Part shown: positions 1-64,000 of the stretch, one piece after another | How the letters are laid out: every line of letters begins with the position of its first letter | Position numbering within the stretch: the stretch's first letter is position 1 | Source: Siminovitchia terrae | GTDB lineage: Bacteria; Bacillota; Bacilli; Bacillales; Bacillaceae_C | NCBI RefSeq assembly: GCF_003605405.2 | Contig: NZ_QYTW02000010.1 | Coordinates: forward strand, 81,675 to 145,674 | Direction of reading: 5' to 3' | Length of the DNA: 64,000 nt | The notes under the pieces: generated by a model | The model's database searches: none | What the model was told of the DNA's origin: nothing | The model's input: only the letters and a program-made list of their open reading frames with translations | Position numbers and translations under genes: made by a program

Positions 1-87
1 AAGATTGACGGCATTTGGTATTATAACGTTCCTGAAGAGGAGCGGACGAGTGTTCAAAATAGGCTGAAGGAGCATTTGAGGTTGTAA
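1..87 (+). CDS. C-terminal end of an unrecognised protein
   Basis: The window opens inside a gene. The frame starting at base 1 reads 28 codons (begins KIDGIWYYNV, ends KEHLRL) to a TAA at 85-87. The tail is charged and probably helical. Too little remains to assign a family. A strong hairpin follows about 35 bases later, as expected after a last gene. Confidence 0.6.
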   Translation, partial: KIDGIWYYNVPEEERTSVQNRLKEHLRL

Positions 88-121
88 GAAAAATGGATTA
101 TCTAAAATCTTCTTAAAATAA

Positions 122-158
122 ATCAGACGAGGAAAACTAACCTCGCCTGATATTGCTT
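122..158. terminator. Bidirectional terminator between convergent genes
   Basis: ATCAGACGAGG (122-132) and CCTCGCCTGAT (141-151) form an 11-bp stem with one mismatch, followed by a T-rich stretch. It lies between the end of the first gene (+) and the end of the MFS gene (-), so it could serve both. Confidence 0.65.
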
Positions 159-327
159 TTGCATTTAAGAAATTTTAAAGATGTGCCCCTTAAAATTCCT
201 ACCACGAATACCTCAGGATGCTTACGAAATTCATCAAATTTAGTTTCATTATTTCTCGACTTTAATCATTAGCGGTTCTTGTCAACAGTCGCTCCCAACT
301 CAAGACAAACAGGTGATGCATGTAAAA

Positions 328-1608
328 TTATTTGAAACCTGCTGTCCCGGTTAATGCTGTAGTCGCTATATCTTGTTTTTCATTACGGAATAGCCCGGCA
401 TAACTAAGTGCCCCAATAAACGGAAATAAAACCAAGAATAGTAGGGCGATATTATAATTTCCTCCAGTACTGTCCACTATATACCCCATGATAGTTGTTA
501 CAAATCCCCCCACAATATTCAATACGCCCATAATTCCAGCAGCTTTACCTGTATCTCTTGGATTTGAGTATTTAACTATTAAAAGTTGACTTACAAGCAA
601 TTGACTGGCAACACATGCCAATGCAAGACCAAGCATGATTGCAGCAACTAGCGCGTTTGATATTAAAGAAGTGGTTAATATGGAAAATCCGCATATTACA
701 AAGATAATCGATCCTATTAATGCCGGACGGCGTGTTTTATCTATTATGATGCCACAGGTAAATACGGCAATGATTGCCATAAGCCATGACAATGAAGTTA
801 ACGAACCCATTTCAGAGGGGGAAAATCCACGAGCTTTCTCTAAATAGGTCGGCATCCAAAAGCTGATTCCATAAAACAATACTGTGATCATCAAAAAGGC
901 TAGGCATACCAACCAATAGCGTTTATCTTTTAGAAAATTGCTTTTCAATTGAACTTCTTTTGACTTTGCTGTTTTTCCGCTCTCAATATACTCCAACTCT
1001 AAACTGTTCACAGCATAGTGCTGTGCAGGTGTATCCCGTGTCAGGAAGATGACAAGAGGCAGGTTAATAAATAAGGAAAACCCAGCTAAAGCAAAGAAAG
1101 AGACTTCCCAACTTGATATAGAAATAAGCCATACCAGCATAGGAATTCCTAATGCCGGACCTAGATATTGACCATATACCCAGGTAGACTGTGCTTTTCC
1201 TAATTCTTTGGGATGAAACCATTGCGCAATAAATTTATTTGTCATAGGGAACATAATTCCTTCCCCTAAACCTAAAATTACCCTCGAAGCTATTAAGGAG
1301 CCATAACTTCCTGCTAATCCTCCCATGATTAAGCTAACAGTCCAGATAATCAATCCTATGATAGCTGTTAATCGTGGTCCAATACGATCTACAATATATC
1401 CCCAAAAAGCACTTGAAAGTCCGTATAATACCGTAAAGCCCGTCATTAACAGACCAATTTCAGTTGACTTGCCGTTTAACTCCATACTTTGTAAAAAGTT
1501 ATCGTTTGTCACAATGACCGAAATGCCGACCTTATCCAAGTTACCTACTGCCCATAGGAAAAAAATGGATGGCGCTAAAAAGAACCACCTTGTTCGAGAA
1601 CGTTTCAA
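328..1608 (-). CDS. MFS transporter, anion:cation symporter type
   Basis: Major facilitator superfamily permease of about 426 residues with roughly 12 hydrophobic segments. After TM2 comes the MFS loop 'GYIVDRIGPR', and the TM4 region reads 'ILGLGEGIMFPMTNKFIAQWF', typical of the ACS branch (glucarate, phthalate, hexuronate type carboxylate symporters). The substrate cannot be read. I chose the TTG at 1608 because AAAGGAGAGAGG lies just upstream; an ATG at 1659 in frame has no good ribosome site and would add 17 polar residues. It is a single gene, with a palindrome just upstream that may be an operator. Confidence 0.85.
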   Translation of the reverse strand: MKRSRTRWFFLAPSIFFLWAVGNLDKVGISVIVTNDNFLQSMELNGKSTEIGLLMTGFTVLYGLSSAFWGYIVDRIGPRLTAIIGLIIWTVSLIMGGLAGSYGSLIASRVILGLGEGIMFPMTNKFIAQWFHPKELGKAQSTWVYGQYLGPALGIPMLVWLISISSWEVSFFALAGFSLFINLPLVIFLTRDTPAQHYAVNSLELEYIESGKTAKSKEVQLKSNFLKDKRYWLVCLAFLMITVLFYGISFWMPTYLEKARGFSPSEMGSLTSLSWLMAIIAVFTCGIIIDKTRRPALIGSIIFVICGFSILTTSLISNALVAAIMLGLALACVASQLLVSQLLIVKYSNPRDTGKAAGIMGVLNIVGGFVTTIMGYIVDSTGGNYNIALLFLVLFPFIGALSYAGLFRNEKQDIATTALTGTAGFK

Positions 1609-1641
1609 TCTTCCTCTCTCCTTTGCAAAATGAATAGAATA

Positions 1642-1675
1642 GGAATAATAACTCTCCATAAATGGACATTATTCC
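1642..1675. promoter_or_regulatory. Palindrome upstream of the MFS gene
   Basis: GGAATAAT (1642-1649) and ATTATTCC (1668-1675) are exact inverted repeats. The stretch between them contains a smaller imperfect palindrome (CTCCATAAATGGA). It lies 34-67 bases upstream of the TTG start of the minus-strand transporter, where a repressor or activator site is expected. The binding protein is unknown. Confidence 0.4.
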
Positions 1676-2164
1676 GGCTTCTTTTGACACGGAGAGAGAA
1701 CCATAAATAGAACCTCAACAGAATATATCAGAATATTTAACTTATTTAGATGATAGCATGACAACTCTGGTTGTTCAACTAGTGGATGAAGAAGGAAGGG
1801 AGATAATTAAATGATTAAGGAAAATAAAAAGGAAAGTCATGATGATTGGAAATGAGTCATCTTGTTTTGAGTAGATAGGCATGTGTAGGTCAATTGATAC
1901 AAATACATTCAAGTAAAACATCCATTTTCCTGCAAGAAATGGACTGAAGCTCTATCATTATATTGACCGAAATAGCCGCTTTAAAGACTTTTTGGGGATA
2001 AAGTTGAATAATTAGACAAATTAAACAACTTGTGTATAATAGGTGTCAAAGATACTGGTTAATAAGTACTGGATACATGGGAATTAATAGACAATACTGT
2101 GCAAAAGTAGCTGTATGATAGGATAAAAGAATTGTGATGAGTGAGTTTTTGGAGGGGCGTAATA
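1676..2164 (+). other. Intergenic region with a sigma-A-like promoter
   Basis: About 490 bases without a convincing gene. A 30-codon frame ending in TGA near 1812 may be a gene remnant. Bases 1894-1949 hold a short sequence repeated at 14972-15024. A promoter TAGACA (2013-2018), 16-base spacer, TATAAT (2035-2040) points right and would start a long leader that continues to comK at 2545. Confidence 0.45.
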
Positions 2165-2356
2165 ATGAAAAAGAAAAGAGATGCTGGTAATATTCAACTT
2201 TTATCAAGAAAAAATGTATGCGTTCTCAATTGTTGGAGGGAAGGAGCTGATGATAAGGAAGTCGACCATTATAATCGGAATAAGGTGGCTAAAGGGGGAA
2301 ACAAGGAGAAGCGATCCGAATTGAGTAAGTGTTCTACCTTGAAATACAACAAATAA
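2165..2356 (+). CDS. Possible 63-aa ORF in the comK leader
   Basis: An ATG at 2165 follows TTGGAGGGGCG at good spacing and opens 63 codons (MKKKRDAGNIQLL...). The product is basic and hydrophilic and matches no family I recognise. It sits between the promoter near 2040 and the attenuator before comK. It may be a real small protein, a leader ORF, or chance; the ribosome site is the only positive evidence. Confidence 0.25.
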   Translation: MKKKRDAGNIQLLSRKNVCVLNCWREGADDKEVDHYNRNKVAKGGNKEKRSELSKCSTLKYNK

Positions 2357-2409
2357 AATATCGATAAAAATGACGAGATGGTTGGACCAGCAAGGGAGGT
2401 GAGGCTGAT

Positions 2410-2454
2410 GTGATCAAACGTACATATGAAAACCCTTGGATTATGGAGTCGTAG
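2410..2454 (+). CDS. Putative 14-aa leader peptide upstream of comK
   Basis: AAGGGAGGTGAGG precedes a GTG at 2410 that opens a 14-codon frame (VIKRTYENPWIMES) ending in TAG at 2452-2454. An overlapping ATG-TGA minimal frame lies at 2408. Codons 7-11 coincide with the 5' arm of the terminator hairpin at 2429-2477, so a ribosome translating this frame would melt the terminator. This is the layout of a translation-controlled attenuator. Inference from sequence only. Confidence 0.4.
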   Translation: MIKRTYENPWIMES

Positions 2455-2477
2455 AGGACTAAATCCAAGGGTTTTTT
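2429..2477 (+). terminator. Intrinsic terminator / attenuator before comK
   Basis: AAAACCCTTGGATT (2429-2442) and AATCCAAGGGTTTT (2462-2475) form a perfect 14-bp stem ending in a run of T. It lies in the leader of comK, about 70 bases before its start, so it would stop transcripts unless disrupted. Confidence 0.75.
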
Positions 2478-2482
2478 ATGTC

Positions 2483-2516
2483 GGAGTATACCGACTAGTG
2501 TTAGTATACTCCTTTT
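2483..2516 (+). promoter_or_regulatory. Second hairpin or operator just upstream of comK
   Basis: GGAGTATAC (2483-2491) and GTATACTCC (2504-2512) are exact inverted repeats with ACTAGT in the loop, followed by TTTT. It ends 18 bases before the comK ribosome site. It could be a second attenuator or a dyad operator. Confidence 0.5.
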
Positions 2517-2544
2517 CAAAATATATACATAGGAGGAGTAACAT

Positions 2545-3105
2545 TTGAGAAGATTGGACGAATATGTCATTCAAAAGGAAACTAAGTGTATTCTGAATCA
2601 TTATGATGAAAAAGGCAAGCTATGTTCGATCGTCGTTGAGGAAGAAGAAGTGTATGAGGTGAACGAAAGTCCTCTGGCGATTATCAAAAAAAGCATCCAA
2701 TATTATGGGGGCAGTCTGAATGGAGCGACTGTAAGCGCAAAGGAAGTGTTGGGTAACATAAGTATGCCGCCCGTCATGATTAGTGGAAGCAAAGGGATTT
2801 ACTGGTTCCCCAGTAAGTCCATTGTGCACGAAGATTGCGCATGGTTTTCAGTTGACCATATCAAAGACTATGAACCTATTGAAGATCGGATGCTCAGAGT
2901 GAATTTTTACACCGGCCCTTCTGTTACTATTGACAGTACATACTATCGATTTGATAAAAAGGTCAATAGAGCGCATAAATTCAAGAACATTATGGAAAGA
3001 AGAGCTCATAGTAAATGGCTTTATCTGCACATCCCCACGAAGTCATTTAACATTATAAGAGATGGGGCTAGAAACCACTACAGGATTGCGAAGCAAAGAG
3101 AGTAG
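2545..3105 (+). CDS. comK: ComK-family competence transcription factor
   Basis: The 186-residue product matches the ComK family in length (B. subtilis ComK is 192) and pattern: an N-terminal segment with 'SPLAIIKKSIQYYGGSLNGA', then 'MPPVMIS...IYWFPSKS', 'CAWFSVDHI' and 'VTIDSTYYRFDKKVNRA'. ComK is a minor-groove DNA-binding activator of late competence genes and of its own promoter. The start is TTG at 2545, set by AGGAGGAG at 2531-2538. Single gene with a terminator after it. The unusual feature is the leader with two hairpins and a small leader frame. Whether this is the main comK or a paralogue cannot be told here. Confidence 0.82.
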   Translation: MRRLDEYVIQKETKCILNHYDEKGKLCSIVVEEEEVYEVNESPLAIIKKSIQYYGGSLNGATVSAKEVLGNISMPPVMISGSKGIYWFPSKSIVHEDCAWFSVDHIKDYEPIEDRMLRVNFYTGPSVTIDSTYYRFDKKVNRAHKFKNIMERRAHSKWLYLHIPTKSFNIIRDGARNHYRIAKQRE

Positions 3106-3112
3106 CGAGTGA

Positions 3113-3148
3113 GGGACAATGGCGGGGGCTGTTGTTCCTTTTATTATT
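3113..3148 (+). terminator. Terminator after comK
   Basis: GGGACAA (3113-3119) pairs with TTGTTCC (3132-3138), with one G-T pair, followed by TTTTATTATTTATA. It begins eight bases after the comK stop. Confidence 0.55.
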
Positions 3149-3149
3149 T

Positions 3150-3295
3150 ATATAAGTCGAACAAAAGATTTGCGGTTTTTTTCCGGATCAAATTTAAACA
3201 TGCGCAACAAAATTTCCAAATTTAGGATAATATTTCCAGGATTCCGGACAGTAATCTCTGGTCATCGGACAGTATTTTCATATTCTATATAGTGA
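3150..3295 (+). repeat. GGACAGTA array 1
   Basis: First of three related repeats. A conserved left part (GAACAAAAGATTTGCGG, then CGGATCAAATTTAAACATG) is followed by octamers starting at 3225 (GGATAATA, degenerate), 3246 and 3267 (both GGACAGTA), spaced 21 bases. The tail 'CATATTCTATATAGT' also occurs inverted near 43846. Regular two-turn spacing suggests sites for a DNA-binding protein, such as multiple transposase sites at the end of an insertion element. Confidence 0.6.
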
Positions 3296-3570
3296 GTGTT
3301 GTGCAATTGTAGTCGTATATATTGGAGCAAAGGCTGTTCGTAACAATACGCCACCGCTAAGAACAAACCCGATATTGACACTCCTTCATCTTTGTCTAAT
3401 GCCTCGATCAAATCTTCATCTGTCATTTCATTCTTTACACAATCTTAATGTCCCTTCTTTTTCTTTACAAAACCTTAAAAAAACCATACAGAACATTTAT
3501 ATTTATTTAACATTACTTCTCTACTATTTAATTAACACTTGTATACACATAGAAATGCGTACTGTAGTAC

Positions 3571-3700
3571 GTGTTCGGTTTGGATCTCCCATCCGTTATC
3601 TTGGGGGTAACTCGGCCATTCCGAGAGGATGATTTCATCCCTAGATGCACAGTCGTCGCCGGTTTGGCGTGAGGACGGGTTAAATGCCCAACTGTCCGGA
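3571..3700 (+). ncRNA. Structured leader RNA, probable EAR (epsC) element
   Basis: About 130 bases of GC-richer sequence inside an AT-rich region, directly before the polysaccharide cluster. Hairpins visible: GGAT/ATCC near 3582, CTCGG/CCGAG (3611-3625), GGATG/CATCC (3627-3640), CGCC/GGCG near 3657-3668, GGG/CCC near 3677-3688, and a longer pairing ACAGT (3649-3653) with ACTGT (3690-3694). No terminator follows. Position and multi-stem form fit EAR, the processive antitermination RNA of Bacillales exopolysaccharide operons. Class assignment is from memory of the family, not a model search. Alternative: another leader RNA. Confidence 0.55.
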
Positions 3701-3741
3701 AACTATTTCGAAAGTAAAATAGCTGAGAAGGAAAGTGAGAG

Positions 3742-4932
3742 ATGAAAAAGGTACTTTTGATTTCTCAAAATTTTTATCCGGAAATTGGCAGTGCCGCGAA
3801 CAGGATGAAAAATATCTATGAACTCCTCAAAAACAAGGGGTATTTGGTTCAAGTGCTGACGACGGAGCCGTCCTACCCGAATAAAAAAACATATGAGGAC
3901 GCTTCTTTTTGGGATGATGAAAATTTAAATAATGATCGGCATATTACCCGTATCCCAATCAGAAGCCGCAAATATTCCGGGAATTTCGTGAGCCGCTTAT
4001 TTTATTATCTGGAAATGATGTGGAGGATGATTTTCGCCATCCTGAAAGACCGGCAGCAGTATGATGTGATTTTTGTGTCGTCTCCGCCGATCTTTGTGGC
4101 TCTTGCGGGGCTATTGGCAAAATGGAAATTTAAAAACAAGCTTATTTTGGATATAAGAGATTTGTGGCCCGAATCATTGAAAGGTGTGGGAGTGTTTCAT
4201 CATCCCTTTATCCTGTATATATTTTACTTGATTGAAAGAATCCTTTACCGAAAAGCCGACTTTATCATCATTAATAGTCTTGGTTTTCAAGACTATATAA
4301 AAAAACTGTTGGGCCCTGTTTCTGAGAAACTTGTGTATTTGCCCAACGCAGCACGCCAATGCGAAATGGCAAGCCAAACCGCTCAAAAGGCGCATAATCA
4401 GGTGATTTATGCAGGGAATATGGGGCGGGCCCAAGATGTTTCCTTGTTAAAAGAGCTAGCTGTCAAACTTTCGGAAAATGATATCGGCCTTACGGTGATC
4501 GGTTACGGAGTCGAAAAAAATCAATTTTACGAATTTGCACAGCAGAACGGATTAAAAAATATCTCCTTTTTATCGCCTACGACACGAAAAAAATGTTTAA
4601 ACCTAATCGGGAAGTCGGATGTAGCCATCGTTACATTAAAACAGAAAGAGGTGTTTCACACGGTGCTTCCCGGAAGAGTGATAGATTATATGACTTGCAA
4701 AGTTCCAATCGTCGGCTCTGTCTCGGGATTTTCCAAATCATTGATAGAACAGGAAAAAGTAGGTTTGGTCAGTGAGGACGGGTCAGCAGCTGATCTGTAT
4801 CATAAAATCATCTATTTATTGAAAAGCAAAGAACTGCGCCAGGAAATGTCAAGAAATGGCGAAGCATATATCCGGAAATCTTTTATATGGGAGAAAAATA
4901 TTGAAACGCTTGTCGATTGCATTGAAAAGTAA
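3742..4932 (+). CDS. Glycosyltransferase family 4 (WbuB-like)
   Basis: 396-residue GT-B fold glycosyltransferase. The N-terminal half begins 'MKKVLLISQNFYPEIGSAANRM', the usual acceptor-domain start of WbuB-like GT4 enzymes, and has 'DVIFVSSPPIFVALAG' and 'KLILDIRDLWPESL'. The C-terminal half has 'QVIYAGNMGRAQDV' and 'VLPGRVIDYMTCKVPIVGSV', the nucleotide-sugar binding region. It probably acts at the inner membrane face, adding an N-acetyl sugar to a lipid-linked oligosaccharide. It is the first gene after the structured leader RNA; the next glycosyltransferase starts 24 bases after its stop. Confidence 0.85.
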   Translation: MKKVLLISQNFYPEIGSAANRMKNIYELLKNKGYLVQVLTTEPSYPNKKTYEDASFWDDENLNNDRHITRIPIRSRKYSGNFVSRLFYYLEMMWRMIFAILKDRQQYDVIFVSSPPIFVALAGLLAKWKFKNKLILDIRDLWPESLKGVGVFHHPFILYIFYLIERILYRKADFIIINSLGFQDYIKKLLGPVSEKLVYLPNAARQCEMASQTAQKAHNQVIYAGNMGRAQDVSLLKELAVKLSENDIGLTVIGYGVEKNQFYEFAQQNGLKNISFLSPTTRKKCLNLIGKSDVAIVTLKQKEVFHTVLPGRVIDYMTCKVPIVGSVSGFSKSLIEQEKVGLVSEDGSAADLYHKIIYLLKSKELRQEMSRNGEAYIRKSFIWEKNIETLVDCIEK

Positions 4933-4955
4933 ACGGATAAGGCCGGGATGGAAAT

Positions 4956-6248
4956 ATGAAGAAAAAAGTTTGTATGTTTGTATGGAATCATTTCACGAAT
5001 GATGCCCGTGTGTTGAGAGAGTGTACGGCACTGTCGGCAAATGGTTATAAAGTGGATCTCATTTGCATCCACGACCCGAGTAACAAGGGATTGCCCCGAT
5101 TTGAGGAAAGAAACCCTCATTTTCATGTCTATCGTGTGAGAAGATATCCGGTTGTCTGGGAACTTTTCCAAAAAGGGATCCGGCTCGTCAGGAAAAATAA
5201 AATGATGCTTATTCCCTTATTGGTTTTGGGCGGCGTTTTATTGTTTTATGCGCCTTACATTCCCATTATTCTGTTCTGTCTATTAGTATTGCTCATGCAG
5301 AAAAAAATCCGGGCGCTCTGGTTGAGGGGGAGCATATTTTTAAGAATGATCCGTCACGGGTTCAAAAAAGATTATGATATTTATCATTCAAATGATTTAA
5401 ATACCCTTCCTCAAGGATATATTTGTGCAAAATGGAGATTTCGCAAGAAAAAGCTGGTGTATGATTCCCACGAAGTCCAAACAAGCAGAACAGGTTATGA
5501 CTCGGCGCTGTATGGAAAAATGGAAGGATTTTTTATTCAAAAAATAAACGCCATGATCGTAGAAAATCACACAAGGGCCGAATACAGCGAAAACCTTTAC
5601 GGCTTTTATCCAAACGTGGTCCATAATTACCCTTTTAAAGAAATCGGCCAATCGGCGGAAAAAGCGCCATTGCACGAACAACTGGGATTGCCGAAAGGTG
5701 AAAAGATTCTGCTGTACCAGGGAGGCATTCAAACAGGCCGGGGACTGGACAAACTCATTAAAGCGGCCCCCCTGTTCAAGGAAGGGACGCTTGTACTCAT
5801 TGGTGATGGCAGGATCAAACCGGACCTGATCCGACTGGTAAAAGATATGAATTTGGAAGAAAAGGTGAAATTTTTACCCAAAGTACCGCTGAAAGAATTG
5901 CCCAAACATACGAGAAATGCTTATCTCGGGTTTCAGGTGCTGAATAACGTTTGCTTTAACCATTATTCCGCATCATCCAATAAATTATTTGAATACTTGA
6001 TGGCCGGCGTACCTGTGGTGGCTTGTGATTTTCCGGAGATTAAAAGAATTGTACAAGAGGAACAGGTCGGCCTTTGTATCGACCCGCACAGTGAGAAAGA
6101 GATTGCCGGTGCCGTCAACGAACTGTTGGAAAATAAAGCTTTATACCGCCAGCTTGCGAACAATTGTGCGAGTGCAAAACACAAATACAATTGGGAGCAG
6201 GAGCAAAGAAACTTTTTATCCGTATATGACTATTTGATAGCAAACTAG
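4956..6248 (+). CDS. Glycosyltransferase family 4 with internal membrane segment
   Basis: 430-residue glycosyltransferase. It opens 'MKKKVCMFVWNHFTNDARVLRE', then residues ~75-110 form a hydrophobic hairpin (IPLLVLGGVLLFYAPYIPII...) that probably anchors it in the membrane. 'DIYHSNDLNTLPQGYICA' and 'LVYDSHEVQTSR' lie in the acceptor half. 'ILLYQGGIQTGRGLDKLIKA', 'LVLIGDG' and 'SSNKLFEYLMAGVPVVACDFPEI' form the GT4 donor site. It likely adds one sugar of the repeat unit. Same operon as the preceding GT. A GGACAGTA array follows before the next gene. Confidence 0.83.
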   Translation: MKKKVCMFVWNHFTNDARVLRECTALSANGYKVDLICIHDPSNKGLPRFEERNPHFHVYRVRRYPVVWELFQKGIRLVRKNKMMLIPLLVLGGVLLFYAPYIPIILFCLLVLLMQKKIRALWLRGSIFLRMIRHGFKKDYDIYHSNDLNTLPQGYICAKWRFRKKKLVYDSHEVQTSRTGYDSALYGKMEGFFIQKINAMIVENHTRAEYSENLYGFYPNVVHNYPFKEIGQSAEKAPLHEQLGLPKGEKILLYQGGIQTGRGLDKLIKAAPLFKEGTLVLIGDGRIKPDLIRLVKDMNLEEKVKFLPKVPLKELPKHTRNAYLGFQVLNNVCFNHYSASSNKLFEYLMAGVPVVACDFPEIKRIVQEEQVGLCIDPHSEKEIAGAVNELLENKALYRQLANNCASAKHKYNWEQEQRNFLSVYDYLIAN

Positions 6249-6249
6249 A

Positions 6250-6410
6250 TAAATTGAACAAAAGATTTACGGTTTATACCGGATCAAATTTAAACATGTG
6301 CAACAGGGTTTCCAAGTTTCGGACAGTAAATTTGTATTTTGGACAGTATTCTCTAACCGCGGACAGTAAATTCATATTCTGGACAGTAATTTCCGTACTT
6401 CGGACAGTAA
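6250..6410 (+). repeat. GGACAGTA array 2
   Basis: The best-preserved array. The same left part as array 1 (GAACAAAAGATTTACGG, CGGATCAAATTTAAACATG, GCAACA) is followed by five GGACAGTA octamers starting at 6321, 6341, 6361, 6381 and 6402, that is every 20-21 bases. It fills the gap between the second glycosyltransferase and the dehydrogenase gene, in the same direction as array 1, so the two arrays are direct repeats around the two GT genes. Confidence 0.75.
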
Positions 6411-6442
6411 TCCGCTAATTTCATAGAATTGGAGGAATTCAA

Positions 6443-7723
6443 ATGAAAGTTTGTGTAATGGGACTGGGATATATAGGGCTGCCGACATCTATCATGTTTG
6501 CCAGGCATGGTGTGGAAGTGGTTGGAGTGGATGTGAAAAAAGATGTAGTCTGCATGCTGAATTCCGGTGAAATTCACATTGAAGAACCGGGATTAAAGGA
6601 AGCCTTGCTGGAAGTCATTGAAAAAGGGACTTTTAAAGCTTCACTGAATCCGGAAAAAGCGGATGCTTTTATACTATCCGTTCCGACTCCCAACTTGCGC
6701 GATCCCCACCAATCATGTGACCTGACCTATGTATTGGACGCGTTGAACCGTATTCTTCCTTGCATGGAAAAAGGAAATACCGTGATTGTGGAATCGACGA
6801 TTTCCCCCAGAAGCATGGATGATCATATCAAACCAGTCATTGAAGCTGCAGGATTTGTTGCAGGGAAAGACATTTTCCTCGTTCATTGTCCGGAAAGAGT
6901 CCTTCCAGGCCAAATTATGCACGAACTCATTTACAACAACCGGATTATCGGCGGCATCACACCGGCTTGCACCGAAGCTGGCGTAAGGGTTTATTCTACA
7001 TTTGTCCAAGGAGAAATGATCCGGACGAATGCCAAAACGGCTGAAATGTCCAAGCTGATGGAGAACACCTTCCGTGATGTCAATATTGCATTGGCAAACG
7101 AACTGACCAAGGTCTGCGACCAATTGGAAATTAACGCCTTGGATGTCATTCAAATGGCAAATAAACACCCGAGAGTGAATCTTCATCACCCGGGTCCCGG
7201 TGTCGGAGGACACTGCCTTGCCGTAGATCCCTATTTCATTGTTTCCAAAGCGCCTGAAACGGCCAAAATCATTCAATTGGCACGCAGCGTGAACACCTCC
7301 ATGCCGGCCTTTGTGGTAGAGAACATCAATGCTTTAATGCAAAAGGTGAACGGAAAAACTGTCACATTGTTCGGCTTGACCTATAAAGGAAATGTGGACG
7401 ACACGAGAAAAAGCCCGGCAATGGAGGTGCTGGAAAGACTGAAGTTCGAGGGGCGATATGGCGTAAAAGCGTATGATCCCCATGTCAACAGCCGACTTGT
7501 TATGAAAGACATCCGGGAAGCGGTAGCTCATTCCGATTTGATTGTCGTGCTAACCGATCATGACGAATTTAAAGAGCTGGACTTCTCCCAATTATCAGGC
7601 ATGGCAACCAAGCGGATGTTTGACACGAAAAACGTCGTTCAAAATCGTTCGGAAGACTTTCAATATATCAATTTCGGAAATCTATATCATTTCAAAAAGC
7701 AAACCATGGTGGGAACACGTTAG
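6443..7723 (+). CDS. wecC: UDP-N-acetyl-D-mannosamine dehydrogenase
   Basis: Oxidises UDP-ManNAc to UDP-ManNAcA with two NAD+. 426 residues: N-terminal Rossmann motif 'GLGYIGLPTSIMFARHG' (7-23), central 'HCPERVLPGQIMHELIYNNRIIGG' region, and the catalytic-cysteine motif 'GVGGHCLAVDPY' with Cys258. The C-terminal domain has 'LTYKGNVDDTRKSPAMEVL'. The 'EMSKLMENTFRDVNIALANEL' stretch is typical of the WecC branch rather than UDP-glucose dehydrogenase. RBS GGAGGAATTC. It pairs with the UDP-GlcNAc 2-epimerase at 11557, so this polymer very probably contains N-acetylmannosaminuronic acid. Confidence 0.88.
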   Translation: MKVCVMGLGYIGLPTSIMFARHGVEVVGVDVKKDVVCMLNSGEIHIEEPGLKEALLEVIEKGTFKASLNPEKADAFILSVPTPNLRDPHQSCDLTYVLDALNRILPCMEKGNTVIVESTISPRSMDDHIKPVIEAAGFVAGKDIFLVHCPERVLPGQIMHELIYNNRIIGGITPACTEAGVRVYSTFVQGEMIRTNAKTAEMSKLMENTFRDVNIALANELTKVCDQLEINALDVIQMANKHPRVNLHHPGPGVGGHCLAVDPYFIVSKAPETAKIIQLARSVNTSMPAFVVENINALMQKVNGKTVTLFGLTYKGNVDDTRKSPAMEVLERLKFEGRYGVKAYDPHVNSRLVMKDIREAVAHSDLIVVLTDHDEFKELDFSQLSGMATKRMFDTKNVVQNRSEDFQYINFGNLYHFKKQTMVGTR

Positions 7724-7837
7724 TCGTGTGTCGTATAGAGTGCTGTCGGAAGGATTTTTCCCCCGGCGCACCTGTTTTTCTGACATAGTAAGAAAGTATT
7801 AAATCAGATGAAATATTTAGTTCGAATTTAGTTTTTC

Positions 7838-8030
7838 TATGTCTAGCTGCGACGTACAGGAAGTACTAGTGCAAGCGAAGCGACAGGATGTGGCGGCTTG
7901 AGGCGGCCAGGCGCCACCGGCGCAAGGATCAAGATAAATTGCTGTGGTGGCTGGGGAACTCCCTCATCAAAATTCGCCTTGTGCTTGTCGCCTAAGGCTG
8001 CGCGCCTTGCGCTTTTCTTAGCATAAGAGA
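7838..8030. repeat. Intergenic dispersed repeat with GC-rich hairpins
   Basis: A GC-rich block in an AT-rich gap (7724-8050) containing GACGTACAGGAAGTAC and 'AAGCGAAGCGACAGGATGT', with several small inverted repeats (GGCGCCACCGGCGC). A related piece lies at 59715-59770 (CGCACAGGACGTGCAAG, GAGGCGACAGGACGT). It resembles a common Bacillaceae intergenic repeat. No coding sense is apparent. Confidence 0.5.
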
Positions 8031-8050
8031 TAAACCGGGAGTCTGATACC

Positions 8051-8833
8051 GTGAAAAACACTTTTGATTATATGGAAAAAAAGGAGCATATCAACCTTAT
8101 CGAAAAATGGATTTGTGAAAAATCGAAAGGCGGTCTCATTTTAAAAATTGGATGTTCCCAAGGATTGGATTCCATTTTTATGGGAAGAGAAAGAGGCAGC
8201 GGGATCGATCTCTCCGAACAATCGGTTCAATGTGTGAATCCGCTGCTGGACCGTGAAGATCCGTCAAACTGCAGATGCAACAATGTGCTGACAGATGATG
8301 TTGAAGGCGAGACATTTGACTCCGTGATTGTAAGGAATATCTTCCAGTATGGAACGGATACCCGGAAAGTAATGGAAAAAGCTTTCGGATTACTAAAAGA
8401 AGACGGCCGCCTTGTCATAACGGTTTCCTATGAATCAGGCCGTTCATTGAAATTTTTTTACGCAACGGAAGTCTATCAGCTTCAAACGGAATCCCTCCAA
8501 ATCATTGAGATGCAATTTTTCGGCAATGGGATAGGTGCTGTCTTTAAAAAAGTTTCCGGGGCATGGCCGCTGCATCGGGATTTGAATAGCATTCCGATAA
8601 CAATGGAAGAAGCATGGCAGCAGGAAAAGCAAGCCAGCATGGACCGGATCATGAAGAATATTTACTTGCAGGAACATTTGGAAGCAGCTTACTCGAGAGA
8701 GGAAAAGCTGCTCATTTCCTACAAGGAATTATTGCGAAAGTATCAAGCGCTCAGCAACTCCAAGCTTGGAAAATTTGCTTTATATTATTGGAAAAAACGC
8801 AGAAGTCTTTTTGGGGGGAAATCAAGTGGATGA
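8051..8833 (+). CDS. SAM-dependent class I methyltransferase
   Basis: 260 residues. The glycine-rich SAM motif 'GGLILKIGCSQGLDSIFMGRERGSGIDLSEQSV' (about 28-60; the usual D/ExGCGxG is degraded to KIGCSQG) is followed by 'FDSVIVRNIFQYG' and 'LLKEDGRLVITVSYESG'. The C-terminal 80 residues are helical and basic. It may methylate a sugar of the polysaccharide or cap its end. GTG start with a weak ribosome site. Its last 8 bases overlap the next gene, so the two are translationally coupled. Confidence 0.72.
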   Translation: MKNTFDYMEKKEHINLIEKWICEKSKGGLILKIGCSQGLDSIFMGRERGSGIDLSEQSVQCVNPLLDREDPSNCRCNNVLTDDVEGETFDSVIVRNIFQYGTDTRKVMEKAFGLLKEDGRLVITVSYESGRSLKFFYATEVYQLQTESLQIIEMQFFGNGIGAVFKKVSGAWPLHRDLNSIPITMEEAWQQEKQASMDRIMKNIYLQEHLEAAYSREEKLLISYKELLRKYQALSNSKLGKFALYYWKKRRSLFGGKSSG

Positions 8834-11531
8834 AGCAGCGATTGACCGAAGATTATCCACATTAAAGCATTTAAAAAAGAAAATAAGAGAAGAAATCAAC
8901 GAAGACCGGAAAACGCTTATGGAACAATACGGCGCTGTCTATGAAAGCAAGTATGATTTCCTGGATGCATCGATCGGCAGCGTAAAAGATAAAGGAGCCT
9001 ATTTATCCTATAGGGATCAAGTATCGGACAAACACTTTTTGGAAGAGATCAAACCTTTGCTGGATCAAATTCCGGATAGCAACGGCAGCCGGTTTTATGA
9101 ACAAATCAAAGCGAACATCGGCATTATTTGTGATGAGTTTTTATTTCATTCTTTTCAGGGAGTCGCCAACTTTATTTATATAGACCGGGACAGGTACAAA
9201 GAAATACGTGAAGACCTGGATGTTCTTTTGGTTGTATCGGCGTGGAAGGGAATCGATTCAAAATGGAAAGGGCTTGGAAATCCGAACATCCGAAAGCACA
9301 GGGAAGATTTGGAGAAAGTCATCGATTATTTCCGGGATAGAGGAACGAAAATCGTATTTTACTCAAAGGAAGACCCTGTCAATTATCATGTTTTTCTGGG
9401 AATTGCTCAAAAATGTGATTATATTTTTACGACAGCGGAAGAAAAAATAGAATGCTATAAAGCGAATTGCGGCAATGAGAATGTGTTTTTGCTCGGTTTC
9501 GGCGTCAATCCCACCTATCATCATCCCATCGGCATGCGGAAATTTCCTAAAAGGAAAGAAGTGTTATTTGCAGGCTCTTGGTATGAAAAATACCCCGATC
9601 GCCAGGAAGAGACAAGAGTGTTGTTTGACGGGGTATTGGAGGCAGGGAAAGGGTTGAAAATTATTGATCGGAACTTTGAATTAAAATTGGAGCAATTTTT
9701 TTTCCCAGAAGAGTATTTGCAGTATGTTTCTCCTTCGATCCAACATCAATATTTACAAAAGCTGTATAAACTGTTTGACTGGACCATTAACCTGAACAGT
9801 GTGAAATACAGTGATACGATGTTTGCCAATAGGATTTATGAAGTGCAGGCTTTGGGGAACAATTTGCTTTCCAATTACAGTATCGGGGTAAACAATCAAT
9901 TTCCGAATGTGTTCACCATTCATAATGAAAAAGAAATTCAATCGATTTTTGAGAGCTTTACGAAGGAAGAAGTTTATCAACATCAGGTTTGGGGCATTCG
10001 AAGGGTCATGTCCAAAGAAACGAGCTATCATCGAATAGAAGAAATGCTTGAAAAAATCGGCTTTAAAACCGGAACGAAGAATCGAAAAGCAACTGTGATC
10101 GTGAAGGAAAAAACGCAGGCTGTTTGTTCAGCATTTAACAAGCAAACCTATCCGTATAAAAAGCTGTTTGCAGAAAACGAAGTGAATGAAGAAGCCTTAA
10201 AAGAATATGATATCGTGGCATTTTTTGATCCCCAAAAGGAGTATGGAGAGTTTTACCTGGAAGATATGATCAATGGATTTAAGTATACAAATTGTGATTA
10301 TATTACGAAGGATGCGTATTATGATGGCCATCAGCTGGTGGAAGGCATCGAACATGACTATGTGAATCAAATGAAAGATAAATACAGAACCGTGTTTTGG
10401 AAGGACGCCTTTCCGTTATCCGCATTATTGAAAATGGAAGGCCCTGTCCATATCGAAAATGGATACAGCATCGACAGATTTGAATTTAACAGCAAAAAAA
10501 TCGAAAAGGCCGTTCAGCCAAAAGAATATAAGCTATCCGTAATTGTCCCTGTTTACAATAATGGGGACCACTTGTTGAACAAATGTTTTTTGAGCTTAAA
10601 GAGAAGCACTTTGTTTGATGATATGGAAATTGTCATGGTGGATGACGGCTCGACGGACGGTTATACGCCCGGGATCGTGAAAAGAATAGCAAATGAATAT
10701 GCCAATGTAAAAACCTTTTTCTTTGAAGAGGGAGGCAGCGGCAGCGCGTCGCGCCCAAGAAATAAAGGTGCCGAGTTGGCCACGGCGAATTACATCGCGT
10801 ATCTTGATCCGGATAACGAAGCGATTCATGATGGATATGATCACTTATATAAAGAAGTGCAAGGCGGGCGCTATGATATGGCCGTCGGCAACATGGTCCG
10901 CCTGGCTCACGATGAGATGCTGTTCGACTATTATCAGACAGCCATTCAATATAATGGAAGTAGCGTGATCTCTGAAAATGTACATCACTACTTAAGCAGC
11001 AGCCAATTTAAGGCCATGAGCATTCAAGCCTTAATTGTGCGGAAAGAGGTCATCGTAAACAACGGCCTGGAAATGGTTGTCGGTGCCGCGGGACAGGATA
11101 CTCTCTTCTTTCACGAGTTGCTCTTGCACGCCCGCCGGACAAAGGTGATTAATTTGCCAATTCACATATACTATGCCGCTGTTTCGGGCTCCACTGTGAA
11201 CACTGTGACGAAACGTTTTTTCGAAAAATATTACCTGCTGGAGAATGCAAGAAAAAAATTCCTCAAAAAGCATGGTTTACTTGAGGAATACATGGAGAAA
11301 CGATTTAATTATTATTTTAAAAATTGGTACCTGGATAAATTAAAAAATGTCAGAGAAGAAGAGGCCTTCGCATCGGTGATGGTCCTAGAGAAAATTTTTG
11401 CGCTGTACCAGGATCACCTGGTTCATGAGGATGAAGAGCTTGCCAAATTTAAAAGCATTCTGATTGAACAGGATTATGAGCAAATTTTGAATGAGTTTGT
11501 TGAAGACCATCAAAAGGCAATGGTATCCTGA
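8826..11531 (+). CDS. Two-domain glycosyltransferase (CgeB-like plus GT2)
   Basis: About 901 residues from the GTG at 8826, chosen because GGGGGG lies at the right distance; an in-frame TTG at 8766 would overlap the previous gene further. Residues ~100-420 form a CgeB/DUF3880-like GT-B region: 'KKVIDYF' type helix, 'ILFAGSWYEKYPDR'-like segment and 'FANRIYEVQALGNNLLSNYS'. Residues ~550-750 form a GT-A family 2 domain with 'LSVIVPVYNNGDHLLNKC', 'MVDDGSTDGYTPG' and the DxD-like 'YLDPDNEA'. The C-terminal tail is helical. Such fusions occur in teichoic acid and capsule clusters. Two sequential transfer activities are inferred. Confidence 0.78.
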   Translation: MDEAAIDRRLSTLKHLKKKIREEINEDRKTLMEQYGAVYESKYDFLDASIGSVKDKGAYLSYRDQVSDKHFLEEIKPLLDQIPDSNGSRFYEQIKANIGIICDEFLFHSFQGVANFIYIDRDRYKEIREDLDVLLVVSAWKGIDSKWKGLGNPNIRKHREDLEKVIDYFRDRGTKIVFYSKEDPVNYHVFLGIAQKCDYIFTTAEEKIECYKANCGNENVFLLGFGVNPTYHHPIGMRKFPKRKEVLFAGSWYEKYPDRQEETRVLFDGVLEAGKGLKIIDRNFELKLEQFFFPEEYLQYVSPSIQHQYLQKLYKLFDWTINLNSVKYSDTMFANRIYEVQALGNNLLSNYSIGVNNQFPNVFTIHNEKEIQSIFESFTKEEVYQHQVWGIRRVMSKETSYHRIEEMLEKIGFKTGTKNRKATVIVKEKTQAVCSAFNKQTYPYKKLFAENEVNEEALKEYDIVAFFDPQKEYGEFYLEDMINGFKYTNCDYITKDAYYDGHQLVEGIEHDYVNQMKDKYRTVFWKDAFPLSALLKMEGPVHIENGYSIDRFEFNSKKIEKAVQPKEYKLSVIVPVYNNGDHLLNKCFLSLKRSTLFDDMEIVMVDDGSTDGYTPGIVKRIANEYANVKTFFFEEGGSGSASRPRNKGAELATANYIAYLDPDNEAIHDGYDHLYKEVQGGRYDMAVGNMVRLAHDEMLFDYYQTAIQYNGSSVISENVHHYLSSSQFKAMSIQALIVRKEVIVNNGLEMVVGAAGQDTLFFHELLLHARRTKVINLPIHIYYAAVSGSTVNTVTKRFFEKYYLLENARKKFLKKHGLLEEYMEKRFNYYFKNWYLDKLKNVREEEAFASVMVLEKIFALYQDHLVHEDEELAKFKSILIEQDYEQILNEFVEDHQKAMVS

Positions 11532-11556
11532 ACGCTTTGGAGGGGACTGATCATCG

Positions 11557-12717
11557 TTGAATAACAAAATCAAAGTCATGGCCATTTTTGGAACAAGACC
11601 TGAAGCCATCAAGATGGCTCCGCTTATATTGGAATTGGAAAGGCGGCCGGATGATTTCGAAACGACCGTTACCGTAACGGCCCAGCATCGGCAAATGCTG
11701 GATCAAGTACTGAACATATTTGATATTCAGCCGGACTATGACTTGAACATTATGAGGGACAGGCAAACTCTTGCAGGAGTGACAACGGCTGCACTTACGG
11801 GTTTGGATGAGGTTATGAAAAAAACTCAGCCTGATATTGTGCTGGTGCATGGCGATACAACGACCACTTTTGCGGCCAGTTTGGCTGCTTTTTACAATCA
11901 GATTCCAGTTGGCCATGTAGAAGCCGGATTAAGGACCTGGAATAAATATTCCCCGTTTCCGGAAGAAATGAACCGCCAGCTGACAGGCGTGATGGCCGAT
12001 TTGCATTTCTCTCCGACCCAACAATCCGCCAATAATTTATTGGAAGAGGGCAAAAAGGAAGGAACGATTTTTATTACCGGAAATACGGCCATAGATGCTC
12101 TGAAAACAACAGTAAGGGATGAATATACGCACCCGGTGCTTGGAAAAGTCGGGGAAGACCGTCTCATTCTGTTAACGGCCCACCGGCGGGAGAATCTGGG
12201 AGAACCCATGAGAAATATATTTCGGGCCGTCAAGCGTCTGGCAGAGGACCATCCTGACATACAAGTGGTTTACCCTGTTCACTTAAATCCTGCAGTCCGG
12301 GAGACTGCGAATGAGATTTTGGGAAACGATCCCAGAATTCATTTAATCGAACCGCTGGATGTGATTGACTTTCACAACTTTGCGAATAAGGCCTATCTGA
12401 TACTCAGTGACTCCGGCGGGGTACAAGAAGAAGCTCCGTCATTGGGAGTTCCTGTCCTGGTATTAAGGGATACGACGGAGCGTCCTGAAGGAATCGAAGC
12501 GGGGACTTTGAAACTAACCGGACTTCAAGAGGAAACGATCTATCAATTGGCAAATGAACTATTAACAGATCCATCAGCCCATGAAAAAATGGCCAAAGCG
12601 GTCAATCCATACGGGGATGGAGAAGCCTCAAGACGCATTGCTGAAGCAATTCGCTATTATTTTAAAATTACGGACAAGAGGCCGGTTCCGTTTTCAGGAA
12701 TTTCCAGTTTACGGTGA
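11557..12717 (+). CDS. mnaA: UDP-N-acetylglucosamine 2-epimerase (non-hydrolysing)
   Basis: Interconverts UDP-GlcNAc and UDP-ManNAc. 386 residues with the family hallmarks: 'FGTRPEAIKMAPLI' at the N-terminus, 'VHGDTTTTFAASLAAF', 'GHVEAGLRTWNKYSPFPEEMNR', 'LTAHRRENLG' and 'SDSGGVQEEAPSLGVPVLVLRDTTERPEG'. TTG start behind TTTGGAGGGG. It begins 25 bases after the glycosyltransferase stop and is the last gene of the cluster. It supplies the substrate of the dehydrogenase at 6443. Equivalent symbol: wecB. Confidence 0.93.
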   Translation: MNNKIKVMAIFGTRPEAIKMAPLILELERRPDDFETTVTVTAQHRQMLDQVLNIFDIQPDYDLNIMRDRQTLAGVTTAALTGLDEVMKKTQPDIVLVHGDTTTTFAASLAAFYNQIPVGHVEAGLRTWNKYSPFPEEMNRQLTGVMADLHFSPTQQSANNLLEEGKKEGTIFITGNTAIDALKTTVRDEYTHPVLGKVGEDRLILLTAHRRENLGEPMRNIFRAVKRLAEDHPDIQVVYPVHLNPAVRETANEILGNDPRIHLIEPLDVIDFHNFANKAYLILSDSGGVQEEAPSLGVPVLVLRDTTERPEGIEAGTLKLTGLQEETIYQLANELLTDPSAHEKMAKAVNPYGDGEASRRIAEAIRYYFKITDKRPVPFSGISSLR

Positions 12718-12830
12718 CACTGGAGTGGGACGGCATTGGCTCTTGCCTGTTACTACTTCTGAGTTGATATGCAAAGATTCAAGTGACAACTTTCTAGTAG
12801 TATGTTAATCTGAAAAAAATGAACAATTTA

Positions 12831-12925
12831 CCCACTGGAGGTGCCTTTGAAAAGGGCTGAGATCAAAGTGATTGACTTTGGGACTCCTGGAACCTGATCC
12901 AGTTCGTACTGGCGGAGGGAAGTGG
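12831..12925 (+). ncRNA. TPP riboswitch (THI element)
   Basis: All conserved THI-box segments are visible in order: GGAGGTGCC, AAGGGCTGAGATCA, the ACCTGATC core, ACTGGCGGAGGGAAGTGG. The P1 stem is CCACT (12832-12836) with AGTGG (12920-12924). It senses thiamine pyrophosphate and, with the terminator at 12967, should turn off thiO when TPP is plentiful. Confidence 0.95.
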
Positions 12926-12966
12926 CAAAACGTAAATCAATTGTATGTTATACACTGTTTACATGA

Positions 12967-12999
12967 AGCGCTGCTTTCTTCTATGAAAGCGGCGTTTTT
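12967..12999 (+). terminator. Expression-platform terminator of the TPP riboswitch
   Basis: CGCTGCTTTC (12969-12978) pairs with GAAAGCGGCG (12985-12994), with one G-T pair, then TTTTT. It ends one base before repeat copy A, so the repeat lies between the terminator and thiO. Confidence 0.85.
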
Positions 13000-13000
13000 A

Positions 13001-13195
13001 TTTAACTTCATTCAGCAGAAGTCTCCCACATCCGTAAGTGGTGAGATGAATGCTTATTGGTATTCCAACAGTGGGGGTTCAAGCCTCGGCTGAATAAAGT
13101 TAAAGCCTCCGGCGGATGCCACAGATTTTCAGAGGAAATTTATCGAGCTTTAGCTCGATAAAATCTGGGTGAAAATACGCCAAGGCGCATTTGAT
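13001..13195 (+). repeat. 195-bp palindromic repeat, copy A
   Basis: Full-length member of a family of seven. It starts TTTAACTTCATTCAGC and ends GCGCATTTGAT. The left half is closed by the inverted repeat TTTAACTTCATTCAGC / GCTGAATAAAGTTAAA. Inside are CCCAC/GTGG and GGGG/CCTC hairpins. The right half holds ATCGAGCTTTAGCTCGAT inside AGATTTT/AAAATCT and ends in GC-rich palindromic sequence. It separates the riboswitch terminator from thiO; the thiO ribosome site follows 9 bases later. Confidence 0.9.
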
Positions 13196-13217
13196 TGACT
13201 CATAAGGAGTGGAAATA

Positions 13218-14333
13218 TTGAAAGCATATGACCATATTATTATCGGCGGTGGTGTAATTGGTTGCTCTATTGCCTATCGGCTGGCTAAGGAAGGCTTAAG
13301 CGTGGCTATATTTGATGCAGGTAAAGCCGGGAAGGCCTCTATGGCAGCAGGCGGCATGCTAGGGGCACAAAATGAGTTTGAGAGGGAAAACCCGTTGTTG
13401 GAAATGGCATTGGAAAGCAGGATGATGTTTCCTACCCTTCGCGACGAATTGCTGTCTGAAACGGGCATTGACATTGAATTAAGAACGGCTGGCTTAGTAA
13501 AAACAGCCGCCACGGAATCGGACCGGGATGAGTTGCACCGGCAATATCGCTTTTTATCTGAAAAAGACCCATCCATTCAGTGGCTTGAGCCGGAGGAAGT
13601 GCCGGAAGTCGAGCCTTGTATGACGTCCCGAACTGCCGGTGCTATTTTACTGGAAAAAGACCATCAAGTAAAAGCGCCACTGCTCGCCCGGGCTTTTTTG
13701 AAAGCGGCGAAGAATGCTGGCGTACATGTGTACGAGGAAACAAAAGTTCTTCGTCTTGTGATTCAGCAAGGTCAGATATCTGGAATCGATACTTCGATCG
13801 GTCGGTTTCAGACAACTCAAGTCATGGTTGCGGCCGGTGCCTGGAGCAGCAGTCTCTTGGCCGAAACAGGCTTTTCCCTGCCGGTCATTCCTGTCAAAGG
13901 TGAATGCTTATCAATTCGTTTGGCCGGCCCTGCACCGGTTAAAACAGTTTTTGCTGTAGATGGGTGTTATATTGTCCCGAAGCGAAATAAAGAAATGCTA
14001 ATCGGAGCAACGTCACTTCCCGGTTCCTTTGATACGTCTGTAACGGCTCGCGGTATTCTCTCTCTTTTGAAGCGGGCTTCCCGCTTGTTGCCCGTGCTTC
14101 AAGATGGAGCAGTCGATCGAACATGGGCCGGTGTGCGTCCTCAAGCGGCTGATCATTTGCCGGTCATGGGTTCTCACCCGTTTATTGAGGGGCTGCATAT
14201 ATGTACCGGACATTACCGAAACGGTATTTTGCTAAGCCCCATTACAGGTATACGGATGAAGGAGTACATTAAAGGCTGCCAGGAGGCGAAAAAGGTGCTT
14301 ACACCTTTTGAACCGGCACGATTCTCTGTTTAA
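13218..14333 (+). CDS. thiO: Glycine oxidase ThiO
   Basis: FAD-dependent glycine oxidase that makes iminoglycine for the thiazole ring of thiamine. 371 residues (B. subtilis ThiO is 369). The FAD-binding motif 'DHIIIGGGVIGCSIAYRLAKEG' is at the N-terminus, 'AAGGMLGAQNE' follows, and the C-terminal DAO motif is 'TWAGVRPQAADHLPVMG...GLHICTGHYRNGILLSP'. The TTG at 13218 is preferred because AAGGAG at 13204-13209 is 8 bases upstream; a GTG at 13209 overlaps that site. The riboswitch upstream confirms the thiamine role. Oddly, none of its usual partners thiS, thiG, thiF or tenI follow. Confidence 0.9.
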   Translation: MKAYDHIIIGGGVIGCSIAYRLAKEGLSVAIFDAGKAGKASMAAGGMLGAQNEFERENPLLEMALESRMMFPTLRDELLSETGIDIELRTAGLVKTAATESDRDELHRQYRFLSEKDPSIQWLEPEEVPEVEPCMTSRTAGAILLEKDHQVKAPLLARAFLKAAKNAGVHVYEETKVLRLVIQQGQISGIDTSIGRFQTTQVMVAAGAWSSSLLAETGFSLPVIPVKGECLSIRLAGPAPVKTVFAVDGCYIVPKRNKEMLIGATSLPGSFDTSVTARGILSLLKRASRLLPVLQDGAVDRTWAGVRPQAADHLPVMGSHPFIEGLHICTGHYRNGILLSPITGIRMKEYIKGCQEAKKVLTPFEPARFSV

Positions 14334-14463
14334 GCCAGCAATGAGTAGACCTGGTATGGTTAGGGAGTAAAAAGAAGCTTGCCAGCCAAAATTTTGAAAT
14401 TCAATTAGTTCCACACAAGTTGAATCAATTTTTACCTCTTAAGGCATATTCCTATAAATGGTG

Positions 14464-14955
14464 TTATCTGGCAGGCTTGGCTTCTGTGTTCTCCGCCATT
14501 ACTTTCTTTATATCTAAAATGGTTTGTAAATGCATTCCTTCATGAAAAATTGTGCGAATTAAAACTTGTTCGATTGTATGCATCCCCATTTCTGTTGGTG
14601 AGAATTCCTCTTCTAGTCTATGACCATACTCATTTTTTATATCATGGTGCTGCTTTTCCAAAAGATTTTTTAGTTCAGCAAAGGAAGGTGTTCTATTTGT
14701 AAAATCCTTCGGTGATGTCCCAAATCCAAACCATTGATTGAATTCATTTGGAACAACCGTCCTTTCCTTCGTTACAGCTTGGATCCATAAATATTGGTCA
14801 AGATATAGATGTCCCAAATTCCAGCGGATATTGTTGTTGAAACCCTTCGGTATAACCTCTGCCTTTTCTTCTGAAACATCTTCCAGTACGCTCAGAACTA
14901 AACGTCGATACGTTTCCAACTGCTCAAACAATACTTCATGCCGCTGCTTCATCAT
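14464..14955 (-). CDS. DinB-like superfamily protein
   Basis: 163 residues from ATG at 14955, behind AAAGGGGTTT. DinB/YfiT-type four-helix protein: 'RWNLGHLYLDQYLWIQ' carries the first metal-type histidine and 'IRTIFHEGMHLQTILDIK' carries the other two, so the metal triad appears complete. These proteins are often thiol-dependent S-transferases (bacillithiol in Firmicutes), but function varies and no substrate is known. It stands alone, convergent with thiO. An upstream in-frame ATG at 14994 lacks a ribosome site. Confidence 0.75.
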   Translation of the reverse strand: MMKQRHEVLFEQLETYRRLVLSVLEDVSEEKAEVIPKGFNNNIRWNLGHLYLDQYLWIQAVTKERTVVPNEFNQWFGFGTSPKDFTNRTPSFAELKNLLEKQHHDIKNEYGHRLEEEFSPTEMGMHTIEQVLIRTIFHEGMHLQTILDIKKVMAENTEAKPAR

Positions 14956-15080
14956 ATAAACCCCTTTACGTTTGATACAAATACATTCAAGCAAAACATT
15001 CCTAATTCCTGCAATGGCTGAAGAGTCTTTTTTCTACAATTTTTCGCTCATGCACTATGATTTGCTTTCTGATCTCTTAC

Positions 15081-16715
15081 CTATTTTATTGTGTTGGAAG
15101 TAGGATCCAATACATTTACAGCTATTAAGGACATTTGGAAAAGAAGTTGGTCCTTTATATTTTTAGGATCAAGTTGAGTTAAGTCCTCAATCATCTTTAG
15201 GCGATATCTAACAGTATTTTTATGAATATATAAAGCATCAGCAGTATGATCAAAGTTTGCGTTGTTCGCTAAAAATGTTTTTAAAGTATATAAGAGCTCA
15301 CTGTTTTTTTCGTTATCGTACTTGATAATTTTCTCTAAGCAATCTTCTACAAGTTTTTTTGCTTCATAATGGGGGGCCTGCGAAAATAAGATACGTTCTA
15401 CACTTAATTCAGAAAAGTTACGGATGTACAATTGCCCTACTTTAATTTGAGTATCAATAGGCATGTTTGCGTAGGCAACTTTTAATGCCAACAAGGCTTC
15501 GTTATAACTAACGGATAAATTTTCCACATTGTTATCGCGTCCAATTCCCCCATAAAAGGTTATATTGATCTTTTTTACTAGTTTGGTTAAGTTATTTACA
15601 AGTTCATTTTGTGTGTATTGATTTGGAATTAATAAAGTGAATATATTATTTTTATCAAAACCGATGAGTGCTTCAGGAAGAACCCACTTTAATTCATACT
15701 CCAGCATTTCTAAAATGTTTTCCTTCCGTTGCCAAATAGATATGTTATTTGATTTGTTAACCTTAATATCAAAATCTAGCAATACTACATTATAACGATC
15801 CTTTAAATGCCAATTTACCTCTTCGGCACGTCTTGATAAGGTATCGCGTGATTCCACTTTTTCTGACAATAGCATGGACAAAAAATCATTTCTAAACCGT
15901 TGAAATACTGAAGATACTGTTCTCATTCTTTCAATTTCTAAAGCTGATATGACAGCCGTCTGTTCAATGGCTGCTTTTTGCCATGTGTGAAGATGTGAAT
16001 GCTCTTTCCATAAGAAAACTCCGCCTTCCAAACTATTTGAACTGTATATCCACCTAACGGTAAAACTTTTATGTTGCCAATATAACTTCTGTATCGGTTG
16101 TTCTCTATCACATGAGAACGCCGATATGATATTCTCTATCTCTTCTTTTGAAAAGTAAGGTTCCATTACATCAAACTTTTGATTGGTGTTTCTAATGTAG
16201 ATAGTGACTGGAGTGTTTAAAATCTCATTAAGTAACTGGGCAAGATCTTTTAAATTGCCTTGCTTTTTAAGGTGATTATGAAACATTTCGTAAACAGTGT
16301 GAGTCATTTCTAGTTCGTCCTGATGCTGTTTGTTTATTCTAGTAACTATAGGCATAATGATTTCTGACCAAGAAACCTTATTTGGCAGAGAAAGAACTGG
16401 AAAGTTATTCTTATTTGCTAAAGAAATGGCATCCTCAGGTAACCCTGGAATATAACGTCCTAATTTTATTCCTAAGCCAGAACAATTCTTTTCAATAAGC
16501 AGTTTCAGTAACTTTGTAATTCCTTCTTCCCAATGCATATTGCTTGTGAATGGATATCCGGTAGATATTATAAAGTCGCCACTGGCACACCATTTATATC
16601 CATCCGGTGCATCAATGATTGTGGTATTTAAGACAGTATTTTTTAAACCTTTTTCTCCGGCAAGGATTTCTACATTTTTGAGTACATCTAATTGTATGAC
16701 ATCATTTATATCCAT
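15081..16715 (-). CDS. PucR-family transcriptional regulator
   Basis: 544 residues. The N-terminal ~120 residues match the PucR-type sensor domain ('VLKNVEILAGEKGLKNTVLNTTIIDAPDGYKWC', 'GLGIKLGRYI'). A GGDEF-like middle region follows (~290-420). The C-terminal HTH is 'FDHTADALYIHKNTVRYRLKMIEDLTQLD'. PucR-type proteins usually activate catabolic genes in response to a substrate. It is divergent from the M20 peptidase / dehydrogenase / symporter genes at 17146-22723, which it probably controls. Repeat copy B lies in the shared upstream region. Confidence 0.85.
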   Translation of the reverse strand: MDINDVIQLDVLKNVEILAGEKGLKNTVLNTTIIDAPDGYKWCASGDFIISTGYPFTSNMHWEEGITKLLKLLIEKNCSGLGIKLGRYIPGLPEDAISLANKNNFPVLSLPNKVSWSEIIMPIVTRINKQHQDELEMTHTVYEMFHNHLKKQGNLKDLAQLLNEILNTPVTIYIRNTNQKFDVMEPYFSKEEIENIISAFSCDREQPIQKLYWQHKSFTVRWIYSSNSLEGGVFLWKEHSHLHTWQKAAIEQTAVISALEIERMRTVSSVFQRFRNDFLSMLLSEKVESRDTLSRRAEEVNWHLKDRYNVVLLDFDIKVNKSNNISIWQRKENILEMLEYELKWVLPEALIGFDKNNIFTLLIPNQYTQNELVNNLTKLVKKINITFYGGIGRDNNVENLSVSYNEALLALKVAYANMPIDTQIKVGQLYIRNFSELSVERILFSQAPHYEAKKLVEDCLEKIIKYDNEKNSELLYTLKTFLANNANFDHTADALYIHKNTVRYRLKMIEDLTQLDPKNIKDQLLFQMSLIAVNVLDPTSNTIK

Positions 16716-16770
16716 TTTCCATCATCACCTTGGTTAAAAATACTTTAAGAACATCAACTTGATGTAATTT

Positions 16771-16965
16771 TTTTACTTCATTCAGCAGAAATCTCCCACT
16801 TCTGTAAGTGGTGAGATAAATGCATACTTGTATTCCATTCAGTAGGGGTTCAAACCCCTGCTGAATAAAGTTAAAGCCTCCGGCGGATACCACAGATTTT
16901 CAGAGGAAGTTTATTGAGCGGAGCTCGATAAAATCTGGGCGCAAATACGCCAAGGCGCATTTGAT
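16771..16965 (+). repeat. 195-bp palindromic repeat, copy B
   Basis: Near full length (starts TTTTACTTCATTCAGC, ends GGCGCATTTGAT). Differences from the consensus include TACTTG for TATTGG and a weakened inner hairpin (AGTAGGGGTTCAAACCCCT). It lies between the divergent pucR-type gene and the M20 peptidase, so it could affect both promoters. Confidence 0.9.
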
Positions 16966-17145
16966 ATTTATGATATACATGGAATTTTACACCTGCTTGT
17001 TCGTATGTACAAATGGATTATTCATTATTTGTTCCCATATCCAAATCACCAGGTGGTAGTATTGTAAACAATTACAACCAATTAATTATTAGGGTTGTTT
17101 CTATCAAGAATTCATTTTCAAAATATTAAACAGGCGGTTGATCTT

Positions 17146-18315
17146 ATGGTTAATCAAAAAAGAGCAATTCATTTTTTGCAAAAGTTAATCAGTATTAATA
17201 GTGTTAATCCTCCGGGGAATGAGCTTGCGGTTGCCAATGCAATAGCTGAACATGCTAACAAAGCTGGCTTATCTACAGAAATTAAAGCGTTTTCAAAGGA
17301 TAGGGCAAATATCATTGTTCGATTGAAAGGGAGAAATCCTAAAAAGCCTTCGCTCATATTTAGTGGGCATCTTGATACTGTACCAGTCGGTGATAATTCA
17401 TGGAAGTACCAGCCTTTTTCAGCTGTGATAGAGGATGGAAAAGTCTATGGACGAGGTTCTTGTGATATGAAAAGCGGCGTGGCCGCATTGATTGAAGCTA
17501 TGATTATTTTGAAAGAAAGGGATGAAATGCTTGAACATGATGTAATCTTTGTTGGAACGGCAGGCGAGGAAGTTGATTGTATAGGGGCTTCTTTAATGGT
17601 TGATGATGATGCATTGAAGAACGCGGGAGCAATGGTAATCGCTGAGCCTAGTAATGGAAGGGTTTTCACTGCTCACAAAGGTGCGTTGTGGCTTGAAATT
17701 AAACTATTTGGAAAGACAGCCCACGGGTCCATGCCGAGTGAGGGGGTCAATGCTATCGTTCATATGAGCGAGCTTATTGAAAGATTAAAGAAGTTTACAT
17801 TTTCTTATGATCAAGAACATGCCCTATTAGGAAAACCAACTCTCACAATCAGTACAATCGATGGAGGTGTGAAAACAAACGTAGTTCCTGACCAGTGCAA
17901 GTTGACATTAGATATACGGACAATTCCGGATATCGAGCATGCACAAATCGTAGAGGAAATGGAAGAAATACTTAAAGACTTGGAAACTAAAATTGATCAC
18001 TTTCATGCTGAACTGAATGTTATTAATAATTTACCAGCTCTTGAAAATGAAAAAGATAATAGGTTTGTACAATTGGCGTTAAAAACCAATAAAGAATTAA
18101 ATCAAGTAAGCGTTGAAGAGATGGGGGCAAATTATTACACCGATGCGTCTATTTTCTCTCCTAGCCTGAAAATACCGATCATCATTTACGGGCCGGGTAA
18201 TGAAAAGCTGGCTCATCAACCTGATGAATATGTTGACTTGAATCAATATATTGACTCTATCACTTATTATGCTGAATTAGCCAAAAGATTTCAATTTAAG
18301 GAGGTGGTTGCCTAA
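17146..18315 (+). CDS. M20 family metallopeptidase (ArgE/DapE type)
   Basis: Zinc-dependent amide hydrolase of 389 residues. Motifs: 'FSGHLDTVPVGD' (first metal His and catalytic Asp), 'GRGSCDMKSGVAALIEA' (bridging Asp), 'GTAGEEVDCIGA' (catalytic Glu pair), 'HGSMPSEGVNA' in the dimerisation lid. It probably removes an acyl or carbamoyl group from an amino acid-like compound. ATG at 17146 with AGGCGG upstream is chosen; a TTG at 17095 has no ribosome site. First gene of a set with ADH, ALDH and an SSS transporter under a PucR regulator. Confidence 0.85.
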   Translation: MVNQKRAIHFLQKLISINSVNPPGNELAVANAIAEHANKAGLSTEIKAFSKDRANIIVRLKGRNPKKPSLIFSGHLDTVPVGDNSWKYQPFSAVIEDGKVYGRGSCDMKSGVAALIEAMIILKERDEMLEHDVIFVGTAGEEVDCIGASLMVDDDALKNAGAMVIAEPSNGRVFTAHKGALWLEIKLFGKTAHGSMPSEGVNAIVHMSELIERLKKFTFSYDQEHALLGKPTLTISTIDGGVKTNVVPDQCKLTLDIRTIPDIEHAQIVEEMEEILKDLETKIDHFHAELNVINNLPALENEKDNRFVQLALKTNKELNQVSVEEMGANYYTDASIFSPSLKIPIIIYGPGNEKLAHQPDEYVDLNQYIDSITYYAELAKRFQFKEVVA

Positions 18316-18429
18316 TTGAGCTTTGTGCTTTATAGGATCTTAAAAAATAATCGGCAATTTGTGTCATGAATCTCTTTTGAAAAAGAATATCTGAGAAAGG
18401 CTCAGTCAAAATTTGAGGGAGGAATTAAC

Positions 18430-19599
18430 ATGAGTGCAAACAAATTAACGGAATTCCTAGCAAAAACTAAATTGGTAACTGGTTCCGGTTGTGTAGAACA
18501 ACTGAAAAATGAAATAAATAAGAATGACTGCAGTACAATGCTGATTGTAACAGACAAAGGAATAAAAAATTCTGGAATACTGGAAAAGGTAGAAACAATA
18601 TTGAAGTCTACTAATGTGGAAACAATTGTTTATGATGAAGTTAAACCAAATCCGACCGTAACGGCTACCGATGAAGCATATAATTTATTCAAGGATAGGG
18701 GCATTAAAAGTATTTTAGCTGTAGGTGGTGGAAGTGTAATAGACAGTGCAAAAGCACTTTCAGTATTACTTACAAATGGCGGATCTATTGCTGATTATTT
18801 TGGCTTCGATATCTATAAAAAAGATCCGACACCTCTGTTTGCTATTCCTACAACGGTTGGAACTGGAAGTGAGGGAGGGCATGCAGCGGTTATAACGGAA
18901 GATAATACAGAGCTAAAAACTAAAAAGCTTGTTTTTGGGCAAACATTGTTTCCTGCTGTAGCCTTCTTAGACGGTGAGCTATTAAGAGGTATGCCGGGAT
19001 CACTGGTAGCATCAACAGGGATGGATGCATTAACACACGCAATTGAAGGGTATGTTTCAAGAAATGGCTCGGTTATTACAGATGCATTAAATCTACACGC
19101 AGTGCGGGTTATTGGGTCTTCCATTCTTGAAGCTACCGCGAATACAGATAACATAGAGGCAATGAATAAGATGGTTCAAGCTAGTACATCTACAGGTATT
19201 GGAATGGCAAACGGCGGTTTAGGTTTGGTTCATGGGATTTCACATGCGATTGGTGCACAGTATGACGCTCCCCATGGAATAGTAAATGCCATTCTTCTCC
19301 CATATGTACTGGAGTTTAATTGGATGGCAGATCCTTATAAGTTTGCGCAAGTTGGTGAAGCATTACGAGTAAATACTTGGGGCCTTTCCGTGGAGGATGC
19401 GGCTAAAGCTGCGGTTGAAAAGGTTAGAACTTTAACAAGAGAAGTTGGTATTCCTGAGAAACTAAGTGCCATTGGTGTAGATAAAGAAAACATAAATGTT
19501 TTAACAGATATTGCCTTCAACGATGAGCTTTATATGGCACCTAATCCACGAAAAGCAACCAGGCAGGACATATATAATATTTTAGAATCAGCTATATAA
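18430..19599 (+). CDS. Iron-containing alcohol dehydrogenase
   Basis: 389 residues, group III Fe-ADH. NAD-binding 'ILAVGGGSVIDSAKALSV', 'AIPTTVGTGSEGGHAAVIT', and metal ligands in 'STGMDALTHAIEGYVS' and 'GLGLVHGISHAIGAQYDAPHGIVNAILLPYV'. It would oxidise an alcohol to the aldehyde used by the next enzyme. RBS GAGGGAGGAA. It follows the M20 gene by 114 bases and precedes the aldehyde dehydrogenase by 49. The substrate is unknown. Confidence 0.88.
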   Translation: MSANKLTEFLAKTKLVTGSGCVEQLKNEINKNDCSTMLIVTDKGIKNSGILEKVETILKSTNVETIVYDEVKPNPTVTATDEAYNLFKDRGIKSILAVGGGSVIDSAKALSVLLTNGGSIADYFGFDIYKKDPTPLFAIPTTVGTGSEGGHAAVITEDNTELKTKKLVFGQTLFPAVAFLDGELLRGMPGSLVASTGMDALTHAIEGYVSRNGSVITDALNLHAVRVIGSSILEATANTDNIEAMNKMVQASTSTGIGMANGGLGLVHGISHAIGAQYDAPHGIVNAILLPYVLEFNWMADPYKFAQVGEALRVNTWGLSVEDAAKAAVEKVRTLTREVGIPEKLSAIGVDKENINVLTDIAFNDELYMAPNPRKATRQDIYNILESAI

Positions 19600-19648
19600 T
19601 TTATCTTGCTTGCGAACATTGAATGATTTTTGATAGGAGGTTGTTAGA

Positions 19649-21127
19649 GTGACTCAAACGATTGAACTTTCAAATAAGGTAGCGGATTTTTTAAAGGGTA
19701 CCAAAAAGTTGTTTATCAATGGTGAATTTGTAGATTCATATTCAGGTAAAACGTTTGAAACCTATAATCCGGCGAATGGTGAAGTTTTAGCATATGTTAG
19801 TGAAGCTCAGGCTGAGGATGTCGATAAAGCCGTGGCTGCTGCAAAAAAAGCATTTGAACAAGGGCCTTGGTCTAAAATGAGCGGTTCAGAACGAGGAAGG
19901 TTGATGTATCGACTTGCCCAACTAATAGAAGATAATAAACAAGAGTTGGCCGAAATTGATTCTCTTGATAATGGCAAGCCCATAAATGAAGTCTTAGGGA
20001 ATGATATTCCAAATGCGGTTGGTCAATTTGAGTATTTTGCAGGGTGGACGACTAAGATTGTTGGGCAGACAATCCCAGTTTCAGGAAATTATTTTAACTA
20101 TACACGCCATGAACCTGTTGGCGTAGTTGGACAAATTATTCCGTGGAATTTTCCGCTCATGATGGCTGCATGGAAAATTGCCCCTGCACTGGCCACAGGT
20201 TGTACGGTGGTATTGAAACCAGCAGAACAAACTCCGTTATCAGCTCTTTACCTTGCCCAGTTGGCAGCAGAGGCCGGCTTTCCAGAAGGAGTTATAAATA
20301 TCGTGCCCGGTTTTGGAGAGACTGCAGGAGACGCATTAGTTCAACACCCCCAAGTGGATAAAATTGCTTTTACAGGTTCGACAAATGTTGGTAAAGCGAT
20401 TATGAAAAAAGCAGCGGATACGATGAAGCGTGTCACTCTTGAATTAGGTGGAAAATCTCCAAATATTATTTTGCCAGATGCTGATTTGTCTAAGGCAGCA
20501 CCTGGGGTTTTCTCAGGTATAATGGCCAACCAAGGTGAAGTTTGCAGTGCCGGATCCAGAGTTTATATTCAAAAGAAAACATTTGATAATGTGGTGTCTG
20601 ATTTAATGAGCTTCGCTCAAAGTGTAAAGCAGGGTAGCGGCATATCCCCTGATACAGAGATGGGGCCACTTGTCTCTAAAGAACAGCAAAATCGCGTAGT
20701 TCAATATATAAACAAAGGAAATGAAGAAGGAGCGACTATGCTTTGCGGTGGGGGACATTCCGATAAAGGTTACTTTGTAGAGCCTACTATTTTCACTGAT
20801 GTAAAAGAGGAAATGGCCATAGCAAGAGAAGAAATCTTTGGACCGGTAGTTGTTGCCATGCCATATGAAAATTTAGATGAAGTTATTGACAGGGCAAATA
20901 ACTCAAATTTTGGACTTGCAGCAGGTTTATGGACCGAGAATGTTAAAAATGCCCACTATGTTGCTAGTCGACTAAAAGCAGGATCGGTGTGGGTCAATTG
21001 TTATAATGTAACAGACCCAGCCTCACCTTTCGGCGGATATAAGGAATCTGGGTTTGGACGGGAAATGGGTTCATATGCCCTAAACAATTATACGGAAGTA
21101 AAGAGCGTTTGGATCAATTTAAATTAG
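19649..21127 (+). CDS. NAD-dependent aldehyde dehydrogenase
   Basis: 492 residues, class of betaine-aldehyde / ALDH1-like enzymes. 'GQIIPWNFPLMMAAWKIAPALATG' and 'KPAEQTPLSALYLAQL' form the coenzyme site, the general base lies in 'VTLELGGKSPNI', and the catalytic cysteine in 'NQGEVCSAGSRVYI'. 'EIFGPVVVAMPY' and 'NNSNFGLAAGLWT' are also present. GTG start behind TAGGAGGTTG. Coupled with the Fe-ADH, it would turn an alcohol into a carboxylate. Confidence 0.9.
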   Translation: MTQTIELSNKVADFLKGTKKLFINGEFVDSYSGKTFETYNPANGEVLAYVSEAQAEDVDKAVAAAKKAFEQGPWSKMSGSERGRLMYRLAQLIEDNKQELAEIDSLDNGKPINEVLGNDIPNAVGQFEYFAGWTTKIVGQTIPVSGNYFNYTRHEPVGVVGQIIPWNFPLMMAAWKIAPALATGCTVVLKPAEQTPLSALYLAQLAAEAGFPEGVINIVPGFGETAGDALVQHPQVDKIAFTGSTNVGKAIMKKAADTMKRVTLELGGKSPNIILPDADLSKAAPGVFSGIMANQGEVCSAGSRVYIQKKTFDNVVSDLMSFAQSVKQGSGISPDTEMGPLVSKEQQNRVVQYINKGNEEGATMLCGGGHSDKGYFVEPTIFTDVKEEMAIAREEIFGPVVVAMPYENLDEVIDRANNSNFGLAAGLWTENVKNAHYVASRLKAGSVWVNCYNVTDPASPFGGYKESGFGREMGSYALNNYTEVKSVWINLN

Positions 21128-21247
21128 TCGTTTTATTCTATCCAATGGTGAAACTAATTCGTTTCCCCATTGGATCATTACAACATTTGACACCCATACG
21201 GATTCTGAACACTGATAATTCAAAATATTATAAATTCGGAGGTTGGC

Positions 21248-22723
21248 ATGGGAATAAAATATTTTATTTTAATGTTGTTCTTATTAATCTTGGCATACGT
21301 CGCCTACTCATCTTATAAAAGGATAAACAATTATCAAGATTACAATCTGGCAGGTAAAAAGACTGGATTGTTCGCTTTAACAGCGACATTAGTAGCAGCT
21401 GAGTTTAATACAGCAACGTTAATAGGTGGAGCTTCAGTGGCTTATGCATTCGGAACCGTTGGGGTTTGGTACACTTCATTAATTTTTATTGTGGTTTTTT
21501 TAGTATACGCTTTCACAGTAGCAAAAAAGTATAGAAAACTAAATATATCAACCATACCTCAATTTTTTGATATAAGATTTTCTAATCAAAAATTTTCTGA
21601 AACAATACGTGTATTATCCACATTCATTACCCTGTTTTATACCTGGCTAGCCCCAGCGGCATATTTAGCTGGTATATCAGTAATTGGGCACGTATTATTA
21701 GGCGTAAATCCGATAACTTTTTCAGTTGTTGTTGTTATCATTTGTTTACTTTTAGCAATAACAGGGGGGCTGGTTACCGCAATTGGAATAGATGTTGTCG
21801 CTTTTATTATGATAGTAGTTGGCATACCAGCTATTTTCTTTATTGGCCTAGAAGCTGCTGGCGGGCTTTCTAATTTGAGCCAGGTATATGAGCCTCGACT
21901 TTTATCGTTAAAACCAGTTTGGGACACAGAGGTTAACTTTCCAATCGCGTTGACTTGGGGATTACAAATAACATTTCTTTATATAGCAGCTCCTTGGTAC
22001 GGACAAAGAGTCTTCTCGGCTAAAAATGAAAATATAGCCTATAAGGCGATGCTCTTTAATACAATATTGATTGTACTTTTATATGGATTTGTGGCAGTTT
22101 CCACAATGTTGGCAAAGGTAGCGATGCCGAATTTAAGTGAACCAGAACAAGCGTTACCACTGTTGGTGGCTAATTACAGTCACCCTATCATTCAAGGATT
22201 GCTTCTAGTGACGCTACTGTTAGTGGGAATCAGTACAGTAGTAGCTGTTTGGAATTCAGCAGTCTCCATTGTTATAAATGATCTAGTTAAGAGGTATTTC
22301 GCAAAAGATAAGAGTGAAAAATATTATATAAATGCAAGTAGGGTTGGATTAACAGCGATAGCTATTTCCACACTGATTTTCGGAATAATTTTTGTTGGTA
22401 ATATTCAAAATTCACTGCTGTATCTCTCTATCTTTACGGGAATGGTAGCGATCCCTATTTTAACCTCTCTCTATTGGAGGCGTTATAATGCTACAGCTGC
22501 AATTGCCTCAATGTTTGTAGGACTTTTATATTGCACAATTGCTCTAGCCAATGGTTTTCCAACCTATTTTGTCAGTCCAATTGGTGCTATAATCTCTGCC
22601 CTAGTTGGGGTAGTAGTTACTCTTATGACAACAACTAAAGAAGATATTAATAGAAGTAAAGAATTCTTCATGATAATTGATTCTGAAAAGGACAATCATG
22701 AGGAATTCCAAAAGAGTAGCTAG
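21248..22723 (+). CDS. Sodium:solute symporter (SSS family)
   Basis: 491 residues with about 13 hydrophobic segments. SSS features: 'YKRINNYQDYNLAGKKTGLFALTATLVAAEFNTATLIGGASVAYAFG' at the N-terminus and 'TWGLQITFLYIAAPWYGQRVFSAKNENIAYKA' in the middle. It takes up a small molecule with Na+ and probably supplies the substrate of the PucR-linked enzymes upstream. RBS GGAGGTTGGC. A terminator follows. Confidence 0.85.
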   Translation: MGIKYFILMLFLLILAYVAYSSYKRINNYQDYNLAGKKTGLFALTATLVAAEFNTATLIGGASVAYAFGTVGVWYTSLIFIVVFLVYAFTVAKKYRKLNISTIPQFFDIRFSNQKFSETIRVLSTFITLFYTWLAPAAYLAGISVIGHVLLGVNPITFSVVVVIICLLLAITGGLVTAIGIDVVAFIMIVVGIPAIFFIGLEAAGGLSNLSQVYEPRLLSLKPVWDTEVNFPIALTWGLQITFLYIAAPWYGQRVFSAKNENIAYKAMLFNTILIVLLYGFVAVSTMLAKVAMPNLSEPEQALPLLVANYSHPIIQGLLLVTLLLVGISTVVAVWNSAVSIVINDLVKRYFAKDKSEKYYINASRVGLTAIAISTLIFGIIFVGNIQNSLLYLSIFTGMVAIPILTSLYWRRYNATAAIASMFVGLLYCTIALANGFPTYFVSPIGAIISALVGVVVTLMTTTKEDINRSKEFFMIIDSEKDNHEEFQKSS

Positions 22724-22788
22724 TTTTGATGAACTTCACCTTTCACCCATTGAAAAAATATATTGATTTCAAACCCTGATAGTTTATT

Positions 22789-22827
22789 AAAGCGGCCATA
22801 GTGTTCATGAGCTTCGGCCGCCTTTCC
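22789..22827 (+). terminator. Terminator after the PucR-linked gene set
   Basis: AAAGCGGCC (22789-22797) pairs with GGCCGCCTTT (22816-22825) with one bulge, followed by a short T run. It closes the peptidase-ADH-ALDH-symporter set. Confidence 0.6.
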
Positions 22828-23013
22828 TATTGGCATTTGGAGTTTGGATGACAATAAGGGTCGAACTGCCAGTAAGCAGTTCCTAGATGGGACTACTGTT
22901 TAAACAATGGCCTATGCACCAAAATTCAGTTTCCTTTTCGATTTAATGCTATACTTGAATCAAAGGGCTACACATATTGTTACCTTGTGAAACATTATTT
23001 GGAGGTCTGGTAA

Positions 23014-23169
23014 ATGAGTAATAAAGAAAATGTTATTTTAATTGCCTCCGCTCCAAAAGGGTATGGAAAGAAAGTTGTCACCAATCGAATGAATCAAATG
23101 AAGCAAGACCGCGCTAATTTAAAAAATAAACTTGCACACATTAAAAGTTTATCACGACATATCGAATAA
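23014..23169 (+). CDS. Small 51-aa hypothetical protein
   Basis: ATG at 23014 behind TTGGAGGTCTGG opens 51 codons, from MSNKENVILIASAPKGYGKK to a basic helical tail ending LSRHIE. The product is strongly basic, with a helix rich in K, N, Q and R after residue 23. I recognise no family. A good ribosome site and a terminator 17 bases after the stop support a real single-gene unit. Confidence 0.55.
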   Translation: MSNKENVILIASAPKGYGKKVVTNRMNQMKQDRANLKNKLAHIKSLSRHIE

Positions 23170-23185
23170 CTAGCCAACAAATGGA

Positions 23186-23216
23186 CTCACTTTACATTAC
23201 TGTAAGGTGGGTTTTT
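23186..23216 (+). terminator. Terminator after the 51-aa gene
   Basis: CTCACTTTAC (23186-23195) pairs with GTAAGGTGGG (23202-23211) using G-T pairs, then TTTTT. Confidence 0.7.
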
Positions 23217-23269
23217 ATGTTTAATCCACAAATGGGGGTGAACTTGAAATAGGTGCTTTTCATTCTTCG

Positions 23270-23498
23270 AAATTTGCGAGAGTGGACATTTTATGAATGA
23301 GATATTTCTCTCTGTTCTAAAAAGCTCGGCATGATTCCGATGACATGTCCACCTTCTTCTAAAACAGAATTCGTAACGGCTCAATAAACAAGTGTAATAT
23401 TACGTTTAGCTAGTTCTTCCCCCAGCTTTTTGGCGCTTTCTATTTAAGCCTTGGATGCTCCGTTATTGGAACCGCAAAAATACAGCTATCTTTTTCAT
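23270..23498 (-). pseudogene. Decayed LOG-family (lysine-decarboxylase-fold) gene
   Basis: Read on the minus strand from ATG at 23498 (GGGAGAG upstream), the three frames together give MKKIAVF, then GASKA-like and 'KLGEELAKRNITLVY', then 'SVLEEGGHVIGIMPSFLEQREISH', the order of a LOG/YvdD-type nucleoside 5'-monophosphate phosphoribohydrolase. Several frameshifts and stops are present, the glycine-rich PGGxGT region is missing and only about a third of the gene remains. A clear relic. Confidence 0.7.
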
Positions 23499-23593
23499 TA
23501 ATATCTCTCCCTAGCGAAATCAGCGTTACATCATACAAAAAAACCAAATACTTTGTTAAACTTTTACCAGCTGGAATTTAAGGAGTGAGAAAA

Positions 23594-23914
23594 ATGGATG
23601 TCAATGAATTTCAACAATGGGTAGATGATTATTATAAGAATAGGGGCTGGTCTGAATTAGATATTTTCATTCGAATTGGCTTTTTAGCAGAGGAAACGGG
23701 AGAAGTAGCACGGGCTATAAGAGCCCTTGAAATTGGTAGGGATCGACCAGACGAGGCAACTGAATCATTCGAGGAGAATAGACAGGCTTTGGTAGAGGAG
23801 TTAGGAGATGTATTAGGCAACGTAATGGTAATTGCGAATAAATATAACATTTCTTTAGAAGAAGTATTTCATTCTCATAAGATGAAGCTCTTAAAACGTT
23901 ACTCTGAAGAATAA
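23594..23914 (+). CDS. MazG-like nucleotide pyrophosphohydrolase
   Basis: 106 residues from ATG at 23594, with AAGGAG at 23580-23585; a GTG at 23585 overlaps that site. All-alpha NTP pyrophosphatase fold: 'GFLAEETGEVARAIRALE' has the ExxE part and 'ALVEELGDVLGNVMVIANKYNISLEEV' the ExxD part of the metal site. These enzymes hydrolyse non-canonical or excess nucleoside triphosphates to monophosphates. It stands alone next to decayed sequence. Confidence 0.85.
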   Translation: MDVNEFQQWVDDYYKNRGWSELDIFIRIGFLAEETGEVARAIRALEIGRDRPDEATESFEENRQALVEELGDVLGNVMVIANKYNISLEEVFHSHKMKLLKRYSEE

Positions 23915-24140
23915 GTTATTTTTAGGGGCACCCTATTTGGTCAAAATGGATCGCGGCGAATGTCCACTAAGATTATGAAGGTAAACTTCTTTTAACCTAC
24001 TTTCTTCCTGTTTTCCAATAATCCAAAATGACCAGTTTTCATCATAATCAGCGGCAGGTTTGCGTTGTTCCCGAGGTTTTGACGATGCTCATCCCGCATG
24101 TTTCACAAATATTTAAGTGAGATAAATTCTCAATTAGTTG
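23915..24140. other. Intergenic stretch with a possible gene relic
   Basis: No intact gene. The minus strand near 23990-24110 gives a short coding-like stretch (NANLPLIMMKTGHFGLLENRKK), resembling the C-terminal end of an alpha/beta-type peptidase, without start or remainder. Assignment uncertain. Confidence 0.2.
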
Positions 24141-24168
24141 TTGACTCTTGCGAGGGTGGTGTTATAAT
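24141..24168 (+). promoter_or_regulatory. Sigma-A promoter of the siderophore lipoprotein gene
   Basis: TTGACT (24141-24146), 16-base spacer, TATAAT (24163-24168). The Fur box begins 17 bases after the -10, around the expected start of transcription. Confidence 0.75.
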
Positions 24169-24184
24169 AAAATACGAGCTCAAG

Positions 24185-24199
24185 TGATAACGATTATCA
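24185..24199. promoter_or_regulatory. Fur box
   Basis: TGATAACGATTATCA fits the Bacillus 7-1-7 Fur consensus (TGATAATNATTATCA) with one mismatch. Located just after the promoter, it should repress the next gene when iron is sufficient. Confidence 0.85.
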
Positions 24200-24370
24200 T
24201 TTTCGTTAAAATGGGGCAGGTGAATCTGGAAAATGTTATCTTGTTAAGTTTGGATGTGAGGCTGCTAGTTATTATTAGATACGCAGTTTGACAGCAGATA
24301 TATTGTCTGTTGGCAATCCTTATACGGATTTCATTTTACATATTTCAACGGATTAAAGGAGAATCAACCA

Positions 24371-25327
24371 ATGAAAAAGTGGACTTTATTTATTATGCTT
24401 TTCGTGATGGCAGTTGTTTTTGCCGCTTGTGGTTCAAAAGAAACAAGTCAATCCGGAGAGAAAGAAAAGAACGAGCCGGAGAAGCAGGCGGAAGAGGTAA
24501 CCATCACTCATGAATATGGAGATGCAACAGTCAAGAAAAACCCTGAAAAGATTGTTGTCTTCGATTTTGGTGTACTAGATACATTGGATGAATTGGGAAT
24601 CAATGTAACTGGGTTACCACAGGCGACACTTCCTGCTTATCTTGAAAAATATGCAGGAGATGACTATACAAACGTTGGAAGCTTGAAAGAGCCGGATTTT
24701 GAGGCTATCAATGAACTAAAGCCGGATGTCATCTTCATTTCTGGACGCCAGGCTGACTTGTATGACCAATTTGCAGAAATTGCTCCTACTGTATACATAG
24801 GAGTTGATACAAATCGTTATATGGAATCCTTTGAGGAGAACATGAATATAATTGGTGAAATTTTCGGCAAGGAAGACCAAGTCAAAGCTGAGCTGGAAGA
24901 GGTCGAGAAACAAATTGCAGGTGTAAATGAAAAAGCGGAGTCTATGGATAAAAAAGCACTGATCGTTTTGGCCAATGAAGGCAAAGTAAGTGCTTATGGA
25001 TCTAAATCAAGATTTGGATGGATCCACGATGTCCTTGGCTTTAAAGCAGCCGATGAAAACATTGAAGTATCCACACACGGACAGGGAATTTCTTTTGAAT
25101 ACATTTTAGAAACAAACCCTGACATTCTGTTCGTCATTGACCGGGGCGCAGCAGTTGAAAAAGACGCTGAGCCAGCAAAAGCAGCAATTGAAAATGATCT
25201 AGTGAAAAAGACGACAGCGTATAAAGACGGAAAAATCCTCTACTTGGATGCGGACTACTGGTACCTTTCTGGTGGGGGACTGCAATCCATTAAGGCAATG
25301 ATTAAAAGCGTTGAAGAAGCGTATTAA
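24371..25327 (+). CDS. Siderophore ABC transporter substrate-binding lipoprotein (YclQ-like)
   Basis: 318 residues. Signal peptide 'MKKWTLFIMLFVMAVVFAAC' ends in a lipobox with the modified Cys at 20. Then 'VTITHEYGDATVKKNPEKIVVFDFGVLDTLDELG' and 'GSLKEPDFEAINELKPDVIFISGRQADLYD' mark the periplasmic-binding fold of Fe-siderophore receptors, closest in pattern to petrobactin/catecholate receptors of the YclQ type. It is extracellular, anchored to the membrane, and would hand ferric siderophore to a permease. No permease or ATPase gene is nearby. Fur box and promoter upstream, terminator downstream. Confidence 0.88.
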   Translation: MKKWTLFIMLFVMAVVFAACGSKETSQSGEKEKNEPEKQAEEVTITHEYGDATVKKNPEKIVVFDFGVLDTLDELGINVTGLPQATLPAYLEKYAGDDYTNVGSLKEPDFEAINELKPDVIFISGRQADLYDQFAEIAPTVYIGVDTNRYMESFEENMNIIGEIFGKEDQVKAELEEVEKQIAGVNEKAESMDKKALIVLANEGKVSAYGSKSRFGWIHDVLGFKAADENIEVSTHGQGISFEYILETNPDILFVIDRGAAVEKDAEPAKAAIENDLVKKTTAYKDGKILYLDADYWYLSGGGLQSIKAMIKSVEEAY

Positions 25328-25414
25328 TCCCTAAATGTTTTGTTCAGCATGTCAAGGCTAAATGAAATAATTCAAAGTTAAAAAGCCATATATCAATTAC
25401 CCCCTTAAATATGG

Positions 25415-25454
25415 ATCCGGCAGAGAGCGGTTCGTTCTCCTCTGCCGGATTTTG
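25415..25454 (+). terminator. Terminator after the siderophore lipoprotein gene
   Basis: ATCCGGCAGAG (25415-25425) and CTCTGCCGGAT (25440-25450) form a perfect 11-bp stem followed by TTTT. Confidence 0.85.
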
Positions 25455-25455
25455 C

Positions 25456-25804
25456 GTTTTCGAAGGGTTTTATTGTTGTAGGCAGGAGTTCATTGCAGGG
25501 ATCTCATGCTAACTTATTTTAACTTTAAATTCTTAGTCTAACTCCAGCATCCTTATCAATAGTAAATGTGATAAAAACCATGAAAATCAATATCTTTACT
25601 TTGAAGACATATATTTAATGTTTACTCTTCTATAGAACTTCTGATCGAAAATAATGTGTATAACACCGTCCGTGAATATAGGCGGTGTTTGTCGCTTTAT
25701 AAGAAAGTTTGATCATTTCTGTAATCCTTCCTACTTTAAAGCGCCATTACTCAGTAATAGCGCCCGTTTTGCTGAAGATCGAGTCTAAGCTTTTGTCCCT
25801 TTCA
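25456..25804. other. Intergenic region with two more hairpins
   Basis: No gene seen. AACACCG (25662-25668) / CGGTGTT (25683-25689) is a small hairpin with a T tract. GCGCCATTACT (25741-25751) / AGTAATAGCGC (25753-25763), one mismatch, can serve as terminator for the minus-strand gene that ends at 25805. Confidence 0.45.
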
Positions 25805-25975
25805 TTAATATTCATCATATATATCGTCAGCATTTTCAAATCGAATTTCTTCAGAATTTAACGTACCCATTTTATCACTTCGATCCTCTCTATTACCTGG
25901 TAGGTTACCTTCAGGGACTATATCTTGATTATCTCTAAATACTGTTTTTTGTTTCTTCTTATCATTGACGGTCAT
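25805..25975 (-). CDS. Small acidic 56-aa hypothetical protein
   Basis: ATG at 25975, with TTGGAGTGG seven bases upstream and a TATAAT farther up, opens 56 codons. The product is very hydrophilic and acidic at its end (SEEIRFENADDIYDEY). No family recognised; small charged proteins of this sort are often spore or stress proteins, but that is only a guess. A hairpin just past the stop supports it as a transcription unit. Confidence 0.45.
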   Translation of the reverse strand: MTVNDKKKQKTVFRDNQDIVPEGNLPGNREDRSDKMGTLNSEEIRFENADDIYDEY

Positions 25976-26089
25976 CTTACCACTCCAATTCATTGTTGTA
26001 TGAATAGTTATTATACCCAGAGTTTTAAGCTCCATCCTAACTACAGTCTATAGTTTATTAGGCATACTATAGCCATGAATTTTTAAAGA

Positions 26090-26235
26090 TTATGGACAGC
26101 AAAAAATTTCAGTGATTTTCCTAATATCTGCCCTCGACCGTCTGGTGGTACTACATACATCCCGAAAACATTCGCTTTATGACCTGTTTTAAGGTTTTTT
26201 TACGCATAAAGGTAACAATTCCATCTACCAAACCA
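26090..26235 (-). pseudogene. GNAT acetyltransferase relic
   Basis: The minus strand gives 'GLVDGIVTFMRKK' and, after a frameshift, 'GHKANVFGMYVVPPDGRGQILGKSL'. The latter is the beta4-alpha3 acetyl-CoA loop of GNAT acetyltransferases (V-P-x-x-RG-x-G-x-G type). Only about 50 codons with frameshifts remain, and a 29-bp piece of the 195-bp repeat borders it. Confidence 0.6.
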
Positions 26236-26241
26236 CTATCA

Positions 26242-26270
26242 ATCAAATGCGCCTTGGCGTATTTGCGCCC
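26242..26270 (-). repeat. 29-bp remnant of the 195-bp repeat, reversed
   Basis: Bases 26242-26270 are the reverse complement of the last 29 bases of the repeat consensus (ATCAAATGCGCC ... TTTGCGCCC) with no change. It is the only piece in the window in the opposite orientation, and lies beside the GNAT relic. Confidence 0.8.
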
Positions 26271-26375
26271 GATTGTGGAACAAATAAAACAAAGTTTTTC
26301 GCCGATTCTCAAAATCATTCTAGATTATAGATGTTCTTCATACTTATAACTAATTGCTGAAATAGGAGGACCTCA

Positions 26376-27986
26376 ATGAATAGACATTATAAAACGTATA
26401 TTCCCTTTTTAAATCCATTTGGTCCTTACCCATCTATAAACCAAACATACTCCACCCCGCCTCATTTATATATGGGGTATCAGCTACCAAGCCCTGTACA
26501 GTTAACCCCTAAAAAGACACTTAGGGCTAGAACCTTATGGAATCCTTATTACAATCTTCTTAGGCCGACAAAAAGAAGCAGCTCTCAATGGCGTCCGCTC
26601 CATCATGCGCAAACGATAACTCCTCACAAAATTTCTAGAAATCCTTTATTTTTCCACCATGATAAAGGGCATGGTCCAAGTTTTCGTATACCTGATGAAG
26701 GCATGTTACCTGAAAACGCGTATCAAATTGTCCACGATGAGATTACTTTTGATGGCAAACCTAAACTTAATCTTGCAACATTCGTTACCACATGGATGGA
26801 ATCTTCCGCGGATCGCATATATGCCGAAGCATTCAACAAGAATTTGATTGATAAGTATGAATACCAGCAGACAACAGCGATAGAGGAACGGTGTATACGA
26901 ATGATCGCCGATCTCTGGCATTCACCCCGTCCGCTTAATACAATGGGTGCTTCGACAACGGGATCGTCGGAAGCATGCATGCTCGGGGGGCTTGCATTAA
27001 AGCGGCGCTGGCAAAAGGCTCGTAAGAAACAAGGGAAGCCGATTGATCGGCCAAATATCGTTTTTAGTTCTGCCGTACAGATTGTTTGGAAAAAATTCGC
27101 GAACTATTGGGATATTGAACCGCGTTATGTGAACATTACCCCGAATCACCCTTATATGGACCCCGAAGGTGTGCTCGCAGCCGTAGATGAAAACACAATC
27201 GGTGTGGTATCTACTTTTGGGGTGACTTATACAGGTGTTTATGAACCGGTTGAGAAAATCGCGAAGGCATTGGACGAACTTCAGTCTAGAACAGGTCTCG
27301 ATATTCCGATACATGTAGACGCTGCTTCAGGAGGATTTATTGCACCGTTCCTCCAGCCGGACTTAGTCTGGGATTTTCGGTTGCCCAGAGTAAAATCCAT
27401 CAATGTTTCCGGACATAAATACGGTCTAGTGTACCCGGGTATTGGATGGATTATTTGGCGCGAGGCTGAAGATCTCCCCGAGGATCTCATCTTCAATGTG
27501 TCTTATTTAGGCGGGAACTTCCCAACATTTACCTTAAGTTTCTCGCGTCCCAGTGCACAAGTGCTCCTGCAATACTATAAATTTCTCCGTTTAGGTAAAT
27601 CCGGATACTATGAGGTACAACGAAATTCTCAATTAGTGGCGCGTTTTCTCAGCAATGCAATTAAGACAATGGGACCTTTTGAAGTCTTGACCGACGGTTC
27701 GGATATTCCAGTATTAACGTGGCGACTGAAGGAAGGTTATACATCAAACTGGAATCTTTACAACTTGTCCAATCAATTGCTAACATTTGGCTGGCAAGTG
27801 CCAGCATATCCTTTACCCCCTGACATGGAAAATGTAACGATTATGCGCGTTGTCGTTCGAAACGGATTTTCCATGAACTTGGCTCACATGTTTTTGAAGA
27901 ACTTTAAACAGGCCGTGTCATCTCTGGATTCATTGGAAAGTCCGATACCTGATCACACGAATTGCGATATAAGTATTCGCCATTGA
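26376..27986 (+). CDS. gadB: Glutamate decarboxylase with N-terminal extension
   Basis: PLP enzyme turning glutamate into GABA and CO2 while consuming a proton. 536 residues. The core from ~103 on follows GadB closely: 'NLATFVTTWME', 'MGASTTGSSEACMLGGLALKRRW', 'PIHVDAASGGFIAPF' and the PLP lysine K348 in 'SINVSGHKYG'. Compared with the E. coli enzyme (466 residues, lysine at 276) about 70 residues are added in front, rich in P, Y, N and T (NPFGPYPSINQTYS...). RBS AGGAGG. No GABA antiporter gene is adjacent. Likely an acid-resistance or spore-related enzyme; the extension may direct location. Confidence 0.88.
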   Translation: MNRHYKTYIPFLNPFGPYPSINQTYSTPPHLYMGYQLPSPVQLTPKKTLRARTLWNPYYNLLRPTKRSSSQWRPLHHAQTITPHKISRNPLFFHHDKGHGPSFRIPDEGMLPENAYQIVHDEITFDGKPKLNLATFVTTWMESSADRIYAEAFNKNLIDKYEYQQTTAIEERCIRMIADLWHSPRPLNTMGASTTGSSEACMLGGLALKRRWQKARKKQGKPIDRPNIVFSSAVQIVWKKFANYWDIEPRYVNITPNHPYMDPEGVLAAVDENTIGVVSTFGVTYTGVYEPVEKIAKALDELQSRTGLDIPIHVDAASGGFIAPFLQPDLVWDFRLPRVKSINVSGHKYGLVYPGIGWIIWREAEDLPEDLIFNVSYLGGNFPTFTLSFSRPSAQVLLQYYKFLRLGKSGYYEVQRNSQLVARFLSNAIKTMGPFEVLTDGSDIPVLTWRLKEGYTSNWNLYNLSNQLLTFGWQVPAYPLPPDMENVTIMRVVVRNGFSMNLAHMFLKNFKQAVSSLDSLESPIPDHTNCDISIRH

Positions 27987-28066
27987 TTCAGTGCCTTTTT
28001 AGGTGCTGTTAATTGTTTGATTTACGGCCTATGTCACGATACTGATGAATAGTCACCACGGAAGTA

Positions 28067-28094
28067 ATTCCAATGACGACATCGTCATTGGAAT
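28067..28094. other. Perfect 12-bp inverted repeat in an intergenic region
   Basis: ATTCCAATGACG (28067-28078) and CGTCATTGGAAT (28083-28094) with a 4-base loop. No T tract follows, so it is not a simple terminator. A smaller AACCAAC/GTTGGTT hairpin lies near 28140-28160. The gap 27987-28273 shows no gene. Confidence 0.5.
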
Positions 28095-28273
28095 GAAATA
28101 CTTATTATCTTTAATCTTCAAGAATATTTTCTCGATTGAAACCAACCTTTTAGTTGGTTGTGGCTTTGGTCTTACTGATTCGGGACCAAATGCTAATAAA
28201 TTTGGTAGCTTGGGGAAAAAAGTCCTGACCAATCCTTTATTCTAGAAGTGCGCCAAGCATATGAAGATACCGC

Positions 28274-29131
28274 TTAGTATAGCTTACCTTTTGTCAATAT
28301 AATTGCTTTTCCTCCTACCATAACTTTTGGATTATTCTTATTTACTAATTTTGTAATGATATTAGAAGGTCTGCCCATACTATACCCTTGAAGGAAAGAG
28401 TACTCTTGATTAAATTTAGTTAATACGTGGTTATTAAAAAGATAATATGTTAAGGCCCCATTCGAAGTACCTGTTGCAGCTTCCTCATCAATACCATAGA
28501 GTGGGCAAAAGTTTCTACTCTCTGCTATTCCTTCTTTTGTGTCAAGCGTAAATGCATGGACTCCTCCCACTAAATTGATCTTTGTAAATTCAGCAAGTGC
28601 TTTAAAATCAGGATTTAGAGCGTACAAAGCATCCTTTGTTTTTAATGGAAGCATTATATCCCAAAGACCAGTGCTCGCCGCTTGAGGTACTAGATTAAAA
28701 TTTATATTCCCTATTTGGTTTTTATCAATTTTAAAAAGGTCAGATAAATAATCATAATCATCAAATACTTTCCCTAGCTTAGGTTCAGCTTGCTCCATTA
28801 TTATAAATGATTGATTCACCTCAACAGAAAGTGTTCCAGCGAGTGTTTTCATAAAATATATATTGTTATCTTCAATAGCATGACTGTCCAATAGGGCCTT
28901 GAAGGATGCAATGGTAGCATGTCCACAAAGTTCAACCTGCGAAGTCGGTGTGAAAAACTTTATTTCAAAATTTTTATTGTCTATTTTTTTGATAAATGCT
29001 GTTTCTGAAAAGCGAACTTCTGCTGCAAATTTCTGCATAAACTCTTCGTCTAAATTTTCATAAATTACTACGCCTGCTGGATTCCCGCCAAATTTTGTCT
29101 CTGTAAAAGCATCAATTACATAATATAACAA
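28274..29131 (-). CDS. PhzF-family isomerase/epimerase-like protein
   Basis: 285 residues from TTG at 29131, with AAGGGAGAA at good distance; a TTG at 29161 lacks a site. PhzF fold: N-terminal 'YYVIDAFTETKFGGNPAGVV' with the conserved 'GNPAGV', catalytic Glu in 'VRFSETAFI', 'FFTPTSQVELCGHATIASF' and, in the second half, 'CPLYGIDEEAATGTSNGALTYYL'. Family members isomerise small metabolites; the specific substrate is unknown. Single gene. Confidence 0.85.
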   Translation of the reverse strand: MLYYVIDAFTETKFGGNPAGVVIYENLDEEFMQKFAAEVRFSETAFIKKIDNKNFEIKFFTPTSQVELCGHATIASFKALLDSHAIEDNNIYFMKTLAGTLSVEVNQSFIIMEQAEPKLGKVFDDYDYLSDLFKIDKNQIGNINFNLVPQAASTGLWDIMLPLKTKDALYALNPDFKALAEFTKINLVGGVHAFTLDTKEGIAESRNFCPLYGIDEEAATGTSNGALTYYLFNNHVLTKFNQEYSFLQGYSMGRPSNIITKLVNKNNPKVMVGGKAIILTKGKLY

Positions 29132-29435
29132 TTCTAATTCTCCCTTATTTAGTAAATTCAAATAAACAGCGGTTGCTTAACTAAAATCATTTCAGTTTTC
29201 CGGCATTTTCTGCTTCCAATTCTTTAATTCTTGCTCTCAATGTTTGTATCGTCTTACCTCCTAATGACATCTTGACATTCATGAAATTACCTTATCGACC
29301 TTTATTCTGATCCTGTCACTCTTTTCCCTTGCTAACTGAACAATTTATCTTCGGCCCGAATTGACTATGGCCATCGAGAAAATCGTTTTCCACGGCCTCT
29401 TCAGTTCTACAAATACATTTTTAAATAAACATTTC
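29132..29435. other. Intergenic region, no convincing gene
   Basis: The minus strand has a 27-codon frame near 29190-29273 (helical, 'LRARIKELEAEN') that resembles a coiled-coil end of a truncated protein. No start or domain can be defended. Confidence 0.2.
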
Positions 29436-31154
29436 TCACACTCGTTCATATTGAATATGATGAAGCTTAGCAAATATGCCATCAAGGCGAAGCAGTTCGT
29501 CATAGCTTCCTTGCTCAGCAATGCCGTCTTCAGTGACAACGACAATTCTGTCCGCATTGCGGATGGTAGCCAAACGGTGAGCGATAATTAATGTTGTTCG
29601 GTTTTGAGCTAGTTCATTTAACGCGCTCTGAATGATTTTTTCTGATTCAGTATCAAGGGCGGAAGTCGCCTCGTCTAAAATCAAGATAGGCGGATTTTTT
29701 AAAAATGTCCGGGCTATGGCTATTCGTTGCTTCTGACCTCCGGACAGTTTCAATCCCCTTTCACCAACCTCGGTATCATACTTTTGCGGTAATGTATGAA
29801 TAAATGATTCCAGATGGGCTCGTCTTGCTGCTTCATGAATTTCTTCATCCGTTGCGTTTAAGTTCCCATAGGCAATATTTTCTCGAATGGTTCCCGCAAA
29901 TAGAAATACATCTTGTTGGACAATCCCGATTTGTGATCGAAGGGAATGTTTTGTTACATCGCGTATATCCAAGTGATCAATGGTTATCTCCCCATGATTT
30001 ACATCATAAAAACGGGGGATTAGTGAACAAATCGTCGATTTTCCAGCGCCTGAAGGTCCTACGAAGGCAACGGTCTCACCTGCTTTAATGGACAAATTGA
30101 TCCCTTGCAGCACAGGCTGCTGCGGATCGTATTGAAAGTGGACATCATCAAACCTTATATTTCCCTGAAAAGCAGGAGCAACAATGGCATTCTTTTTATC
30201 CTGAATGTCCGGCTGTTGGGCGATCAAATCGAGAAATCGTTTGAACCCCGCCATCCCACGAGGATAAAGCTCCATTAAGGCACTGATTTTGTCAACAGGT
30301 TTCATAAGTACATTGACATACAAAACAAAACTGACTAATTCCCCATATGATAGCTCTTGTTGGAAGGTCAGCCAGGCACCATATACCAACACGACAAGAG
30401 TCACAAATCGTGTCATCATATAAATATTGGATGTGGTAAAGGCCATCACTTTATAGGCAGCCAACTTTGCCTTGCGGAAATTCTTGTTGTTCTTATCAAA
30501 GCGCTTTTGTTCAAATTGTTCATTTGTAAAAGATTGTACAACTCTGGCGCCGGAAACACTGTCTTCTACACGTGAATTGATATCGGCTATCTTCGTGTAC
30601 ATCTGTCCCCAGGCTCTGTTCATGCGAACGTTGCAAAAGGTGATGACCCAAACAAGGAACGGTACGATGAAAATAGTGACCAAGGCGAGTTTCATGTTGA
30701 TTGAAAACATGATAAAAAAAGTACCTACAAATGTCATAATGGCGATGAAAAAATCTTCTGGGCCGTGATGAGCAAGCTCTCCAATTTCAAAGAGGTCATT
30801 ACTGATCCGGCTCATAATATTGCCAGTCTTCGTATTATCAAAAAATCGAAAAGACTGCTTTTGAACATGATAAAAAAGCTCTTGACGCATATCCGTTTCG
30901 ATATTAATGCCTAATTTATGGCCCAAATACCCTACGATATAGTGCAAAAAGGTACTTAATAGGTAGACTAATAACAGTAAAAAACTGACTGTAACAATCA
31001 TGGACCAGTTCCCGGTTGGAAGCAGCTGGTCAATAAATCTTTGCACTGCGATTGGAAAGGCCAATTCGAGAATGGCAACGATTACCGCACTGGTAAAGTC
31101 CACAATAAATAACCTTCGGTGTGGTTTATAGTAAGAAAAAAATTGGCGTACCAA
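29436..31154 (-). CDS. ABC exporter, fused permease and ATPase
   Basis: 572 residues. Six membrane segments in the first ~310 residues, then an ATPase with Walker A 'GPSGAGKST', 'QQDVFLFAGTIRENIAYGN' (Q-loop region), signature 'LSGGQKQRIAIARTFL' and Walker B 'ILILDEATSALD', and the switch His in 'LIIAHRLATIRNAD'. It is a half-transporter of the MsbA/LmrA/YknV class that works as a dimer, exporting lipids, drugs or peptides. TTG start with GAGGAG about 11 bases upstream. Single gene. Confidence 0.9.
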   Translation of the reverse strand: MVRQFFSYYKPHRRLFIVDFTSAVIVAILELAFPIAVQRFIDQLLPTGNWSMIVTVSFLLLLVYLLSTFLHYIVGYLGHKLGINIETDMRQELFYHVQKQSFRFFDNTKTGNIMSRISNDLFEIGELAHHGPEDFFIAIMTFVGTFFIMFSINMKLALVTIFIVPFLVWVITFCNVRMNRAWGQMYTKIADINSRVEDSVSGARVVQSFTNEQFEQKRFDKNNKNFRKAKLAAYKVMAFTTSNIYMMTRFVTLVVLVYGAWLTFQQELSYGELVSFVLYVNVLMKPVDKISALMELYPRGMAGFKRFLDLIAQQPDIQDKKNAIVAPAFQGNIRFDDVHFQYDPQQPVLQGINLSIKAGETVAFVGPSGAGKSTICSLIPRFYDVNHGEITIDHLDIRDVTKHSLRSQIGIVQQDVFLFAGTIRENIAYGNLNATDEEIHEAARRAHLESFIHTLPQKYDTEVGERGLKLSGGQKQRIAIARTFLKNPPILILDEATSALDTESEKIIQSALNELAQNRTTLIIAHRLATIRNADRIVVVTEDGIAEQGSYDELLRLDGIFAKLHHIQYERV

Positions 31155-31347
31155 CTTTTAGTCAGCTCCTCTCTTTATCTGTGTGTGATATCTTTGGCAG
31201 CAGAAGGATACCATGAGCTGTTCTTGCTCTAGGAAAAGAAGCTTATAAATCAAGCGGTTTTAGTATAAAAAGGCGCTGCCCTCAAAGGTGGACTGCTGTT
31301 TTTGCGTATAGCAGCTTCCATATTTATGATGTTAATTCAAAAACATT

Positions 31348-31872
31348 TTAGTCTTTAAAATTATTTTTGATAAATTCCGCTTCCTCACTCTGAGACATAA
31401 TTCCAAATGCCTGGCCAACTGTACCGCCTCGGTAGGTCCAAATATAGTTGTGATCTTCATCAGCTTTGGAGAAGTCCTCATTTTTCCATCTTTCGAGGAT
31501 GTCAAGGAGGTCCTCTTTTCTGTCAAAATTGCTTGTAGAAACGATTTCGTAAACGTCGTGAATAGTTTCAGGGATCATTGGAATCGCTCCCCATTTCTGC
31601 TCGGCTCTCACCTTCTGATGAGTCATTTTGTGCATCACATCAATCACTTCTTCTTGAGTGGAGTTTTCATCAAGATCAACCTTGTAGCTTATTCCTTCAA
31701 TTTGCTGCGTTTGTTCAATGAATTCTTCTTCTGTGACACCTACAGCTTTTGCTTTTTCCTTCACCTCGAGGTTTTCTTTCTCCTGTTTGTTCATTAAATA
31801 CTGGAATCCTCCATATCCAGCAAGAAGCAATACACTTGCAGAAACCGCAATCACGACAAATATCCGTTTCAA
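31348..31872 (-). CDS. DUF6241-type membrane-anchored protein
   Basis: 174 residues from TTG at 31872 with GGGGG upstream. One N-terminal membrane segment ('IFVVIAVSASVLLLAGYGGFQYL') and an outside charged domain. 'EEVIDVMHKMTHQKVRAEQKWGAIPMIPE' and 'EDLLDILERWKNEDFSKADEDHNYIW' are characteristic of the DUF6241 family of Bacillaceae, function unknown. A decayed paralogue lies at 59940-60460, which shows the gene was duplicated or transferred locally. Confidence 0.72.
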   Translation of the reverse strand: MKRIFVVIAVSASVLLLAGYGGFQYLMNKQEKENLEVKEKAKAVGVTEEEFIEQTQQIEGISYKVDLDENSTQEEVIDVMHKMTHQKVRAEQKWGAIPMIPETIHDVYEIVSTSNFDRKEDLLDILERWKNEDFSKADEDHNYIWTYRGGTVGQAFGIMSQSEEAEFIKNNFKD

Positions 31873-32089
31873 AGTGAATACCCCCGATTCATAGTGGCTT
31901 TTCATTTGAAATGATGAATCTATTTATTACACATTAACATCTGTAAGAAATTTTTGATAGTCATTTGTAGGGCCTTGTTTTACTATCCGCGGGATATCTT
32001 TCTGATCCCGAAAATTTTCCACCCATCTAGTTATTTAAATAAATAATAGGTTGTATTATTTGTTTCTATTATCAGATTTTATTGAATAG

Positions 32090-32118
32090 ATTGACTATTT
32101 AATCTGAAGGAAATAGAA
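32090..32118 (+). promoter_or_regulatory. Sigma-A-like promoter for the SSS gene
   Basis: TTGACT (32090-32095), 17-base spacer, TAGAAT (32113-32118), about 95 bases before the start at 32212. The rest of the gap 31873-32089 is AT-rich with no gene seen. Confidence 0.6.
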
Positions 32119-32211
32119 TTTAATACAACTTTATATCATTTTTTCAAAAAAAGGGGGTCTAGTGATTAAAAAATGCATGGCCAATAAATTTAAATAGTAG
32201 GAGTGAGATGA

Positions 32212-33678
32212 ATGAACTGGTGGATTGTATGGTTAGTGCTGTTCATTGCCGGAATCACTGCTGTCAGTATTTATTATTCAAGGAAGATTGAATCCGCTGA
32301 CGATTATGTCATGGCTGATTTCAGTTTGGGATTTTTTCCTATTGCAGGCAGTATTATAGCGACTGCATTAGGGGCTGCAGCTGTTATTGGGGCGGCCGGA
32401 AAAGGTTTTACAATGGGGATGTCTTATTTTACAGGAAGTATCCCCTATGTTTTTGTTTCCATTATATTGGCACTTGTTCTAGGCAAAACGATACGAAAGT
32501 TAAAGCTTTATACAATCCCCGACTTATTTGTACGCAGGTTTGGAAAGACTACAGGTTTGATACCTGCCCTTGTTATTAGCTTGTTGTATATGACTCCGAC
32601 CTTTGGTATGCAGATAGTAGGGATGGGGTCCATTCTTACCACCATCGTAAGGATGCCCTTGACTTGGGCCATGATCTTTGGATTTGTCGTTTGTGTTTTG
32701 TTTACATTGATGGGAGGGCTTCCGAGTGTTGCTTGGACAGATGCTGTCCAGTCGATTTTGATTTTGCTTGGTGTAATCGTTTTATTCTTTATGGGGTTGA
32801 ATTATGTGGGTGGAATGAACACACTCATTCAGGAAACACCTTCTGAATTCTTAAGTTTCTTCTCTCTTAACAAGACAGAGTTGTTTAATTACATGGTCAT
32901 TTTTGGCCCGTTTTATCTTGTTTGGCAGACTACTTGGCAGCGTTTTTCGGCTGCAAAGACGGAAAAAATTGCTGTGCGTGCTGTTACAGTGGGGTACATT
33001 GTTTGTGGACTAATAGGTTTATTTGCAATTCCGATTGGAATTATGGCCAAGCTAGTATTGTCGGCCGGTACTCCAGAAGATCTTGTTTATACACAATTTA
33101 TGACTTTGGTGGCTCACCCGGCCATAGGCGGGTTGTTCATGGTTTCATTGTTTGCGGCAGTACTTACGGGTGCTACTTCGTTTTTACTGAGTGGAGCAAC
33201 CAATATCTCCAATGATATTTATAGAAAATGGATTGCTCCCAATGCAAATGATAAACAAGCATTGAATATCTCCAGAATCTCGGTAGCGGTAATGGCCTTA
33301 ATCGGACTGGGTGTCGCTTTGTTTATTAAAAATATTATTGTGATCTACACTTATGCTCTTTCCTTAACAGCAGTTTCGCTGGTTATGCCTGTAATGGCGG
33401 CGATGTTTTGGAAACGTGCGACCAAAATAGGTGTACAAGCCAGTATCATCATATCTTTAATATTTGCTTTTTCCTGGAATTTTGCAGGACGACCTTTTGG
33501 GCTGCATGAGATTGTTCCGGGGTTAGTGGTATCCTTTGTAGTTTTGGTAGTAGTAAGCTTGTTTACGAAGCATTCCAAGGATGAGGATATTACTGCCTAT
33601 TATTTTGCCATGAAAGATATGGAGGATCCGGTTTTAGCTATAAATGTAGCTACTGATGCAACGCCGTCGGCGAAATAA
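32212..33678 (+). CDS. Sodium:solute symporter (SSS family)
   Basis: 488 residues, ~13 membrane segments. 'YYSRKIESADDYVMADFSLGFFPIAGSIIATALGAAAVIGAAGKGF' is the SSS N-terminal region; 'MGGLPSVAWTDAVQSILILLGVIVLFFMGL' and 'FGPFYLVWQTTWQRFSAAKTEKIAVRA' are further family regions. Substrate unknown. RBS AGGAGTGAG. It is followed directly by a decayed carbamoylase-type peptidase, so the pair may once have imported and cut a ureido compound. Confidence 0.86.
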   Translation: MNWWIVWLVLFIAGITAVSIYYSRKIESADDYVMADFSLGFFPIAGSIIATALGAAAVIGAAGKGFTMGMSYFTGSIPYVFVSIILALVLGKTIRKLKLYTIPDLFVRRFGKTTGLIPALVISLLYMTPTFGMQIVGMGSILTTIVRMPLTWAMIFGFVVCVLFTLMGGLPSVAWTDAVQSILILLGVIVLFFMGLNYVGGMNTLIQETPSEFLSFFSLNKTELFNYMVIFGPFYLVWQTTWQRFSAAKTEKIAVRAVTVGYIVCGLIGLFAIPIGIMAKLVLSAGTPEDLVYTQFMTLVAHPAIGGLFMVSLFAAVLTGATSFLLSGATNISNDIYRKWIAPNANDKQALNISRISVAVMALIGLGVALFIKNIIVIYTYALSLTAVSLVMPVMAAMFWKRATKIGVQASIIISLIFAFSWNFAGRPFGLHEIVPGLVVSFVVLVVVSLFTKHSKDEDITAYYFAMKDMEDPVLAINVATDATPSAK

Positions 33679-33699
33679 CGATAGAGTGGTGAATGATGT

Positions 33700-34380
33700 G
33701 ATTAACATATTGAGCTTCATATTGAGTAGGACCGGAATTGGAAGCAGAGAGAAAAAATATTGGAATCGTTGAAGGCATTTCAGGTTTTTCCTGGTGGAAT
33801 GTGAGTATTAAAGGGGAAGCCGATCATTCTGGCACCACTCCTATGCCTATGAGAAAGGATTCCCTTGTTACTGTAGCATAAAATGAGTGAATGGGTTTGT
33901 CAGCAGACAGGAGGAGCACTCATTACTACTGGCAAGGTTAGAACGTTTCCAGGGTTCCAATAATGTGATTCCAGGAGAAACGGCCTTTACCTGATATCCG
34001 GCACCCTTCTGAGGAGGGATTGGCAAAAGCTATTTGTAAACTAGATAAAGAAACAGCGAATGCTGCATTACTTTATTTGTTAGAAGAAATGAAAACCCAT
34101 CCATCAGTTCATTTTTCGAAAGAACTATTGAATTCGATAGAGGAAGAGTGCAGCAATCTTGGCTTCAATTAAGAGAATGATGAGCGTAGCTGCACATGAT
34201 GCCATGTATATCAGTAAAATAGCACCAACAGCCATGATATTTGTCCCCAGTATAAATGGAAAAAACCATTGCCTGGAAGAAGGAACGAGGTGGAGTGATA
34301 TCGAAAAAGGAACACTTCTTTTATATCAGACATTGCTGCGGCAAGCGAATGAAGTCGTTCAAGCTGTGAACGAACAATAA
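33700..34380 (+). pseudogene. Decayed M20 amidase, carbamoylase/allantoate hydrolase type
   Basis: Three frames together give 'IGIVEGISGFSWWNVSIKGEADHSGTTPMPMRKDSL', then 'DIRHPSEEGLAKAI', 'HFSKELLNSIEEECSNLGF' and finally 'SVAAHDAMYISKIAPTAMIFVPSINGKNHC' with 'EEGTRWSDIEKGT'. This is the order of N-carbamoyl-amino-acid hydrolases and allantoate amidohydrolases. The N-terminal metal-binding half is missing and there are several frameshifts, so it is non-functional. It follows the SSS gene. Confidence 0.8.
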
Positions 34381-34399
34381 AAAATTCCTATGCAAAGAA

Positions 34400-34449
34400 A
34401 AAGGCTGTCTACCAGGCGGGATGTACCCCTTAAGGTAGACAGCCTTTCT
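34400..34449. terminator. Bidirectional terminator
   Basis: AAAGGCTGTCTACC (34400-34413) and GGTAGACAGCCTTT (34434-34447) form a perfect 14-bp stem with T-rich ends on both sides. It separates the relic (+) from the CPBP protease gene (-). Confidence 0.85.
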
Positions 34450-34470
34450 GCGTTAAGGACAATGGTTAGC

Positions 34471-35361
34471 CTATGCGTTTCTAATTTTCGTATAGAACCA
34501 GGTAATCAGAAAACCAATGAGAATGAAGAAAGTGGCGTATAGTCCGCCTTCAAGGCCAAAGTCTCCACCTGTTAAAAGTGTATTTCCGCCTGTAATATCG
34601 ATTTGATACAGGCCATGGGGAGAAATCCCACTCACTGCAAAGCCAAAAACACTCCCTTGAAAATAATTCCACGTGATATGATAGCCGATCGGGAGCCACA
34701 AGCTTTTCGTCCGATCAAACATATAGGCAAATAATAGACCAACAAAGACAATATTGAGTAAACCGATGATACTCACATTAGGATTGGCTCCATGGGCAAC
34801 ACTGAAGACAACAGCGGAAACGAGATATATCATCCATTTTTTATTCTGGCGAGAAGCCATTGTTTGCATGACATAACCTCGGAAAAACATTTCTTCAAAA
34901 AATCCAACCAAAATAAACATAATCAGAAAACTGATGGTAAAAGAATTAAAGTCTGGCTGCGTAATAAGATTCAGTAGCTTTATATCTCCTGTTGCAATTA
35001 ATAGGAAAAAAATAATGGTGATGGAAATCGCTCCAAGAAAAAGACCGAACAGGAGGTCTTTCCATGATCCTTTAAATCCTAGCTCTTTGATCGTTTTCTT
35101 GTTCAAGAACCTCCAAAGAAGTATGGTTGCCAGGATGCCACCGATTGTGCCACCTCCTTGGGTAAGTAATAATACCCATGGCTGATTTTCGAAAGCCGAC
35201 ATTATGTCAAAGGTAATGGTAGCGGATTGATGCGTGAGTTCCGTAACCGCTAAAAAAATCATCCCGGGAATGGAAAAAATACCTTGGGCAATATACATCG
35301 CGATCAAGCCGAGAAGAATGATCCAACCGGAGCGGATCTGACCGTTTTGATTTGTAAACAA
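34471..35361 (-). CDS. CPBP-family intramembrane metalloprotease
   Basis: 296 residues with about eight membrane segments. The CPBP/CAAX-Abi motif 1 is 'FFEEMFFRGYVM' (EExxxR), with the later 'VVFSVAHGANP' and 'LWLPIGYHITWNYFQG' carrying the other histidines. Such proteins cleave membrane-bound substrates or give bacteriocin self-immunity. TTG start set by AGGAGGC. It lies downstream of an XRE / DUF2178-like pair on the same strand, with 102 bases between. Confidence 0.85.
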   Translation of the reverse strand: MFTNQNGQIRSGWIILLGLIAMYIAQGIFSIPGMIFLAVTELTHQSATITFDIMSAFENQPWVLLLTQGGGTIGGILATILLWRFLNKKTIKELGFKGSWKDLLFGLFLGAISITIIFFLLIATGDIKLLNLITQPDFNSFTISFLIMFILVGFFEEMFFRGYVMQTMASRQNKKWMIYLVSAVVFSVAHGANPNVSIIGLLNIVFVGLLFAYMFDRTKSLWLPIGYHITWNYFQGSVFGFAVSGISPHGLYQIDITGGNTLLTGGDFGLEGGLYATFFILIGFLITWFYTKIRNA

Positions 35362-35463
35362 CTGTATGCCTCCTTTTAAGTGCGGTGTTCAAAAAGTCAG
35401 GTAAAAATGACACATTGAACTTCTCCACTGCTCATGGATCTAAATGCGAGATCAGGACTAGCT

Positions 35464-35928
35464 TTAGATTTTTCGAATATGAAAGAAATAGGTTAGTATC
35501 TGAATGATCAGAATCAGTAATACAATGAAAATGGGAAAATAGCGGAACTGCTCTGCAAATAATGGATACAAAACTAAAGCCGATGCGGCAATAGGGACTG
35601 ATATCCAAGTAGATATAAAGGCTTTGCGACATGCTTCTCCTGATATCTCCCGTTCACGTTCATCTCCTTCTGAAAATTGTAGTGGGAAAAGCCAGATCGA
35701 TATTTTCTCTTTATTATTCTTTTTATAGCGATAGAGAAAATACAAAAGGATGCTGTATAGAACAAGTATTAGAAACGGCCAAATAGATAAACTTATCTCC
35801 CAGGGGGGAGTGGGATTTTTCATGATGATAGCAAATTGAGTATATGCATCATATAAAGTTGCAAGCACCCATCCTATTAAAACTAGGGTGAAAATACTTA
35901 ATATCATGGAAAAAATGGATGATCTCAT
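35464..35928 (-). CDS. Four-TM protein of DUF2178-like type
   Basis: 154 residues with four hydrophobic segments (about 8-30, 47-66, 108-125, 130-148) and a cytoplasmic loop 'EGDEREREISGEACRKAF', the DER...E motif found in DUF2178-like proteins. These usually sit next to a small XRE regulator, as here: its start overlaps the regulator stop by 4 bases (ATGA). Probably regulated by or acting on that regulator. Molecular function unknown. Confidence 0.7.
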   Translation of the reverse strand: MRSSIFSMILSIFTLVLIGWVLATLYDAYTQFAIIMKNPTPPWEISLSIWPFLILVLYSILLYFLYRYKKNNKEKISIWLFPLQFSEGDEREREISGEACRKAFISTWISVPIAASALVLYPLFAEQFRYFPIFIVLLILIIQILTYFFHIRKI

Positions 35929-36137
35929 TCATTACCCTCCTCTTCTAGCCAAAATACGTCTTCCATTGGCAAATTAAACATTTTACAGATCGATAATCCT
36001 AATAATAAAGAAGGGCTGTAATCGCCTTTTTCAATGGCAGCAATCGTTTGACGAGTAACACCGACTTGTTCGGCTAGATCTGTTTGCGAGTAGTGGAATC
36101 TGGCACGCAACTCCTTTACACGATTTTTCATGAACAC
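35925..36137 (-). CDS. Small XRE-family repressor
   Basis: 70 residues made almost entirely of an HTH: 'VKELRARFHYSQTDLAEQVGVTRQTIAAIEKGDYSPSLLLGLSICKMF', with the typical ending 'NLPMEDVFWLEEE'. GTG at 36137 lies 8 bases after AGGAGG; an ATG at 36131 is an alternative. Translationally coupled to the DUF2178-like gene. Likely autoregulated through the repeats at 36155-36222. Confidence 0.88.
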   Translation of the reverse strand: MFMKNRVKELRARFHYSQTDLAEQVGVTRQTIAAIEKGDYSPSLLLGLSICKMFNLPMEDVFWLEEEGNE

Positions 36138-36154
36138 AATCTGTTCCTCCTTAT

Positions 36155-36222
36155 GTTAAATAAACTTAACATCGTTAAAATCATTGTAAAGTATATTTAA
36201 CGATATGTAAAGTATAGTTAAC
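36155..36222 (-). promoter_or_regulatory. Promoter and operator of the XRE/DUF2178 pair
   Basis: On the minus strand TTTACA (plus 36206-36211), 17-base spacer, TACAAT (plus 36183-36188). TGTAAAGTATATTTAAC (36185-36201) and TGTAAAGTATAGTTAAC (36206-36222) are direct repeats 21 bases apart overlapping the promoter, and GTTAAATAAACTTAAC (36155-36170) is a palindrome in the leader. Probably sites for the small XRE protein. Confidence 0.6.
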
Positions 36223-36229
36223 ATTTAGG

Positions 36230-36425
36230 TTTAACTTCATTCAGCAGGAATCTCCCACTTCTATTAGTGGTGAGATGAATGCATATTGGTATTCCATTCA
36301 GTGGGGGTTCAAACCCCGGCGGAATAAAGTCAAAGCCTTCGGCGGATGCCACAGATTTTCAGAGGAAATTTATCGAGCTTAAGCTCGATAAAATCTGGGC
36401 GCAAATACGCCAAGGCGCATTTGAT
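36230..36425 (+). repeat. 195-bp palindromic repeat, copy C
   Basis: Full length. Compensating changes are visible: the left closing arm has one change (GCGGAATAAAGTCAAA) and the inner right hairpin reads GAGCTTAAGCTC instead of GAGCGGAGCTC, still palindromic. It lies just upstream of the XRE operator, pointing away. Confidence 0.9.
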
Positions 36426-36619
36426 AAAAGAAGGGTTATCGGTAAATCATGTAGAAATGGAGGTACCTATAAACACACAAATGGGATATGCTCGCTTTCC
36501 GTGGACACTCCACGGGTCTTCTCGTTCGCAAAAAGCGTTCACTGTTCCACAGGAGTCTCGGCATAGTCCATTTGCTTGCGTGCTCTTTTCCTATTTTTCC
36601 ACACAATAATCCGAATACC
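36426..36619. other. Intergenic, fragment of another GC-rich repeat
   Basis: Bases 36488-36570 (CTCGCTTTCCGTGGACACTC ... CAGGAGTCTCGGC) contain inverted segments and resemble a common Bacillus intergenic repeat (CTCGCTTTCCGCGG type). No gene seen. Confidence 0.3.
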
Positions 36620-37031
36620 CAAAAAATATAGTTGAGTTAACTTGACTCCACTTGGGTCAATTGGCATGATAATTTGCTTTGATGTGGAGTTTCCTGAAAT
36701 TGCGCGTACACTTAAACTAATGAAAGCAGGCTTCATGGTAACTGTAAATATAAATATGCATCCATATGAACTACATCATCATTTATTTTCACGATGTCGT
36801 GCAATGGAGAACGAAATCCCAGTCATTATATGTAATCGGCTAGGGACAGAAGGAGAGTTTGATTTCTGTGGGGATAGTATGGTGATTGATGCGACAGAAG
36901 AAATTCTACTTTCGTTAAAAGATAAAGAACAAGTTAAAACAGTTTCATTACCAATTAAGCAAGAACTTGATCCAATGAGGAGTTACACTGCGAACCGAAG
37001 AGCTGATATGTACGACATTCTTACTAAATGA
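36620..37031 (+). pseudogene. Truncated nitrilase-superfamily gene (C-terminal half)
   Basis: An open 129-codon stretch starting in coding sense near 36642 encodes only the C-terminal half of a carbon-nitrogen hydrolase. The catalytic Cys is in 'GMIICFDVEFPEIARTL'; 'HLFSRCRAMENEIPVIICNRLG' and 'GDSMVIDATEEIL' follow. The N-terminal half with the catalytic Glu and Lys is absent; upstream is unrelated repeat sequence. No ribosome site precedes the first ATG-like codon. Not expected to be active. Confidence 0.75.
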
Positions 37032-37171
37032 TTAAGTTGTTAACATTTTGGTTAGCTTCTAGAGAAAGTGAGTGTTAACTACCTACCAGTAAATTTGATA
37101 GGTAGTTATTGTATTTTTAAGAACAAGATTAAATAGCTTTCTTATCCATACACACAAATGGAGGCTGTTCA

Positions 37172-38836
37172 TTAGTTCACTTTCAGGCTTTCCTTTTCAA
37201 AAACGAGCTTGCCGTCAATATAGGTTGCTAATACATGTATATCTTTTATTTTCATGGGATTGATACGTGTTGGATCTTTTTCCAAAATGGCAAAATCAGC
37301 CGTTTTACCAACCTCAATTGTGCCCTTTTCATTTTCTTCAAAATTTAATCTCGCTCCATAGGTGGTCATTGTTTTTAAAGCAGTTTCCACATCAATCTTT
37401 TGCCCGGCTCCAAGTACTTCGCCACTGCTTGTAACCCTGTTTACTGCTGCCCAAACCGAGAAGAGAGGTGAGATAGGCGTGATCGGGCAATCAGAGTGCA
37501 AGGTGTAAAGAATGTTTAAATGATCGGCTTCCTTCAATGGATTGAGGCGTTTTGCGCGATCAGGGCCCAGAAAAATATCTCTGTGCCGGTCACCCCAATA
37601 GTAAACATGATTAATGAAGAAAGATGCAGCAATGTCCAATTCGCTCATTTTTTCCAAATCTTTCTCAGTGGCTGTCTGCACGTGCTCAATTCGATGTCTA
37701 TGATCTCTTTGCTCCCCATTTTTTAAGGCATATTCATAAGCTTCAATAATGGATCCGATTGCGCGGTCCCCGTTCCCGTGAGTGGCGATCCGAAATCCTC
37801 TTTGGTGAAAGTCGAGAGCAAATTCATTTATGATTTCCTGCTTATAGATCAAATCGCCGTATAGATGATTGTCGCAATGATAAGGCTTACGCAGTGCTCC
37901 TGTCAGGCCTTGAATGGAACCATCCTGAAAAATTTTAGCGCTGTCAAGCCTTGCTTTTCCATTTGTTCTTTCCTGTATCTCGTTATCCAGTTCAGTGGCA
38001 GTGTAGGTGTGAAAAGGTCCATTATCGATCAACAACTCATTCAAGATCATCAATCGCATTTTCATGGAGCGGGGGTTTTCTTTTATCGCCTGAAGATAAA
38101 TATCTAATTCCTCTTCGCCATTAAATAGTCCGATGCCGGCATCTGTGTTTGTAGTGATACCTTCAGCTAAGTAGTCATTATTGACTTCCTTAAGGATTTG
38201 AATCAGCTCTTCCTTGTCTGGAAGAGGGACATGCGAAAATACGAGATTCATTGCCCCGGGTTCAAATAAAACGCCTGTAGGCTCTCCTAGACTGTCTTTT
38301 TCGATATGTCCGCCTTCCGGTTGGGGAGTGTCCTTGGTGATGCCTGCAATCTGCAAACCGGCAGAGTTGGTCACTGCCAAATGGCCGGAGATATGACGAA
38401 TGAAAATAGGATGTTTGGTATTGATTGCATCCAAATCCATTTTTGTCGGATGCCGCATCTCTTCCAAAAGGGAGTCATCATATCCATAGCCGATAATCCA
38501 TTCATTTTCATTTTTCTGTTGAGCCGCTTCAGCAAGCCTTTGCTGAATATCCTTAATATTTTTATTGAAAGGTGACCGGCAATCCACCTGGTGTTTTTGC
38601 TGTCCGTACATCAAAATATGGTTATGCGTGTCAATAAACCCCGGAATAAGAGTAGCTCCATTCAGGTCTATCTCTTTGAAGTTATCTGATTTAATCAGAC
38701 CACCCTCGGGTGGCTGTTGAACTGTCCAAACTCCTGTTATCTTTCCTTTGTAGGAGGCAAGAGAGCCTGCCCTTGTGCTTTGTTCATCAAGCGTTAAAAT
38801 ATTGGCATTGTAAATAACTAAATCAGCTTGGACCAT
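37172..38836 (-). CDS. YtcJ-like amidohydrolase
   Basis: 554 residues, metal-dependent hydrolase of the amidohydrolase superfamily (YtcJ / N-substituted formamide deformylase branch). 'NATLIPGFIDTHNHILMYG' holds the HxH metal pair. 'RIATHGNGDRAIGSIIEAYEYAL' and 'HRIEHVQTATEKDLEKM' carry the further His ligands, and 'LHSDCPITPISPLFSVWAAVNR' the Asp. It would cut C-N bonds of amide- or formamide-type compounds. It lies downstream of the nitrilase gene on the same strand, separated by a terminator and repeat copy D, so it is probably transcribed separately. Confidence 0.82.
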   Translation of the reverse strand: MVQADLVIYNANILTLDEQSTRAGSLASYKGKITGVWTVQQPPEGGLIKSDNFKEIDLNGATLIPGFIDTHNHILMYGQQKHQVDCRSPFNKNIKDIQQRLAEAAQQKNENEWIIGYGYDDSLLEEMRHPTKMDLDAINTKHPIFIRHISGHLAVTNSAGLQIAGITKDTPQPEGGHIEKDSLGEPTGVLFEPGAMNLVFSHVPLPDKEELIQILKEVNNDYLAEGITTNTDAGIGLFNGEEELDIYLQAIKENPRSMKMRLMILNELLIDNGPFHTYTATELDNEIQERTNGKARLDSAKIFQDGSIQGLTGALRKPYHCDNHLYGDLIYKQEIINEFALDFHQRGFRIATHGNGDRAIGSIIEAYEYALKNGEQRDHRHRIEHVQTATEKDLEKMSELDIAASFFINHVYYWGDRHRDIFLGPDRAKRLNPLKEADHLNILYTLHSDCPITPISPLFSVWAAVNRVTSSGEVLGAGQKIDVETALKTMTTYGARLNFEENEKGTIEVGKTADFAILEKDPTRINPMKIKDIHVLATYIDGKLVFEKESLKVN

Positions 38837-38973
38837 TTAATAACCTCATTTCTGAAAGTTGTATTAATTGACTTAATAAAATTATGGGCCTTTGGAGTGG
38901 AACTTTCAATTGTTTTGGAAGATTCAGTTATTAATTTGAGTAATGGGGGTTATTGGGGATATTGATTAACTAG

Positions 38974-39145
38974 TTTAACTTCATTCAGCAGAAGTCTCCC
39001 ACTACTGTAAGTGGTGAGATGAATGCATATTGGTATTCCATTCAGTGGGTGTTCAAGCCTCGGCGGATGCCACAGATTTTCAGAGGAAATTAATCGAGCG
39101 GAGCTCGATAAAATTTGGGCGCAAATACGCCAAGGCGCATTTGAT
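38974..39145 (+). repeat. 195-bp palindromic repeat, copy D (internal deletion)
   Basis: 172 bases. Both ends are intact, but about 22 bases are missing between two CCTCGG/CCTCCGG-like sequences, removing the right arm (GCTGAATAAAGTTAAA) of the left palindrome. This looks like slippage between short direct repeats, and shows the copy is no longer able to form the closing stem. Confidence 0.88.
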
Positions 39146-39196
39146 AGAAAACATGTTAATCAATGCAAGCCATTCCAGTGAGACTTTACAATTTTA

Positions 39197-39237
39197 AACA
39201 TCAACGTCCGGAGTCAAGGATTCCGGACGTTGATTTG
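39197..39237 (-). terminator. Terminator after the nitrilase operon
   Basis: ATCAACGTCCGGA (39200-39212) and TCCGGACGTTGAT (39222-39234) form a perfect 13-bp stem. On the minus strand it follows the nitrilase stop at 39270 and is trailed by GTTTAAAAT. Confidence 0.8.
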
Positions 39238-39269
39238 GTACGCTATAGCTGATTAATCATTCTACCGCA

Positions 39270-40283
39270 TTATTCTACTTCAATCGCTTGCTCTTCGTCC
39301 TCGATGGACAGCTTCATGACGGCAGGCTGTTCATTTGTATTTAAAGCAGAATATTTAACCTGATTCAATACGAGCTTTGTTACATCAGGTCGAGCATAAT
39401 GGCCAGTGCAATCAATCATATGTTTGGCGTCTAAAATTTGATCTAGATCAATTTCACCATAGGCAATGCCTTCTTCATTTATAACAGGAGGGGAGACATA
39501 TTCCCCGTATGGAGAAATAATTCCTGACATGCCTCCACCCAGGTCAAAACTGTCCTTGATAGATGGGTCCAATGTTGTATAGAAATCCAATTCTTCTTGA
39601 CCTATGCAGGAGGAAGAGGCGATGACAAATAATTGCCCTTCAAATGCAACGAATTTGGATACTGTTTCAATCGTTTTTGTTCGATCTCTTGGCTGGCTTT
39701 TATAGTTTGATCCCGGCCAGTTTGCGATATGAATTTGTTCTCCCATTGAGTAGAGAGCGTAACGTGAAAGGGTCATTGAATTTTCATAACAGATCAATCC
39801 TCCCATTTTTCCGAATGGGGTATCTAATACGAATAAATCGCTTCCATCCCCGCGGCCCCAAACGGTTCTTTCCTCACTTGTAGGAACGAGTTTTCTCCTC
39901 TTTCCAATGATATCGCCTTGGTCATTGATGAACACCTGTGTATTATATAAGGTTCCGCGTTCTCTTTCGTTAATTCCTATTACGATATAAACCTCTTTTT
40001 CTTTTGCTTTTCTGCAAATCCTTTGAAACGGTTCCTCTGCAACTTCTACAGATTCGTAATATAGCTGTTTGAAAAGCTCGAGTCGCTTTTTATTGTCTAC
40101 GGACATCCATAGCCACCAAGGATACATGGGAAGAAACGTTTCAGGAAATACTACCAATCTAGCTCCATTGCTGGCTGCTTCCTCGATAATGGTTAGACAT
40201 TTGTCCACGGTTTTATCTAAGTTAAAAACATATGGTGAAGCGTTTACAGCTGCTACTTTGACTTTTTCTTTTTGATTGTACAT
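39270..40283 (-). CDS. Nitrilase
   Basis: Hydrolyses an organic nitrile to the acid and ammonia. 337 residues, the length of true nitrilases (branch 1). Catalytic triad visible: Glu48 in 'VVFPETFLPMYPWW', Lys131 in 'GKRRKLVPTSEERTVWG', Cys165 in 'GGLICYENSM'. 'IHIANWPGSNYKSQPRDRTKTIE' follows. The 'PMYPWWLW' segment lines the substrate pocket. RBS present. Last gene of the DUF3311-SSS-nitrilase operon, 12 bases after the transporter, so the transporter probably brings in the nitrile or related compound. Confidence 0.9.
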   Translation of the reverse strand: MYNQKEKVKVAAVNASPYVFNLDKTVDKCLTIIEEAASNGARLVVFPETFLPMYPWWLWMSVDNKKRLELFKQLYYESVEVAEEPFQRICRKAKEKEVYIVIGINERERGTLYNTQVFINDQGDIIGKRRKLVPTSEERTVWGRGDGSDLFVLDTPFGKMGGLICYENSMTLSRYALYSMGEQIHIANWPGSNYKSQPRDRTKTIETVSKFVAFEGQLFVIASSSCIGQEELDFYTTLDPSIKDSFDLGGGMSGIISPYGEYVSPPVINEEGIAYGEIDLDQILDAKHMIDCTGHYARPDVTKLVLNQVKYSALNTNEQPAVMKLSIEDEEQAIEVE

Positions 40284-40295
40284 CGTTGATCACTC

Positions 40296-41831
40296 CTATT
40301 GAGATTCAGCTACGTTCTTTATATTGTGGTAATCTTCTTTGTTCGATGGTTGAAAATCACCATTTATACATTTTTGAGTAATACTGTGATAGGCGATGGT
40401 TCTTTCTTTCAGGTGGTTTTTCTCTATCTGGGCGATGATGAAGAATAGAATCACCTGTATTAACAATGCATAGCCTCCGCCATAAATGCCTCCGGGATCA
40501 CGGACAATATATGTGGTGAATAAAAGTGTTAAAAAGCCCGCGATTAGACTGATGTTTGCTGCATACTTTCCTGCTTTGGGGTAAAAAAGTACGCCAAAGA
40601 GGGGCATGAATAAAAGGGAGCCGCAGGTAAAGGCAATCATGGATAAAGCTACAATGGATCCTTCAGCATAGAGTGTCCAGACCACGGAGATGGCCATTAA
40701 AATAACCATGGAAATTCGGCCAACCCATACAAGGGTCTTTTCACTATTTTCTTTCTTAATGAATACTTCCCAAATATCTTTTGTAAAAATGGTTCCCATC
40801 GCCATTAATTGTGAATCCACGGTCGACATTGCTGCTGCAAATGCGGCTGTGATTAATACAACTGCAAGGACAGGAGAATATTCCAAGACAATAGCCGGGA
40901 AAATTTGGTCGACTACTTCAATGTCCGGTAGGAACAACTTTCCGAGCATACCGACGATGAGAATGGGTACGAATCCCCAACTGGCAAACAAGACATGCCC
41001 AAGCGGAACAACTTTAAATGCGCTCATATCTTTAGCCATATAATAACGTGTCCATAAATGCGGAAGACCGATTCCCGCTGTTACATAAATAGCAATGTAA
41101 GCGAACCAGTTTAAAGGAGTAAAATATCCAGATGAACCAGGGTATTTAAGGAAATCCGGGAAGTTGTCGTTGACGGCTGAGAATAAGTTCCCCAGCGAGC
41201 CGATGCCTGTGACTCCTTTGCTAAGCATCCAAAAGGCGAGTCCCCAGGTGAGCAGCATATAGAATACTCCTTGTACAGCATCCGTCCAGGCAACCGCTTT
41301 CATTCCGCCGACTAAACTATAAAGCGTTACCAGAACAAGCATACTTCCTACGCCAAGCCAAAAGGAACTTCCGATCAATTCGAATGCGACGCCAGCACCT
41401 AATAATTGAATGCCTATATAAGGAAATAATAAATACATTCCGATCACACTTGAAATGAGACGGGTAAATCTGCTGTTGTAGTAATGCTCCAACATATCGC
41501 TGGGGGTCACATAATTATATACTTTGGCAAGTGCCCACATTCTTCTCCCGAAAACAAACATAAATACACCGAGTACAATGTTTAAGATGAAAAAGGAATT
41601 AAAGCCGACACCGTGAAGGAAGAAGGAACCTGGAGCTCCAAGTAAAAACCACATACTGAACCAAGAAGCACCAATAGTAAGAAACAAAACAATCGGCCCT
41701 AAATCTCTTCCGCCTAAATAAAAGTCATCCATAGAGGATTGGTCTGTTGCTCTATAACCCAAGTAACAAATAAATAAGTATACAATCATAGAAATACCTA
41801 GAAATACAAAGACCATTGTTGGTAAACTCAT
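40296..41831 (-). CDS. Sodium:solute symporter (SSS family)
   Basis: 511 residues, ~13 membrane segments. 'YRATDQSSMDDFYLGGRDLGPIVLFLTIGASWFSMWFLLGAPGSFFLHG' is the SSS N-terminal region; 'GGMKAVAWTDAVQGVFYMLLTW' and 'GLPHLWTRYYMAKDMSAFKVVPLGH' are also typical of the pantothenate/carboxylate-like branch that works with a DUF3311 partner. ATG overlaps the stop of the small partner gene. Substrate not readable, probably the nitrile or its relative. Confidence 0.86.
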   Translation of the reverse strand: MSLPTMVFVFLGISMIVYLFICYLGYRATDQSSMDDFYLGGRDLGPIVLFLTIGASWFSMWFLLGAPGSFFLHGVGFNSFFILNIVLGVFMFVFGRRMWALAKVYNYVTPSDMLEHYYNSRFTRLISSVIGMYLLFPYIGIQLLGAGVAFELIGSSFWLGVGSMLVLVTLYSLVGGMKAVAWTDAVQGVFYMLLTWGLAFWMLSKGVTGIGSLGNLFSAVNDNFPDFLKYPGSSGYFTPLNWFAYIAIYVTAGIGLPHLWTRYYMAKDMSAFKVVPLGHVLFASWGFVPILIVGMLGKLFLPDIEVVDQIFPAIVLEYSPVLAVVLITAAFAAAMSTVDSQLMAMGTIFTKDIWEVFIKKENSEKTLVWVGRISMVILMAISVVWTLYAEGSIVALSMIAFTCGSLLFMPLFGVLFYPKAGKYAANISLIAGFLTLLFTTYIVRDPGGIYGGGYALLIQVILFFIIAQIEKNHLKERTIAYHSITQKCINGDFQPSNKEDYHNIKNVAESQ

Positions 41832-42085
41832 TATCTTTCGACCTCCAATCCCTGGTTAATAGCTTCTTCTTGAGCTTTTTTGACATCAATGTCGTAGGTT
41901 TTCCAAACTTTTATTGCACAATATACTAAATAGACCGAGATCAGAAGGTTCAATGACCATATCCAGAGTAAGTTAAACGGTATGCCAAAAGCAGAGGGCT
42001 CTACCCTGTTCAATGCTGGGATAAACTGAGAAGCATTAACCAATATGAACCAAAGCACCATAATCACAGTAAAAGAATTTCTCAT
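41831..42085 (-). CDS. DUF3311-like small membrane subunit
   Basis: 84 residues from ATG at 42085 (CTGGAGGTG upstream); an in-frame GTG-like start farther up lies in the promoter. Two hydrophobic segments ('FTVIMVLWFILVNASQFIPAL' and 'IWSLNLLISVYLVYCAIKVW') with a charged tail. Such proteins precede SSS transporters and are thought to be accessory subunits. It overlaps the transporter start, and is the first gene after the sigma-54 promoter. Confidence 0.75.
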   Translation of the reverse strand: MRNSFTVIMVLWFILVNASQFIPALNRVEPSAFGIPFNLLWIWSLNLLISVYLVYCAIKVWKTYDIDVKKAQEEAINQGLEVER

Positions 42086-42116
42086 TTTTTCACCTCCAGT
42101 CTTGTCATGTATAAAA

Positions 42117-42132
42117 AGCAAATATCGTGCCA
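42117..42132 (-). promoter_or_regulatory. Sigma-54 (-24/-12) promoter of the nitrilase operon
   Basis: On the minus strand TGGCACGATATTTGCT, an exact match to TGGCAC-N5-TTGCW. It lies 32 bases upstream of the DUF3311 start. Transcription should depend on SigL and an activator such as the one encoded next door. Confidence 0.9.
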
Positions 42133-42173
42133 AAGAAAAAAGCTGTTTTCATTGACTTTTTCTTGAATCAGTC

Positions 42174-42275
42174 GATGCAGTTTTACATTAAAAATTCTAA
42201 AAATAAACTCAAATTCGATGATTGTTTTATTAGATGAAGCTAGATGCGATATTGCATTAAATGTAAAATTGCATT
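42174..42275. promoter_or_regulatory. Candidate activator sites (UAS) of the nitrilase operon
   Basis: GATGCAGTTTTACATT (42174-42189) recurs inverted as AATGTAAAATTGCATT (42260-42275), with two changes. ATTGCATTAAAT is also directly repeated at 42251 and 42269. They lie 45-150 bases upstream of the -24/-12 promoter and just after the activator stop, the usual place for hexamer-binding sites. Confidence 0.5.
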
Positions 42276-42289
42276 AAATCTGTATAAGA

Positions 42290-43711
42290 TTACAGTGATA
42301 ATTGATATTTCTTCATTTTTCTTACGACAGTTGATTGATCAATTCCTAATAAGGCGGCCGCTTCGTAAGTGGTAGTACTCACTCTTAAAGTGTTTTGTAA
42401 TAGCTCCCTTTCATATTGAGCCAGTTGTTCTTTTAGGGAGCCGTTTTTATACGACGCTTCAGGCTTTGCATGGCTTAATAAAAAGTCCGGTAAATCCTTT
42501 TGGTAGATTGTATCCGAAGAAGTTGTCACAAACATTCTTTCCACAATGTTTTTTAGTTCCCTTACATTTCCAGGCCAAGGATAATCGATTAACATCCGGA
42601 TGGCTTCAGGAGAAAAGCATTTTTTTGTATGGTAGTATCTGTTAAAAGTGTTGGTAAAGCTTTCAATAAGTTTCGGTATATCATCTTTTCTGCTTCTTAA
42701 AGGCGGGATTGTAACTGGAACTACATGTAGCCGATAGAATAGATCTTCTCTGAATGCTCCGCTGGCGACCATTTCATTTAGATTTCGGTTTGTAGCTGCA
42801 ATGATTCTAAAGTTCACCTTAATTGGTGTTACGCCGCCAAGTCTCATAATCTCTTTCTCTTGGATGGCTCTTAGAAATTTGGCTTGAATATTTAACGGTA
42901 ATTCTCCAATCTCATCCAGGAATAAAGTGCCATCATGGGCTAGCTCAATGAGGCCGGGTTTTCCGGATTTTTTTGCACCTGTAAAAGCGCCTGATTCATA
43001 GCCGAACATTTCTGATTCAAGTAACTCTGCTGGAATTGCGCTGCAATTTACCCGGATAAACTCGCCCTTTTCTTTTCTTGGACTTGAATCATGAATCAAT
43101 TGTGCCATGACCTCTTTTCCTGTTCCGGATTCTCCCAGCAATACTACAGTTGTGTCGTATTTGGCAACCTGCATGACTTTTTCAATGACTTTCTTCATGT
43201 TTGGGGATTTAAGGACAATATCATTTACCTCTTCAATGTGGTGGAGCAAACTGTTTAGCTCTGATTGATATTTATTTTTCTCTTCTTCCAGCTTCTGCAA
43301 CTGTTCTCTTAGTTGAATTAATTCAGTGATGTCCCTTACATTGGAAATCACTTTTTTTATATTGCCGCTCTGATCAAAAATAGGATTAGCCGTTACGATG
43401 GTCGAAATCCCGCTAATGACCTTTTGCATGATGGTAACTGTATTTTTCTCTTCCAGTGCTTTTAAAGTGGCACTTTGATCAAAAATACCTTTCTCCACCA
43501 GCTCCATCATATTTCTTCCTGTCACTTCTTCTTTCTTTAAGCCAGTAATCCTTTCGATCGCCTTGTTTATGCTAAGAGTCACTCCCTCTGAATCACAGAT
43601 CCATATACCATCGTAAGAGCATTCAAAAGCTTTCTTTAAGTCCTCATTTTCATTTTTCAAAGTCTCTATATGTTTTTGCAAATAGGGGCTATTGATTTCG
43701 GAAATATCCAT
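42290..43711 (-). CDS. PAS-domain sigma-54-dependent activator
   Basis: 473 residues. PAS domain at ~20-130 ('ECSYDGIWICDSEGVTLSINKAIERITG'), a coiled coil at ~130-170, AAA+ domain with Walker A 'LGESGTGKEVMAQLIH', the sigma-54 contact loop 'ESGAFTGAKKSG', Walker B 'GTLFLDEIGELPLNIQ', and a Fis-type HTH 'TYEAAALLGIDQSTVVRKMKKYQL'. It senses a small molecule through PAS and opens SigL promoters. It lies just upstream of the nitrilase operon on the same strand and is the obvious activator of the promoter at 42117. Confidence 0.92.
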   Translation of the reverse strand: MDISEINSPYLQKHIETLKNENEDLKKAFECSYDGIWICDSEGVTLSINKAIERITGLKKEEVTGRNMMELVEKGIFDQSATLKALEEKNTVTIMQKVISGISTIVTANPIFDQSGNIKKVISNVRDITELIQLREQLQKLEEEKNKYQSELNSLLHHIEEVNDIVLKSPNMKKVIEKVMQVAKYDTTVVLLGESGTGKEVMAQLIHDSSPRKEKGEFIRVNCSAIPAELLESEMFGYESGAFTGAKKSGKPGLIELAHDGTLFLDEIGELPLNIQAKFLRAIQEKEIMRLGGVTPIKVNFRIIAATNRNLNEMVASGAFREDLFYRLHVVPVTIPPLRSRKDDIPKLIESFTNTFNRYYHTKKCFSPEAIRMLIDYPWPGNVRELKNIVERMFVTTSSDTIYQKDLPDFLLSHAKPEASYKNGSLKEQLAQYERELLQNTLRVSTTTYEAAALLGIDQSTVVRKMKKYQLSL

Positions 43712-43785
43712 AAAAACTCCTCCCAGTTATATTATTTTTTCTATAATAGCATTTATGAAATGAATAGATACGTAGAATTAAAGTT

Positions 43786-43990
43786 TCCCTTGTAATTGTT
43801 GCACATGCTTAGAGTCAGTTCCGTAATCAGTCAAAGATTTTTCGTTCAAACTATATAGAATATGAAAATACTGTCCGAAGTTCGCAGAATACTGTCTGGG
43901 ATATAGAAGTACTATCCGAGGTTCGGCAAATTGTTGCACATGTTTAAATTTGATCGGAATAAACAGCAAATCTTTCGTTCAACTTATATA
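43786..43990 (-). repeat. GGACAGTA array 3 (reverse orientation)
   Basis: Read on the minus strand: CGAAAGATTTGCTG, CGATCAAATTTAAACATG, GCAACA, then octamers at plus 43910-43917 (GGATAGTA), 43890-43897 (AGACAGTA) and 43869-43876 (GGACAGTA), 20-21 bases apart, then CATATTCTATATAGT. A second TTGTTGCACATG...TTCGTTCAA segment at 43796-43852 suggests a tandem or second end. Confidence 0.65.
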
Positions 43991-44384
43991 GATACGTAGA
44001 AAAACTGGACTATGTAGGGGGCATACGAATTTGAAAAGGGTTTGGGGATGCCCTGACCGCCATTGCCCACCAATAAAGCAACCTGTTAGCGAGTTGAATC
44101 AAATCAGTGAAATCGAAGACTTATTTGTGTTGAAAAGGAAATGGACTGTACTTGAAAAGTAAAGCGTGGGGGCTAGATACATAGAAGCACACGTAACACA
44201 GATATGGTTGAAAACATCATTGGTCAAAGGTGGAGGGTTAAATAAGAAATAGAAAAAGCCCCCGGGATTAGAGGGAAATATCCAGGGGGATGTTTGGTAA
44301 CCTAGGAAAGGTTATTTACAGCATACCTCATGAAAAATTAATAAAAAGTGTTTTTACACAAATTTTACATGCTCTTAAATAAAA
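43991..44384. other. Intergenic region with hairpin, possible gene relic
   Basis: The plus strand around 44090-44160 gives 'SELNQISEIEDLFVLKRKWTVLEK' before a stop, coding-like but unassignable. CCCCC(G)GGAT (44259-44268) and ATCC(A)GGGGG (44280-44289) form a hairpin. No intact gene. Confidence 0.25.
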
Positions 44385-44581
44385 TTTAACTTTATTCAGC
44401 AGAAGTCTCCCACTTCTGTAAATGGTGAGGTGAATGCATATTGGTTATTCCATTCAGCGGGGGTTCAAACCCCGGCTGCATAAAGTCAAAGCCTCCGGCG
44501 GATGCCACAGATCTTCAGAGGAAATTTTATCGAGCGGGGCTCGATAAAATCTGGGCGAAAATACGCCAAGGCGCATTTGAT
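44385..44581 (+). repeat. 195-bp palindromic repeat, copy E
   Basis: Full length, 197 bases. Small differences: GGTGAGGTGAATG, GCTGCATAAAGTCAAA, AGATCTTCAGAGG, GAGCGGGGCTC. Intergenic, upstream of the convergent end of the first XRE gene. Confidence 0.9.
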
Positions 44582-44784
44582 TAACGGAAATAAAACCAGG
44601 TTCAGTGCTGACCGAACCTAGTTTTTTAAGGTGTAATTAAATCTTGTGTCACTAGTTCTCTAGTTCTTTTCTGATCATTTTGAAGGCCTTTGGTGAAATG
44701 GGAAAAAGGAGGATTAACTTTTTGGAATGGTCTGATCATAAATTTGACAGCTGTAAATAAATTTCTTCTTATCTATATTATCGG

Positions 44785-45144
44785 CTATTCGCTATTCCCA
44801 TTTCCTTTGATAATTTCCCACACTTGCCTCAGTTTCCGCAAATCCTCTTCATCGGATTTAGGTAATGCCTTATGCCACCGTTCAAGTTCGGGGTCCTTAA
44901 TGATGGTTGGAAATTCATTGTCTTCTTCAGTGGCTGTAGGGTTATCGGTAATGCCGAGTAGATAATCTGTTTTCACTTCATATAATAAAGCTAGCTTTTT
45001 TAAGGTTTCGGTGTCAGGATCCCGATAGTTCCGTTCGTAGTTTGACAGGACCGCGTTGGTTATTCCAATTTTTTCAGCTACATAAATCTGCGACCAGTTT
45101 CTTCTTTCTCTTTCTTTTTTTAAGCGAGAACCCAAACTCATCAT
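44785..45144 (-). CDS. XRE-family regulator, copy 1
   Basis: 119 residues. HTH 'LGSRLKKERERRNWSQIYVAEKIGITNAVLSNYERNYRDPDTETLKKLALLYEVKTDYLLGITDNP', then a charged tail. It resembles ImmR/Xre-type repressors of mobile elements. It is about 90% identical in protein to the copy at 49417-49776. The divergent region upstream carries TTTAAAC-type repeats. Neighbour on the other side is a decayed partner XRE gene. Confidence 0.88.
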   Translation of the reverse strand: MMSLGSRLKKERERRNWSQIYVAEKIGITNAVLSNYERNYRDPDTETLKKLALLYEVKTDYLLGITDNPTATEEDNEFPTIIKDPELERWHKALPKSDEEDLRKLRQVWEIIKGNGNSE

Positions 45145-45300
45145 ACATCACCGTTTCATACATTATACAAATAGTTTACATCAAATAAACGCTATGTTAA
45201 ATATTTTAAACGATTAGTTTATTATTAACTTGACATTAAACTTTATGTATATATAATTAATATTATTAATTTAAACTTTACGTTTATTGAAAGGTGGTTA
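45145..45300. promoter_or_regulatory. Divergent operator/promoter region, copy 1
   Basis: Contains AGTTTACATCAAATAAACG, GTTAAATATTTTAAACG and AAACTTTACGTTTATT, and a rightward promoter TTGACA (45229-45234) with TATAAT about 17 bases on. The same arrangement recurs at 49780-49925, with GTTTACATCAAATAAACG unchanged, so both XRE copies probably bind it. Confidence 0.55.
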
Positions 45301-45311
45301 ATAGCATCTGA

Positions 45312-45470
45312 AAAATTAAAAAGGTAAGAAGGTCTAAAAATGTAAAATATGCCATAGGTCATTGTGCAGAGGTAAAGTTATGAAAGGATTATATAAGGTT
45401 CTTCACCATCACCGATTTGAGTTTCTCTTGATGTACCGATGTCTATTTTTTTAAAAATGAAATAAACGTA
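45312..45470 (+). pseudogene. Decayed small XRE gene (partner of copy 1)
   Basis: Sequence parallels the intact gene at 49938-50138: 'AAGGTCTAAAAATGTAAAA' matches 'AGATCTAAAAATGTAAAAC', and both end before AAATAAACGTAAAGTTAA. Stops and deletions remove the HTH. It shows that the XRE cassette was duplicated and then one half decayed. Confidence 0.6.
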
Positions 45471-45582
45471 AAGTTAAAAAAGGGAGGGGCATGGGTTGAA
45501 TAGACGATGATAAGGAATGATTTTTTTACTATAAATATTTTGAAAAAATAATAATGAATGATTTCAATAGGGGGGCAAGGGT

Positions 45583-46986
45583 ATGGGTGCTGTTCATGGT
45601 CAAAAGATTGCTGATTTGAACGCAAGAATCGATAGATTACCTACATTAGGCTTTAGTAATCTTACTTTTTTAATCATAGGGTTATCATATTTTTTCGTAT
45701 ACTTTGATATCAGTGTGATAGGTTTTACATTGCCGAAACTAACGGAAGTGTTTCAATTAACTGCAACCGAAGCTGCTTATCCAGTTACCTTGTACTTAAT
45801 TGGATATGTGATTGGGGACTACCTGTTATCATTGGTTGCAGATCGTGTCGGGCGTAGAAAAGCCCTCTTATATACCGTATTAATTGTAGCTATAGGTGGG
45901 TTTCTTTCAGCATTTGCCTGGGATTTATGGTCACTATCTATATTCCGGTTTATAACAGGAGTTGGAACAGGTGCCGAAATAGCAATAGCATCCACGATTA
46001 TTACGGAATTTTCCCCATCCAAAAGTAGAGGGAAATATCTTCAGTTGATGTATTTTTGGGGAGCTGCTGGTTTAACCGTTACGCCTTTCATTTCAATAGC
46101 GTTGATTAATCTGGAGAATGGATGGCGAATTATTTTTGGTCTGGGAGCTTTAGTTGCCATCGTTTTGATATTTATGAGAGCGCGTTTTCTTCCGGAATCG
46201 GCAAGGTGGTTAGTTATAAATGGGAAGGCGGAGGAAGCAGAGAGATTAGTAGCTGATATGGAAAGAAGAGTCAGGCTGAAAACGGGTAAGGAATTGCCGC
46301 CTGTCCCTATGGTTCCGCCGGAAAACGAAAGTAGTGGAAGCGTAACTAAAACTTTATTTTCACCTCCATATTTGAAACGAACCGTTATTACGCTGGCATT
46401 TTGGCTAGTTTGGCTCATCACCACTTATGCCTATCTGAGTTATGCACCAACGATATTAATTGAATCTGGTAATACTGCCTCTTCTGGACTTCTTTTTACT
46501 GCATTAGGTTATTTGGGTACCCCAGTTGGTGCTCTTATCGCTTTAATTTTTATAGATAAAGTAGAGAGAAAGTATTTTATGTTCTTTGTGACGGTTGTGT
46601 TTGCGGGTTCGCTGTGTCTTATGACAATTGTTTCAAGTAACTTCTTCGTTATTTTGGGTGCTTTTATGTGCTCTATGATGATTGCCGCGAATTCCGCTGG
46701 CTATGTTTATATGGCAGAGATATTCCCAACGCGTGTTAGAACAACCGGGGTGGCTATCACGGAGGGAGGCGGTCAAATAGGTGGAATCATCGCACCTTTC
46801 CTAACAGTGGCTTTATTAAACGTGATAGGCGGAATAGGCACCTTATATGTTTTGGCTGTTATTGTTTTATGTTCAGGTCTTATCATTCTCATTGGAGGGA
46901 TGAGAACCACTGGTTTAGAGCTTACAAAAATCGCGGGGGATCCTACAAGTGCATCTCAGCATACAAAAAACATAAGTGGATTGTAA
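45583..46986 (+). CDS. MFS transporter (sugar/aromatic acid symporter type)
   Basis: 467 residues, 12 membrane segments. 'DRVGRRKALLYTVLIVAIGGFLSAFAWDLWSLSIFRFITGVGTGAEIAIASTIITEF' is the MFS motif region of the NiaP/AAHS/SP-like branch, and 'FLPESARWLVINGKAEEAERLV' the PESPRWL-like motif. 'AEIFPTRVRTTGVAITEGGGQIGGIIAPF' is in the second half. Organic acid or nitrogen compound uptake is likely. RBS GGGGGGC. Confidence 0.86.
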   Translation: MGAVHGQKIADLNARIDRLPTLGFSNLTFLIIGLSYFFVYFDISVIGFTLPKLTEVFQLTATEAAYPVTLYLIGYVIGDYLLSLVADRVGRRKALLYTVLIVAIGGFLSAFAWDLWSLSIFRFITGVGTGAEIAIASTIITEFSPSKSRGKYLQLMYFWGAAGLTVTPFISIALINLENGWRIIFGLGALVAIVLIFMRARFLPESARWLVINGKAEEAERLVADMERRVRLKTGKELPPVPMVPPENESSGSVTKTLFSPPYLKRTVITLAFWLVWLITTYAYLSYAPTILIESGNTASSGLLFTALGYLGTPVGALIALIFIDKVERKYFMFFVTVVFAGSLCLMTIVSSNFFVILGAFMCSMMIAANSAGYVYMAEIFPTRVRTTGVAITEGGGQIGGIIAPFLTVALLNVIGGIGTLYVLAVIVLCSGLIILIGGMRTTGLELTKIAGDPTSASQHTKNISGL

Positions 46987-47247
46987 GAGGAAATTATTAG
47001 GTCTTTCTGTCAGGGCAGCTTATGAGAATGTTGTCATCCATAAGGCGCCTCTTTTTAGGAAAATTGAAGGCTTTAACAAGGCTCAGTTCCAAAAAGGGGC
47101 TGCCGTATTGATTTGAGGAGTCAGTTTTTTGAAAGCGTTTTATAATCTGTATCTCGGTTTCTGTTCGAATTTCTTAGTAAATAGACAAGGTAAATGGGCA
47201 TAATCTTTTCCATATCAAATACTTATATAGTTACTTGCTCAGTTCCC
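46987..47247. other. Intergenic, nothing recognised
   Basis: No open frame, hairpin with T tract or RNA motif stands out between the MFS gene and repeat copy F. Confidence 0.4.
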
Positions 47248-47430
47248 TTTAACTTCATTCACCCAGAAGTCTCCCACTTGATGAATGCATATTGGTAATC
47301 CATTCAGTGGGGGTTCAAACCCCGGCTGAATAAAGTTAAAGCCCCCGGCGGATGCTACAAATTTTCAGAGGAAATTTATCGAGCGGAGCTCGATAAAATC
47401 TGGGCGCAAATACGCCAACGCGCATTTGAT
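47248..47430 (+). repeat. 195-bp palindromic repeat, copy F
   Basis: 183 bases. About 15 bases of the first hairpin (TCTGTAAGTGGTGAG) are missing and the left arm reads ATTCACCC. The right half is intact apart from single changes (GCCAACGCGCATTTGAT). Confidence 0.9.
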
Positions 47431-47610
47431 AGCCGTAAAAAGTTGGATACATATGTCTAAAGTGCTTTGGTATACTGCTTGGCTATACAGGAATTAAAAA
47501 TCGTGAGGGGAAGGCAGGCAATTAATTTCCGTAGTGTTTGTATAGGCATGAAGATGAAAATTGGCTTTCTACCGCAAGAAAGACAAAACTATTTGAGGGA
47601 GGATGTTTCG

Positions 47611-48495
47611 TTGCAGATTTCAGGTAAATTAAGATTGCCCGAAGGAAAGCGTGTAGCAGTTAATATTGGATGTGATTTTGATGCGGCCTCTGTTTGGTTG
47701 GGAACCTATAAGCTTTTTTCTCCTGCCTATATGTCAAGGGGGGAGTTTGGAGCGGCAGTAGGTACTCCCCGATTGCTCAGATTATTTGAAAAGTACGATA
47801 TACAAACGTCTTGGTGCATCCCAGGCCATACTATCGATACATATACCGATATTTGTAAAGAGGTGGTTGCTAAAGGCCACGAGATTTGCCATCATGGATA
47901 CGCTCACGAGAATGTAACGGAATTAACTTATGATGAAGAAAAGACTGTTATGGAAAAAGGCTTAGAAGCACTACAAAGAATCGGTGTTACACCAAGAGGC
48001 TATCGTTCCCCTGCATGGGATTTTAGTGAGAATACACTCAGTATATTAGAGGAATATGGATTTAACTATGATAGCAGTTTAATGGGGAATGATTTTTACC
48101 CTTATTGGATTCGTCCAGTTAAGGTAAATGCAGATAAGGGAAATGTATACGGCCCTCCTAGTAAAATATTAGAAATACCAGTGTCATGGTATTTGGATGA
48201 TTTTCCTACACAAGAGTTTGTAGGCGATCAAGGAGAAGATGGATTAAGGTGTGTTCACGAAGTTTTTGAAAGATGGAAATCAACTTATGATTATGCATGT
48301 AAGCTAGACGGTGCTTGCTTTATCTTAACATTACACCCTCAAACAAGCGGTCGGGCACATTTTATAAAAGAATTAGAACGTTTTATTCAATATATGGAGT
48401 CTACTGGGGCATGGTTTACTACCTTGGGAAATATTTATCATTCAACTGAGAATACTCGCGACTTTATCCGTGTAGATGGATCAGCTTTTGTTTAG
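47611..48495 (+). CDS. Polysaccharide deacetylase-fold amidase/imidase
   Basis: 294 residues from TTG at 47611, set by GAGGGAGGA; earlier in-frame starts lack a site. NodB-type fold: 'VAVNIGCDFDAASVWLG' (DFD metal motif), 'HEICHHGYAHENV' (HxxxH-type pair), 'GYRSPAWDFSENTLSILEEYGFNYDSSLMGND', 'CFILTLHPQTSGR'. The pattern is that of cytoplasmic PuuE/HpPgdA-like cyclic imidases and allantoinases rather than secreted chitin deacetylases, and no signal peptide is present. Among nitrogen-compound genes, a role in opening cyclic imides or ureides is a reasonable inference. Confidence 0.78.
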   Translation: MQISGKLRLPEGKRVAVNIGCDFDAASVWLGTYKLFSPAYMSRGEFGAAVGTPRLLRLFEKYDIQTSWCIPGHTIDTYTDICKEVVAKGHEICHHGYAHENVTELTYDEEKTVMEKGLEALQRIGVTPRGYRSPAWDFSENTLSILEEYGFNYDSSLMGNDFYPYWIRPVKVNADKGNVYGPPSKILEIPVSWYLDDFPTQEFVGDQGEDGLRCVHEVFERWKSTYDYACKLDGACFILTLHPQTSGRAHFIKELERFIQYMESTGAWFTTLGNIYHSTENTRDFIRVDGSAFV

Positions 48496-48627
48496 CTATA
48501 TGAATCAACCAACATCTATTAAAATCAAATGATTTTTAATCACTTCTATACAATGTGTGATCTCATACAAATGTTAAAATAGTATAGAGTTGTTTGTCTA
48601 TCAAAGCAATGAAGTAAGGTGAGTCCA

Positions 48628-49191
48628 ATGCTGCGGCACAAAGCTTACAAGTTTCGTATTTATCCAACGAAAGAACAAGAAATCTTCATCGCTAAAACCA
48701 TCGGTTGTTCAAGATTTGTCTATAACCATTTTCTTCATCGTTGGAATACGACGTATGCTAAAACTGGAAAAGGTTTGTCCTATGAGGCTTGTTCTGCCTT
48801 ACTTCCTCAAATGAAACAGGAAGAAGCCACTTGCTGGCTGAAAGAAGTCGATAGCACGGCCCTTCAATCCTCTTTAAAAAATCTGGCGGATTCGTTTTCT
48901 CGCTTTTTCAAAAAACAGAATCATCGACCAAAATTTAAAAGTAAAAAGAATCCTGTTCAAAGCTATATAACCAAAAATGTGAATAATAGTATCGAACTGA
49001 AAGAGAAACACGTGAAACTGCCTAAACTTAAGCCTAGGTTAGCTAAACAAAGAACCGTAGGAACTACGGGGATAGCTTGGTTCATAAGAGAAACCGCTGT
49101 TGGTAAAGAAATACGCCAACAAGTATGCTCTTTTCCCAAGAATCTCGTGACTTTAGTCATGAGAGGTTCAAAGTGTTTTCGAGAGAACTGA
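48628..49191 (+). pseudogene. tnpB: Truncated IS200/IS605-family tnpB
   Basis: The N-terminal ~150 residues of TnpB are clear: 'MLRHKAYKFRIYPTKEQEIFIAKTIGCSRFVYNHFLHRW', 'LKEVDSTALQSSLKNLADSFSRFFKKQ', 'PKFKSKKNP', 'VKLPKL'. After that the frame runs into the omega-RNA/right-end sequence, so the RuvC domain (DED) and zinc finger are deleted. It cannot be a nuclease. No tnpA nearby. ATG at 48628 follows AAGGTGAG. Confidence 0.85.
49040..49171 (+). ncRNA. omega-RNA / right-end-like region of the tnpB element
   Basis: After the internal deletion the element retains sequence typical of the 3' end of IS605-type elements. It has several hairpins (CCGTAGgaaCTACGG near 49056-49070, GGCGTATT-like stems near 49110) and the terminal stem TCTCGTGACT / AGTCATGAGA (49143-49164) followed by GGTTCAA. 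The bases after 49171 would be the guide. Transcription is possible from the decayed gene, but there is no local TnpB to use it. Confidence 0.55.
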
Positions 49192-49416
49192 TGAAAGCCA
49201 AAATAGCTACGCTAGAGAATGCTCATTGAAAAGTGGTTGACGGGAAAAAATGATTAGATAAAAGTTGCCAAGTGAATGACGAAAGCGGCGGGGATGTGTG
49301 TGCAGACAGCCGTGGAACTAAAAGTTGTAACGGGGGAATCCTTTACGTTGGATTGGGGCAGGAACCCGCCTGTCCCCCGATCGTAAGGGATTTATTGTTT
49401 TCGAATTTGTCAATTC
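49192..49416. other. Intergenic, GC-rich hairpin sequence
   Basis: No gene. Bases 49335-49392 contain GGGGGAATCCTTTACG ... CGTAAGGGATT and inner GGGGCAGG/CCTGTCCCC pairs, a long imperfect hairpin between the tnpB relic and the second XRE copy. Confidence 0.3.
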
Positions 49417-49776
49417 TCATTCATTGTTTCCCTTACTTTTAATAATCTCCCACATTTGCCTCAGTTTACGCAAATCCTCTTCATCGGATTTAGGTAATTC
49501 CTTGTGCCACCGTTCAAGTTCGGGGTCCTTAATGATGGTTGGAAATGTACCATCTTTTTCATAGGCTATGGGGTTATCGGTAATGCCGAGTAAATAATCT
49601 GTTTTCACTTCATATAGTAAAGCCAGTTTTTTTAAGGTTTCAGTGTCAGGATCACGATAGTCCCGTTCGTAGTTGGATAAGACCGCGTTGGTTATTCCGA
49701 TCTTTTCGGCTACATAAATCTGCGACCAGTTTCTTCTTTCTCTTTCTTTTTTTAAACGAGCTCCTAAGCTCATCAT
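49417..49776 (-). CDS. XRE-family regulator, copy 2
   Basis: 119 residues, nearly the same as the gene at 44785-45144 (differences such as GARLKK for GSRLKK, ERDYRD for ERNYRD, NPIAYEKDGTF for NPTATEEDNEF). HTH of the Xre/ImmR type followed by a charged C-terminal helix. Divergent from an intact small XRE gene with a shared operator region, so copy 2 is the complete cassette. Confidence 0.88.
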   Translation of the reverse strand: MMSLGARLKKERERRNWSQIYVAEKIGITNAVLSNYERDYRDPDTETLKKLALLYEVKTDYLLGITDNPIAYEKDGTFPTIIKDPELERWHKELPKSDEEDLRKLRQMWEIIKSKGNNE

Positions 49777-49779
49777 ACA

Positions 49780-49925
49780 TCACCGCTTTATATTATATAT
49801 AAATAGTTTACATCAAATAAACGCTATGTTAAATATTTTAAACAAAAAGTTTATTTGTTCACTTGACTTTAAACTTTTTGTATATATAATGAAGCTATAT
49901 ATTAAACTTTTCGTTTAATTACGGT
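49780..49925. promoter_or_regulatory. Divergent operator/promoter region, copy 2
   Basis: Same layout as 45145-45300: AGTTTACATCAAATAAACG, GTTAAATATTTTAAAC, TTTAAACTTTTTG and ATTAAACTTTTCGTTTAATT. Rightward promoter TTGACT (49863-49868) and TATAAT about 17 bases later. Confidence 0.55.
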
Positions 49926-49937
49926 GGTGATCTATTC

Positions 49938-50138
49938 TTGTTACATGAGAGAGTTAGAGAGATAAGGAGATCTAAAAATGTAAAACAAGCCGTGATAGCA
50001 AATACTCTTGGTATTACTGTACAGGCATACAGTATGAAAGAAAGAGGGAGACGCCCTATAACGACAGTTGAGTTAGAATCGATTGCTGCTGTACTGGACG
50101 TACCAGTATCACTATTTTTTCGGGAGGAGGAAAAATAA
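49938..50138 (+). CDS. Small XRE-family regulator
   Basis: 66 residues, all HTH: 'VREIRRSKNVKQAVIANTLGITVQAYSMKERGRRPITTVELESIAAVLDVPVSLFFREEE'. TTG start with GGTGGTGAT upstream. Divergent from the 119-residue XRE protein: a two-repressor arrangement like that of small integrated elements, though no other phage or ICE genes are present. The other copy of this gene (45312) is broken. Confidence 0.8.
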   Translation: MLHERVREIRRSKNVKQAVIANTLGITVQAYSMKERGRRPITTVELESIAAVLDVPVSLFFREEEK

Positions 50139-50277
50139 ACGTAAAGTTAATCTTGGGATAGTAAAGTAGGTTAAGTAAATCCTTCTCTACTAAACGTAGC
50201 GATACATCCTGATTTACAATTGAGTACTAGAATAGCAGTGTTCGTTGCAGCGGATGGTGAAGCTTTAGCAATGATCG

Positions 50278-50470
50278 TTTTAATTTCTTTCAGCAGAAGT
50301 CTCCCACATCTATAAGTGGAGATGAATGCCTATTGGTATTTCATTCAGTGGGGGTTCAAACCCCGGCTGAATAAAGTCAAAGCCTCTGGCGGATGCCACA
50401 GATTTTCAGAGGAAATTTATCGAGCGGAGCTCGATAAAATCTGGGGACAAATACGCCAAGGCGCATTTGA
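50278..50470 (+). repeat. 195-bp palindromic repeat, copy G
   Basis: 193 bases. The left arm has drifted (TTTTAATTTCTTTCAGC) while the right arm (GCTGAATAAAGTCAAA) is near consensus; the right half is intact (ATCTGGGGACAAATACGCC). About 90 bases upstream of the lyase-like gene. Bases 50139-50277 show nothing else. Confidence 0.9.
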
Positions 50471-50561
50471 TTACAAGGTCTAAGTGATTCTTCTTTAATG
50501 TAATTGTTCGAACATCCATATAACCAAATGATTGTATTTTTTTTAGAAGGAGTGGAATGAA

Positions 50562-52046
50562 GTGAGAGAAAGACTTTTTTCAGAGTTGCCTGAAAAAGTC
50601 ATTCGCTATTTATTCGAACCTGCGATTGAGAACGAGGTGGAGCGTTCCTTTAAAAATATGATGGATGTGAACAAGGCCCATTTAACCATGTTGATGTCTG
50701 AAGGCATTGTGTCAGAAACAGCAGGTCACACCATTATGCAAGCATTGATTGAAATACAAGATGCTGGCGTCGAGCATTTGAAAGTTGATCATCAGTTGGA
50801 GGACTTGTATTTCACTATTGAACAGGGATTGATTGATAGAGTCGGCATAGAGGTTGCCGGACAATTGTGTATAGGCAGAAGCAGGGATGATCTGGATGCT
50901 GCGGTCATAAGGATGAATAGCCGTGACAGATTACAGAAGGTTTGTAAGCTTTTATTAAAGCTCCGTTCTATCCTAATAGAACTGGCTGACGATTATTGTG
51001 ATATAGACATAAGTGGTTATATACATATACAATCATTGGAGCCAATTACTCTAGGTCATTATTTTTCAGCGACTCTTCATGCATTGGAGCGGGATTTTAC
51101 TCGTATCCGAAAGGCACTGCAACAGTCTAATGTTTCACCTTTGGGATTAGGGGGCATGGCGGGCACAGCTTTTTCCATCAATCGAGAACAGGCTGCCAGA
51201 TTACTAGGGTTTACGGATACGATGAAAAACTCATTAGACGGGATTGCTTCACGTGATTATATTCTTGAGTCTTTATCTGCAATGAACATTTTTATGAGTC
51301 ACATCAATCGCTTAAGCTATGATTTGTATATGTTGTCGAGGAATGAGTATGGAATTGTTGAGTTCGGAGATTCCAATGCTGCCACAAGCAACACGATGTC
51401 CCAGAAAAAAAGACTTATTACTGCGGAGCATGTCAAAGCAAAATCATCTCATGTATTGGCTGCGGTTGTTTCGGCAACTTCTTGTATGAGCAATATTCCT
51501 TATGGGCATTGCCCGGATCTAGCGGGCGAAAGTACAAAGTATTTCTGGGGCGCATTAAATGAAGTTGAAGCTGCTGTAGAGTTGTTATTGGAGAACATAC
51601 AGACATTGGCATTTAAAGAACCAGAAATGTTAGAAAGGGCCTCTGACCACTTTTCCATTGTAACGGAATTGACAGATCTGCTTGTTGGAGAAGCGAGAAT
51701 TTCGATACGGCGGGCACACCAGTTGATCGGACATCTGATCAATTATATCTTTCAACATCAAATGTCATTCAAACAATTGGATGCTAAGCTGATTGAACAA
51801 TTATCCATCGAAATGTTTGGAAAGAGAATTTCTGTTCCTCAAGAGAAAATTAAAAGCGCCCTACATTCTGTTACAAAAGTAGAAGCAAAAAAAGTTCAAA
51901 GCGGACCAGTCTCCCAAGAGGTGAAAAATCAGCTAGAGAGACTTAAACATAATCTCTCACAAGACGAGAATTGGCTGAATCAACAAGTGCAGAAAAATCA
52001 TTGGAGTAAGGATAAGTTGAGGACAGATTTGCGACAGGCACCATAG
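50562..52046 (+). CDS. Argininosuccinate lyase-like protein, atypical active site
   Basis: 494 residues of the aspartase/fumarase superfamily, ASL branch: 'ALIEIQ...DLYFTIEQGLIDRVG', 'CIGRSRDDLDAAVIRMNSRDRL' (like RSRND), 'GYIHIQSLEPITLGHYFSATLHALERDFTRI' and 'SPLGLGGMAGTAFSINREQAARLLGF'. The signature loop GSSxMPxKxN is replaced at ~275-285 by 'TSNTMSQKKRL', with Asn where the catalytic Ser is expected. It is therefore unlikely to be ArgH (no argG nearby). It may be a C-N lyase for another aspartate adduct, as known for EDDS-lyase-like enzymes, or inactive. RBS AGAAGGAGTGG. Confidence 0.75.
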   Translation: MRERLFSELPEKVIRYLFEPAIENEVERSFKNMMDVNKAHLTMLMSEGIVSETAGHTIMQALIEIQDAGVEHLKVDHQLEDLYFTIEQGLIDRVGIEVAGQLCIGRSRDDLDAAVIRMNSRDRLQKVCKLLLKLRSILIELADDYCDIDISGYIHIQSLEPITLGHYFSATLHALERDFTRIRKALQQSNVSPLGLGGMAGTAFSINREQAARLLGFTDTMKNSLDGIASRDYILESLSAMNIFMSHINRLSYDLYMLSRNEYGIVEFGDSNAATSNTMSQKKRLITAEHVKAKSSHVLAAVVSATSCMSNIPYGHCPDLAGESTKYFWGALNEVEAAVELLLENIQTLAFKEPEMLERASDHFSIVTELTDLLVGEARISIRRAHQLIGHLINYIFQHQMSFKQLDAKLIEQLSIEMFGKRISVPQEKIKSALHSVTKVEAKKVQSGPVSQEVKNQLERLKHNLSQDENWLNQQVQKNHWSKDKLRTDLRQAP

Positions 52047-52138
52047 TTAGAAGGAGTATATATTGAAAGCGGATTCATTATGTCGGGTACTTCTATAGTA
52101 AAGATAGTGGAGTAGGAGGCTGGGAGATTAACCCCTGA

Positions 52139-52282
52139 ATGACATTTACTTGGCTTAAAAAAGAATATCTAATTACCATTATAGATGCAGAACGCATACT
52201 GCTGAATTTATTTGAAGCAAGGGTGTTGGAAACCAAAATGAATAAACCAGGGCTGAAGGGACATATTTATGGAAAAAAGTAA
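52139..52282 (+). CDS. Possible 47-aa ORF
   Basis: ATG at 52139 opens 47 codons (MTFTWLKKEYLITIIDAERI...). No good ribosome site and no recognised family; it ends inside the NUDIX-like relic that lies on the other strand. Doubtful. Confidence 0.15.
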   Translation: MTFTWLKKEYLITIIDAERILLNLFEARVLETKMNKPGLKGHIYGKK

Positions 52283-52560
52283 AAACGATATCCTGGAGGA
52301 GTCCAAGCTACTTTGCCGACAGGATGTGTTTCTTGGATGATGATCAGAGCCGGAGTGGTGCTGGCTGTGTCGTTCAGTCTATCCATTAAAAGGATGTTGG
52401 GCAGCTGCAAACGAAAATCTTGCGCGAGGCAAGATGAAAAGCTTCAAGACGGAAGTTGAGGCCCAATGTTTTCAGCCCCTTTATATGGCCCTCTACCAAA
52501 TCTTTGTTTGTCAGTGGTGGAAATAAATACATACCGCTTTCAAAGAGTGACACAGGCGTC
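52262..52560 (-). pseudogene. NUDIX-like gene relic, copy 1
   Basis: The minus strand gives 'LPNILLMDRLNDTAST' and 'LIIIQETHPVGKVAWTPPGY', the start of a NUDIX hydrolase (beta strand, then the lead into the PPGGH box), then stops where GGHLE should follow. Farther upstream on the same strand is 'MYLFPPLTNKDLVEGHIKGLKTLGLNFRLEAFHLAS', unassigned. A near-copy of the first part is at 60650-60830. Confidence 0.4.
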
Positions 52561-52619
52561 GGACTAAGTTTGTTTATGATATAATATTTTTAAAATTTCC
52601 GATTCTGTGGTGGTGGAAT

Positions 52620-54602
52620 TTGATGGGGAATATGCTGACTAGTGATCTTGTTAGGGTTAGGGAGTACAATGCTTCGGTTAATCAGATTTGGAAACATTAT
52701 CAAGAGTTAGGGAAGTATTCGGGCGAGGGGCTGCGGAAGCCGATTATCGGTTCATGGGAGAATTCGAAGAAACTCGGGATTAATCCTTTTCAAAATCGAA
52801 ATCATGAAATGGTTAATGGAAATGATTTGGAAGAACGACTTGAGAAAAATGCGGAATTGCTTTCGTTTGCTGCGCCTCAAATGAACCATTTATCCGATCT
52901 TTTAATCGAATCGAAAACAATGCTTTCCATTGTCGATCAGCAAGGGACGATTTTGCATTCCAGCGGGGAACAGAATGTGTTGAAAAAAGCAGAGAAAATT
53001 GATATTTATAATGGAGGCATTTGGACGGAGAAATCGGCGGGAACGAATGCCGTTGGGCTTGTCTTGAGAACAAAGCAATCTTCCCAAGTGTTGTATTCAG
53101 AGCATTTTTGTGAGAAAAACCATGATTGGTTTTGCGCCGCTTTTCCTATTTTATACCCTTACACAAATGAATTATTAGGCGTCATTAACATTGCTGGCGC
53201 TGATCATCAAGTGAACCCGAAAAAGATTCAGTACATCTTTTCAGCAGCCAATCAAATTTCTGAAACAATTCGTCAATATTTTTTCAAACATGCATTACAA
53301 AATCATTTATTTTTAAATACGGCCTTGGAAGGGGTTGAGGAGGCGATCTTGATCGTCGATAACGGGAAAAGTGTTGTTGAAAAAAACCGCGCCGCTCAAT
53401 CTCATTCCATATTAAGTAAACTTCAGACCACTACAACGATCCCATCGTTAAACCGTCTTGTCGAAACGGTTTTACAAACCGGACAAGCATTGATGAGAGA
53501 AGCAGTCACGGTGGATTCTCAGAAGCAGCCATTCATTTGCTCGATTTATCCGGTTACATTCCAGGCAGACACGTTAGGAGCGGTGATTTTTTTTAGGAAA
53601 AATACTGTATCGCCGACATTAACAATGAAAAAGCCTGATTCGCCTCGCTCAACCAAAACGAAGACGACACGCTATAGCTTTGATGATATGGTTGGTTCTT
53701 CAAAGGAATTTGCGGCCGTCGTCAAAAAAGCACGAAAGGCATCGTCCATTGATTCTACTCTTTTCTTATCTGGTGAAACAGGGACAGGCAAGGAAGTGTT
53801 TGCTCAGTCGATCCATCAAGCGAGTGATCGCCGCCGCCATCCATTTGTCGCGATTAACTGTGGAGCGATTCCGCGCGGCTTGTTTGAAAGTGAATTATTC
53901 GGCTATGAACCAGGTGCTTTTACCGGTGCTAAATCAATAGGGCAGCAAGGGAAATTCGAAATGGCCCAGGGTGGTACGATCTTTCTTGATGAAATCGCCG
54001 ATATGCCATTGGAATTGCAGGTCCATCTCCTTCGAATTTTGGAAGAAAGGGCAGTTACAAGACTTGGCAGTAATAAACCGATTCCGCTCGATGTTCGTGT
54101 TATTGCTGCGACGCACAAAAACTTAGCCAAAGCCATTGAAAAAGGCGAATTTCGCCAGGATTTAATGTATCGGCTTCAGGTGATTCAATTGAGAATTCCG
54201 GCATTGCGTGACAGAACCAGCGATATTCCGGCACTTGTCAACCATTTTATTCGAAAAATGAGCAATGAATTTGGAAAACAAGAGATTGTCGTACAAGAAG
54301 GTACGATGCAGTATCTAACACAATATACATGGCCGGGAAATATTCGGGAACTCAAGAATGTCATTCAACAAGCTCTTTTTAATATGGAAGGAAAGCAGTT
54401 GACCCCATTTGATCTTCCGCCAGAATTAATGAAACAACCGGAACCGGGAGGCGACGAAAAGGAGAGATTAATTGAAGCGCTTGTCAAGGAGAATGGAAAT
54501 GTCACAAGCGCAGCGAAACTGCTTAATATCTCTCGTGCTACGATGTATCGAAAAATGAAACAATATCAACTAACAGCAGAAAATGGGAAGGTTCAAAAGT
54601 AA
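52620..54602 (+). CDS. acoR: Sigma-54-dependent activator of the acetoin operon
   Basis: 660 residues. GAF-type sensor at ~80-220 ('LIESKTMLSIVDQQGTILHSSGEQNVL', 'IWTEKSAGTNAVGLVLRTKQ'), a PAS-like region at ~235-330, AAA+ with 'SGETGTGKEVFAQSIHQAS', 'EPGAFTGAKSIGQ', 'GGTIFLDEIADMPLELQVHLLR', and Fis-type HTH 'NVTSAAKLLNISRATMYRKMKQYQL'. It senses acetoin and activates the aco promoter. TTG (52620) and ATG (52623) starts are equally possible, with a weak GGTGG site. Followed by a terminator, activator site and -24/-12 promoter. Confidence 0.92.
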   Translation: MMGNMLTSDLVRVREYNASVNQIWKHYQELGKYSGEGLRKPIIGSWENSKKLGINPFQNRNHEMVNGNDLEERLEKNAELLSFAAPQMNHLSDLLIESKTMLSIVDQQGTILHSSGEQNVLKKAEKIDIYNGGIWTEKSAGTNAVGLVLRTKQSSQVLYSEHFCEKNHDWFCAAFPILYPYTNELLGVINIAGADHQVNPKKIQYIFSAANQISETIRQYFFKHALQNHLFLNTALEGVEEAILIVDNGKSVVEKNRAAQSHSILSKLQTTTTIPSLNRLVETVLQTGQALMREAVTVDSQKQPFICSIYPVTFQADTLGAVIFFRKNTVSPTLTMKKPDSPRSTKTKTTRYSFDDMVGSSKEFAAVVKKARKASSIDSTLFLSGETGTGKEVFAQSIHQASDRRRHPFVAINCGAIPRGLFESELFGYEPGAFTGAKSIGQQGKFEMAQGGTIFLDEIADMPLELQVHLLRILEERAVTRLGSNKPIPLDVRVIAATHKNLAKAIEKGEFRQDLMYRLQVIQLRIPALRDRTSDIPALVNHFIRKMSNEFGKQEIVVQEGTMQYLTQYTWPGNIRELKNVIQQALFNMEGKQLTPFDLPPELMKQPEPGGDEKERLIEALVKENGNVTSAAKLLNISRATMYRKMKQYQLTAENGKVQK

Positions 54603-54662
54603 AAAAAAGCTCTCTATTTCATCCTTGTCTATTGGATAAAGGAAAAATGGAGGGCTTTTTTT
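54602..54662 (+). terminator. Terminator after acoR
   Basis: AAAGCTCTCTATTT and AAATGGAGGGCTTT pair with one mismatch and a small inner stem (ATCCTT/GGAT), followed by TTTTTT. Confidence 0.8.
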
Positions 54663-54672
54663 CATGAAACAG

Positions 54673-54702
54673 TTGAGACACATGAGACAAATTATGTCTC
54701 AT
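54673..54702. promoter_or_regulatory. AcoR-type activator site
   Basis: ATGAGACA (54682-54689) and TGTCTCAT (54695-54702) form a perfect palindrome, preceded by another TTGAGACA (54673-54680). It lies about 90-115 bases before the -24/-12 promoter, as a sigma-54 enhancer site should. Confidence 0.75.
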
Positions 54703-54788
54703 TGATACAACTTTTATACAAATGCAGAAATTTAAAATGCTAGGTCAACTTATTGTTAGGATAGCTTTTTCATAGCCTTTTATGATGC

Positions 54789-54804
54789 TGGCATACATCT
54801 TGCA
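54789..54804 (+). promoter_or_regulatory. Sigma-54 promoter of the aco operon
   Basis: TGGCATACATCTTGCA fits TGGCAC-N5-TTGCA with one mismatch. It lies 51 bases upstream of acoL. Confidence 0.88.
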
Positions 54805-54854
54805 TTAATTATGAAGTATAAAACTTTAGAACGAAAGCAAGGTGATGAACACAA

Positions 54855-56207
54855 ATGAAAGAAGTTGACCTCATTGTCATTGGCGCAGGACCAGGAGGAT
54901 ATGTTTCAGCCATTCGGGCTGCCCAATTAGGCAAAAGCGTAGCAATCGTCGAAAGGAAAAAGGTGGGCGGTACCTGTTTAAATGTTGGCTGCATTCCTTC
55001 CAAAGCCCTTCTGAAACATAGTGAGCTTGTGGAAGAGATTCAAAAGGCGAATCGCTGGGGAATCCATACCGGTGAGATTTCCATTGATTTTCTAAAATTA
55101 ATGAAGCGGAAAGATCAAGTTGTACAGACTTTGGCAAACGGTGTTGAACATCTGTTAAAAAAGAACAACATTTCTATCTTCCAAGGCGAGGCATCTGTAA
55201 CGGAAGAGTTAGTGGTTACTGTTGGAGCTGAAAAACTAAGGGGAAAGGACCTTTTATTAGCAACAGGAAGCAAACCATTTATCCCGCCGATTAAAGGCTT
55301 GGATCAAGTAAACTATCTAACTACCGATACATTCTTTGATTTGAAGGAATTGCCGAAATCGCTGGTAATCATCGGGGGCGGAGTGATTTCAGTCGAGCTG
55401 GCATTTGCGATGGCTCCGTTAGGGACAAGCGTCACAATGATCGAAGTGGCCCCTGATATTCTATTAACTGAAGACCCTGATGCACGAAAAATCATTAAAA
55501 AACATTTACAAAAGAAACAAATACAAACGATTGCCCAAGCGGAAATTCAGGAAGTGAAAAATGGAAAGGTCCTCTTAGCGGGCAAGGAAATCCCATTTGA
55601 TACGCTCCTAGTCGCGACGGGAAGACAACCAAATCTTGAAGTTGCTGCCGATTTGAATTTGAAAATGGATGCTGCGAACAAGTTTGTGGCGGTCAATGAT
55701 TTTTATGAAACGAGCAAAAAACATGTGTATGCCGTTGGTGATTTAATCGGGGGCTATCAGTTGGCACATGCAGCGAGTGCAGAAGGCCTCATTGCAGTCC
55801 ATGCCATGAATGGTGAAGAGTCGCAGCCACTCGATCAAACGGACATTCCGAGATGTGTCTATACCCACCCGGAAATTGCTTCGTTCGGGTTGAACGAGGA
55901 ACAAGCGAGAAAGGCTAATTATGATGTGAAAGTCACAATTACTCCTCTTTCCGGAAATGCGAAAGCGATTGCAGAGGGAGAAACAGAAGGCTTTGTTAAA
56001 ATTATTTCCGATCATAAATACCAGGAAATTCTCGGGGCTGTTATTGTCGGTGCCAAAGCGACTGAACTCATTGGCGAAATTTTGGCCGTGAAACACTCAG
56101 AAGGAACAATGAATGAGCTGGCAAGCCTTATTCATGCTCATCCAGCTATTTCTGAAGCGATAGGCGAAAATGCGAATGTTTTATTTAAGCAAGCAATTCA
56201 TGCGTAA
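54855..56207 (+). CDS. acoL: Acetoin dehydrogenase complex E3, dihydrolipoyl dehydrogenase
   Basis: Re-oxidises the lipoyl groups of the E2 subunit with FAD and NAD+. 450 residues. FAD motif 'DLIVIGAGPGGYVSAIRAAQLGKSVAIVE', redox disulphide 'GGTCLNVGCIPSKALL', NAD motif 'SLVIIGGGVISVELAFAMAPLGTSVTMIE', second FAD contact 'VYAVGDLIGGYQLAHAASAEG', and the catalytic His-Glu in 'IHAHPAISEAIGENA'. There is no N-terminal lipoyl domain. First gene of the operon, where B. subtilis has it last. Confidence 0.92.
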   Translation: MKEVDLIVIGAGPGGYVSAIRAAQLGKSVAIVERKKVGGTCLNVGCIPSKALLKHSELVEEIQKANRWGIHTGEISIDFLKLMKRKDQVVQTLANGVEHLLKKNNISIFQGEASVTEELVVTVGAEKLRGKDLLLATGSKPFIPPIKGLDQVNYLTTDTFFDLKELPKSLVIIGGGVISVELAFAMAPLGTSVTMIEVAPDILLTEDPDARKIIKKHLQKKQIQTIAQAEIQEVKNGKVLLAGKEIPFDTLLVATGRQPNLEVAADLNLKMDAANKFVAVNDFYETSKKHVYAVGDLIGGYQLAHAASAEGLIAVHAMNGEESQPLDQTDIPRCVYTHPEIASFGLNEEQARKANYDVKVTITPLSGNAKAIAEGETEGFVKIISDHKYQEILGAVIVGAKATELIGEILAVKHSEGTMNELASLIHAHPAISEAIGENANVLFKQAIHA

Positions 56208-56288
56208 ACGGTGCAAGAACCCGATTAAATCATTGAAGATATGTATCATGCTTAAACATTACTGATTTTATAAAGGGAGGAATTAAGA

Positions 56289-57236
56289 GTGGAAAAGAAA
56301 GAAGTCCTTTGGATTTATCAAACGATGAATGAGATTAGATTTTTTGAAGAGGAAGTGCACCGTACGTTCGGAAAGGGGTTAATTCCAGGATTTGTCCATT
56401 TATATGCAGGAGAAGAGGCAGTTGCAACAGGAGTCATGTCCTTATTACAAGATGAGGATTATATTACAAGCACTCACCGCGGGCATGGTCATGCGATCGC
56501 AAAAGGCTGTGATATTAGAGGCATGATGGCTGAAATCATGGGCAAAAAAGATGGCCTTGGCGGTGGAAAAGGCGGTTCGATGCACGTTGCCGACGTTGGA
56601 AAAGGAATGCTTGGTGCCAATGGTATTGTTGGCGGCGGTTTTGGATTAGCGGCAGGAGCGGCGCTTAGTATTAAGACATTAGGCCGGGACAATGTCGCGG
56701 TTTGCTTCTTCGGGGATGGCGCTTCCAATGAAGGTACGTTCCATGAAGGATTAAACCTTGCTTCGATTTTAGACTTACCAGTTATTTTCGTTTGTGAAAA
56801 CAACCAATTTGGTGAAGGGACGCCATTTAGATATGCGAGTGCTTCTGAAACAGTTGCTGAACGTGCATTCGCTTATAATATGCCTGGCGTCCGTGTAGAT
56901 GGGATGGATGTAGAAGCCGTTTACAATGCAACAAAAGAAGCAATTGATAGGGCGAAAGCGGGGAAAGGGCCGACATTGATTGAATGTGATACGTACCGAA
57001 AATTTGGCCACTTTGAAGGAGACGAGCAAAAATACAAGACTGATCATGATCCGAATAAAGACCGTGACCCGATTATAGAGTTTCATGAAAAATCGATTAA
57101 AAATGGCTGGATGACTGAAAAAGAAGCAGATGACATTGAGGCAGCAGCAAAAGAAACGATCAAAGCCGCTGTGGCATTTGCTGAGGCAAGTCCATTACCA
57201 GATTTGTCTACTTTATATACGGATATCTTTGCGTAA
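56289..57236 (+). CDS. acoA: Acetoin dehydrogenase E1 alpha subunit
   Basis: Thiamine-pyrophosphate enzyme that splits acetoin to acetaldehyde and a C2 unit. 315 residues. 'FVHLYAGEEAVATGV', 'STHRGHGHAIAKG', and the TPP/Mg motif 'CFFGDGASNEGTFHEGLNLASILDLPVIFVCENN'. GTG start behind GGGAGGAATTAAGA. 81 bases after acoL, 18 before acoB. Confidence 0.94.
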   Translation: MEKKEVLWIYQTMNEIRFFEEEVHRTFGKGLIPGFVHLYAGEEAVATGVMSLLQDEDYITSTHRGHGHAIAKGCDIRGMMAEIMGKKDGLGGGKGGSMHVADVGKGMLGANGIVGGGFGLAAGAALSIKTLGRDNVAVCFFGDGASNEGTFHEGLNLASILDLPVIFVCENNQFGEGTPFRYASASETVAERAFAYNMPGVRVDGMDVEAVYNATKEAIDRAKAGKGPTLIECDTYRKFGHFEGDEQKYKTDHDPNKDRDPIIEFHEKSIKNGWMTEKEADDIEAAAKETIKAAVAFAEASPLPDLSTLYTDIFA

Positions 57237-57254
57237 GAATAGGAGGAATGAAAA

Positions 57255-58310
57255 ATGACAAAAAGAGAAGTAACTTTTATGACTGCTATTACAGAAGCAA
57301 TGACACAAGCAATGAGAAAAGATGAAACCGTCATCCTAATTGGAACAGATGTTGCCGGTGGTGCGGAAGTTGATCATTTAGTAAAAGACGATGGACGATA
57401 TGATGATGCATTTGGCGGCGTTTTCGGATTATCAAAAGGGATGGTCACTGAGTTCGGCCGCGGACGAGTGATTGATACACCGATCGCAGAGCATGGCTAT
57501 TTTGGAGCGGCTGTCGGGGCAGCAACAACCGGCTTACGTCCGATTGCAGAATTAATGTTTAACGATTTTATCGGATTTGCATTGGATCCAATTTTAAACC
57601 AAGGCGCGAAAATGCGTTATATGTTTGGCGGGAAGGCGAAAATCCCACTAACCGTCCGTACAGTCCACGGGGCAGGAGCAGGGGCAGCCGCACAACACTC
57701 TCAAACATTATATGGAATGTTCGGCTCAATTCCAGGTGTGAAAGTGGTCGTCCCATCCAATCCATATGATGCAAAAGGCTTGATGCTGGCGGCAATTGAA
57801 GAAGATAACCTCGTTGTCTTCTCTGAAGATAAAATGCTCTATGGCGTGAAAGGCGATGTACCTGAGGAATATTACACAATTGAAATCGGCAAAGCCAATG
57901 TCGTTCAGGAAGGAACAGACTTGACGATTGTTGCAATCGGAAAAATGGTTCAAGTTGCTCAAAAAACGGCTGAGACATTACAAAAAGATGACATTTCGAT
58001 TGAGGTCATTGATTTAAGAACGGTTGCTCCATGGGATCAAGAAACCGTACTAAATTCTGTGAAGAAAACAGGCCGTCTTATTGTCATTGATGAATCCAAT
58101 CCGCATAACAACACAGCAACGGATATTGCTTCCGTCGTAGCGGACAAAGCGTTTGATTATTTGGATGGCCCTATTAAAACTGTATGCGCACCGAATACAC
58201 CTGTGCCATTTGCGTACAACTTAGAACAAGCTTATATTCCGGATGTGAATAAAGTGATAACCGTTGCAGAGGAATTAATCACAGATTTGAAACAAACGGT
58301 TAGAAATTAG
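57255..58310 (+). CDS. acoB: Acetoin dehydrogenase E1 beta subunit
   Basis: 351 residues, transketolase-like partner of AcoA. 'FMTAITEAMTQAMRKDETVILIGTDVAGGAEVDHLVKDD', 'VIDTPIAEHGYFGAAVGAATTGLRPIAEL', 'VVPSNPYDAKGLMLAAIE' and 'LRTVAPWDQETVLNSVKKTGRLIVIDES'. RBS AGGAGGAATG. The TPP site forms at the AcoA-AcoB interface. Confidence 0.94.
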   Translation: MTKREVTFMTAITEAMTQAMRKDETVILIGTDVAGGAEVDHLVKDDGRYDDAFGGVFGLSKGMVTEFGRGRVIDTPIAEHGYFGAAVGAATTGLRPIAELMFNDFIGFALDPILNQGAKMRYMFGGKAKIPLTVRTVHGAGAGAAAQHSQTLYGMFGSIPGVKVVVPSNPYDAKGLMLAAIEEDNLVVFSEDKMLYGVKGDVPEEYYTIEIGKANVVQEGTDLTIVAIGKMVQVAQKTAETLQKDDISIEVIDLRTVAPWDQETVLNSVKKTGRLIVIDESNPHNNTATDIASVVADKAFDYLDGPIKTVCAPNTPVPFAYNLEQAYIPDVNKVITVAEELITDLKQTVRN

Positions 58311-58323
58311 GAGGTGAGTAAAA

Positions 58324-59556
58324 ATGAGTGAAGTCATTGTAATGCCTAAGTTAGGAATGACCATGACGGAGGGGACCATTGTCGAGTGGTACAAAGAAGT
58401 CGGAGACCCTGTAATTGAAGGCGAAGCGGTTTTAATGATTAGCTCGGAAAAATTAAACCAAGATGTTGAAGCGCCCGTTTCAGGGATTTTACTGACAAAA
58501 AATGCGAAAGTCGATGACCAGTTAGAGGTTGGTGCGGCGATTGCTGTGATTGGAGAAGAAGGGGAAGCTGTTATGAATGCCGGGGCTTCGAAACCTGTAG
58601 CCGTTGTTGAAACAGCACAAGCAAAGACCACTCCAGTGAGTGAGGCAGCAGCAAAGAGATCCAAAGGCGACCGTATTTTTATAACCCCATTAGCTAGAAA
58701 AATGGCGAAAGAACATCAACTGGATATTACGTTGATTGAAGGGACAGGTGGAAACGGCCGTATTACGAAACGGGATATCGAGCGTGCACTACAAGAGGGA
58801 TCGGCTGCAGCGGTAGTCCAAAGTAAATCTGAGACTGCTTCGGCTCCATCTATTAACGAAGAATTTGTTGGTGCAGGCCTTCGTCCAATGCGAAAAACGA
58901 TTGCGCGGAACATGCGTAGAAGCTTGGATCAAACCGCTCAATTAACGTTACATCGCAAGGTAAATGCCAATGCATTAATTGATTTCCAAAAGAGGCTTAA
59001 AAAGCAAATCGAGTCAGCTGATTTAGATGTAAAGCTTACGATTACTGTATTGGTGGCAAGAGCAGCAGTTCTCGCTTTACAAGAGCTGAAGCAAATGAAT
59101 TCTCACTATGCGGATGGCAAATTGACTGAATTTGATGAGGTCCATCTAGGTATTGCCACTTCTTTAGAGGATGGCTTAGTTGTCCCTGTTGTGAAGGATG
59201 CCCATCAAAAAACTATTGGCACGCTTGCTAAAGAAATCAAAGCGATTTCGACGAAAGCAAGAAACGGCGAAGCCGATGGAGATTTACTGACAGGCTCCAC
59301 GTTCACGATTACCAACCTTGGTGCAAGTGGAATTGAATATTTTACACCTATTCTAAACACACCGGAAACTGGAATTTTGGGCGTAGGTGCATTCCAAGAC
59401 GAATTAGTCTTGGACGAAGAAGGCAAAGTCCAATCTATTAAGAAAATTCCATTCAGCATCACCTTCGACCACCAAATCGTCGATGGCGCCACCGCAGCAG
59501 AATTCCTAAGTGTATTAACCAAATACATTGAAACGCCATTCTTGCTTGTATTCTAG
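58324..59556 (+). CDS. acoC: Acetoin dehydrogenase E2, dihydrolipoyl acetyltransferase
   Basis: 410 residues. Lipoyl domain at ~2-78 with the lipoyl lysine in 'LMISSEKLNQDVEAPVSG', E3/E1-binding domain at ~120-160 ('FITPLARKMAKEHQLDITLIEGTGGNGRITKRDIERAL'), catalytic domain from ~185 with 'TFTITNLGASGIEYFTPILN' and the active-site 'FDHQIVDGATAAEFL' (His and Asp kept; the usual Arg is Gln). It transfers the acetyl group to CoA. RBS AGGAGGTGAG. Last gene of the operon. Confidence 0.93.
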   Translation: MSEVIVMPKLGMTMTEGTIVEWYKEVGDPVIEGEAVLMISSEKLNQDVEAPVSGILLTKNAKVDDQLEVGAAIAVIGEEGEAVMNAGASKPVAVVETAQAKTTPVSEAAAKRSKGDRIFITPLARKMAKEHQLDITLIEGTGGNGRITKRDIERALQEGSAAAVVQSKSETASAPSINEEFVGAGLRPMRKTIARNMRRSLDQTAQLTLHRKVNANALIDFQKRLKKQIESADLDVKLTITVLVARAAVLALQELKQMNSHYADGKLTEFDEVHLGIATSLEDGLVVPVVKDAHQKTIGTLAKEIKAISTKARNGEADGDLLTGSTFTITNLGASGIEYFTPILNTPETGILGVGAFQDELVLDEEGKVQSIKKIPFSITFDHQIVDGATAAEFLSVLTKYIETPFLLVF

Positions 59557-59936
59557 GAGAAACAGATTGTATCTCTACCCATGCAGAAAATAATTTTTGA
59601 AATAAGACTGCTAGAGGATGTTCAACAAGTCACCAAATGATAAGCGGAGAACTCAAGGCTTACTTGTTTCTGGCGGTTCTATACATTGCGCTGTGCAAAA
59701 CAAGCTGCCGTGATCTTCTTTCGACGCACAGGACGTGCAAGTGCGGGTGAGGCGACAGGACGTCGCAGCCTCCCTTTCGATCACCGTTCCGCTGATATTC
59801 AGTGTGAAGAAAGGGATACCAATGGCAACCGGGTGAAAGTCCCCTAATCGGATTCTTTAAGAAGGAGCCCGATATATCAAGCTTGGAAGCCCCAAAGTGG
59901 GGCTCCAGTTTGTACATCGCTAAACGGGCGCTTGCA
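59557..59936. other. Intergenic region with repeat fragments and hairpin
   Basis: No gene. 59715-59770 matches part of the repeat at 7838-8030 (ACAGGACGTGCAAG, GAGGCGACAGGACGT). 'GGGTGAAAGTCCCCTAATCGG' near 59832 recalls group II intron domain I but is too short to assign. AGCCCCA (59888-59894) / TGGGGCT (59898-59904) is a hairpin. Confidence 0.4.
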
Positions 59937-59939
59937 CTT

Positions 59940-60460
59940 TCTTATTTAAAGTTATTTTTGATAAATTCTGTTTCTTCATTTTTAGACATAATTCCATACC
60001 CTTTGCCGACCGTACCGCCTTGGAAGGTGCAAAAATAGTTGTGATCTTCGTCAGTTCTGGAGAAGTCCCCGCTTTTTCATCTTTCGAGGATTTCAAGAAG
60101 GTTTTCTTTTCTTTCAAAATTACTATTGGAGACGATTTCGTAAACGTCGTTGATGTTTCAGGGATCATTGGGATCGCGCCCCATTTCTCCTCCGCTCTCA
60201 CTTTCTGATGAGTCATTTTGTGCATCACATCAATGACTTCCTCTTGAGTGGAGCTTTCATCAAGTTCAACCTTGTAGCTTATTCCTCAATTTGTTGGGTT
60301 CGTTCAATGAATTATTCTTCTGTGACACCTGCTGCTTTTGCTTTTCCTTCACCTCAAGATTTTCTTTCTCATGCTTGTTCAATAAATACTGGTATCCTCC
60401 ATATCCGGCAAGGGGCAATACACATACAGAAATAGCAATAAAAGTACCCGGTTCAAAATG
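59940..60460 (-). pseudogene. Decayed DUF6241 paralogue
   Basis: Across frames the minus strand gives 'LPLAGYGGYQYLLNKHEKENLEVKEK', 'MHKMTHQKVRAEEKWGAIPMIPE' and a decayed C-terminus, a clear copy of the intact protein at 31348-31872. At least two frameshifts break it (after VKEK and after PETS). DNA identity stays high, so decay is fairly recent. Confidence 0.85.
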
Positions 60461-60649
60461 AATATCCACCATCCATAGCGATTTTTTTATCCGAAATGTT
60501 AATCTATTTAAACATTAACATCTGAAAGAAATTTTTGATAGCCATATGTAGAGCTGAATATCATCACCAAATAAAGCCATAGGCGACAATCCAAACATAC
60601 GAAAGGCGCATAGATCAATAAATCCGGGCTGAGAAGGATGACAGAAGCA

Positions 60650-60830
60650 GTACTTTCAAATGGATGGGTAACTATGGGAATATTTATGGGAAAAAAGTAA
60701 AAATGATATCCTGGAGGAGTCCAAGCCACTTTGCCGACAGGATGTGTTTCTTGGATGATGATCGTGCTGGCTGTGTCGTTCAGTCTATTCATTAAAAGGA
60801 TGTTGGGAATGGTCGGTCGATGAGACACAA
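60650..60830 (-). pseudogene. NUDIX-like gene relic, copy 2
   Basis: 'RPTIPNILLMNRLNDTASTI' and 'IIQETHPVGKVAWTPPGYHF' on the minus strand correspond to the copy at 52262-52440; the DNA between is almost the same, except for a 15-base insertion in copy 1. The NUDIX box itself is absent in both. Family guess rests on the R-P...VLL...Q-E...W-x-P-P-G pattern only. Confidence 0.4.
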
Positions 60831-60926
60831 ATTCATTTAGGAAATCGCCCCAATTGGTTTACAGATAGAGACAGGGGAGTAGGTTACACCCCTATCTCCA
60901 TTTAGAAACAAGTTTTTTGTTTGTTT

Positions 60927-62495
60927 TCAATTCCTATCATATTCCAGCATCCGGCTGTGCCAAATAATCGCTTGTTCTTCGTTTCCGGCTTTTCCGAATA
61001 AATCGATCAAGCATTCATACAAGTCTATGGATGGGGCAACGAGTACCGTTTTCTTTAATTGGCGAATCGCTGTCAAATAATCCTTTTGTTTTTTATAACG
61101 GTTGGCATTCCAAAGAACAAGATCAATTAAATCTTCTTCGATTTGTGTTTTCAGCTGGAGAAACCAGTCAATATCTAGTGGTTCAAAGAGACGCCTGGGC
61201 AGATTATTTAGAAGTTGATCAATCAGGTCTTGCTTTGTTTCAACGCTGGTTTCATGCTGTGCTTCCTGGATTTTTTCCATAAATGCCACCGCATCGCATT
61301 TTACTTCCCCTTGAAGGTAGACATGTGCACCATCCATGACTAAAAAGGAATGATCGCATCCCGGAATAGTTAAAAGCTGTCGCAAATAGGACAAATAAAC
61401 ACGCAAATTAGCTTTTGCCTGCTGAATCGGTGAATGGGGCCATAATGCTTCACAAATATGGTCCCGGGTTGTTGAGCGGTTTATTGTCAAATATGCAAGT
61501 AATGGTTTGGCGAAGCGTTTATTCCAGCCATTTACTATTTGATCACCTTCAATGAACACCTGAAATTGCTGGAGTATATCTATTTGTAACTGCTTATGAG
61601 CTTCAAGTTTGTGAAGCCATTCCGATTGAATTTGGCTTACATAATCAAGCATTGATTCATCCACTGAACGGATGAATGGATCTGAAATGGGTGGCGGTTC
61701 AACAGGTTCTGAAATAAAATCATTTATCAGCTGTGCGATTCCTTTGGGCTGATCCAATACAATAAGACTGGATGCGTTGGGAATCATCACAAGACGGCAG
61801 TGTCGTAAATGAATAGTATGCAGTCTTAGATAATGGGGTGGGAATAGTACTTCCTTTGAACCGGATAAAATGAGCGTTGGACAATGCAGATTTTTAATGT
61901 CCTTGATTGGATCAGCACTGACAGTTAAATCCATGACTTTCGCGTATAGATCAAATTCTATGTGATTGGCATATTCTTTTAACTTTGCCAGTTCTGGATG
62001 ACCTTTAGGTAAAGTGGAGGCCATGGCCTCCAAATATTCGAATGGAATTTCCCTTTTTCCTCCAGATAGTTCTTTTCGATGGGAACGGATGCTTTCTATC
62101 ATATGGGGAGGATGACAGGGCATTGACATGATCGTAAGGGATTTTACCTTATTTGGATATAAAGATGCGAATCCGGCGCCAATCAGTGCTCCCATTTGCC
62201 AGCCGATAATATGAGGAGAATTGATTTTTAGAGTGTCCAGGAGTTCTTGTAAGTCCATAATAAAGTGCCCTATCGTTAGGGCCGAAATGGGCTGATCATT
62301 GTCGCTTTTTCCAAAGCCTCTTAAATCGTAACGCAATATATGGTGACGATCACCTAAATAATGAAGAAGCGGGTCAAATGCACGTAAATCCACCGCATTT
62401 GCGTGAATGAGGACAAGAGTTTCCGCTTCTTTATTTGTTTGTGCTTCCTGTAGTATGTAATGAACTTTTTTTCCATTTATTTTTGTAATGGCCAT
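60927..62495 (-). CDS. Alpha/beta-hydrolase-fold sensor fused to SARP-type regulator (wHTH + BTAD)
   Basis: 522 residues from ATG at 62495 (AAAGGAAG upstream). Residues ~1-265 are an alpha/beta-hydrolase fold ('ETLVLIHANAVDLRAFDPLLHYL', 'ILRYDLRGFGKSDND', 'PHIIGWQMGALIGAGFASLYPNKVKSLTI'). The nucleophile elbow GxSxG is GWQMG with Gln100, the acid position reads 'SGSKEVLFPP', and the usual GH-x4-E-x-P is 'NASSLIVLDQP': no catalytic triad. Residues ~303-400 are an OmpR-like winged helix ('PLLAYLTINRSTTRDHICEALWP', 'ANLRVYLSYLRQLL'), and ~400-520 a BTAD/TPR-like domain. Likely a ligand-sensing activator. Divergent from the surface gene at 62896. Confidence 0.85.
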   Translation of the reverse strand: MAITKINGKKVHYILQEAQTNKEAETLVLIHANAVDLRAFDPLLHYLGDRHHILRYDLRGFGKSDNDQPISALTIGHFIMDLQELLDTLKINSPHIIGWQMGALIGAGFASLYPNKVKSLTIMSMPCHPPHMIESIRSHRKELSGGKREIPFEYLEAMASTLPKGHPELAKLKEYANHIEFDLYAKVMDLTVSADPIKDIKNLHCPTLILSGSKEVLFPPHYLRLHTIHLRHCRLVMIPNASSLIVLDQPKGIAQLINDFISEPVEPPPISDPFIRSVDESMLDYVSQIQSEWLHKLEAHKQLQIDILQQFQVFIEGDQIVNGWNKRFAKPLLAYLTINRSTTRDHICEALWPHSPIQQAKANLRVYLSYLRQLLTIPGCDHSFLVMDGAHVYLQGEVKCDAVAFMEKIQEAQHETSVETKQDLIDQLLNNLPRRLFEPLDIDWFLQLKTQIEEDLIDLVLWNANRYKKQKDYLTAIRQLKKTVLVAPSIDLYECLIDLFGKAGNEEQAIIWHSRMLEYDRN

Positions 62496-62767
62496 GATTA
62501 AACTTCCTTTTATGGGACCTGGCAAACCAGATTGAGCATTGTTGTCAGGTGATATGACTTTAATGTGATTTTGGCATGTTTTTCCTTAATAATGATGGGT
62601 TTAGTGTACATTGATTTAATGATATTGTAAATGAAATAAAGATAATTTTGAAAAAAAGCACTCATTAAATTAGGTTCCCCTATGTGTAGGTGGCTGTAAA
62701 TGCAAGGTACATGCTTAGAATCAGCTTTGCATAATGGCAAATACTGAAAACGAAGAAACAGCCTTTC

Positions 62768-62803
62768 CGTGTAACGTTCGTGTAACGCAGCATTTGATAT
62801 GAT
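62768..62803 (+). promoter_or_regulatory. SARP-type direct-repeat operator and promoter
   Basis: CGTGTAACG at 62768-62776 is repeated at 62779-62787, an 11-base period. A -10-like TATGAT (62798-62803) starts 11 bases after the second repeat. SARP proteins bind heptamer direct repeats with 11-bp period just before the -10 and act from that position. It reads toward the gene at 62896. The rest of the gap 62496-62767 is AT-rich without a gene. Confidence 0.6.
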
Positions 62804-62895
62804 GGGCGCAATATAGATAAAATTGGTGAACTTTGTAGTTTTTTTCACCATTTGTATCAATCACGGGCGTTCTTTATGTCGGAAAGGATTTGCAA

Positions 62896-64000
62896 ATGAA
62901 ACAAAATGTATCTATTTTTCTAGTTTTTATATTATTATTCTCTCTAGTTGAACCGGCTTTACAGGGAAAAGTGTATGCGGAAGATGATCAAACTGAAGTG
63001 ATATTAGCTAATGAGAGTGCCGAGCTTTCATCCTTTAATGGCAACCGTCCACAACGTACCAAGGGAATGACTGTGGTACAAGTGGGTTATCAAGATTGGG
63101 GGTCCAATGTAACATCTGTAAATGAGCTTGCTATTCGATTTCCTTTAAACCAAATTGATCGGGAAAGGCACATTGAATCGATTACGATGCAAATCGGAAT
63201 GACGGAATTACCAGTCGGAGATCATCTTTTTTTAAATCTATGGGGTGCTAACCAATATGGTTGGGAAAACGGCCCGTTTGTGCCACCGAAAAGTGTAACG
63301 CTTGTAAATGAAAGGCAAATTACAGAATCAACTGAAACAAATCTATCGTTTGATGTCACTGATTTTGTGAAATCACAGTTGAATCATCAAACAGCCACAT
63401 TGATTTTTGGAGGTCCTCGGGATTCTGGAGTTCCTGATGATCCTAATAAGCCGCGCATCATATCTTTATACACTAATAATAACGAAGAAGCAAAACGCCC
63501 ACGGTTAATTGTGAAATATAAAGAAGACATGCCTCCAACAGGTAAGCTTTCGATTGCAGGGAACGGGTATACGAATGATACGAAGGTGCAATTACAAATT
63601 GAAAGTGATGCGCCATCCAGTGATGGCATTGCAATGAGACTTTCCAATACTAAAGATGATTGGATGAGTTCGTGGGAGCCTTTTTCACCAACAAAGGAAT
63701 GGAAACTGGCTGAAGGAGATGGAAGTAAAACCGTTTTTTTGCAGTTTCGTAATCAGCGTGGAGTGGAATCGGATGTATACGAAGCGATGACGATATTAGA
63801 CCGGACGGCGCCGACAGGGACGGTGAAGATTAATCAAGGGGCGAAGTATGCGAATTCCCGTTTTAATGCCAGGCTTTACGTATCAGCAAATGATGGCGAT
63901 GGAATTGGGAACATTCAAGTTCAATTTTCAAATGATAAGAACACATGGAGCGATTGGCAAGGGTTCAAGCCTGATGCCCCATATATTTGGAGTCTTACAG
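62896..64000 (+). CDS. Secreted surface protein with DNRLRE-like domain (partial)
   Basis: ATG at 62896 behind GGAAAGGA; open to the window end (368 codons so far). Signal peptide 'MKQNVSIFLVFILLFSLVEP' with a probable cut near 'VYAEDD'. Residues ~40-215 resemble a DNRLRE-type beta-sandwich: 'TVVQVGYQ', 'ELAIRFPLNQIDRERHIESITMQIG', ending 'KRPRLIVKY'. From ~220 come repeated Ig-like units, with 'WSSW/WSDWQGFKP'-like segments and 'DRTAPTGTVKINQGAKYANS' typical of large adhesins or cell-wall-bound enzymes. Substrate or ligand unknown. Probably controlled by the divergent SARP fusion. Confidence 0.75.
   Translation, partial: MKQNVSIFLVFILLFSLVEPALQGKVYAEDDQTEVILANESAELSSFNGNRPQRTKGMTVVQVGYQDWGSNVTSVNELAIRFPLNQIDRERHIESITMQIGMTELPVGDHLFLNLWGANQYGWENGPFVPPKSVTLVNERQITESTETNLSFDVTDFVKSQLNHQTATLIFGGPRDSGVPDDPNKPRIISLYTNNNEEAKRPRLIVKYKEDMPPTGKLSIAGNGYTNDTKVQLQIESDAPSSDGIAMRLSNTKDDWMSSWEPFSPTKEWKLAEGDGSKTVFLQFRNQRGVESDVYEAMTILDRTAPTGTVKINQGAKYANSRFNARLYVSANDGDGIGNIQVQFSNDKNTWSDWQGFKPDAPYIWSLT

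Follow-up and report, generated by a model that had tools for sequence, protein, structure and literature searches.

A hydrolase-fold domain without a catalytic triad fused to a SARP half in Bacilli, and a putative operator facing SinI, polysaccharide and secreted-protein genes

What does an alpha/beta-hydrolase fold do once it has lost its catalytic residues, is fused to a SARP half and lies divergent from a gene for a large secreted protein? This question is raised by a locus of Siminovitchia terrae lying within a window of 64,000 nucleotides (G000:C2:81675-145674), the whole stretch of DNA analysed, to which all positions below refer. The reading preferred here, at a probability of about 0.75, is that the protein is a SARP-type single-component activator serving biofilm or surface genes and that its dead hydrolase domain gates it; the predicted promoter and the putative targets are assigned by comparison of related loci. 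The preliminary description of the locus was sound as an observation and too narrow in scope, having missed a whole family partly tied to SinI and polysaccharide genes. Among the papers listed by searches of the open literature, no description of a hydrolase-SARP fusion, or of a SARP acting on sinI, was recognised.

An open reading frame is present at 60927-62525 on the minus strand. Its likelier start is the ATG at 62495, which is preceded by AAAGGAAG and gives a regulator of 522 amino acids (60927-62495), with the TTG at 62525 as a possible alternative start. The regulator consists of an N-terminal alpha/beta-hydrolase-fold domain (residues 1-262; 61710-62495), a linker helix predicted in the AlphaFold2 model (residues 273-298; 61602-61679) and a SARP half composed of a winged helix and a BTAD (residues 299-522; 60930-61601), all on the minus strand. 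The Pfam families Abhydrolase_1 and Abhydrolase_6 match residues 26-139 (1.6e-17) and 27-255, respectively, and the remainder of the protein outside residues 26-255 has no significant Pfam match. The full-length AlphaFold2 model, built with 32 sequences, has a mean pLDDT of 90 and a pTM of 0.63, which makes the mutual placement of the two halves unsure. The 50 Foldseek matches listed for this model are hydrolase-fold proteins or designs based on them, esterases and lactonases included, with the 3-oxoadipate enol-lactonase PcaD (2xua) at rank 8 and an acyl-homoserine-lactone-degrading esterase (5egn) at rank 47. PcaD has the same fold (target TM 0.87), whereas the fusion lacks the nucleophile and the histidine and is joined to a DNA-binding half. 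A 70% identical relative of the regulator is encoded in Siminovitchia thermophila (G005; NZ_JAFBFH010000018.1).

Loss of the nucleophile, acid and histidine had all been claimed for the hydrolase domain. Two of these losses are confirmed: the nucleophile elbow is GWQMG (residues 98-102; 62190-62204, minus strand), with Gln100 in place of Ser, and Ser243 (61767-61769, minus strand) replaces His. The acid position is retained as Glu215 (61851-61853, minus strand), a conservative change rather than a loss. The same positions were compared in 64 non-duplicate fusion proteins, which were chosen for possession of both halves, and in 45 hydrolase open reading frames from the same search that have no SARP half. 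The 64 remained after removal of nine cut duplicates from 73 (L140, L141, L144, L147, L148, L149, L152, L153 and the first open reading frame of L049); the start of L175 was shifted to match that of its relatives, and three pairs at least 85% identical (L175/L176, L050/L189 and L064/L066) are still among them. Two of the 45 control frames are long (656 and 703 amino acids), and a SARP-half match was found in none of the 45 control loci. In the fusions the nucleophile position holds Gly in 47 and Ser in three, with Gln and Arg also occurring, the histidine position holds Asn (23), Phe (13), Ser (12) or His (4), and the acid position holds Asp (54), Glu (6) or Asn (4). Ser and His occur together in none of the 64, as against 41 of the 45 controls (Ser in 42, His in 41). 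The dead triad is thus a trait of the family, and an active hydrolase was rejected on these counts. Among 12 members drawn from the class, two of which were already in the 64 (L199 = L076, L201 = L083), Ser is present in one and His in none. Five residues, S124, P126, P129, P219 and P239, are 75-86% conserved in the fusions, whereas the commonest residue at these positions reaches at most 38% in the controls; the hydrolase domain of the fusions therefore seems to be under a constraint of its own.

The C-terminal half, which had been described as a SARP, was modelled alone by AlphaFold2 with a pLDDT of 91 and a pTM of 0.80. Foldseek returned six PDB matches for it at E<=0.001, all of them AfsR (8k60, 8hvr) or EmbR (2ff4, 2fez), and the fold shows the OmpR-type winged helix followed by a BTAD that defines a SARP. 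The assignment is therefore right by fold, despite the lack of a match to the Pfam BTAD family (PF03704) among the 24 families matched across 32 members. Pfam Trans_reg_C was matched in 11 of the 32, and the NCBIfam AfsR model gave weak matches in 11 of the 32, with the window protein far below its cut-off. A PDB profile search with the SARP half returned 15 matches, only TPR-type or other designed proteins, so the assignment is carried mainly by the fold.

The intergenic region of the window contains the sequence CGTGTAACG twice with an 11-bp period, ten bases before a TATGAT, exactly as the preliminary description had it. The upstream repeat is CGTGTAACGTT (62768-62778, plus strand) and the downstream repeat is CGTGTAACGCA (62779-62789, plus strand). 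Together they form a 22-bp box (62768-62789) that stops 8 bp short of the TATGAT at 62798-62803, which with its TGn extension at 62795-62797 makes up an extended -10, TGATATGAT (62795-62803, plus strand). In S. thermophila the second repeat (GTGTAACGC) and the -10 are conserved with equal spacing, and the first repeat is kept only in part (GGTGTTGCG). Exactly two copies of CGTGTAACG, at 62768 and 62779, occur in the 64 kb; shuffled windows held a mean of 0.09 copies and reached two in one of 100. With a looser pattern (up to 3 mismatches), the window genome gave 9 matches, compared with 11 for the backward pattern, so a wider regulon is not indicated and one convincing site is present in this genome. 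A weak operator-like match at 36184 of the window (plus strand; 12/16, with a -10-like box at spacing 10) is likely due to chance.

The core GTGTAACG, taken from the window only, was searched over the fusion loci as two copies at a period of 11 bp, with 12 of 16 bases matching and a -10-like hexamer 9-11 bp further on. This search gave 48 matches (duplicated loci and the probable chance match at 36184 counted), 47 of them at spacing 10, and none in 45 control loci (517 kb), which come from other taxa with another base composition. The same flanks, duplicates included, yielded 0 of 73 with the reversed core and averaged 0.05 over 20 base shuffles. A site lies within 700 bp of 39 of the 64 non-duplicate regulators, and no recognised site within that distance accompanies the other 25. 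All 42 sites are oriented outward from the regulator toward its neighbour (28/28 on the 5' side and 14/14 on the 3' side). The consensus, drawn from 41 of these sites owing to a flank limit and read on the outward strand only, is TGTAAYG-N4-TGTAAYG-N10-TANNNT, the fifth base being A in 30 of 41 sites and TG standing ahead of the -10 in 21 of 41. The -35 hexamers are poor, with no more than three of six positions matching in 36 of 41 sites. When the repeats were scored without requiring a -10, TANNNT stood at exactly +10 in 32 of 34 pairs, compared with at most five at each of the other distances between 4 and 18. The operator and its distance to the -10 thus recur in the loci of relatives. The preliminary description had made its reading depend on conservation of the repeats in related loci; they are conserved in the relaxed form TGTAAYG beside the 39 regulators, and the exact CGTGTAACG pair is not conserved. 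Beside the 59% identical relative in Ornithinibacillus massiliensis no operator was recognised within 700 bp; the best near-match in that genome follows a second fusion gene and precedes a SinI gene. In one locus (L169; G105:C26) an operator match was observed 264 bp before a gene for a 380-amino-acid protein whose start looks XRE-like by eye, on a contig different from that of the regulator.

The fusion is found across an order and a class, and a lineage-specific oddity was rejected on that ground. A profile of seven proteins matched 29 of 397 genomes of the order at E<=1e-60, and a profile of 32 proteins matched 14 of 398 genomes of the class, one of them as two pieces. Carriers among the best 80 of 362 loci include Ornithinibacillus, Domibacillus, Pullulanibacillus, Weizmannia, Lentibacillus, Oceanobacillus, Aquibacillus, Paenibacillus and Alicyclobacillus. 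Within Siminovitchia the regulator is present in two of six genomes (E<=1e-25), divergent from a large secreted protein in each. Genomes of family f15 (L190, L185, L192, L189, L052) carry two or three fusion regulators close by, often in tandem, and a degraded copy, interrupted by seven stops within about 415 residues, was observed in G006 (L016/L022). At genome scale, the pattern occurs in 23 of 397 genomes of the order, 21 of the 29 carriers and 2 of the 368 others (Fisher 2.4e-26), a comparison partly circular on the carrier side because the pattern was relaxed after sites had been seen in some of the same genomes; that the fusion and pattern searches covered the same 397 genomes is judged from equal numbers and shared handles. 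The backward control gave one site among the matches listed. In one of the two exceptions (G208), a fusion gene with a lower score lies 14 bp away from the site. The other (G080; L194/L145, site at G080:C2:107475) has no fusion match and a single SARP-half match elsewhere, in a frame of 1087 residues. A chance origin of the repeats was rejected on the window shuffles, on the reversed and shuffled cores on the flanks and on this genome-scale pattern. In the class draw, three of the ten new regulators have a site, all outward (flanks up to 1.5 kb a side), suggesting divergence of the operator in more distant taxa. These comparisons support the view that the regulator family and the predicted promoter occur together and that the promoter faces the neighbouring gene.

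The neighbours so indicated are of three recognised kinds. In the window, the putative target is the gene starting at 62896 on the plus strand (62896-64000), which runs off both the window and the contig. It has a signal peptide by eye, 1356 codons to the contig end and Big_13 Ig-like domains by Pfam, in agreement with the large secreted protein described earlier. This protein was found in two of the seven genomes searched, the same two Siminovitchia genomes that carry the regulator; it was not found in the other four genomes of the genus or in O. massiliensis, and the S. thermophila counterpart has no Pfam match. Large secreted proteins also follow a site in L077 (carboxypeptidase-regulatory-like and fn3 domains), L068 (sub-threshold Ig-type matches only, with 1279 of 1727 residues tested), L012 (no Pfam match) and L079, and lipoprotein-like genes were recognised by eye near sites in L182 and L037 (no Pfam match).

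SinI (PF08671), which in the SinI/SinR switch of Bacillus subtilis is the anti-repressor that counters the biofilm repressor SinR, is the second kind of neighbour and putative target. It adjoins 13 of the 64 regulators, 11 of them with a site, most of these 13 matches not being independent of the SinI profile, which was made from 11 sequences found mostly by motif. The curated PF08671 cut-off is passed by 10 of 10 neighbours tested (L067, L135 and L176 lie outside the tested set). The SinI gene is divergent in three cases and downstream in ten, and a SinR-like protein, recognised by eye, follows it in three genomes (G219, G365, G266). On the tree, the SinI label requires at least two changes, and 0 of 500 shuffles were as low; the target labels were assigned by hand, some without a Pfam test, with the EPS label least sure. 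These changes and the two positions of the gene suggest that the SinI linkage arose separately more than once. The SinI genes of the window genome lie away from the regulator and have no operator site, so the direct target there would be the secreted protein.

Polysaccharide genes form the third kind. Wzz was identified near sites by Pfam in L184 and L020 (1.7 kb away) and by eye in L189, L191 and L084, and CpsB/CapC by Pfam in L078 and also, at a long distance from the regulator, in G248 (L187). In L193 a distal FdtA gene is accompanied by sugar genes, and L073 has an epimerase. Site neighbours in L019, L063-L066 and L081 fit no class. Two kinds of proteins of 83-88 amino acids (L190:9356-9619, L192:7874-8131, L189:8442-8708 and L184:13357-13608) are encoded either next to the regulator or in the interval separating the operator from Wzz-type polysaccharide genes; one of each kind was searched in Pfam and had no match. 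A family of about 100 amino acids, possibly a small regulator, is encoded 72-77 bp past the operator in three genomes (L179:8151-8462, L180:2911-3213 and L181:6627-6923), with no Pfam match in the one of the three tested.

The fusion shares the wHTH-BTAD fold with AfsR of Streptomyces and EmbR of Mycobacterium, and its predicted promoters share with SARP promoters the paired repeats with an 11-bp period directly upstream of the -10 (about 8 bp from the 3' repeat in SARP promoters; here 10 bp from the 8-mer core and 8 bp from the 11-mer unit) and the poor -35. The 11-bp repeats of the AfsR promoter overlap the -35 and are occupied by two SARP molecules side by side (PMC10936776); the window box, 8 bp from its TATGAT, is close to that layout. 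The extra domain differs, being an N-terminal dead hydrolase here, a C-terminal NOD-TPR in AfsR and an FHA domain in EmbR (PMC10936776). Unlike AfsR and EmbR, the fusion occurs in Bacilli, has the repeat core TGTAAYG and has as its recognised targets matrix and surface genes; the antibiotic clusters that are typical, although not universal, of SARPs are not among the recognised neighbours, which are SinI, polysaccharide and secreted-protein genes.

By analogy, two SARP halves would bind the two 11-bp repeats, which would replace a -35 box. They would bring RNA polymerase to the TATGAT -10 and so turn on the divergent gene, which encodes the secreted surface or matrix protein. In other Bacilli, protein-operator pairs of this kind may act at sinI, at capsule or exopolysaccharide operons and at genes for large secreted proteins. 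It is distinctly unlikely that the protein is instead a repressor of the divergent gene, sitting on the -35/-10 region until freed by a ligand. The repeats do overlap the -35 position and stop about 10 bp before the -10, and a competing sigma-70-like promoter with a good -35 (TTGATA-18-TAAAAT, 62794-62823) lies just downstream, but the poor -35 of 36 of the 41 sites is typical of activator-dependent promoters, and AfsR, with its similar layout, is an activator (PMC10936776). Ownership of the repeats by another, global regulator, with the fusion gene nearby by accident, would account for the 25 members without a nearby site and for the site in G080. It is nevertheless highly improbable, given that the pattern occurs in so few non-carriers, one of them (G208) with its own fusion gene, and that every one of the 42 sites points outward from a fusion regulator. 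Activation over repression, binding as a dimer, gating by a ligand and a biofilm phenotype are what we infer for the preferred reading of a gated SARP-type activator.

Within that reading, the N-terminal hydrolase fold, its catalysis lost, would gate the SARP half, and it would have been kept as a regulatory module that probably binds a ligand. The plant gibberellin receptor GID1, which has lost the active-site histidine, offers a precedent for a route from hydrolase to receptor (PMC3531792). GID1 would resemble the fusion as a hydrolase fold turned non-catalytic receptor, ligand binding here being proposed by analogy; it keeps Ser and Asp and acts through protein partners, whereas the fusion mostly lacks Ser and has its DNA-binding domain in the same chain. 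A more specific form of the idea, in which the dead hydrolase would bind a diffusible signal of the lactone or ester type and gate the SARP half toward biofilm via sinI, exopolysaccharide or adhesin genes, as density or neighbour sensing parallel to Spo0A, is speculative and rather unlikely to hold in full. Somewhat less doubtful, and still the less probable view of the domain, is that it serves only as a structural or dimerisation scaffold, with a constitutive SARP half controlled by regulator abundance. The variable nucleophile (G, Q, R, S) and histidine (N, F, S, H) positions imply that a ligand, if there is one, may differ or be absent; the conserved S124, P126, P129, P219 and P239, however, point to a constraint peculiar to the domain. 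The universal presence of the domain among the 64 is no evidence against a scaffold, since they were chosen for both halves. That the domain has remained an enzyme, its triad merely relocated, is barely credible: an acidic residue (D or E) stands at the acid position of 60 of 64 and N at that of four, but Gly occupies the nucleophile position in 47, and Ser and His never occur together.

Activation of sinI is classically credited to Spo0A. The fusion and its operator may mark an undescribed way of turning on biofilm building, and the SinI neighbours suggest that the SinI/SinR biofilm switch has an input not suspected before. For one regulator family of Bacilli, the operator is now defined and both promoter and targets are predicted. 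The family is also a tractable example, within one protein, of an enzyme become a regulatory domain, with dozens of natural variants in which the triad positions and neighbours differ and the operator stays similar. If the more specific idea of a diffusible signal is true, the family would be a bacterial counterpart of the hydrolase-fold hormone receptors.

Other genes were observed in the surroundings of the regulator. An operon resembling those of acetoin or 2-oxoacid dehydrogenases (E3, E1 alpha, E1 beta and E2, by eye) lies near it at 54855-59556 of the window, and the neighbours listed in S. thermophila differ from these four genes. Elsewhere in the window genome (L011:3352-4527; G000:C20), near a gene for a long repeat-rich surface protein, another SARP-like protein is encoded, in which a receiver domain is recognisable by eye.
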